From Allacma fusca (Eukaryota; Arthropoda; Collembola; Symphypleona; Sminthuridae), in NCBI GenBank assembly GCA_947179485.1, contig OX359249.1, positions 39,046,250-39,110,249 on the forward strand: a stretch of DNA of 64,000 nt, in the 5' to 3' direction. Each line of letters starts with the position of its first letter. Within the stretch, counting starts at the first letter, position 1. Below are positions 1 to 64,000 of this stretch, in pieces. A model generated the notes under the pieces. That model made no database searches and had not been told where the DNA came from. It saw only the letters and a program-made list of their open reading frames with translations. Made by a program: the position numbers and the translations under genes.

Positions 1-158
1 GGAGTCATAATTTGGAACACTCGGCGCTGATAATTTACTCTCTCGGATATTATGATAATGCATGCATAAAGTTTTGGTTGGAGTACACAGTACAGTACAC
101 GGGAGGAGGCAATGAAATAGTGATTGTAATTTACTCTACTCTCAAACAACACAAAAGT

Positions 159-195
159 TATATAGATCTTGTGACTACAACACACTGATCTTTAG

Positions 196-226
<31 letters not shown>

Positions 227-275
227 TCGTCACGATGGTGCTGGGCATAGGATATACGTTGCGTATACGTAAAAG
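159..275 (+). promoter_or_regulatory. Possible TATA promoter and first exon of a short Shroom isoform
   Basis: A TATATAG box lies at 159-165. About 30 bases downstream is a pyrimidine-rich stretch with a CT repeat (196-221), then an ATG at 235-237. The frame from that ATG encodes 13 residues and a split codon (MVLGIGYTLRIRK plus AG), followed by a consensus donor GTGAGT at 276. The two leftover bases join in frame to the single base that opens the next Shroom exon at 3704. The phase match, TATA spacing and good donor make this a credible internal promoter for a PDZ-less Shroom isoform. Inference only: the exon is very short, and long isoforms would start outside the window. Confidence 0.35.
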
Positions 276-3200
276 GTGAGTGGCAAATCACTTCATTTAA
301 TAATTGTATTGAGTAATGAGGGTTTTACGGGACACCCCTTAGTTAGTGTTTAATTACTTATATAATTACATGGTGCTAAAGTCCCAACTTCTGGGCATTA
401 TAATGGGGTAAAACTAATGTAATACAAAGCGTGTTAAAATTATTTTCAAAAACAGTAATTATCAGCGTGCATTTCAATGCAAATTTACACCACAGATAAT
501 AATGCAATTTGACTGTTTGCATTGCAACAACCTTTCATGATGTGTCTGCGGATACGTGGTTTTTAGTGTTTGGTGTGTGTTGTGTGTGTGTGTGTGATTC
601 TGTGCTCATATCCTTTCCTTTCCTACGCTTTTCTCTTGTCACAGTTTATGCCAAAAATTAGTCTCGCTTATTCAAATAGTAATGAGTGCATGGAAATCCA
701 CTGCAAAGGATTTACATTCACTGATATATTTATGCTGTCAGAATATTCATTTTTTCGATAATTTTGATAAATTTTCTGTTTCCAAACCCTCAGGTATTTA
801 TGTCATTATATGTATAATTGGCCTTCCAAATGCGGCGAACTCTGAGGTCACTCCTTTATTTTTCAAATGGTTTCCTAATTATTGTATATACTTGACATAT
901 ACTGAAATATGTGTACGTGGAAATTTTCGACCATTTGAATTTAATTTTTTATTTTATTTAATGTCCCCATATAAATTATTACCTTGCTACTGGTTGATCT
1001 TTTGCTCTAATATGACATCTGCTACTAATCTCACGTCATAAATGTCAGATTATTCCATCAAAAACATATCTTGGTTGGGCTGAAAACATTTTGGGGGACC
1101 TTATCATAGATATATATATGTATATATGTGTTTGTGTTTGTGTGTGTGTGTGTATGTTTGAGAAAAGAAGATTGAGATGCTTCATAAATTATTGTTGTTG
1201 AGATTTGTGAAGAGTACACGAATTTTCCCATTGGATCTCAAGTACTCAAACATTTTGTGTGAAACTTGGAATGTAACAAGTCTTGGAAATATACGATTTT
1301 AGGATTAAACTAAGAAAATCTGATTGAGTGAACTCCTCCTGGGGGTCTTTTCTATCTACTTAGCTCCGTATTTTATTCCTGAGCACACTCAAAACCTCAC
1401 GGGAATGCTCAAAGGTCCGCATACATTTTCCATTTAATGTTTTAATGCGGCGTGCCTCTTTGATTCTGAATTCCTCTAAAGGGAATAAGGTATAACAAAT
1501 GGGCGTTCAAGCTAATTTGAGGCTACAAATAATATGAGTAGGAATATGAAGAGGGGTGCCGAAGACCCGAGACTGTCGAGTCTCAGTTACGCCACCACTA
1601 CTGCATTCCACATGCAGCTTTAGTTTGGAAATATTGACATGTTAAATATATAGGGAATGCAATTTTAATTATGATGATTGATTCTAAGAATAGATGATAA
1701 CTGCATGGACAATTTCAGCTGAGACTTTCACTAGTTGCTTAAGTAAGGTATGTTCGAGTCATAAAAAAAATTTTGACATACTGCATGGTAAATTTTTTTT
1801 TTTGCATGTCCATGAGTACATTTTCTGAATGTGTGGATACCTCTATGAAGTAAAGTTTGTGAGTTATTATACCGTATGAGTACTAGACAAACCAACCGGC
1901 CAAGGATCAGTTGGGATAACATGTACTTTTGAATCTATCTCAACTATATACAGCTATGTTTTCCATTGATGAACTTGTGATAATGGATTCTTATGTCGAC
2001 ATAAAATGAGCTACAATTCTTTTATTCCGTAATAGAACAAGCGTGAGCATATAAGAGGAGATGAAGGAATAAAGAGATAATACCACTATGATTTACCAGC
2101 ACACAGTGGATTGATGGACAAGAGTAGCAACGGTTGAGAATGGATCCAATTGTTACGTGTGAGTACATATGTATATGTACGTATCTATCTGAAGACATGT
2201 ATTCTCTACAGAGTACTCATCAGCGTGAATAATAACATAATAATCTCAGAGTATTACCTAAGTGTTCGTTTTAGCTGGTTTTCACATTGTGATTTTATGA
2301 CAGAGATCTCGATTATTTGAGCGATATTTCATCTCCATAAGAGGAGTGTGTCAGAATTTGGGCGTTACTCAACGTTCCTTTTGCTGTTTCATTTTCTTTT
2401 GAACTTAAGCCGGAAGTCAATGTGAGAGTCTCAGAAGTGTCTGTATCTGTAGCTGAGCTGGTGTCGCGCTCAGGCTTTAGTACATCTTTCATTTATTGAA
2501 ATCATTATTATTTCAGTAAGGTGACTGGGCTGAAGGGAAGAGAGAATACGTGGTTTTGGATTTTTTTTTCTTCTTCTTTAACATGTGTCCTTTCTTTGGT
2601 CGCTATGTTTTTGTATGACCATTCCTATACATAATCAATAATAAGACCATGTTTGCTGGGATGATGTAGAGAGGAAGGGTAATAATGTGCACGTATCAGC
2701 CATTATAGGTTTTTAAAGGACTGATGGAGTAATTCCCAGTTGTTGTGTGTTGTGAAAGAACCAAAACAACTAATCGGTAAATGTTCACATTTGAAACTTG
2801 AGGTAGATATATTTACTACGACATATCCTACATCCTCTAATGTCCTTCCCTCATTGACCAGAGTACATACATACATTGTATCTATATATGCTTGGAGTTA
2901 TTTGAGAGTTCAGTACAAAATGAAATGCAGAAGCTCAGCATGTGTCCTTTAAATTTCCAGTTGTTGCAACTGCATCATCAACAGGATGATTCATAAAGTT
3001 ATAGGCATTTACTTTACTTGGGTCAGGAAGATTTTAGTGTCCAACACAACCTGAAATTTTCATCTTCACAGCAGCAGTTACCACTTCACTTATGATTATT
3101 TACATTTTTCTGTTCCTTTTATGCTCCTCGTAAGTTTCTTATCTTTCAAAAGTCCTGTACAAATGGAAGAATGATGGGTGACGAAGAGGCAAGGGAGGAA

Positions 3201-6200
3201 GGCCTTGTCACAGGACTGAAATGAATGATAGTGGAGTATGTAGCTACTTATATAACGAAGGGGTATATTTTGCAAGAAGTTGCTGCTGCTATCATTCATA
3301 AAGATGGTATTACTGTGGATTCTGTAATGCAAAAAAAAAAAAAAAAAATCTTGCAGAGACTCTTGTAGCTCCGTTGGATTTGAAAGCGTTGTGTAAAAGC
3401 GTATTTTTCGCCCTTTGTTTTCCCTCTACGACTCACACCACCAGCATATTCCACAATGCTAGGCCGTCTTACTTAATACAAGAATGAATAATCTGATTAT
3501 TTTATCAAAGTAGTGTGGGGAATGGGGAATATATATGCAACCAGGTGATAGGATTAAATTTCGTTTATTGCTGCGAATTATATCTACTGTCATAATAATT
3601 TTATGGGGATGTATGTAGATCGTGTGACGTTTTCTGAGGGATGCCGTTGTTACTAGAATTCCTGAATGCTAATAAAAATATATTTTGTGATATGATACAA
3701 CAGGAGCAGTTATCTTCACAAGGACTCATATCTGGCTCAGAGGAAAGAACGAACACTGGGTTATGAGGGCCGTTACAGACGCACCTTGTCACCGTCCGGT
3801 TTAGGATCCAAATCCACTGAAGTTAGTCCACCACAACGTCCAATGGCAAATGCAACATCAACGGGAAAATTGGAAACGACATTAACTCCATCAGGTATTA
3901 AGACTATGCCTCTCACTGTCTCTCTCTCTCTCTCTCTGACTCTGTCTCTGTCTCTCTCTCTCATTTCTTCTGTCTGACGTTGCACTGCAATATCAATTTT
4001 CTTGTGAAAGCTTAGATTACTATGCATTACTAGTATGTATTTGTAACGCACAACATGCTAATAGCATCATGCTCTAAAAAGAAAGACCTCGGTATTACTG
4101 TATACCTTTGAGTAACATTACCCTTGCCTACAATCTTAACTTGCGTAACCTATAAGTATACCTTCAGTCCTCACGAGTCCCATATTTACACGTAGACACT
4201 ATGTTTTCGGTTTGCACAAGTAATACATATTTCTATATTTTTTGTTGCTAGTTTTTTCCTACTATTAGCATCACATACGGTCCTTTCGAGTGGCGTTCCA
4301 GGTCAAAAAGATGATTTTTTCCCAGTCTCATATACTTATGTCTACTTATATATATATATATATATACTGCACGCATTTAATTACATAATATGACAGGATG
4401 TATGTATGTAGCTGGAGGTAATTATTGAAAGCTTGTTTTAAAAAAACAATGCCGTAATACACCTGCTATCGGTAAAATATGATGACGACTGCTTGCATGT
4501 ATTTAGCTATCCTTCCGACAATTTGGTAAATAGTGACATATTGCGGGCGTGCATGATAAATAACAACAAGGTAATCCATTACCATTACACTCCCTTGTCG
4601 GATCATCCTCTTGCATTGTTGTTGATTGGTGAAAGACTGTTTGTATATAGTAAATGTAATTACCCTGAGCGATTATGGACTTTGCTAGTAGGCAGTTATG
4701 TGTTCCATTAATTTTTTTTTCACCTTGTAAACCAATGGCTAGAGCTTGAGAAACCCAACCATTTACCCTGATAATAATTGAGCTTATAGTCTACTTTTTG
4801 TCAGCTGCTATCTCACAAGGTTAGTTGAAAATTAGCGGAAACGGTTCTTCCTTGTTTGCAAATATTTATAATTACTGTGTATTTGTTCCTAATGCACATC
4901 TCCCCCCGTGTACTTGGTCACATTGTTGGCTGAGCTCTGATAAAAAAAAAAAAGTTTGATCCTTCGTTTGATTCTCCGAACTTGTATGTAACAAGGGTTT
5001 TTCCCAAAGGGATTGGCACATTAATCCATCATCCTAGGAGGAGGAGGAGGATGGGCAATGTTTGCAGATGGAGAAGAAACCACTAGCACTGTAATACTAG
5101 CTATCATCTTATCTTTGGTTAGGTCCACCCTTTGAATGTATTCCTGGGAATGTTTAGTAATGCGCAGGGATTTTGGATTCAGTATAAAATTTAAAACCAA
5201 TTTTCACGCCCTCAGCCCGCTCAAAAAAATATATAGATATATTTCAAAATGTGGGTTTTTATTTTTACTTAGACATATTACATGTGTGTGTACATGGTCC
5301 TTCCCAGAAATTCATGAGCGTATAAAGCGCCTTTGGTCAATTCTAACCGTTCAGTAATCCTGAGAATGAAGCTTCTATTGGGTATTATTATTGCCTTTAA
5401 TATTTTTTCAAACTTGTATGCTTTTCCTGGTTAAAAAAAATTTTTTTTTTTCACAAAGCCACAAAAGATGTAAATAATGTTGTTGGTTTTCTTTGTACAT
5501 ATAAAACCCGAAAGTTCCTTGCTGGGGAAATTGAAATAGTTGAGGTTGAACGTTGGAAATCTTTGTTTTGAACGACCTTTTTGTAAGGGTATATAATTTG
5601 CAGAGAGGGTATTGCCTCTTTGAAAGATGATGGCAATGCTTGTGGCGGAGAAGAGCAAAAGGATGTTTTTTTGAGTCATTCGGATAAAACTTACCGCTGC
5701 TGCAGACATTATTTTAATGTGGAATCGTAGTTGCTGATGAAAGCACTAAGATAAAATTTTAATGTTTGATACGCACTTGAATAGATGTTTCATAACCAGT
5801 CTGCATGACTGTGAAAATATTATTGATATGGAATTAATACAGGGGTGATAGTAGTTAGACAGGTTTATGGGCTCATGAAAATCTTGCTCTATATCGTCTC
5901 ATATTTAAATGCCAAGGAGTTTTACAGCGAAAATGTGGATTAATGAGGCACATGTGCACTTACTTGGGCATTGGTGCATGTCAATGGGAAAAAATTTATT
6001 TTCTCGGGTGCATATTATTCAATTGAATGGAGGCATTACAGTGTTGTAATAATGTATGGTGAATTATTATAGTAGTTGTCGTGGTTTTCATATTAGCTCG
6101 AGTCTCACACTCAATTACAAGACAGGGAGAGAAGAAGGACTTGAAATTGAAGAGACTTTTTCACTTGGCATTATTTATTAGTATAGTGATAGTATTAAAT

Positions 6201-9200
6201 CATCCGAGGTGCGAATAACTGGACATTTACATTATGTATATGTTATGGATGGCAGAAATTAAAGTGGAAAATATGATTTTTTTTTTCTCCTTTGATCTGC
6301 CTTCTGGCATTTTTTTTTCTTTCCCCCCATAATTTCAAGTCCTTACACGAGGGCACTATACACATATTATTAGGCATATGTATACATATGTAACAACTCT
6401 CAACCCACCATGTACCATGGGATGTTGCTGATGTTCGCACCTAATATTATTTGTAAATGGAAAAGGGGTATTGGATCAAAACCTGATGCATGTTTGAAGT
6501 GTTTCCATGGTAGAAACAGGTATTGCATAAGAAGAATGCGTTGGAATTCCATTAAATGTGCCTCGAGTTGGACGAACCCTGGCACTCACGATCAGAGTTA
6601 AAGAGTTCCATGGCATATTATGTGGCATTTAATGACTGTCTGGCTGGATTGGATTGTATGATACAACAAATACCAAGCAGTCAAAGCGTGTGCCTGGTTT
6701 GACTTTTTTTTTTTTTAAAGTCGATGATATTTGACTATACAAATCACTGCATATAGATAAGGTCTCTTGTTCAAGGGAAAGTAAACGTAGTAATGAATTC
6801 CCCCGTGTGTATGCATTAGCTATGATGTACAATGTGAGTTTCTGCAAAGCGCAATTTGTTTGGAGAAGCACAAGATTTGACTCGGTAGGCTTTCTTTGTA
6901 CACATAAAAGTCATACTTAAGTAATGGTATTTTTTGTTTAATATTATACAAGACTCCTTGCAAATCCTTCAGGATAATGTACGCAACGGTATTTTCCATT
7001 ACAAGACACAGGGCATCAAGTATCTACTTATATATATATGATCTTTAACAATCCCATCATATCTCTCTGTGGACGTATCCCGAGGAAAGGAATGTCCATC
7101 GGATTTCAAACGGACTTTTAATGTTATTAAGTCCTTCGAGAGTTTGTGGAATGAGTAGTTCCCTTGTTTCTGAGTTGTTTATCGTTTAACGGGCTGCTGC
7201 TGTATTTCCGTTTACTTTGAATACTGGGAAATAAAAGTGGATATTTATACCTCTGACAAACAATTTAAAATAATTAAAAATATCTACACATACAAGTGTT
7301 TTCTTAGGAACGTGTTCTGCCTTCCGCAGAAATACATTTCACCTGGGGAAGATTAAACTGAAATTTATGTGTCTAGTTCTTTCTATCACCTACCACCTAC
7401 CTGTTTGGATTTTATTTTTATTTCTATAAGCTTGATTTCAAAGTAAGTGTATATTTTGGAAACACATACGAACTTGCTGGGAGGTAAAAACGGCCGATAA
7501 CATTTTTACTGGTGGCTTAATAGCCTTTGACGTTGACTGCTAGCTGGTTATTGAAATTAATTCGTAGTTATCTGATTTTCTGAAATTTTGCTCATTATTC
7601 AAAAAAAATTAATTCCATGCATGCTGTGGTTGTCATGAAATATTTTCCGCGTACCTTGGGGCAGAGAAGTATACACCATTGATGCTAGCTACCATGTTGT
7701 TAAGGACATTAACTACTCAGCATTTTACTACTTTTTTACCTCTCTTCTAAAGCATTTTTGTTGCTGATCACATGACCGTAATTTGATAGATATGCACAAG
7801 TCCTGCTGGACGTGAGGCCCATTGTTCAAAGTTTTTTTTTTGTGGTGCTCTTGAGCTGCTTCATTGCACGAGTCTATGTACATGTTTTGGCAAGTTGAAT
7901 TTGTTGACTGTACGGATGTATGTACATCCAATGTATGAGGATTAATGGATCTAAACCATGGAAACTGATCAGAGCTTTGTAGTATGGATCCAGTTCCATA
8001 AGACTAAATTAATGAATTAAGGTAGAAAATGTTATCACTTTATCTAAATTGATGGTTTTTTTAGGGCATGATTTCAAGAGGTTTTCTTTTGAATCTAGCC
8101 TTGATTACTAAATATAGGAACTAATGAATGTATTTTTATTCATTGGGAATAATAATTATTACAGCTTCTCTTCAGGGTAGCAGGTCGGGAAATTGCGTTG
8201 TAGTCAGCAGTGTTGCTCCTCATGTGATTACTATTATCAGCAGTGTTTGTATATTCTTAATTACTGTTTTGAAATATGACCAAAAAATCACTCATTACAA
8301 AGTTGTTTCCTGTGTGTTGTAGATATTTTATTAGTTGAGGTTGTCAGTGGTAGTGGTAGCTGTAGGTAGATTGGGCTTTCGTGGTCTGCTGGATTTACGA
8401 ATTGCATGAGACCATTGTTATTACTGTATTATCGTGGGGGGATTATTTTTAGCAATTATTTGTGGTTACCTAATGATATCTATGATGGATCCATGGGTTT
8501 TATGAAGATGTGTTGTGGACGTCTTCTGAAGTGGTCATAGTCTGTTCTTTGGGGTTATGTCTGGTGGGATAGTTATTGGAAGAACGATCAGAGAGGACTT
8601 GGAATTCACTTATACCGACTCTTCTCGAGCTTAATGATAACCATTCTAAGTTGGGCAGAGTATAGTAGATATCAGTTCAACTGCAAGTCATTTTTGAAAT
8701 TACAGATAAGGTAGGATTATTTTAAATGTTGTTGAGAGCATTGCGAAGTTGGCAGAACGCAGGGGTTTAGTACTTTTAATGAAAGGAATGGTCGGAAAGC
8801 GTGAGAGATTACTTGATACGGATTTTATTTACCCTCGGAAGTATGGTTTGAATTCGGCTGTTATGCCTTACTGAGTATGCTTTCATGTGCAATTGAAAAC
8901 GTTGTGTTGCGAATTCTATTCACCGCAGCCTAAACTCTTGTTTCTTCTTTTACTGGTTGGGATTTTTGCATTGGGTTGTTAGGGTATTGTCGCAAGAGGC
9001 AGATTATGTTCTTTTGTATCCACTTTTGTGAAACATTGTTGTATGTGTTGATTGGAGGATCAATGGATGGGGAAAGGACTGAGATAGTTTTTTTTTCTAA
9101 CAACAATGGATAGGTAAAAGATTGCGAGCATGTGTTTGAATGTAGCCCATATGTACTTGTTGTATGGATGGAAGCCTTATTGTCGATGGGTTTCATGTGA

Positions 9201-12200
9201 TGGTTCCATTTTGACTTCATGTATCTATGTCTTGTGTAGAGTTATTTTATGTTCCCATTTTTGTGTGCTACTGTCTGAATTGTAGATAAAGTGTACAATA
9301 ATAAATTTTGCTTGGGTATTATGGAATTATGACTGCATGTACGATGGTGGTGTCCAGTCCAGAAGTGTAGCACATAAAAATGATTTATTTTTGTTCGGGT
9401 GAGGGCCAGGTCAAATAAATTTCAACACTTACACAGATAATGTAAAAGGTAGAGTAATGTGCAATATACCCCATGTGCAGTAGACTTAAGGTGTATTATA
9501 GGGGTCGGTAATGAAACATGAGTAAGATAAATGAAGCGTGCAAAAGTTTGCCTGCACAAAAGTGATCAATGAAAGGAGCCTATTGTCTTCACGATCTTGC
9601 TTGTTCTTTTGATTCACCTTGACCATTGAGTAGCCTATTGCAAGCCTTGTAAAATAATTGAAAGCTGTTGGACTTCATTGATTTGCTTGCTGATTTCTTA
9701 CGACTCATTTGATTGCAAGAACCTTAAAGCTGTCATTCTTATGATTTAAGTGTGTAAACCCTCTGCTTGTAGTAGTAAATTAACCTTTTAAAGTTTAATG
9801 ATGCCTATTGTTATCAACCTTTTTTTTTTCAATAATAATTTCTCGGTTCCAAAAATGAGCTCACCTACAAAGGCTCAGAGCTTGAAGTTACTTCAGCGGC
9901 GAAAATTGTAATATTTTGTGTATATTTTGTACGTATTTTGTAGCATGGGAAAAATATCACAACATCCGAGCACCAAGCACTACCGTCATATTCACCTCGA
10001 ATGAAATTGCCAAATCAACAGCCAGCAGTCAACCTGTTTTTCACAGAAGTATTAGTTGGGACAGTAACTTATTCAATAATAAAACGGGCTTCTCACAAGC
10101 ATCAACTCCACCACCGGTGGCTCAAGTTGCTCCACTTCGTGGAACGTCTGAAATAAATCGAAGTAGCTATCCTCATGCAAGTTTGGAAGAGCTTGACTTA
10201 TTATCGGGGTCTGGATGTTCTGGAAATGGTGGATTTGAAAAGAGTTGTGCTAGTCTCAGTTTGAAAGAATCCGATGAAGATGAGGTTCACATGAAGAATA
10301 TTGGGACTGGTGTGGGTAAAAAGCAAACGGTGGATTCGCAATGTCAGAGCACCGACTTGAAATCAACAGAAACGGAATTGCCAATGTCCATGACCGTTTT
10401 ACCGCTTCGCTATCAGAGTGGTTTTGAAAACAAAGAAAATATTCCCATTAGCGGTGGGGCCAGCTTGAAAAAGTCAGAAATCTCACTACGAGTGAACTGT
10501 ACATCGGATGCATCTTCCCAAACCGACTCCAGCTCAAGTGCTTGTAGTAGTGGGAAAGAGGATGAAGGGGATGTTGACACTGATTACAGGTCACCCAGTG
10601 AAACCAGCCGAAATAAACAATCCAGTCCGTCACATGCTTCAAATGTTGAGAATGAGGAAACTGAGTTGAAACGCAATGCCCAGTCGAATTTATTGACAAC
10701 AGCTATTCCTTCCTCATACACTGGGCGTCAAAAATCCAATGAGGAATTAGAGTGCGACGAGCTTTCCAGAGATCTCGCCAAACAGTTACCTCAGGGCGAC
10801 AAACTCCAAAGTCTACTAGGTAACGCTTGATGGTCTTAAATCTTTTCATTTATAAAGTTACATGAGAAAAAGGAATCAATATATGCATGACTCAATTTGC
10901 TTGCTCATATTCTGTAGATATTTCGTAAATTTACCGTTTTTCATTGTTCCTTAATGAATCCTGCAATTTAGAATTTACGTGTCCTGTCTATCGACGACGG
11001 TACAGTTGATTTGCTCTCACGATTTTTATATGACTGACTCCCATCACCCTTCTTGCAAATTTCTAGTGTTTTGTCTTGCCTCCAACCAACCTTGTATTTT
11101 CTGTAAATCGATCTTCAGTCCTATTTGAGTCGCGTACAATTTTTAGCAATTTCCGTATCCTATGTACATTCAATAGTGGCTTGGCTAGTTCTGCCTTCTG
11201 TGCTCTAATTGCTGGTGAATTCCGAGAATTCTTTACCTCAATAAATCTTGTAATGAATTGACAGTTTATCTTTCTCTTCCCAACTTTTCTAAAGCAACTT
11301 TACTTTCGTTGTTCTTTTGCGTAGGAACTTGTACATTGTTGACTCCGCTGAAATTTATATTTCACCATACTGTGAAGCTGACCTTTTGACTAGAAGTTCA
11401 TTTGCTCATTTTGAATAGAAAAGCAGCTATCATGAAAGATTTTTTTTTTGCTCGAGCAAGTACTGCATTGGAATTATTGATGAATACTCTCCCTTGCTTA
11501 ACCTTTGTCTCAATGAGTCGCACAATTCAAGACCTCTGTATTGTTGTCGTGACTTTTTCCTCTTCCTGAATGTCCATGATCATGTAATGTAATTAAATAA
11601 GCTCACAAGAATTTTCCCTCGTGCTTCTCCCCCTACATCTAATAACTCAAGACTCAACCGAAGCTAATCCTCGTAATTCTCAATCCTAAAGTATGCAGTG
11701 CAACTTGTTTTACATGTTGGAGCTTATTATGCTCAAAATCAGATAGTGTTCTGGTCACTTTCTGGATTCATTTTTGACAATCTAAGCTGTCTTGTGTGAA
11801 GTAGTTGGTATTTACTGTCGTATATATGTTCTATTTAGTTAACATTTTAGGAGTTTTAAAAGAACATTAAATGCATGCAAGTTATTAGGAATGCCTTATC
11901 TTTACCTTTGAAATGTCCTCTTGAATCAGTGTAAGCTGTTATTTACTTACGTGACCGTACAGAAATTTTTACTTGCAAACTATTAAAAATAGATGGCTGG
12001 CATCAAGGTTTTGCGAATCAGTTATGCAATTTGCTAATTCTAAGTATGTGTTTGCTTCTCAGTTTGTAACTATGTTATAGCGTTAGTTTGGCTGTAGAAC
12101 AAGATTTTCAATGACTACTATGTCTGTGTGATTATACTCCATTAAATATGCACTGAGAACTCTTTCCCTGTGACTCTGCTTCAGGAGACTCGTTCCCTTT

Positions 12201-15200
12201 GTGCGATTGGCTGTATGTACATACATACCTATATAGTATCTACACATATGTATTTCCTTGTCAATTGAATAAGTAGAAACGTTTGCAATTCTTACGAGTG
12301 AATCATTGCGAGAAAAGAATTTAATTGGAGTCTAACGAGTATGTATGGGATGAGAAGTATGAAGTGAGAAAATATATTGTTTGCGAACATTTGCACAAAT
12401 ATTGAATTCATTGTAGAGGTGTTTAGCGTGTAAAAATCTAAAGGACGTGATTGAAGGTTGCTTGCAGTTTTCTCATTTTTTACAGGTCAATTCTACATTT
12501 TGTAAGGTCTCTTCCTCGTAGTTTACTTTTGTTGGGCTTTATAATAGCTATAAATTTCGGAGTTACTCCCATGTGAGCACATTTTGTAGTTACAGTAAAT
12601 GGTTATGTGATAATGCCAAACTGGAAGGAGTTATATAGTATTGGAAACGTTAAAGAAGAGAATTTTACGAGCTAATGCTTATCTTTCATTGTAACTAGGG
12701 AAAAAAACTGTTTTCCCACCTACACTAGTAACATCAATATTAATATGGACTGCACCTTTCAGTTTATGGACTGTCATTCTGTCTTACCTGACAAAATAAT
12801 TGTAACCGTTAATGTGCCGCTTGACATCTATCAGAAAATTGCACTTGAATTTGTTCCTGTTTTATCGCCATTATTGGTTTCTCCATGTTAGCATTATGTA
12901 TGAATTAGTACCCCCTTCTGCCTTTATGAAGTTGACCTTTCTCTTCAGTAGCTCCTATTTGGTTTGTAGATTCCGTTTTATGCATACGGACATGTACAGA
13001 TGGACTTGCACTCCCTCCGAATGACTGAAAACTTGATTTAGACTTTAGTTATGGACTGATGTAAGATGATTTACATGAGCGTTTTGCATGAACATGTCGG
13101 ACATGGTATCACTTGTGTGTGTGAGGGAAGGCCGAAAACATTTGTATGTAATTTGATCAGACAGCTGTTGCTCACTTGTGGCATGTAATGGAGTAGCTAG
13201 AGCAAAATTTCTAGACATTTCAATGTGTTCAATTGCTGTTGAAACTGAAAAAAAGTAGACCAATAATAATTGTTTTAAAGTTTCGTAATAAAAAACAATG
13301 AAGCAGGTTTTATATAAGCTGCTCGGGTCATGTAACTCAAAGCATTCTTGTTGTATTTTTCAGTGCCATTACCAGAACACAAGACCCCAGCAGACTACAT
13401 GGAGGGTCTGTTTCCTCTGGAGTTGAAAATCTGTGTGGATTGTTCAGACACCAAGTTACAGAATCAAATCAATTTACAACTTAACTCAAGCCCTGTACCT
13501 GACGAGCAAGACATTAACAATAAAAATGAGAAATTGGAAACTTCTGGTTCTGGATCTTCTCCCACTGCTCAAGATGGATCTCGGAAGGAGTCCGATGACG
13601 AATCCATCCATAAAAGGTAGACACTTATCATATTATATCAACTTCGTAGGATGATACTTAAGTTGTATCATGGACTTACGATTTGTGAGCGTACTTTGCA
13701 TAATGGAGTATAAAAACAAAATGGTATGTTCATAAAGTGTTACAAATGACAAGGCGTTCCCTGAGTCTCAACGTGTTTTAAAACCATTGAAAATTACACT
13801 CTGCATGGGTTACTTTATTTATTATTTGCAAACAAAAGCGATAAGACAGTTGTTTTTCATTTATTATTTCTAGACACTAATTACGATGCAACATAAAAAT
13901 CCTGTCAAGTTCTATAAATTCAAGGGGTTAAATAATCACTCCAATGTTTATGATTGCGTAATGTTACCAAGCTCATCAGCTCTCTAATTCAACGAGCATT
14001 GCGAGTAACTTTACTACAAAATTATAGAACCAGGTAAATACAGAAACTGTCCTCATGACACTTGAAATGGCGAACTTAAAGTTGTTTCTACCTATATCTT
14101 GTGAAAATTGCATGAATGGATAGATGTTACTTTGCTACTTGGAAAGTTTATACATGCCAGCTGTGCCACCACAGAGAATCGTCAGCCAGCAGTTTTGTTT
14201 CAAATATAAGGTTTTCCTTTGTTCCTCCATAAATATACATACTTACCTTTACAAATTGCTCGACTCCATGTGGAAGGTAAGAAGCTCTAATCGCAAGTTT
14301 GTCTTCCCTCACACACAAGAATGGGAACTCACGTCATGGAGTAATTTAATGGACTTGGTCAAATAAACTTTACCTGCAAGACACTTACTGCTGAGCGTCC
14401 AACAAAACTAAAAAATGAGTACACGTAATTCCATCTCTTTCTCTCCATCCGTGTGGCAAGTTATTCCTCAGAGAGAACAGTATTTGAGATCAGATCAATT
14501 TAGGAACATATCTTTCATTAATGATACACAATGTATCCCTGATCATCCACGTTGCCATCAACCTACACAACTCAGTAGGCCAAGTGATGACTTCCAAAAG
14601 GAAAACATCAGATGAAATAAGAAGGTCTCATATGTCTGTGGGTGGGTAGTGCCTTCTATTTTATCATCCTGTACCGTCGTGAAACTTGACTAATAATACT
14701 TTTGTTTCGGTAATTTTTAAATTTGTACTTTAAATGCATGAGGTTTTTTTTTTCTCTCGCTGAAAGCATTATAGCGGGAGTCCTCATTGCTGCTCTAAAG
14801 AACTAATTAGTAATTAGTGACAACCTATGATACAGTACAAAGAACATGGATCATGATTACCCTGCACACATAAACTGACTCATTGCTGAAGTGTCCTTGT
14901 ACAGTGAACTAGTTGTAAGAGAGAAAATATGAGGGAACGTTCTAGGTAGTTCATACTGCAAATCTTTCTCAGTTACCTCTTTGGATTTTTACTGCCGATG
15001 GTTGTAATTTGAGAAAGAAATGGACCAGAAAATCACAATAGGCCATTGGTTACAAGACGAAATCAGCATATCTCTGTGCTCCTATTCATATTATATGGGT
15101 TGCATAAAGTCTCATGCTGTGCACAGGGAGGTAGGCATTATTTCATGATCTTATGCAAGTTCAGCATCTCTGTAGTCTCAGTACAGTACAGCTACCATTT

Positions 15201-18200
15201 CACACGCTAAAGTAAACTTAGTACTTACTACTACTGTACAACCAGACTTACCACATGCCGCATCGTTTACGTTCAGAAAACTTCCAAAACTTTTCAAGCA
15301 TTGTAAATTTTTATTATTAGACCTAGCATAAAGAAATTATGTCATTGTGTAGCGCTAAATCTTCGATTTGGTACCATTATTATGCATGTGCCTGTATTTT
15401 GGGGGTAGTTTTACCATTCATTTCATTATTGTTGCAGTGTAACAACAAAAGTCCTGCGGAGAATCGTCACTAGATCCTTTTCTCAATGTTCAGTCTCTTC
15501 TGGCCTAATAATTCAAGGACGGTTCATTTATTTTCTTGGGTGACCACTTTTTTAGGGAAAGAATTTGTGAAAATTTATTGCATCGAAATTATTCTGAAAA
15601 TATTTTGAGGTATGAGCTCGTGAGGGCTCACTTGGATTGTAAAAATGTGATCGTAGCTGCTTGGACGGGATTATTGATAGAGAGGGGGAGCAATTTTTTT
15701 AGAAGGAATCCATGGGCGCCAATGGCTGTGTAAATATGATGGTACATAATGTGCCAGTTGCGGTTTAATGTTGATTGCGGATGCATACTTCGGTCTTGCT
15801 CTACCTTTAATAAGGTTGTATGTATTACTCATGTATGTTCTATATGTAAATGTAGATACTTGAACTAGTATAGGGCTGATTTAGCTTACAGCAGTTGGTT
15901 TGCAGGTTGGGGCTCATATGGAAGAAGTTGAACCGCATGTAAGCACCTGTCGATTAATTATGTACGGTATGGTGAGGAAGTCTCTCCCGGTGTTATGAAT
16001 AGCGTTGGTGGTGTGTGTTTGTGTTTGATAATTTTTTTAGCTCGATATTAGCTTCCACTTACACTTTCGATGGGTATAAGTGCATATTTTAAAGCTTGTG
16101 TGGATGTTCAAACTATGTATATCCTCATCTATGTAGGGATACTTATGTATATGAGCTTGCATGTGTACAGTTCGTAAATGTTGCTGGGAATGTTAGGATA
16201 TGTACATTGGATTTATGATAAAATATGAATTCGCTAGTGGCACCTGATACGGCCACCATAAGCTTGGGACTTTTTCAGGATTCACAGATATTTATTATAT
16301 TGGGATAGATACTACATGGAATGGATTGAATATGCAATATAGATATTTCTGTATGTAGGATAAGACAGGTATGTAATCCTGTATTGGTTGCTGGTAGATG
16401 TTTCTAAATGACAATAGTTGGGAAATGGGAAGGTGACTAACGCTCCTTGGATCTGAGTTTGTTTCTATTCCGGTGTTTCCACGATAATGTAGCAACCATC
16501 GATTGAACGTGCTGGAATAAAGCATACACTTGATAAAACTCTTATTCAGCGGAGTTCCTCTCGTCAATGTTGTAGTTCTCTGCAAACTGCGTCCCATGCT
16601 AGTATGGTCTTACTTGGGGCAATGGAAGTAGTGGCATATTTGGTGAAACAGTCGTGTTTGTAAATTCAATAACTAATTATATTTTATTTTTGTGAATTGC
16701 AACGGCAAACATAATTTCCATTCCGTCACTCTGTTTGTATCTTGAGACTCACAAAGTCAAGAATTAGAAGGAGTTTTAAAAAGTGAAATCGTTGTTCGAG
16801 GCCGACCTTCGGTACTCAGTCACAATTATAATACATCTTGGACATGTTGCCAAAGACGTGTTATTATTATGAGGGACTTGTACGGAATTGTAATCCATAC
16901 ATCGATGTAATGTTATGCTCATGCTAATTGAATATGTGTGAAGAGCAGACTATGTTAGTGAACTTAAATGTAAAAAGAAACATTCTTAAGAAGGGATTAT
17001 GTGAGTCCTGTGTTTAGGACGGATGGATATTATGCTGGGCTCTTTAATGTGGCCAGGCTTGACTTCATGGTCATCACATTTCAGTTTCCATCTGAACAAA
17101 ACTTTATTTTCCAGTCATTTGTCTATCCGCTGTGCATCAGTTTCAGTTGTTGTAACTCTACCGCAGGAATTTTATTTCTGCTTGTGCTCGGATTGAAAAA
17201 ATAAAAAATGAGGATAGATTTTGGTGTGAGTATCTTGGAAGTCAGAGCAGGTGGTTTTCACCAAAGTAATAGTAACGCTGTGGCTGTGGATGCATTAAAT
17301 CAACCAGTATTTACGTTTGTTGTACAAAATATGGGAAATCGTGCCCGGCAATATGTTAGTGATATCAAGAGTGTTATCACAATTTGACATATCTCTATAC
17401 ATAACTTCCATGAAGTCGGGAGATGAGCTGTGCTTCGTTGCAAAACTTTTTCCTCCAAAGCAAGTGTCTATAGTTGGAAACTTCACTGAAGCAATGTTTT
17501 ATCAACATTCCATCTTTTGTTGATTTAGCTTGATCTTCCCTTGCCTTGGTGGCTTTTGGACAATTTATAAAAATTCTTAGCCTTTGGAAGGAACAAGGAA
17601 CAATGGATTTAAATGCTGCTCCTCGCATTATATTTACATTTATTTTAGTCCTGACAAAAAGTTATTCATCAATTTTGTGACATCTCATTTTGTGACCTTA
17701 GAAATATACAGTGTTTAAAATATTTTTGGTACTTTCAAGACTAAGTCCAAGTTTAAATTCACCATTTTCACATACCATAAAAAAACTTTTGCAAGAACGT
17801 AACCTACACAATATAAAGGATATATTTAGCTCTGGGTGTTTATCTAGTCATTTGTAAGAATAGCGTGACCCAGAATATTTTATGAAGTTACTCGTACAGC
17901 GGATTTACTACGGATTACAAACCTTGTGTGCCTTTTCTTGATGTACATACACAGCATAATATACATGATGGATGTGTAAGTGTGTGTTTGTGCGAAACCA
18001 TGTTTTAAACTTAAACGTTTACAACTATGAAATTTGTACTTGAAAGAATAATCGGGATAGCGCATCCAAATCCGCATGTAAAATTTTAACTAGCCAGTAA
18101 TTGAGAAGGTGTGAATTCCATTGCTTTTGTTGAAATTTTCTGAGGACGAGGACAGGCGAAGAGGGAACGATTTTTCATACTATGTATTAAAAGTCTGCTT

Positions 18201-21200
18201 GCTCATCATGCGGCGGAATCAGTCCTTAGTTTATGTGGATACTAAGTGAGTATAAAATTCAGTCGTGTCGTGATGTTTGCACACTGTACACTTTTGAGGA
18301 TCACGAATGTAAAAAATGAGAATTTCAAGCTCTCGTTAGTGGCTTCATCTCCATAAATATATGATGCTACACATGAAATGATTAGATGTGGAGGGTAGCC
18401 AACTTCTATTATTCTTATTGTTTGATGAACCAAAGGAATCGTTCAGTTCAAGTCAGGCTAATTAGTGGTAACGTGATAAATGTGAAGGCAGCACTGTTAT
18501 TTAATTAAATTTTAAAGTCTCAGGATGCAACTGTAACAACAAAACAATGTATTACTTCAATCAGCACAGAGGCATGCGCTTATGTATATTTACATGCTTT
18601 ACGATGAGAAGTAATGAGAAAATTTACTTGTGCGCATAAAAAGCCAAGTCGTGAAAGGAGATTGTTCTTATAGAAATTCACATTTTATGGCTGCTCTTGG
18701 GAACTTTATTTACCATGCTTAAATTTTCAATTGCATTTAACTTGTATTGTCTTAGCAGTACATGGATTTGACCTATTTCCATAATAGTTGAATAGAGCTT
18801 GTTATATTTGCCAAGTTGTTTAAATGATAATGTACTAGAAAACATTAAAAATAATTTTAGCCAGAGCAACACCACTAACTAACTATTGATTCTAGACCAT
18901 TCCCAGTCCCTATACTGTAGTCTTCACATGTGACGGTGTGTAGGGAGTAACGGGTGAGCCCTATGGCATACAAACAAGCAAATAAAGTCAGGTGGAGCAA
19001 GGACCAACCCTGGTCTTGTTCACTATTAAAATGCTTAAAAATACAGCTATCCAACCGTTCCGTCTCGTGAATTTTCAAGTACCGAAATAAGCTTCACATG
19101 ACGTAATTATCTCAGTCTTAAATCTTGCGAATCTCAATATAAAATGGTAGATACATAAGGAAGGTAACTTGATCTGTCGTTGAGCATAACTTTGCGGATG
19201 GTGTTACTACATTTGAGGTTGAGAGAAAAAAAAGTATACATAAGCTCACAAGAGCAGCAAATTCACAAGTATTCTATCAAGGGGTATATCATGTAGAAAG
19301 GAAAAAAAACAGAATAAAGGGAACTCTTCATGTTTACGAGATCGCCGTTGAAGAAACTTATCATGTTGAGAACTCCGTATACATCATTTTTTTCAAGTTT
19401 TGACATATTGCAACACTTTAAACCAATGATGAAAATCCTTAGCCTTATGTCCTATGCAAGTTTGCTAATAATGTTTTTTTTTTTCGCTGTCATTTCAGAT
19501 GCAATGGACATGCTCCCTTACCTGCTGATTCTGCTTACTTCACAACTTCGGAGAGTAAAGCAAAATTCCTCACGCAGTATGTTAAAGATATGCACAATGA
19601 GTCAATTAGCAGAACTGATAGTCAAGAGCTCATCAAACAAAAGGTATGTAACCAAACCCTCAATCTTGAATATGTGAATTGATGCAAACACACAGCGGAC
19701 ATAATTATAGTAATAAGTGCACTTTTATTACTATACATCATGTTTTTATGCCTTTTTCCACTTAATTTTTGGCTTCCTCCCTTATAATTTGTTCCTTTTG
19801 AATGTCATCCTTTAGCATTCGTGCAGAAACAAATGTCATTTTTTTTACACCTTGTTTTGTCTAAATTTGATTATCATTATTTGCACGACACTTTAAACTC
19901 TGATGGAGAGGCCTGCTTGTGCGAGGTTGTAATAAGTGAAGTGGAAAGTTATTGCCTATTAAAAAATGCAGAAATTCATGAATATTTATCTAACAGTACA
20001 TGATAATATATGTATATTCCTACAGGAGGAGTTGGTTTCAAGAATAAGTCGTAAATTGGAGATTCTTCGAACGGAACAATTGGAAATTCGTGAGGAAATT
20101 CAGTCGAATGAGCACTTGGGACAGCTTGTAATTGAGAGGGTCAAACAGACTGCCAAACGTAATGAGTTCGATAAATTCAAACTCCACGTTGAGGAAATCG
20201 AGAAGATTACCAGCTTACTTTTAGGTCTGTCTGGACGTCTGGCCCGGGCTGAGAATGCTCTGATGGGCCTTGCAGAAAATTCTAATCCGCAAGAGAAGGT
20301 AATAATAGTTTACTTGCTTTTTTTTTTGTTCAAAAAATCCTCATACCCTCACCCCCTGTCCATTCGTAACGGAAAGTATGCGTGTGTACTAATGATTTGA
20401 AATCTGAGATTTGGTCATTAGAGAAAAGTTAAGTTGTGCAATTATTACGGTCATGATACTTATTCATGTTAGCATCCAACTACTAGAGCATTGATTGGTA
20501 TTATACCGGGGACGTCCAGCCAGTCGAGAGCAACTTGGAAAAAGTTAGATATTATTAATTGTGCCCGTAAAGTTTAATGTATAGCTCTACGGATACGTGT
20601 AGTCCATTACGACAACGTTTTACTCGTAAGCTAAATAGTTTTCCCTGAAGGCTAATGAGATGAGACGAAAACGGGCAAAGTTAGCATGGGCTAGATGTGT
20701 CAGAGCTATGTAATAGTCCTCATTCGTATTTTAAATGTGCCTTATTTAATTTCATGGAAATGGTTATGAGTGTTATTATGAAGGCAATGAGTTGAAGGAA
20801 AATGATGTAAAGGTTGTATGGTAAGTCCTTCCATTTGTGCACACATTGTCTAATGTTTGAACCCAGCATATTTTTTTTTTTGGTATTGTTTCTGGAATCC
20901 ATGAGAGTTTTATACTCAAAGTATGCCTGCACGTATAGTTTATCTACAACTATTAATCTTAGTTATAATTGGCAAAATGATTCTCAGTGCCGTTTAAGAT
21001 GGCTGAAACAAAGTTGTTGTGACGGCGACCGTTATGAATCATGCATGTAAATTAAGACAAGGAGAGAGTACAAAGTTGCAGTGCATAGTACATCTACAGT
21101 CAAGATTACAGAGCACAGAAGACTCTGCATAAAATCATTGTTAAAAGATTTGTCTGCTTGGCTTGAACCATCTTCGTCTTCGTAAGCCTTTTCCCCTCAG

Positions 21201-22415
21201 ACGGAATTACAAACCAGTGATAATGAACATGAATCTTCCCTGAGGCTTTATTTCAACAATCATTTCTTCGCTGTAATTCATTGTAAAAAATCTTCAGTGT
21301 GTTAATTGGCTTGTCATTAAGTCATTGGAAGTGTAGCGAGTGCGGGACTTCCTGTCTTGAATACTGCTCAAAGGAAATTTGATGGAGAAACGCGAGAAAA
21401 AGGTGGACTGTATGTATGCATATATATTTTTTTGCAGGGAAAGACTACAGGGAAATGGTAGGTAGGTCATTGGTGTACTCGTGGTCAAGTGCCAAATATT
21501 GACAAATATATGACATTAGCGTGAAGCCAACGCTCAGAGCAATTTTTACCTCGCCTGTCATCAACACTGGTTTATTCAGTATTTAAACTTGCCTTTTCTT
21601 TCGTTGCTGTGTGGGGTTATCAAATCGACAGTTCGTGTTCTTGTATAACTGTTGTCCTGATAAATATTACCTCACCAATGTTACAAGACACTAACAAACT
21701 ACTACTTTTCATTCTTTGTTTATCCTGTACAGCCACACTGACATAAACTAACTCGAGGATTAATTGTTGCAAAAATTTCTGCATGCATTTTTTCACGAGT
21801 TTTTCCTAACGGAACTTATACGCAAGTGTTGACATGAGTTCTAAGCTCTTCGTCACGATTTCCAATTTATTATGAAATAAACTATTCCTTTAGCTTCTTG
21901 TTTGTTTTTTTTTCATAGCTACTGCTACTGCAGCAGGGTTTGCATTCAGAAACTAGGAAAACATTGTATTGACAGGGGATATATTTTACCATATTGAGCA
22001 TTACATTCTCTCTTTTAGTGTGCTGTAAAATATATTAATCATGCATTGAGAAAGGAAGAATAAGAGATCAAACTTTATATTGATTGGTACTTTTGGGCAG
22101 CAGTCCAGAGTAACAGTTACGGAATATGTATTAATGTGTTTATTTTTATTGCAGAAAATCCTTGAGAGCAAGAGAGACAAGTTAAAGGAGCAGCTTGATG
22201 AAGCAAAAATTTTGAAGGAGAACATAGACCGAAGAAGTGCTCAAGTTTCTGGATTTCTTCAAAAGTACCTGACTGTTGAGGAGTATGCTGACTATCATCA
22301 TTTTGTCAAGATGAAAGCCAAGTTAATTATAGACTCACGTGAAATCGACGACAAAATTAAATTAGGAGATGAGCAAATGATGGCTCTTCAAGAAACTCTC
22401 AGCTCGTCGTCGTAG
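235..22415 (+). CDS. shroom: Shroom, C-terminal part with complete ASD2 domain
   Basis: Shroom proteins bind F-actin and recruit Rho kinase through the C-terminal ASD2 coiled coil, driving apical constriction in epithelia. Coding exons read here: 235-275 (tentative), 3704-3894, 9944-10819, 13364-13616, 19499-19643, 20026-20298 and 22155-22415 (TAG stop). All have AG acceptors and GT donors, and intron phases agree at every junction. The joined frame is 2040 nt, or 679 residues if the 235 start is used. Residues about 15-370 are low-complexity, Ser/Thr-rich linker. From about 370 to the end lies ASD2: a VPLPEHKTPADYMEGLF segment, an LPADSAYFTTSESKAKFL motif, then two charged heptad-rich coiled-coil exons ending in DDKIKLGDEQM, which resembles the C-terminal end of ASD2 in known Shrooms. 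No PDZ or ASD1 is seen; in longer isoforms these would lie upstream of base 1. Family identity rests on recognising ASD2. Confidence 0.88.
276..3703 (+). other. Shroom intron / upstream region
   Basis: AT-rich noncoding DNA. Simple repeats include GT (573-596), TA followed by TG (1110-1153) and a poly-A run near 3330-3348. No coding exon could be supported; the short open frames show no recognisable protein. Confidence 0.6.
3704..3894 (+). CDS. shroom: Shroom linker exon
   Basis: This internal exon is not bounded by an ATG. The acceptor is CAACAG ending at 3703 and the donor is CAG|GTATTA at 3895. It reads in the frame starting AGC AGT TAT at 3705 and encodes about 63 residues rich in Ser, Thr, Lys and Arg (for example SSYLHKDSYLAQRKERTLGY, then a Pro/Ser stretch). 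One base enters and one base leaves, matching both the candidate first exon at 235 and the large exon at 9944. A nearer AG at 3777-3778 would give a shorter exon in the same frame. No domain is recognised. A CT microsatellite follows the donor at 3919-3962. Confidence 0.6.
3895..9943 (+). other. Large Shroom intron
   Basis: About 6 kb of AT-rich sequence with CT (3919-3962) and TA (4348-4366) microsatellites and a short AGG-rich patch near 5036-5050. I saw no exon, RNA gene or clear transposon in it. Phase agreement between its flanking exons needs no extra exon here. Confidence 0.6.
9944..10819 (+). CDS. shroom: Shroom large Ser-rich exon
   Basis: An 876-nt exon after a T-rich tract and acceptor TTTTGTAG, ending CTACTAG|GTAACG. 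It encodes about 292 residues of Ser/Thr/Asn/Glu-rich, probably disordered sequence with acidic patches such as ESDEDEVH and a poly-Ser run near 10528. The last residues (DELSRDLAKQLPQGDKLQSLL) lead into the ASD2 region continued at 13364. In Shroom proteins this central portion is poorly conserved, so the assignment comes from splicing into ASD2 rather than from its own sequence. Confidence 0.85.
10820..13363 (+). other. Shroom intron
   Basis: A 2.5 kb AT-rich intron with no supported coding, RNA or repeat feature. Confidence 0.6.
13364..22415 (+). CDS. shroom: Shroom ASD2 exons (13364-13616, 19499-19643, 20026-20298, 22155-22415)
   Basis: Four exons encode the Rho-kinase-binding ASD2. The first starts with the conserved PLPEHKTPADYMEGLFP stretch followed by an acidic Ser-rich linker. 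The second carries the SAYFTTSESKAKFL block. The third (91 codons) and fourth (86 codons plus TAG) are almost entirely charged heptads, as expected for the antiparallel ASD2 coiled coil. The conserved KILESKRDKLKEQLDEA segment opens the last exon. Splice phases are 2/1, 0 and 0. The intron between the first two is nearly 6 kb; the others are 382 and 1856 bases. The domain looks intact with no stop or frameshift. Confidence 0.9.
13617..19498 (+). other. Largest ASD2 intron of Shroom
   Basis: A 5.9 kb AT-rich intron. The open frames in it (both strands, up to 100 codons) have no recognisable family, no matching splice structure and biased low-complexity composition, so I treat it as noncoding. 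Confidence 0.6.
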
Positions 22416-24010
22416 CATGTACTGTTTTCAGTAATGTTTAACGCATTTTTCCCCCGAAAATGAAAAAAATTACCAAATGAGAGCTGGGTTAAAACGCTTG
22501 TGTCCGTCACATATGCGCAATGATCAAAGTTAAAAAAATTATTTATCTCAATCGTCATTATTATTAATTAATGTAAATTTAGCCTGTAGTATTGTAGTTA
22601 TACTGAAGTATTTCCCACGTGACTGTGTATTCTTGTCTACTGTATAATTTCGCATTCTCCTATGTAAGATCTAGCGACCAGGGTGTGTAGCTGAATTTGT
22701 ATTTTCATGTGATTTGGGTCCACTGTTAATTGTAATATAATCAAACTTCGGGTGCCACTGCCTGTATTGTAGCCGTAAAGGGGTTGTGTTAGTCACATGG
22801 CAACTGTGTATCCAAGTTATAATTTCATTTAAATATTTTTTGGGTGACTTTACCTTACAAAGTGAATGTTCGCTAGCAAACTTGGGTAAATAACTAGCTC
22901 TGTACACATGTTAACTGTATGTATTGCTGCTAAAATCAAGAGTCTGCATGTATGTTGTATTGAACTAATTTATAGAGCTACAAAAATCACAAACGTTGGA
23001 CTAAAAATGACCATATACAAAGGATGCCGCATTCGTGTAAAGTAAGGCATCGTTTTAGCTTTAAATAGTTATGCATATTCGCAAATGTGTCGATACAAAA
23101 TAATTTAAGCTTGTGTAAGCATTTCAGAGGTAATAGTTGATTGTTTAGTTCAATTCCCCCAAAAATGATGTAATGTTCGTTGTAACATTTAGAAAAAAAC
23201 ACCTCTGTTGTATTCGCACCACTAACTAAATATATATACATACATACACACATATGGTACTACTGTAACTTACGTCATGTTTCTAAATCAAATCGCCGTA
23301 AAAGTGATACTAATGTACAGATTAATTCTTCTAGTTTCTTGTAACTTAAGGAGTATCTCGTATTGCTGCTAGAGTTGATTTTTAAGAAAATCGTAGTTGA
23401 GGCTTAAAAATTGTTCTGGCATGCTTTTCGGTTTAAAGCTAATTGTATGTATATCTAGAACTACAATGATTGAAATAAGTTTACGATAGATTTTTTCTAA
23501 AAAATCATAAAAATCTAAAAAAGCAAATTTTGCGCCATCTGCACTTTTGCTTGAAATGGTCGTTCCTCACTTAGATGCATAAATGTGTGTACCAATAGAT
23601 TAATTCGTGGATGAATTGTTTACAATATTCAAACGAGATAGTATTTACCCTATAATGATTGATTATTTTATATCAGTAATTGCATACCGTTGGTTAAGAG
23701 GTACTGGTGAGCATTGGTGTTCAGCTAATGTTGACCTGAGTAGATTCGTTTGGAAATGCCTGGAGAAAGCACTAAAAGCAACTTGGACGTCTACGGAAAA
23801 TGCCTCAAGGATTTACTCACTTTGCTTTTTCTGAAATCTACGGATGTTCGCTATTGTTTCTCGGATATAAGTACAGATGCTCAGTTGTTCTTCTTAATTG
23901 ACGATATTTGCTGTGAATTGTATGCCCTATACTCATGAAAATGTAGTCTTCGTTGAAAAAGAGTGTACCGAATGGTGAATTAAAATAAACTATGAAAGCA
24001 GTTATGCAGC
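22416..24010 (+). other. Probable Shroom 3'UTR
   Basis: AT-rich sequence after the TAG. The first canonical poly(A) signal I find is AATAAA at 23984-23989, overlapping an ATTAAA just before it. A UTR of about 1.6 kb is implied, but no transcript evidence is available here. Open frames inside it, such as 23607-23834, are not recognised. Confidence 0.45.
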
Positions 24011-25889
24011 TAAAGTAAGACTAGTATTTTACTGGCATGATCGATTCGCATCTTTCTTTTTTAAACTACCATCGGTTTCACTGTAACGAGACCTTACTCG
24101 GATTTGCATTTTTTACTATTTAAAGATGATCTAAAATACTCATTACCTATTTCGTTACTTCAAGGATGGCTCTTCGTTATAGTCATAAGACATCAGAGCA
24201 TAATTTCATCACAAGGTTACCATCTGCAAAACTAATTCTTCAGCCATTTATAAATCTCTTTATACTTTTACCCTGCAACAACACATTGAGGACAACAACA
24301 CATCGTACATCTATAGTTAATATTTTTCTTGGGAAATTAGCATGAGATAAAACTGCTGCTCATGTTAATTTCCGCATCTCTTACTTAGCTTTAACCGCGT
24401 TTAAACTACATAGATACATTACATTTAGACAAAATTACAATGGACAAAATTATGCGAATAAAACAGCCTGATGTCATCGTTCTCTACAATTACTATCAGT
24501 TCAATTCGAAGTAATCAACGTCCATTCATTGATAATTTTCAGCGTTGAAACTGCTTGTGATACAAACAAATACAATTTATGAGATGGAGACTATAACTCA
24601 ATACTCTGGGATGTTGGAGATGTGACCATACACAGACCATGAATAATATTATACAATATTATAACTCAGAACTAATACCTATATGACGATTCGCTTATGA
24701 AAGTTGTATCCTCAAATCATTCCCCTAATTCTATAGAAATCGATTAGAAGACTTTATCCTGTATTTCGGGGTTCACTTTAGCAACGAATTCAGTTTTTTT
24801 CGCATTTTTAGTTAAGTAGCTGATTAGAAACTAGAATAACGACAAAAAGTCGTTAAAGTGTAGTTATGAAATACGCACAGTACATCGCTTCTAACTGTTA
24901 AACCAATAATTTTCCTTGTGCATGTTATGTTTATTGCAAAATTACTTTTAAGAAATGGAAAAGTTACTGAATTTATAATTTATGTTCCAATGAAAGACTA
25001 GAAATTAAACAGATTCTATGTAGGGAAACAAGTGATTCATTGTTAGTGGCAACTTCAAAGTGAACACGAGAGTAGTTTTATGTCAACCTTTGATTGATAT
25101 TGCTTCACTGCGATTTCATTCATAAGGATTATGATTATACCATTATTTTAATAAGCAACTTCAGTTGTCCCGTGGTCCGGTCTTCCTCACTTGATTTTTT
25201 ACTTTTCAGCGGATGCATGATCAATATATAAAGATGTATCATGAAATTTCAAGACATGAAATTGTATTACAACAACTGGTAACTCGCATTAAAAATGTAA
25301 ATGAAAAAGTGAGCAATGAGAAAATGAAACGGTGACACGGGTGACATGTCCTTTGTCATTATACTAGTTCATTAACAACAATTTGTTTACATAATTCGTT
25401 TTAAAAACATTTTTTGTATTTACATTAAATGAGCAAGATTTCTTCCATGGAATCACAAATGTTCCCAATTAAAATTAAACTTAAATCAACGTTATCATGC
25501 TGTTATTCAGTTGATATTTTTAATAAAGGATTTTTCCAAAGAAGCTAAAATTCAAACCTTTAAAATAAAGGAAAAGGTTTGAAATTGGATCCAACGAGAA
25601 TTAATGTCTGTGATGTGCATTCAATTGATACCTCGAAATAATGACAATAATTAATTCTATCAACCTATTTGGCTCATTGGCTCTATACATTCCATAAAAC
25701 TTAAACTAGCTGCTCTTCAAAATATTGACAATTTGGTTCAATTTGCTGCACCATAACTTTGCATTAGGCTGTTTAAAAACAGCAAAGCAATTATTTAAAA
25801 CAAGGTGATGTGAATCAAAACACTAAAATTTTAAATAATCCCAACATTTTCATACACATGATAATTCCCAATTCGCCAGTTGGAGTAAC
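24011..25889. other. Convergent spacer between Shroom and the copper chaperone
   Basis: AT-rich, without a supported gene. The minus-strand copper chaperone needs a 3'UTR here. A minus-strand ATTAAA-type signal (TTTAAT at 25519-25524 on +) is one candidate, about 370 bases beyond its stop. Confidence 0.4.
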
Positions 25890-26758
25890 TCAGTTCTGTT
25901 GGCCAATGAAAGTAACTTTCTTCCCCGATTTCTCGAGGATAGCCTGGATGGCACCAGAATCCAATTTGGACGACTTCACCCATACCTTCTGGGTTTCCAG
26001 ACTCACCTTATGATCCTCGATGTCATTTCCTGTACACAATAATTCATCCCGGATCAGAAAAAGACACATATACTACATACCACATTTTCCACAGAGTTTT
26101 CGAAATGACAACACGTCATCGGAACGAATATTAAACAAATAACTCACGAATACTGCTTCCTTCCCAAGATTTCTCAAATCCTTCCAACACAATTATAAAA
26201 TAAACTCAAACAATAGCTCTATTCCAAGTACAAAAGAGCATTGTACCTAAACTATGCCAGTAGTCCCATTTACTCCCACAGCCCTCAGAAAAAAATCCAA
26301 CTTGCTTTTTAATTCTCTTAATTTACTACAATATCCAACCTTAAGCATACACTCATACATGATACCAGCAATAATGTAACAAGTCTCTATATCTACATCA
26401 CACGCTCAATTCACCATCTACTTGAGAAGTGTAATGACACCAACTATTGAGACCCTGACCTCACATTTATTTTCTATATTTACAAGAGTCATTTATACAA
26501 CTAATTATAAATAATCATACCAACAAACTTACCACGGTGACGGTCAAGAATGCGATTTAAAGCAGCCGAGCATCCACCACAGGACATCTCCACGTTGTAC
26601 TCGTACTGTAATCATAAATAAGTACATTATTAATTACGTTCAGTACATCAAATATGTGCAGGAATATTATCCAAGTATTAATTGCACCCCATGTCATGAC
26701 AACTGTCCCCCCTCGACAATAGAAATAACAATAAAGGATCACAAACCTCAGCAACCAT
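25890..26758 (-). CDS. ATOX1: Copper chaperone ATOX1/Atx1
   Basis: This small cytosolic copper carrier hands Cu(I) to Golgi P-type ATPases. Three coding exons on the minus strand: 26747-26758 (MVAE), 26533-26605 and 25890-26029 (TGA stop). Splice sites are GT-AG with phases 0 and 1. The 74-residue product has a single heavy-metal-associated fold and carries the copper site M-S-C-G-G-C at residues 11-16 (Met11, Cys13, Cys16), matching the family MxCxGC loop. Lys65 in KSGKK corresponds to the conserved Lys60 of the human protein. Family members are usually 68-73 residues, so it is full length. The first coding exon is only 12 nt; its acceptor (AAATCCAG) is weak in pyrimidines and its donor is GTTTGT. 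A noncoding 5' exon is likely upstream, near 27257-27440. Confidence 0.93.
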
Positions 26759-27015
26759 GATGTCTGGATTTCCTTCGCACTAAAGCCTCTATGCTGATAA
26801 CAAACGCTGAAAGTCACAGAAAGTCAAATTTCCAAGATTGAAATTAAATAATAGTAAATGTGTTCATACTATAATTCCAAGCTAATATTATGACTTTACT
26901 AACACAATTTTAAAATAAAATATTACCGGTGAGGTTCACTTGTGTAATCTTACGAGATTAAATTCAAAGAAATTCACGTCAATAAAATCTTCGACTTTCC
27001 TGGAAGATGAGCACT

Positions 27016-27258
27016 TTATTCCTCCATAGCCGTGATGACCTTATCGACAAATGACTTTACACTTAAATCTTCCACTGATTGCACGATATGAACTCCTGAA
27101 CTAATGCCGTTTGAATGAGCTATATACGTACACAGGACAAAATTATCAAGAACTAGTACGACATAGTCTGCAAAAGCTAAAGCTGTTTGTGTCTTTGAGG
27201 AGTTAATACTCACAATCCGAATTTGCTTTGCATACAGATACTTATACTGTACTTACTG
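27016..27258 (-). other. Unrecognised open frame upstream of ATOX1
   Basis: A minus-strand frame of about 80 codons runs from about 27258 to a TAA at 27016 and has rather protein-like composition (for example FADYVVLVLDNFVLCTYIAH and a C-terminal SFVDKVITAMEE). It has no in-frame ATG except near its end, so it could only be a spliced terminal exon. An AG at its upstream edge (ACAG) could act as acceptor. A consensus donor GTGAGT also occurs inside it on the same strand near 27212, and GTAAGT near 27256, which fit a noncoding first exon of ATOX1 instead. I recognise no family; it may be chance. Confidence 0.2.
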
Positions 27259-27440
27259 CTGTCACATTTTGCGCTCATATGGTTCAAAATCCCTGAGCAG
27301 CTACAACAACCGCCATCTAAAACCAATGAGCTCAGTCAAGAGCACTGATCTGTGCTTTACGCTTTGAAGTGGCTACCTTTGTAAAAGTGACGCTCCAGTT
27401 TAACCGCTGTTCCCTTCTGCCAATACCAAAATAACGAATG

Positions 27441-30118
27441 TTTTTAGACGAAAATTAGTAAAACTGTTTTTTAATATTAATAGAATATCTCCGGTAGCAA
27501 ATACTATAATAATACATAAATCAAACAATTTAATTTAGTCTACACACTGCACCCAAAACCAATGTCATACAGAGATCAAAAATGTCAGGCAAGAATAAAG
27601 ATGTAATAAAAGTTTATCACTTTATTAATTGAACTTACAATTTATACATGCATTGCTTAATCTTGTCACAAGCATATGACTACTGACAGGACCAGATAGC
27701 AAATATTTTTATTAATTTTGCTTTCAAAGATGATTTCATGTTTAGTATTTCTTTTTTAGTATTCTGAGTGAGAGTGGCTGAGTCATGTGATATCCACAGT
27801 TGGCTTGATTAGAGATGGTGACAAATTCCTCTTCCCAGGAACTCAGAATTTATCTTCAGAAATGTTGTACAGCCTTTGATTTGGAATTTGGAATAAAAAA
27901 ATGTTTTAGTGAAGTACTTGCATAAAATTCCTGATGTCGTCCTTCTCTCATGTATGTTCGTAAACAATTTTCCGGCGAAGAGAACTGCTGAGCTATTTTA
28001 GTTGGGGGAAGTTTTTCAAAACAAATTGCTTGTATTGTGGGAATAAAAATAACTGATATTCTAAAAAATATTAGGAATATTTGTACATTGATGAAAGTAG
28101 ATACTTGTTGACTTGTGGCCCAGGAGCTTTTAATTTTTTATCTGGCTATTGCACCCTATAATTTTTAAATCGTTGCAGGAATTAGATGCTGATGAGCATT
28201 ATTATTTTCTGTTGGAACATTCAATAGCGTAAATTCAGGTTGATATTTGAAAGCATTTTTAAATTACGAAACATAATACCCGCAATGTCTCTGCATTTCA
28301 TTGTAACCTGTTATTTTCTGATTATTGCCAATTATTATAACATTAGACAAGTTAATCGCATTACTTGACCACACCAAGGATCATCGGGTAAATGCGTGCT
28401 TCCATGGATTAGCATCTTCAAGTGATTACGAAGATTCGTAGAATGTATGACTAATGGCAGGTGACTAAAATAGATGATACACCTGTAATCATTGCAATAC
28501 CTTGCGTTGTGAAGGGATACAGGAAAGTGTGATCATATATGATAACACCAGTAACGATGTAACCTTTATTATAACCCCTAACCCCCACAAATTGTCCACT
28601 TTTGTATGTATATCTCCTATCTGCTGTTGCTTCGTCGCTGTCAAGCCTTTCAAGACTTTTTCATGCCACGCAGAATGAAACATAACATTAGGCTCAACTG
28701 AGCAATCTAATGATATCCAGGACCATGTTTTTGACACTACTATTGTAACATTGTACAAGGTATGCATAGCCTGTACCACTCATTTGGTAGCAAATACCAG
28801 ATAGAACAGTGCAGCACCCCTGGTACACATCCAACGTAAGTATACACAGAATAGAGGAATGGAATTGGAATGTATGCAAGCACTGCTACCACAAGTGGGG
28901 TTAATGAGATTTTTTTTTCGCTACTCGCCTCTTGCCTTGCCAATTCCAAGCAAGACATTTGCAATTACGTAAGCAGAAAACAAGTTAGTATTGAGCAGAG
29001 GTCCAGCCCGTCCAGCCCAGCCCACCGGTCCTTGACGAGATAGTTATTAGGAAGTGGTGGTTTTTTTATTATCACACACTCGCACAAACTTTGCAAAGTT
29101 CTAAGAGCTTAGAAGAATTGCAAAATTGTACATGATTTTGCTAGCTCAATACATGCCTGAGTCTTCCATTACCCTTTTAAAGGCAAATTTTATAATGGGA
29201 AATAATTTTGCTAATTTGTCTCGTGGACCGTAGTTATACTGTCAGTGGCAAGACGCTAGACTAGGACAATGTAATCTTCAGAAATGGTGAAGAGTGTAGT
29301 TTCAGAGAATTCATTAGTTCTAGCACTGACGTGTACACAGGCCGCTCAGAGTTTTTGCATGATTGTGCAATTGAAACTAAATGGTCAGCCAGGGATTCCC
29401 AACTGTAAGTTCTTGTTAGGGATACACACACTCGTAAACATTATATTTTATACAGGCTAAATAATTTTTATACTGCTGGTACAAAAGTGCTAATGAAAGG
29501 ATGAGGGGGTTCGTAGGATACTGCTTTGCCTTTAGTATATAGCAAAAAAAGCTAAATCTTCTGAATTTGCAATATATTTGAAAGAAATTAAATTATGGGA
29601 GTTACTCTGGGGGAGCTTGTGTGTGTGAGCTATTAATGTCTAATCTCATTTCAATTTTGCTCACGATTATGTAATTTCAAACCCTGTCTGTTTACACTAC
29701 AACAGCCTATCAAGATAACATGGTATTGAAGACTGAGGCTTAGGAGGATGTGGTGATGTATGAAAGTGGCATAGACTGTACACATTCGTCCGTGATAAAC
29801 TGGGTGTCAGCGTGTTCCAAAAGACATCAGTTGAGTCCGTAGCGCTTACCAGTGTGGCAAGGGGCTACACGGGGTCCGTCTTTACCTTGTGGTTTTTACT
29901 TCTCGTTTACACGATACTGGAGTTATGAGTGATAAGAGTTTAGCTTCAATAGATTTTTGTTTTCAAAACATAACAACGGAGCTGTGAATCTGTGTTTTGA
30001 CAAGAATTCATCAACAGGAAATATAAGTTTGATTGGAACTTTTAATGTGCCATATTCGCAAACTACAAACCCGTTCCTGGAGCACCGCGAAACTTTCGTG
30101 AAAAAGGAATCTGCCACA
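27441..30118. other. Divergent spacer between ATOX1 and the receptor gene
   Basis: AT-rich intergenic DNA of 2.7 kb that must contain the promoters of both flanking divergent genes. The receptor reading frame is open for more than 150 bases before its ATG at 30119, but there is no earlier ATG in that frame, so this is 5'UTR. A C-rich patch (CCAGCCCGTCCAGCCCAG) lies near 29006-29023. Nothing else is supported. Confidence 0.5.
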
Positions 30119-45535
<15,417 letters not shown>

Positions 45536-47060
45536 TAAAAACGGACACTCAGTGGGAGATAAAACTCCATTAAAAACCGATAAATGATATAAAGTATAAC
45601 TATACCTTAACAAACATTACATTTCTTCTACAAAGGTCATAGCTATACCTATATACATACGCACGATGGACGTGTAAACATTGTACAAGAACCGACAAAT
45701 TATTTTCGTGTATTCTCAAAGTTTCTTTTTTGGCTTTAAATAATTATGGTTGTTCAATATGTCCAGTTCCGTTAAAAAGTTTCACTGAGAGCTCTTCAAA
45801 ACCTTTCCTTAAAGTTAAAATGTGAAGATTTTATTTCCATCAAAGACAATATTGAAACCTCGAGTGGAGTCTTTTGAAAATGGAAGGGAATGAATAATCT
45901 AGAATCTTACTCCGATCTACATTAAAAGTTTTGAAGAGTTCTCCCTGTTTTGTTGTATGCCATTTGCATTTTTGAATCAACTACATCTAGAATGTATTTA
46001 AACTCAAAATAGTTTTTACACTCTACAATGATCAAATATGTAATAATGGTCACCGTATACATACATTTGTATTAAGTACAAAAATTAAGTCAAAACATTT
46101 TTAGTCTCACAATCAGATTGTATAAGGTATAATGTGGTATCTATATTCAACTCATAGTTAATTTTGTATTTCTGTTTTGTTTTAAGCCTGTGTGAAATGT
46201 TTTTATAAAAATTCTGAATGTTGGAGGGTAGTAAGTTTATTGCGATCGAGAATATAATGACAATTTCGGATACAATGCAATGGAAGGCTGAAAAAATCAA
46301 GCACCTGAAAGAAAACTTTTGATGCCTCAAAATGCATGTTGGGCAGTGTCTGTTAATTATGTTAGGGATTTATATATTATAGCAAGTAAATAGGATCATC
46401 CGTACCAAAATGCATTTGACTTCTGGAAATGGTTTACTGCAAATATGTATAGCAGGGACGAGAGTCCTTTTGGCTTTACCAGCCATTTATCATGGCTCGG
46501 AAGATATTTGTAAATATTTTTTATACGCAATGGTTATTTTGATTACTCCTTTTGTTACTTTTATCTTTATGTAAATAGGTGTAAAGCTTTGAAATTATTT
46601 TCTTAATTTAATCTAGGGGCTGATATTTATGTAAAAATTGCTGCATTGTATTTTCATTTTGGTGCTTTTGCTTTACTACATAGCAATGCAACGGTTTTAT
46701 AGTTTTACATATTCTAGTATTACCCCGGATGCAGTAAAACTAAAATATGTTTCTTGAATAACTATATTTCCCTTGAAAATGGGAAGTTCAGGTGTGAGAT
46801 CAGGTTTTTTAACACCTACAATGAGACTACTTTGTGGCTGATGACTTATGTATAGTTCGGGTAATTTTAACGTTCATTGGTACAAACGTATTGCCAACTG
46901 GAAAAACGATGATAATTGACACTTAATCTTATTGTGCCATATTTGAGCTGATATTTACATATATGTACGTACATATTATTTATTTATGAATGTTTCTTCT
47001 AGTTGAGTCAATTGTGATGATATTAATTAGGAAATAAAAAAATTCTACAATAATTTTATA
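45536..47060 (+). other. Probable receptor 3'UTR
   Basis: AT-rich sequence after the stop. ATTAAA variants occur at about 45568 and 45862; the first canonical AATAAA is at 47033-47038. A UTR of up to 1.5 kb is possible. No other gene is seen. Confidence 0.4.
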
Positions 47061-47929
47061 TAAAGTCGACTTTAAAAACGCCTTTTTGTCACATTTTTTG
47101 TAATTACACAAATTCGTAGTAGCATTAAGTACGTTTTGGGTGGCTGGTTTGGACAATAGGTGCATTTCAATGGTGATTACCAATTTACCACCCAATGTTC
47201 GAAATTGTGATCGGTTAAAAAAATGTTTGGAAAGAAGCCGAACTCCTTTAATGAACAAAATCCCTTTGACATATGTACATGCATATCTATATAGCATCTA
47301 CCGTAGCTAAAGAGCCTATATCTACCGTATTGCTCTTTAAGGCCCCAAATCCATGAAGTTTTTCCGAATCCTTTGAATTTGAACCCCTTTGACAAAAGAT
47401 TTTGTGTTGCAGTAATCGAAACGCATAAAATGTAAGGACTCCAACATCAGGTGACGAATGAAGGTTATGCGATTTGACAATTTAAGTTACCCCGATGCCC
47501 AATTACAATTCCCGGGATAATCTACTGTGAGCCGGGTAGTACAGGAAATGTCAGATCGCCATGGTCAAACACCTTCAATCTCTCCTCAAGACGAATAAAA
47601 TGGTAGTGAGTCACACCACAAGGTTTTCAAACGTCCCTAACAAGATAGTGTGCTGTCTGGCCTTGACAAATGGACATTGCAATGATCATTTTCATATAAA
47701 TCAAAGATCCTCCGTTGTCAATTAAAATCTTCGATCCAGACGAATGCATCTTAAAAGTTTACCATAAACTTATAAAATAAACTATAAAACACACGAAAGG
47801 ATCGTTCGTAAGATCTCCGAGAATTTTTATTCCGCTTCACCTTATTGTTAGGGTAGCCTCTTAATTTGAGAATACAAAAGATCTACTGCAAATATTTATG
47901 CTGGATTTGATTTTCGTTTCTTCACCAAT
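47061..47929. other. Intergenic spacer
   Basis: AT-rich intergenic DNA before the fold-back element. The minus-strand open frames here are not recognised as protein. Confidence 0.5.
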
Positions 47930-48650
47930 ATATCGTCGGTGAAGAGGCAAAATGATCTAGGTACATAATCGATTAGAATCAAAATGATCTACATAACTTT
48001 TTCCCTAAAGGCAAAATGAACTGGGTACAAGCCTCTTTAAAAGCAATCTGATCTGCATGCAATTTTCCATAAAAGCAAAATGATCTAAGTGTTGGTATAA
48101 TTTTTTGTGTGAGAAAAATAGCTTCTGCAAGGAGGACACGTGGCTTATAAGGGCTAACTGTAATTGACCTAGGGTAGTGGGCTAATATTGTCTGAAGGGT
48201 TTGCTATTACTAAAGTTAATTTGACTTATTGCATCTAATACACATTGAATGCACATTGAATTGGTTTTCCCTTTAATAATTCTCAACCTGGAGTTTCTTC
48301 AAATCGTATTTTACGATCATCAAAATTATCATAACATTCATCTCATTATTATTAATAATTTTCAAATGTTAAATCATAATTGACAACATTTTTTTTCAAT
48401 GTTACTGAAAAAAATGGAGGCATTGCAGAATTGAATGCATATGTAAGATTTTTAATACCTCGCATATTTGTACATCGGCATTAGAATGTGTTTATTTCTA
48501 TTGTTTTTTATTATAGTTTGTATCTAGATCATTTTGCTTTTAGGAAAAGCTGCATCTAGATCATTTTGGTTTTAAAATTCAATGCAAGTAGATCATTTTG
48601 ATTCTAATCGATCATGCACCAAGATCATTTTGCCTCTTCACCGACGATAT
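47930..48650. mobile_element. Fold-back element with 32-bp periodic arms (long copy)
   Basis: A 721-bp element with terminal inverted repeats opening ATATCGTCGGTGAAGAGG on both ends (47930-47947 and 48633-48650 on the other strand). Inside the left arm the motif CAAAATGATCT or a close variant recurs at 47948, 47980, 48012, 48044 and 48076, exactly 32 bases apart. In the right arm its complement ends at 48536, 48568, 48600 and 48632, again exactly 32 apart. Sequence between motifs is only partly conserved. The centre (about 48100-48500) is AT-rich with no transposase frame. A shorter relative lies at 55087-55172. Class not assigned; non-autonomous. Confidence 0.75.
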
Positions 48651-49125
48651 GCTCTATCTTTGCCATCGGTAATTTATTCATATAATTGTCAACGGTAGCC
48701 TAATAATGCTTGTTTCCGAAGTTACCGAATTTTTTAAGAAAAGGTAAATTTCGTTTTTCGGTCGTGGTCTTTCCTGACCTTCGGTTTCCAGGAGTTTCTT
48801 TCTGAAGAAAAATATTAATATGTATTCCGTGTCTGGAAATGCAAACATATTATCCAAAAATATTCTCTTGGATTTTTTCCACGGGTTTGTTATTTCGGAA
48901 ACCCCTTAGATAGAATAACAACTTTGGCCATTTTTTTTATTTGGGCCAACTTAAATGATGAAAAATTAGAAGTTGGGCACACCTATTACGGATACTCCAA
49001 ATTGTGGGCCTTGGCATTTCGCCCCTTATTCATTATTCCCGGCGCCCGGCGGAAATACGGTCAAAATCATTGTAAGCACCCTCTGTAACTGACGACAAAT
49101 TAGCCTGTAATCAATTTAAAATGCA
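48651..49125. other. Spacer between mobile elements
   Basis: Intergenic sequence between the fold-back and hAT-like elements. No gene or repeat recognised. Confidence 0.5.
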
Positions 49126-49133
49126 GTAAGTTC

Positions 49134-49974
49134 CAGAGGTGTCCATCCTTCGAAGGATTTCCTTCAGAGAAGGCTTCTTTGAACGAATGAAGCGTTATCT
49201 TTGGCAATTATGAAGGGAAGGGAAGTAAGGCTGGAAAGGAAACGAAGGCTGAACGAAGGCTTCTGCTCTTTGCAGAAATAATTGAATGTGAAGGAACATG
49301 TTGTTTTTACGCCTTCGAACGCCACTGGAACTTGCAATTCAATCTACTATATTTTAGGAAAAATTCTTCCGTAACTTAAGTTCATGTACGTACGTACACC
49401 GTTACTCACCTGAAAACTATTTTTCTGGCGGGTCTGATTAACGTTATTCTGAAACATTTATATCACAAAGGCAGCATGATACCCGAAGCATGTAAGTATT
49501 TTATTCCCTTCTTTGTACATATGTAAGTACATACTGATAATAATTAATATATAACATAATAATTGCTGGAGCTTTGATTCGTGCAAGAAGAGCTAAACTT
49601 TCTATTAATACTGTTTCAAAAATGATTCAATATCGCGAATATTGCCTTTCTAGCTTAAAATGCAAACAGTGGTCTTACAATCAGTGCATCTTCTAACATG
49701 AATCGTTTTGTTTGCAAAAGCTCTGATTTTGTCACTTGTGTTAAACGATTTGCGATAAATAAATGAACATGGATCGACGGTAAACGCATGAAGGTCATTT
49801 AAATAATTTTTGAAGGCTGAAGGAAGGATTATAGCATGGTTTTGAATGAAGGAAGGGCGAAGGAAGGGTAAACATTCAGAAGGCTTCATTTTACGGAACG
49901 ATGAAGGAACGGGTAATTGTAAACGGTTCCCCTTCTGAAGGATGAACGAACGTGTTTTCAAATGGACACCTCTG
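49134..49974. mobile_element. Non-autonomous hAT-type element with 8-bp target duplication
   Basis: An 841-bp element with 13-14 bp terminal inverted repeats CAGAGGTGTCCAT, of the CAG-rich type found on hAT transposons. It is flanked by a perfect 8-bp direct repeat GTAAGTTC (49126-49133 and 49975-49982), the duplication length typical of hAT insertion. Subterminal regions are full of GAAGG/CCTTC motifs, plausible transposase-binding repeats. A minus-strand frame at 49650-49994 overruns the element end and shows no transposase motif. It inserted about 330 bases before the POMP start codon. Confidence 0.85.
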
Positions 49975-49982
49975 GTAAGTTC

Positions 49983-50309
49983 ACTATAAGACAAAATCCG
50001 ATAAAGAAATGAGCTCGGCGGAATTAGATGCTTACGTGGGAGTCATCTAGCGAGAGCTTCCCTCACTCGTAGATCCTGTGAGTTGTCGCGTGAAGTTTCA
50101 AATAAATAGCCGTCAATGAATCGGCATATTATTTGTGAGCTCTTGTGTGCATAGTCGTGAACCATCATCGTCAGTGCTAAGTTGCTCACAATAACTAGTT
50201 GTCTTCAGCCGGGTTAACAAAGATTTGTAAGGTGTCAATATTATCCGTGTAATTTCCGAGAGTTTCGTGGTTTTTCCTGAAATATTAATTTTCGAACAAG
50301 ACGGATAAA
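49983..50309 (+). promoter_or_regulatory. POMP promoter/5'UTR region
   Basis: Only about 330 bases lie between the hAT-like element and the POMP ATG, so the core promoter and 5'UTR are probably here. I see no clear TATA box. Assigned by position only. Confidence 0.35.
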
Positions 50310-51377
50310 ATGAGTTCTGCTCAATCTGTATCTTCCGACATGGCAAGTCCCATGGTTTACGGGTAAGTATTTGATTTTCGAATTACAAAATTATGAGAAC
50401 TGAAATTGTTCAGATTGTATTTTCAATTGTAATATTTATTGAGTATTTATCAAAAAAAAATCACTGGGTTATTTCCATGTGTTTAAAAACATTAATGATG
50501 GTTCATTAAAATAAGTAAATACTAGAAGTCATGAGTAGGAAAATCATTTGATTGGATTAATGTCACTATATTTGAGAGGAAGGTTTTGTGATTCTGTACA
50601 GGGTAGGCTGCTAAATTTTTTGGTTTTATTTCAGACTTGGAGCTAACTCGAAACGCAGCCATACCATTGGACCTCATCCATTGGAACTATCGGAAAAAAC
50701 GGTTCGTGTCTTTTTTTAAAGCTTGTAAATCGAGAGTGTTAGATTTTGAGATTTGAAAATGTTTTAAAGACCCAGTTGGTATGTAATGTTTATTTTCCTT
50801 TCAGTTTCAAAAGCGACAGGAGGAGCAAGAGTTCTACAGATTACGGAAGCTACAAGGACTTCACGTGCCTTTGAAGCTGAAAATGGAACGAAAAATCACT
50901 CTGCGTTCCGGTCACCTTCCTTTCCTTCCACGTTCGAATGCATCTTACGATGTGTTGACAGGTTTGTAATAATGTGACGCTTAGATATTTAAAGGGATCC
51001 GTTGATCTGTGTATTGGAATTTTCATGATGAGCGTGTCTTCACACATTTATCCTGGGGAAATGTTAAGCGGGAATTTAAAAGTATCTCTTATCTTAGCAT
51101 GCTGACTTAATCAAGTCTCTCTAGTTGAGCTACAAAACTTTGTTTGAATGAGAGATTGAATTTCGCTTCTGCTAGGAAAAACAGCATTTTGACCATTTTG
51201 ATTGGCTTCAAATTGACTTGGAGGTTGCTTTATAGGATTGTTGTTAATTTCCACGTTGTTTTTAATACAGGTCGGGACGAATTAATTACATTCGAAGACT
51301 TTTTGGGTCATCGTCATGAACCTGAAAGCATGGGTCAGCCTCATGCCATGGTAGAAAAACAGATCGGACTCCTGTGA
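50310..51377 (+). CDS. POMP: Proteasome maturation protein POMP/Ump1
   Basis: POMP is a chaperone that guides 20S half-proteasome assembly and is degraded on completion. Four exons: 50310-50362, 50635-50701, 50805-50961 and 51271-51377 (TGA). GT-AG junctions with phases 2, 0 and 1 give 127 residues, slightly shorter than the 141 of human POMP. Recognisable blocks are the N-terminal SHTIGPHPLELSEK, the central EFYRLRKLQGLHVPLKLKME, the hydrophobic LRSGHLPFLPRSNASYDVL, and the C-terminal FEDFLGHRHEPESMGQPHAM ending in VEKQIGLL. The exon-2 donor (GTTCGT) is weak. A poly(A) signal AATAAA lies at 51505-51510. The gene converges on URAD, whose stop is 172 bases away. Confidence 0.95.
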
Positions 51378-51548
51378 GGAACACATCTTTAATGTGGTAT
51401 ACTTTAACAACGTTTATTGATGATTGTTATCATCGTGAGTACAGATTTGTATAAATTTTCACAAGTAAGTGTAATGTTTGTTTCTGCATATTAAATCATT
51501 TGGGAATAAAAGTTTGTTCCAAAATTGGAATTATGATTTCAGTATTCT
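51378..51548. terminator. Overlapping poly(A) signals of POMP and URAD
   Basis: The 171 bases between the two stop codons contain AATAAA on + (51505-51510) for POMP and AATAAA on - (TTTATT at 51413-51418 on +) for URAD. Each signal lies near the other gene's stop codon, so the two 3'UTRs are predicted to overlap by about 130 bases as complementary RNA. Confidence 0.6.
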
Positions 51549-52993
51549 TTAATTGTCTGTCTTCACTAAATCAAGTAAGCGGTACATCATTATTTTCTTC
51601 ACTTCTTCAACACCAGTTGTAACTTCGACCTCGGATGTATTCTCGATGCGAATTTTCAATCCCGTCAAAATCGCATGCTTTTTGTTATCCCGAGCGCAAA
51701 TGACAAACGGAAAACCGAACTTCTCTTTATACCTGCCACATTGGTTGCAAAATGTTTAGTTTAATACTTTATTAGATTTTCTTAATTTAAGCATTCCCAG
51801 TTAATTGAAGCATGCCTAGAAATGTTGGGATAAAGAATTTAATTATTATAGCATATAGTTTGTGAATTTCTGACAATACTGACATAATAGTTTATAATGC
51901 AACTACCTTTCGTTCAAATCCATTATGGTTTCTCGTTCATCTTCAGTCAATGTGTCCAGCCCTGCGGAAAGCTGTTCTTTCTTGGACTCAGATGTCAATA
52001 AACCTAGTTGGGCTATTCTTCCTGCCAGATCGGGATGTAGTCTGAGTATTCCTTCTCGACCTAAATGTAAAAACAATGTTTGCAATTTAGGTTTTAAATA
52101 AATTATCTTATTTCCTTGTTGATTTTTAGCCAGGTTATATTTAATTTTTTACGAGTTTAAGAATTGAAACATTGCACTGATGTCATTATATCGGGTACTA
52201 ACATATGTACATATGTGGATTAATGTAATGGGTAATTTTCTGTGTAGTGATATTTACATATTGTTTCCCTTGTGTCGATGACATTAAAAATTTCTCAGTA
52301 CGGGGTTATTTTACGGGAATATTTTTAGTTAAACCTGTAAAGAAAGTGTTTACGTGGTATATTTTTATTAGTGTACTTTTCTATTAAAGTGTTTTTCTGA
52401 TCCCAATGTTAAATGATGTGATTCTGTGCTGGCGAGTAAAAGATTTCTGTCCCAGAAAATATGGTTGGAATTTCCCCTTCAAACATAAAGACAAAGGATA
52501 GGACAATAGAATACTAGTTACTGTACTGTATCACGAAAAGTTTTATGGTAAATCAGTTTGCCCCTGAACTGATTTGCGTGGTAACAGCTAAAAAATCTGT
52601 TTGTCTTTAGTAGAATTCATGCATGACGAATGTTACAAAAGTTCGGACAATTCTCGGGGTATGTACTAAACAATACCGTCCTTGCGCATTCCCCCATACG
52701 AGACAATTCACTGCTTTAAATACTTCAGATTTTCCAGTGGTATAGAAATGAAGATAAATGAACAAGTAACAATATACCAAAGCAAGTAATATGCACAAAT
52801 AGTACAACTCACCAATGGAAGGTAAGTTGTCAATGAAATGACAGAGTTCCGCGTGCAATTCCTGGACATTGTAAAACGGTCGGTGGGCCCAAATTGCAGC
52901 AGCACAAAGAGCACAATGTTCAACAACATTTCCAAAAACTTGAAGAAATTCTTCATACTTCATTTCATTCACTTGCTGAATTGAGTGAGACAT
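51549..52993 (-). CDS. URAD: OHCU decarboxylase (URAD)
   Basis: URAD converts OHCU (2-oxo-4-hydroxy-4-carboxy-5-ureidoimidazoline) to S-allantoin, the last of the three steps from urate. Three exons on the minus strand: 52813-52993, 51907-52060 and 51549-51732 (TAA). Phases 1 and 2 agree and give 172 residues (human 173). Family blocks: FLQVFGNVVEHCALCAAAIW, HRPF, then LHPDLAGRIAQLG with the catalytic His69-Pro70, ESKKEQ with Ser86 and Glu89-Gln90, and YKEKFGFPFVICARD near the C-terminal third. The spacing of His, Ser and Glu matches the catalytic set described for the vertebrate enzyme. The protein ends VKTDN, so there is no C-terminal SKL-type peroxisomal signal. The start is the first ATG of the exon. 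Confidence 0.94.
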
Positions 52994-55086
52994 TTTTACA
53001 CAAGCTACTGAAAGGGCGGGTGATATTTTCTGGGATGTAAGCGTCTCCTGCCTGATCGTATGTTACAACCGGGTATTAATCAGAAACAGCAAGAGGTCGT
53101 CAAAGAGACGGTCGTGTCAGGGATTGTACCAACTACTTTCCTTAAATGGTCCACTTCATGTACTTATTTCTTACTACAACTTGCTTTTGTAAAATTATTT
53201 ACGATTGTACTTGTGTTTTCGCAGCTGGACACAGGAACAGCTAAAAGACAAGCAGGATGATTGTCACAGCTCAGCAATACAGCAGAGGATGAAAAGACGA
53301 GATCAAGCTCTGGCTATTTCTGTCTCTTCTGATTTCAGCCTCTTGGTGTGTGATCCTGTATTTGGACTCTCTTGCTGACATTATCCTGCAAGGGTCATTA
53401 AATCCCAAGCTATTAAGTTTGCGGACACTTCCAAGTTGTCTGACACTTCCAAGTCTGAAGTGAATGAGCACATTAATAGTAATCTATGTGTGTGCATACG
53501 GTTATAAGTACGGTATATACAAGATTATATCGAATATAAATAATTTGCACATTCAGACCAAGCTTCCCCAGTAACAACTAAACGTTGACCTGTTTTGAAG
53601 ATAACTCTATAAGATTAGCTCCGCATTTATTAATTTTCATACAACAAGATTACATTTACGTAGGCCAACTGTAATGAAGTATCACGAGCTGAACATACTG
53701 TATGAGACCCCTTAGTGCATAAGGAAAAAGTAATTCGAGATTGACTGGTTCGTGTCGTTTGCTTTCAATTATCAAAACAAACAAGTAGAGGTCATCAACG
53801 ACAAGTTTGTCGTGCTAACAAACCTTTCCAATGTTCATTCCCTCAGTTAGAACTGGTATGAATTTATGACTTGAATAGGAATGCCATGAATTGTGGATCT
53901 TGACTCTGATTGTGGATGAAAAGGAGCAATTTTTGAAATGATGGATGAAGTTGACGTAAGCTCGTGAGAGATTTCTGCACATGTACATACATATCTGTTT
54001 ATGAAGCACGGTCTGTAAGTACTAAGTTGGAGCAAAACGCTGGTGAAAGAATTGATTTAACAATACAAAGACCAAGAAATCTACTTCAATTGAAGTGATT
54101 GAAACGCTATCTAAACCATCTAGCATATTCATAATAAAATTCAAATTCATGCACACAAGTTCTGGCTAACCGTCTACATCAGATCCATAAATTCCAATAT
54201 GGAAATATAGCTTTATTTATTACACTATAGGATCTTGAGGAAAATGTTTTCCCTCTAAATTACTTCAGTTCATGAGACAGGTACCGTACCGTAGCAATAG
54301 TTCAACTCAGTGACTAAAATGTTTTGGTTTTTGTGAAACATTTTCATCGCGTAGAGGGCAGCTGGAGTTAGAAAAAAATTCATTTGGGTGTCGCATTTTA
54401 AGTAGAAACCCAATGCAGTTCTTACTTTTTGTAAATACTGGCATACATACATATGTGTGTACCTATTGTGTGAACTATTCTTCTGTTTTTGATAATTTTA
54501 TGTTGCTATTTTAAGCTCACTCCTTTTTTTGACGTCAATTGTTCTTAAAATGATAGAGTAATGTTCGAAGATACGTAATTAGCAAATGCACGCCATTTTC
54601 GAAAAAGTGCACGAAAACGTATTGTTAGTCATCAAATTCATTCTCGCCACTCGCTATGGATGAAAAACGATATACTGAACAAGATTTTTTGAGGCTTTAT
54701 TAGGAAAAATCATGAAATTATAAGGAATATTTGGACATAACAGATCGCAATAAATTACCGTCACGCAAAAGTACAAATAGGACGACTAAACACTATCACA
54801 CTACACAAACAGAATACTGTGACTTGTCTCAAAGTCTCATTCCGTGCAGCATGAGATGCATCATGTGTCAAAGATGAAAAGTAGCAGTTGTAATTACCTA
54901 ACTATATATTTGAATATGAATAACTGTACAGGGCTCGGAAAAATACACACGACGGCAAGCAAAAACTGTTTTATTGATTGGAAAAGAATTGCTACTCAAA
55001 TATCATGCTAGCAAAGTCATTACAAGTCCGAGGGGAATTTATGCATTTTAGCTACATGTTTTCTACATCCTACATACTATCTGTAG
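52994..55086. other. Region upstream of URAD
   Basis: Contains the URAD promoter by position. No gene supported. A degenerate coding-like stretch begins at an ATG at 54656 (see separate entry). Confidence 0.45.
54656..54860 (+). pseudogene. Possible decayed coding remnant
   Basis: An ATG at 54656 opens a 15-codon frame (MDEKRYTEQDFLRLY, then stop). Shortly downstream, other frames carry protein-like pieces (KNHEIIRNIW, then YLDITDRNKLPSRK) that would join into one reading frame only with small indels. The pattern (a FLRLY start followed by a Trp-containing stretch) faintly recalls MADF-type DNA-binding domains. I cannot confirm it; it may be chance. Confidence 0.15.
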
Positions 55087-55172
55087 ATATCGTCGCTGAA
55101 GAGGCAAAATGGTCTACGGCAAAATGTCTTTTGTGCAGCACTTAGACCATTTTGCCTCTTCAGCGACCATAT
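55087..55172. mobile_element. Fold-back element, 86-bp short copy
   Basis: A near-perfect hairpin. It opens ATATCGTCGCTGAAGAGGCA and closes with the complement (TGCCTCTTCAGCGACCATAT), with arms of about 30-35 bases including CAAAATGGTCTA and a short loop. The termini match the long copy at 47930-48650, showing a dispersed family. It probably represents terminal sequences without the interior. Confidence 0.7.
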
Positions 55173-58100
55173 GTTATACTGTAGTTTGGATTTAATGAAT
55201 ACAGTAGTGTAGGATTATTCAAAATTCATGCTCATATTTCCTTCTGGCAATTTTCCCAAGATCCATTGCTAAAATATTTGCTCGAACTACACAACTAGCT
55301 GAGTGGGCACTCCGTAAATGTAAAAACATTTTTCATTTTGACAGCATAAAAGTCATGGTTATCGACTTGATAGGTTAATCTGTCAATGCTAGCACATTAA
55401 ACTGTAGCTGAACCTATAAAATGAAATTACTCAGATACAAAACCAGAATTTGCCTGTTGGAATTATGAGTAATCACACTGTGCATCCATATGCGAGCAAG
55501 TTTTTATCAGTACATTAAGCACAAGATCCAATTCAACTAAAATCAATATACAATTTGTAACAAGGATGAGTTTTTCACTAAAAATCCATATTGGTTTGCA
55601 CCTAATATTTTGTTAATGTATTTTTCATGTATACTTTTTGTTACGTTTGAACTCTCTGAAATTCATCTCCAATCTACACTAATCTCTTCTAGCTGGATTA
55701 ATTAAAGTGCAATATGCAAGTAATGACCAGTTACACAGTAATATAATACGTCTGTGTTGGTAAACTGAACTCAAAAATCTGAATTCCAACAACAATAATT
55801 TAATGTAGATACAAGTAATAAGGTTTCTCAACATGAAGTTTGCATTAAAAAGTGGCTGATTGTTTTTTTTTGTCAATTTCAACCTTAAACGAGTATAGCA
55901 ATAACTTAAATATGGAAGTATAACGTATGTATCTATTACAATACATGGAGCTCATAGTTGTGACAGAAATCACGAGCTTCAGCATGCTGCCCGTATCTGT
56001 TAGTCGTAAAAGTAAATGAATTTCATGGTCAATCAGTGTAAAACCCTTATGTTTCCATCTGAAGAAGTAAAAAGTAAAGCTGGAAGCTGTTATAAAAATA
56101 TTCTCAAAGATCTATTTTGGAAAAAAAGGTAAGGAGTTCCTTGCGTGAACGAAGGAGGATAATATGAGCCAAGTGTTCAAAAAAGGTTCGAGTGAGTGAA
56201 CAAAATGAATCAACTAATATATCCTTCAATATTTTGACCGATGAAGTTCAGCATGAGCTTTGAGTGTGGAACATGTTTTATTAGTACTGAAGGGTTATGG
56301 TTTTTTAAAAGTACAAGACCGATATTTATATGAGAGTATTGATATGGCAGGGATCACAAAGCAACACAAGCCGTGACACGGCATGAGGTTCAAAGCCGAC
56401 TTTTTGTAAGCCAGCAGGCTATCTGTACCTTATTTAAAAATCCGACATGAGAGGACACCGAAAAAGAGTCAGAAAGTCAAAGAACAGAGTAGTGACAGCT
56501 ACAAAGAGAAATTGTTCATATACACAGTTCACTCCTAACAATCCACTTGAAGGTCCACGTGCACGTGGTGGATAAAGTCGAAAAAATGTAAAGCCTATAA
56601 AATACTGTGTGCTGCTCGCATGTAGTACTGTACCATATCGTTTAAAATCAGTTTGGAAGCTAAAAAGAATCGTTCTTTCGTGTTTCAGTATTGAACGTAC
56701 CCCAAAGTAGAGTCAATTTTATCCGTATGTGCATGTTCCCGAGTTTTTTCGTGACTCAGCCAGGGAAAGGAGTGTCTTCGGGAGTTGTTGACTATATCTC
56801 TATGCTTTAGGTTGGCTTTGGCTCGACTTTTAGTGAGGACTTGTTGTAATACTTAGGCTTTGGCTGTCGTTGTCGTGTCTAATTGCGGATGGCGGATGGG
56901 CGAAGCGCAAACGCCTGGCCAAGCATCGCATGAATATATCTCGAATTCATAAATTTTGAGATGACTGCCATATACCTGTCAACGTAATGGTTTTAGGGTT
57001 CCCTCAAGATACAAACCAAGTACGTTGAGCTTCGAGTCCGAAAACTCGACTTCTCTTCTTTCTCGCTCCTACGAGGCTATGGATGGACTCAATATATAAA
57101 CCTACACACATTCACACGTCCACATTTATAGCAGTTACGTAGGAAAAAATGTATTGTTACCCATACCGACTTCTCACTTCACTCGTACTTGACTCCGCAT
57201 CCATCTCCGTCTTTAATACATAGTCGTATAACTTGCTCATGTCTCTATCTTGTCTATTCTTCTCCTTCTCTTGTTTTTTTTTCACGTTCATTTTAAGTTC
57301 CCGTGCTGTTCCTCCCTCTCCAGAAACCTATTTCAACATGTCTTCTTTTACTCAAACAAATATGGTCGATGGTGTTTCTAGTTCCAATACTACAACTTAA
57401 CAACACACATGATAATGGTAGGTGCATTTTTCCTCTACTCACAGACCTCCGACTGTCGTTTTCTCGGAACCGGAATGAAAACCAACGAATCACTGACAGC
57501 ACAATCCTTGGTAGCTATATACAAGACAGAATCAATGTTAGTGAAGAAAATGTTTCCTATATCTATGAAAAAAACACTTGCGTACGTATTTAGTATGCAA
57601 TTATTATTGGACAAATTTGACATGAGATTTTATTTTAGTAAGGCATTTTAGTAACGCTGGAATAGTAAATCAGCAGAAGACCGAATAAGATTTGAGTCTC
57701 ATCTGCGGATTTAGTGTTGTTGGATAAATGTCCTTCTGATTTGAGTAATTCATAAAATCAACATATATTGAGGGAAAATGCCACAGAAACAAAATAACCT
57801 TAGGATGAAGCTTACAGAACAAACCCGTTCGGAAATATATCCGCACATTCACTCCCCCGAACCATTATCCAGGAATATTGCTGTGGATTTAGAAATAAAG
57901 GTTTCTTCTAAAAATGAATTCCAGCAAAAGTGTATAGCTGACTCATTCAAAGCTGAGGCTGTAAATTTTATGCTCCAACGTTTCAAAATACCGTATGGGG
58001 GTTGCTTTCCTTACGCACTCTACACATTATTTTTGTGTCTTTTCTCAAAATAAAGAGCCATTCATGTCTAACAATAAGCAGTGTTCGTATACAATGCTCT

Positions 58101-59999
58101 TCCGAAAGTTAGCATTTGCATCACTTCAGAATATGGGCAATGGCGTAAAACCATTGCCTATGCCACAAATGTAAACCTATGTAAATACTACGATATATGT
58201 ACTCCATAATATTATGCTGGCGTGTTACTTGAGCTGAATTCGTGAAACTGAAACTTGCCCTACCAAGGACCAAATAATGAAAGTTGGGGAAAAGAAGTGA
58301 CAATAATATTAAGAGAAGCAATTCGAGTTTACAAATAGCTCCGGCCAATTAACGAGTCAGTAGGGACACATTGTGTCTGAGAATCAAATCTCAGCGAGGA
58401 AAGAAAATCATGGGGCGCCATTTGGACGTCTAACGCTCTGACACAAACTTTACTGTAAATGAATATGCTTAAGTATCCTCCCAGTTACAGTTGCTCCATT
58501 AAACATTATTTCTCTTTGTAATTCTTCGTATCCTTAGTCCATTCCATTCGGAGGTTTCTCGGTATGATTTTATGGAAATTAAGAATAAACGGCAATAGTG
58601 ACACTGTGCTTTTCACTTTCCTCCCATTTGACAGTGACGCAATTGCGTTTTTGTTTTAGTTGCCGATTTTCTGATTAAAACAACGGAGGATGGAATTCGG
58701 GAAATAGTCTGCCGAGGAGGATGAAAAGTTAGGCCACAAAGGCATACGATTCATTTGATCACATCAAAAGTAGGGGGTTGAGTGCCTCGAGTGTTACGAT
58801 GAGGATCAGGGAATATAAGTAATGTTTCCATATCCTAACACGTATCTCTGGAATGGATATGATCGCTTGGGCTACCAACTATTCCAGTCGGAAGCAGGAG
58901 CATTTCATAACTTTGAATGAGAGGCTGGATTCAGAAATCCCTAGTTGTCATCATGAGAAATGAATGGATTTAGGATGGTAAACTGCTAAACTGCCACCAT
59001 GGAGATAATGTTTCCCCATTCTTTTTCACCACCACCAATTTGGTATTCATGAGGCGACCATAGCAAATGATTGAAATGTCACAATCTGTGATTTGTAGCT
59101 TAATTTAAATACTTCACCAATTTCCTCCGTTTGACATAAATATGTATGTCAGGATTCTATGACAGACAATTTGCAATAATATTCACAATCCCAACTCGGC
59201 CTTGCAAAAGTTACAATTTGGTGTAATGAATTTGACTGTTTCCCTTGTCTTCGGAATGTAATTTACCCATCTCTTTCATCTGCCACTTCCCTCAACGTTA
59301 CATCTGTCTTTTCATCCATCACTATTCCGTCTGAGGACATTTCCATCCCTATTGTTAATATTAGGCGGAAAGGTTTTATTAAAATTGAGTTATAACAATG
59401 AAACTATAGTATATTTTAAATCGATAAAATAAAGAACCCCAGCGACTTTACCGCACGCACCAGGGCATGGGGGGAAGTTTTTTAGAGATAAGAAGTAATC
59501 TAGGCTAGGCTTATATTAAAAATCCGGCTGCTTAGCTACAAGTTTCATAATAAATTTAGGTGTAAATAAATACTGAATTCCATGTTTTATGGACGTCTTG
59601 TGGGAGGAAATTAAATGGCGTCAGCAGGTCTTCCCGTATACTGCAATCGAGCCCCGTATCCCTGCATGCAAATTACCACAGGCTGGAATATTTGAAACCA
59701 AATAGCAATTCCACTGGTGGGAAAGTTACGGCACCAGCGATAGGGGATCTACGGTGCATGCATGAAATGATTTACTTAGTCTTTTAATTTTTTTTCCCTT
59801 GGAGGCAGAGTCGAGGTGAACAAGAGATTTGCATTAGACATTAAGTTAAAAGTTGAAGTGGAGTGTGTGCCTGTGAGTATATAACATGGCGTGAAAATTG
59901 AATATTTGTCATTGTGATAAAAATGCACTCAGGATTATTTTGGATTGATTTACGGATTTATTACCCTATAAAAGTAGCGATTTCAGTGGAGATTTTAGT
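55173..59999. other. Intergenic region, first part
   Basis: AT-rich with no supported gene. A somewhat GC-richer patch at about 56750-56940 (including GGATGGCGGATGGGCGAAGC) could be a promoter or untranslated exon of a gene outside the window, but nothing proves it. A 91-codon frame at 57778-58053 is not recognised. Confidence 0.4.
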
Positions 60000-62900
60000 G
60001 TTCTCAAGTTCCGCTTGAGGCACAGTCCAGCACTAAATCACAAAACGTTATGACTTGCTCTTTGACGAAATTTGGGTGCAAATTGTTTCTTTCGTACTCG
60101 CAAAGTTCTCTCCTTCTTCATAACTTATGATTAATAGCTACTGCATAAACATGCATTATCCCCTAACCCTTTCTCTTAACATTTTACATACTTCAAAATC
60201 CTCGACAGCAGCGTACGTAACTTTCAAAGAATGAAATAATGGCAAGGATATTTTCCTATATTCAGCCTTAGCCTTAAGTCAGACCAATTGTAGCACCATT
60301 TCATAAAACCTGCACAACTTCCTGGAAATCCCGAGACCTCAAATTATTACCAGAACCGTAAAATGTGTTTACTTCAGCCAAAGGACTTGACACTTTCTTC
60401 TCGGAAAGCAATCGTAATAATATTCTTAATTATTTTGTAGTATTTTGTCAGGATTTAAGTCTCCAACGGCAAATACGACTGGTCTTCTTAGGAATAATTC
60501 TGTAAATTTTCGAAAACATTTTTGGGTCTATTTCAGAAAGATTAAGTTTTCTCGGATTAACTGAAGGATACAGGCTGTTGACTGGAGTACGGGCTCTGAA
60601 TTTACGTGATTTATTCGTTGTAATGGAAATAAAGGAATACGTTACTGACTCCCGAGTTTTTATTGACTCACTGTACTTATTTATCAATGATTTGAATAAT
60701 TTAAATTACATCGGCTGTTAAATAGACTCCATAAAATGTACCGTGAGTGAAGGTAGTGTGAGAAAATGGTGTCAATAAATATCCGTCTCCAACCCTTGGA
60801 AATGTACAGAGACATAAGTCCCTTAAGGTCAGGTTAACTAAGTTACTGATCATATCTAATTACTACAGGAGTACCGGATATAGTGATTGATGCAATAACT
60901 ATTTAGCAGTAATAGAAATTTTATAGACCCATATATATTAGCTTCTTCAAGAAGTTTTTATTTCCTCCTGTCAAACCAAGAGCTATAGTGTTCCTTATGG
61001 ATTTGCTGGGCTGCATGGAGAGCCTGAAACTTCATCCCATAGCCCTGACAACTTTTTGGTTTCTTCAACGTGCAGGCAGCAACAATTATCAGGAGCTATA
61101 GAGTTTTATTGGTACCATCAAACTTGCATCATCACCATTTTTTCTACACGCCTTCCCTAATTGATTCATTTACAAATTGCTCTTAAATGTATTGTTTAAA
61201 ATAATAAATTAAGAGTATGCAGTGCACCTGAGTGCATCGGTCACGTAACTATACCGCTTTCGCTTCGCCTTTCGACGTGTGTGCATTAAAATGTGCCCAT
61301 GTTGCTACTCTCATTTCGCAGCTTAATACTATTGTCAGAACCGGGGTATTTATTTGAGGCCATGGGAATTCACGTTTTTACCAATTATCGAGGTTGCCTT
61401 TAAATGTAAAATCAGTAGATACCACAAGAGTCGTCTGTATAGATACTCACCAGTGGATTTCTTTTTCGTGTATATTTAATTATTACAGCAGTTGACTCAA
61501 AACTGATCAAATCAAAATGTTAGCAATGAAATAGTTGAACCCAACACAATTAAAGCATTTACAGAACCCTGAGAAATAAGTAAGCCAGAATTAAGCATTA
61601 TGCTCTTCAGCAGTGTTTTTGGTTTAGAAATGACTCACATGTAATTATTTTACTTACATAGATGTGCATGCACATATCACATCACAAGTGAAATGAATCT
61701 AAATTGGAGCATAGAAAACATTGGTGTTGAAAGGTTAAGTGCTGCTGGGTAACTGCATTATGATGGGTTAGAAAATATTTGGTATTTAATACATATACAA
61801 AGACGGAACGGTTCCGAGACTATGCTGGTAAGTGTAAGGGTATATAGACTGAAAGAAAGAAAATGAAATAAAAGCATAAATAACATCCAAGGATGATCAG
61901 TCAGAAAGCAATCAGAGTCATAAAATTTTGAAGGGACGGTTCGACTCTAAGGCAGCTCTTCTTCCTTAGTCAATGCTGAAACTGAACCTACCTTCTTTGC
62001 CCAAGGAATAGGTGCATATATACTGCCCCTGACTTATGCAGCGCTGATTGTGAGCTGTAACTAATATTTACTTCACTATAGGGACAGCCCAAGAATTTCG
62101 CACCTTCCTATCTTACTAGATTTCGTTTACCGTGACTAGCAAGCCGATGGAAAGCTAAAACTAAACCGCCTCAATTTACGTCCTTCTCACATACTGTGTC
62201 TGTATACGAATAAGCGGTTAGAATTTCTTTGCCACGCTGCTGTCAATACTCTTGATAATAATAGGACTTTGTACAGAGTTTACATTTTCTCTATTATCCT
62301 TGTTTCCTTTTATGCCCTTCCCTCTGTTTACAACACTTGGAAATTATTTGGTATACCGGGCTACAATATTGTCGGTCGATTACAGCATCTGATGGTCACT
62401 CCAGTCGAGAAGTTCAAACCTATATTGCATCCGTTCAGTTGTCGAAATAGATATCAGGGTTCCCAGTTCCCAGCAGACAGGGCCTCTCTATACAACCATA
62501 GTTTTTATCCAGCCATATCAGCTACCTGAAAACACGGGTCCGACATTGACTGCAGAAGAACATTTATGTAGAGCAAGGGAGCAGCATCTTATTGTTGATT
62601 AACCATTCTCAATATAGAGGGTTGTTTTCATCGTTCAATTCTGAGGAGTAGTCTCCCAAAAATATGTATGTAAATACCCAAAAGCTCCCTTGTCTCCGAC
62701 TACTCAGCTTCCATTAACACTTTATGGGTGCCTCTTAATTTCTTCCCTCATGTCGTTGACAACCAAATATCAAGTGAGACATCCAAACTATAAATTCCCT
62801 CTGAAGATGTGTTCATCTTCTGTTTCCCTTAGCCGAATCTCGGTCAAATGGCCATTCAACTTTTGACTTGTTTACGCACCAACACCATGTAACACATGGT

Positions 62901-64000
62901 TTGAATTGTGTAATGATGACTGTACCCTATAGCTCATGGTCAATGGCTTCATTTGGGTGTTACCGATTCATCCAGTATTTATATCTCAATCATTCAAGTC
63001 TGAAATCAGGAGGAAAAGGTTGAGCGACGGGGATCTTGTTATATGTAATAATTACATTATTTACAAGCATAATGCACATAATTATTTATTTAAGTTACAA
63101 ACATCCATAAAAACATTTAGCATATTAATTGTCACTGGTACATAACAGAAGTCAGGGAAATGCTCAGAAGTTACCCTCAAAATATCAATACTCAGTCATT
63201 CATTGAATTGACTCTCTTAAAAAATAAGATTGAGACTGGAACATAATGATGCTCCAGCTCAGCCAGTTAAGGTTTTTTCCCATGTGGGAAATGTTTGCTA
63301 TTTTCCTTCATTTCTTTCAGGGGAGAAGTTTCAGCTCGAGCAGATGAGCCGTCCCAGTGGTGGGAATTGTGCCTTTTCATCCTCTACATAGGATCCTTAT
63401 ATTTAACTAGATGTGCTTTTTCCCTCTCATGACAAAGATATCATGGTTTGAATGCTCGGATATTGCCAAAAAAAATTGGGATTTCAACTGTAAGGGAAAC
63501 TATGGAGCTCGGGAGTGAAACCCAATGATAAGAACTGGACGTTAGGGTCAGAGTTACGTCTCGCTACTTACACTAACTACCAATCATGCGAAAAGGAAAA
63601 GGGTGGTAAAAGTTGCTGGGATCTTTCGGTAGTGCAAAATGCAGTCCTAATTTGACTCGTGTAGTATTTTTATTGTAATCGTAATTTCATTGGATAAAAG
63701 TCATGGTTTCCTTGAGTTCAAAAATGTATTACAAAGATTGATAGCTTGACTCACATTGTATTCTTCACATGCAAGGTCTGAGTGGTTACTTTTCCTGCAT
63801 GAAATCTTCGTGGTCTCTTATGTTTTTTGGTAGTCTGACCAACCACTGTAGTTGGTTAGTTACTCCGCAGTGGTTACTTTTGTTATTTAAAAACTTGCCA
63901 GAGAAATAATAACTCTTGTATGGCATACATTTACACGTTTTTCGATAGAATTTATTTCCTCATGTGTACACACACATGGTTCACTCTGCATATATGCACA
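60000..64000. other. Intergenic region, second part
   Basis: AT-rich with no supported gene, RNA or clear repeat. Open frames at 60448-60687 (-) and 62269-62529 (+) have no recognisable family. Confidence 0.4.

Follow-up and report, generated by a model that had tools for sequence, protein, structure and literature searches.

The window, that is, the whole stretch of 64,000 nucleotides of Allacma fusca DNA that was analysed (GenBank assembly GCA_947179485.1, contig OX359249.1, positions 39,046,250 to 39,110,249 of the forward strand), harbors a fold-back element, designated W1, near which lie open reading frames (ORFs) with Pfam matches to the Shroom ASD2, immunoglobulin and tyrosine kinase domains and to OHCU decarboxylase. 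A second, shorter copy, W2, turned up when the window was searched for the terminus of the first, and the coordinates of both are compiled in Table 1. Two other elements were seen in the window. One is an inverted-repeat element at positions 41022-41543 (90-nt arms, 96% complementary, with 342 nt between them), for which a scan of the flanks revealed no clear duplication, and which is probably intronic, given that the ORFs on either side of it encode an immunoglobulin domain and a kinase domain, respectively. The other, at 49134-49974, is a non-autonomous element of 841 bp with ends CAGAGGTGTCCAT, a perfect 8-bp duplication, GTAAGTTC, at 49126-49133 and 49975-49982, and GAAGG motifs that cluster towards both ends at irregular spacing; we take it to be hAT-like from the length of the duplication and from its end sequence.

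Table 1. Features of the two copies of the family found in the window (positions are those of the window)
Feature	Position	Strand	Remarks
W1, complete non-autonomous fold-back element, subfamily B	47930..48650	.	721 bp including terminal ATAT
W1 left arm (arm 1)	47930..48087	+	18-bp terminus and five 32-bp units
W1 left-arm motif starts	47948, 47980, 48012, 48044, 48076	+	
W1 right arm (arm 2)	48525..48650	-	four units; aligned to the arm-2 consensus of 16 arms
W1 right-arm motifs	48622-48632, 48590-48600, 48558-48568, 48526-48536	-	all exact
W1 left 18-bp terminus, ATATCGTCGGTGAAGAGG	47930..47947	+	
W1 right 18-bp terminus	48633..48650	-	same sequence as left
W1 left ATAT	47930..47933	.	presumed target-derived (TA or ATAT duplication)
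W1 right ATAT	48647..48650	.	presumed target-derived, as on the left
W1 internal non-coding part	48088..48524	.	common to subfamily-B copies L028 and L044
W2	55087..55172	.	86 bp; arms of 30 bp, 97% complementary, each with a single motif, CAAAATGGTCT

An initial annotation had reported CAAAATGATCT-type motifs placed 32 bp apart within an inverted repeat, five in the left arm and four mirrored in the right, and all seven spacings of W1 are indeed 32 bp. Within the left arm, the motif at 48012 carries 1 mismatch and that at 48044 (CAATCTGATCT) carries 2. The inverted repeat was equally borne out, its outer 63 nt being 95% complementary and its 18-bp termini identical. Pairs of exact motifs separated by 10-40 bp number 4 in the window, as compared with a mean of 0.00 in shuffles. 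Self-identity at a lag of 32 amounts to 0.58 in the left arm and 0.70 in the right; other lags average 0.27 and 0.29, respectively, and the best 160-bp segment outside W1 attains 0.46. At all four ends present in the window (those of W1 and W2) the first motif lies at +18. The listed ORFs include none of at least 80 aa in the interior of W1. The computed RNA fold of the element reaches -232 kcal/mol (z = -11; none of 20 shuffles was as good), and a single strand is thus predicted to be able to pair through the arms, as is expected of a fold-back element.

The sequence between the motifs had been said to have drifted. As free drift this did not hold, in that the W1 spacers have a common consensus (score 120; mean 88.7 and maximum 101 over 5000 shuffles); it did hold for columns 19-26 of the unit, which show 38 mismatches in 72 cells, no better than random (mean 36.8), while the 24 other columns show 34 mismatches in 216 cells. 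Since the spacers share a consensus, the repeat is the whole 32-bp unit and extends beyond the motif; and because entire units are related to each other, growth of the arms by tandem duplication, one of the two explanations put forward at first, is supported.

The host assembly (392.7 Mb, 91 contigs) was searched with the 18-bp terminus, allowing up to 2 mismatches, as the initial annotation had proposed. This yielded 1741 forward and 1760 reverse matches, whereas a reversed control pattern gave 3 and 10. From the first 100 matches listed, all on one contig (C1), 38 facing pairs, 20 stretches around an end with no partner in the list and two neighbouring stretches were retrieved, so that every copy outside the window has one or both ends matching exactly. 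Owing to this exact-end selection, the sample leans towards young, intact, ATAT-bearing copies. Together with W1 and W2, this gave a total of 56 delimited copies; of the 20 lone-end stretches, 16 yielded a copy and four (L042, L043, L045 and L049) did not. The call of a fold-back element made from W1 is therefore upheld by thousands of end matches and 56 delimited copies. As regards size, 51 copies measure 86-865 bp, among which 38 fall within 688-865 bp and 22 within 844-859 bp, and five are longer. The copies have different flanks and a common set of arms and interior; W1 is 91% identical to L028 and L044 over the whole element, and another copy, L011, is 95-96% identical to L013, L022, L039, L017 and L036. 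The family is short, non-coding, present in high copy number and bounded by TIRs, as MITEs are, and its TIRs are long and contain internal tandem repeats, which places it in the descriptive class of fold-back elements.

Outside the host, the plasmids and phages searched gave no match and Rfam gave 0 matches. In a collection of viral contigs there was no match save one to the 18-bp terminus (L002), and in a collection of genome contigs one 20-base match was found in a bacterial contig (L001); both continue into unrelated sequence, and we take the latter as chance. A full-text literature search with the terminus and motif strings gave a single article, which concerns nitric oxide stress in E. 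coli.

Consensus arms were built from 18 and 16 arms of 20 copies, using only arms with an exact fifth motif. They define a family arm consisting of a 158-bp inverted repeat with the 18-bp terminus and five units, are collinear over these five units, and differ at 1 position in their outer 50 bp; the spacing is 32-32-32-32 in one and 32-31-32-32 in the other. The spacing was then counted in the 70 arms of 35 copies (38 copies minus W2, L046 and L037), which allow 280 intervals; 42 of these were unscored, for want of a motif with 2 mismatches or fewer. Among the 238 scored intervals, 202 were of 32 bp, 32 of 31 bp and the four others of 28, 33, 33 and 34 bp. Nearly all of the 31-bp intervals (30/32) are second intervals, and the 59 scored second intervals of both arms divide into 30 of 31 bp, 27 of 32 bp, one of 28 bp and one of 33 bp. 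The 32-bp spacing claimed for W1 thus extends to most intervals of other copies, with the qualification that one arm usually has a second interval of 31 bp. The right arm of W1 corresponds to the 32-31-32-32 type minus exactly one 31-bp unit, and it is the loss of this unit that accounts both for its uniform spacing of 32 bp and for its having four units where the left arm has five.

The question of selection calls for separate judgement of motif sequence and motif spacing, as the first looks selected and the second need not be. For the sequence, the consensuses of arm 1 and arm 2 were compared over units 2-5, where mismatches number 2/44 in the motif and 20/63 in the linker (P = 5e-4). Among copies, whose arms should decay almost without constraint, 85 arms compared with their consensus (10 of the 56 copies, being under 600 bp, and 7 of 92 arms, which aligned poorly, were left out) show 86/4641 mismatches in the motif (1.9%) and 232/7133 in the linker (3.3%; P = 4e-6). 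Judging from these substitution patterns, the motif sequence looks selected; the stronger contrast between the arms points to preservation of the motif during the time when the lineage was mobile, as would be the case for a protein-binding site, and the weaker contrast among copies may in part reflect subfamily differences or mutation bias.

For the spacing, the rigidity noted at first had been attributed to selection for helical phase, a proposal that found no support. The same 85 arms contain 13 indel events as against 323 substitutions, a ratio of 0.04; two of these events are losses of unit length (-31 and -32), one of which is probably that of W1 itself. Six spacers of W1 have undergone an estimated 42-63 substitutions, which at the measured indel rate would be accompanied by about 1.7-2.5 length changes; there are none among the W1 units, and the family arms have a single fixed one, the 31-bp interval. 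The lack of length changes looked significant under an assumed indel-to-substitution ratio of 0.1-0.15; at the measured value, helical phasing is not shown. Constant spacing therefore needs no selection, though selection may still act on it.

The flanks could be scored in 55 of the 56 copies (L037 was left out). Directly outside the terminal ATAT, direct repeats in the 55 reach 3 bp at most, and do so in 3 copies, about 1 being expected; an 8-bp duplication of the hAT kind was found in none of them, although a comparable scan in the same window does detect that of the hAT-like element. Read outwards, the flanks have A or G at position 1 on 89 of 110 sides, T or C at position 2 on 89, and T or A at position 3 on 98. 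The palindromic pattern RY-ATAT-RY is favoured, occurring at 23 of the 55 copies as against 211 of 1986 background ATATs (P = 5e-9), the background being the window and 20 loci with the copies there included. The constancy of ATAT itself should be read with the search in mind, as 99 of the 123 ends seen were picked by exact match to a pattern containing ATAT; the other 24 ends have ATAT in 15 cases, ACAT in 3 and something else in 6.

A single empty site was found for the 56 copies, and it is paralogous: the joined flanks of L014 match L033:5438-5509 at 61 of 72 positions, and the latter has the 4 bp TAAT, not ATAT, where L014 has ATAT-element-ATAT. As 4 bp stand in the place of the insertion, the flanks did not merely gain the outer ATATs while staying intact. 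Both terminal ATATs contain TA, and duplications of TA and of ATAT predict an identical empty site.

The initial annotation had asked whether a transposase-encoding relative shares the ends, and none was found among the 56 delimited copies, which cover one part of contig C1 and the window; no transposase able to serve the family was seen in them. The five copies above 865 bp (L027, L032, L033, L035 and L037) hold other DNA. As autonomous partners, L027 and L032 were rejected with longest ORFs of 79 and 81 aa, and in L033 and L035, with ORFs of up to 153 and 139 aa, the one ORF scanned in each had no Pfam match. L037 was also rejected, its inserted DNA being a hAT-like element, with Dimer_Tnp_hAT (Pfam) in one of the four ORFs scanned. 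This element of 4094 bp (L037, 349-4442) sits inside the family copy and is flanked on both sides by the 8-bp repeat TTTCACCG. Similarly, the subfamily-B copy in L033 is interrupted at about 607-2502 by some 1.9 kb of other DNA whose longest ORF is without Pfam match. The isolated terminus of L045 has no second end in 7.7 kb (up to 4 mismatches), and the one ORF scanned there had no Pfam match.

At the other extreme of size, W2 has in both arms the variants GTCGC in the terminus and GGTC in the motif. A copy of 91 bp, L046 (7453-7543), likewise has one motif per arm, of the same CAAAATGGTCT type, and the GTCGC terminus at one end, so that W2 and L046 possibly form a separate minimal subfamily. 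That arms with a single motif occur in copies as short as these indicates that the inner units are probably accessory; if these copies moved in that form, it suggests that the inner units are dispensable for movement.

Taken as a whole, W1 is probably a copy of an abundant non-autonomous family of cut-and-paste DNA transposons of the fold-back/MITE kind, whose units would be recognized by a transposase acting in trans. Each unit (core TAAAAGCAAAATGATCTA) would be a putative binding site for the transposase of an autonomous relative, the outermost, 18 bp from the end, presumably serving as the main site and the inner ones as accessory sites that would raise occupancy and help to pair the two ends. 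The transposase would pair the arms, cut at the ends and insert the element at TA within ATAT, in a palindromic target rich in A and T (or duplicate ATAT). Tandem duplication would add units to the arms and repeat-mediated deletion would remove them, from which the five and four units of W1 would result. The element is one of a fairly ordinary kind with an unusual target sequence.

With less assurance, we would place the missing enzyme with those of Tc1/mariner, because the target is TA-centred and palindromic. In Sleeping Beauty and other Tc1/mariner elements, direct repeats inside the inverted repeats serve as transposase sites (the IR/DR plan), two separated repeats being present per end, whereas the family described here has five head-to-tail. 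The direct repeats of Tc1 and Sleeping Beauty are roughly 32 bp, and their target consensus, AYATATRT, agrees with the TA at the centre of RY-ATAT-RY. That the element is non-autonomous, of Tc1/mariner type and with its inner repeats expanded, in an extended IR/DR plan, is the superfamily half of our best explanation and slightly less than an even call. Sleeping Beauty is described as inserting at TA with TA duplications (PMC8151067), a TA-centred target like the present one. On the other side, ATAT is more constant than a mere TA preference needs, though the search imposed it on most ends, and TA and ATAT duplications are indistinguishable at these ends. The termini (TCGTCGG) are unlike those of Tc1, and the 56 copies show no transposase.

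A Mutator-type Foldback element served by a MULE transposase comes very close in repeat architecture, as judged from Muta1 (PMC5225508) and Tm1 (PMC3169594). Muta1 of Aedes aegypti, a type 2 Foldback, has TIRs of 145 bp (158 bp here) in which a terminal motif, as in our family, is followed by tandem subterminal repeats, 9 copies of a 12-bp repeat, and it has more than 300 putative non-autonomous derivatives, some of them excision-tested in yeast, which often vary in repeat number and interior, as do the copies here (PMC5225508). It departs from our family, with its 32-bp units and ATAT/TA target, in having repeats of 12 bp set 3-4 bp apart, duplications of 8-9 bp and a known transposase (PMC5225508). 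For Tm1 of root-knot nematodes, the report (PMC3169594) describes arms with variable numbers of tandem repeats, unequal between the two ends, and MITE-like forms, all of which recall our family, but the repeats are of 13-15 bp, the duplications mostly of 9 bp and the target preference not clear. Likewise, in the Drosophila virilis group, the fold-back element Tetris and the MITE DAIBAM share their terminal part, have two alleles that differ by one repeat and, as here, no autonomous copy was found, but their repeats measure 220 bp and their duplications 8-10 bp (PMC4079207). Mutator Foldbacks leave 8-10 bp target-site duplications, whereas the direct repeats just outside ATAT never exceed 3 bp in our 55 copies, and this origin is improbable. 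As neither such duplications nor the 7-8 bp ones of P-type elements were encountered in the 55 copies, we did not file the family under either group.

A P-superfamily (Galileo-like) element with THAP-binding arrays is accordingly very unlikely, even though the long TIRs of Drosophila Galileo also contain tandem repeats, two of which were found by EMSA to carry extra transposase-binding sites, so that repeats of fold-back arms can serve as genuine secondary sites (PMC3688188). Galileo has TIRs of 0.5-1.2 kb, longer repeats and a THAP transposase, unlike the family here, where binding is predicted (PMC3688188). Least likely of all is that W1 is no mobile DNA but a regulatory or structural array phased at 32 bp for a host DNA-binding protein, as conserved motifs and near-constant spacing might suggest, given the thousands of end matches, the precise ends, the differing flanks, the one empty-site paralogue and a spacing whose constancy is roughly what would be predicted from the measured indel rate; individual copies may have been taken into use by the host later.

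Returning to the transposon family, we tentatively regard it, at somewhat below even likelihood, as a fold-back lineage outside Mutator and P, in which Tc1/mariner-like targeting of TA/ATAT is combined with subterminal repeats multiplied to five head-to-tail 32-bp sites per end. If this is true, arms of the fold-back kind have an independent origin in this superfamily, in which one or two transposase sites per end are usual. It is an unsettled question why certain DNA transposons have long ends with repeats inside them, and for this the one genome offers a natural series of one, four and five units per arm, with thousands of end matches and with spacing of both the 32/32 and the 32/31 type; by means of the series one can test directly whether additional sites increase transposition.

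Finally, we considered whether W1 itself had inserted beside an older copy, and rejected this, since the local alignment of its flank to the arm does not stand out (its score is equalled by 1016 of 1949 random stretches). Its left flank contains an 8-bp mirror of the terminus, which is uncommon (59 of 5000 random stretches) and was treated as chance. In L058, a short degenerate copy at 128-204 adjoins an 856-bp copy starting at 201, and the facing ends share one ATAT, as if a younger copy had inserted at the ATAT flanking an older one.
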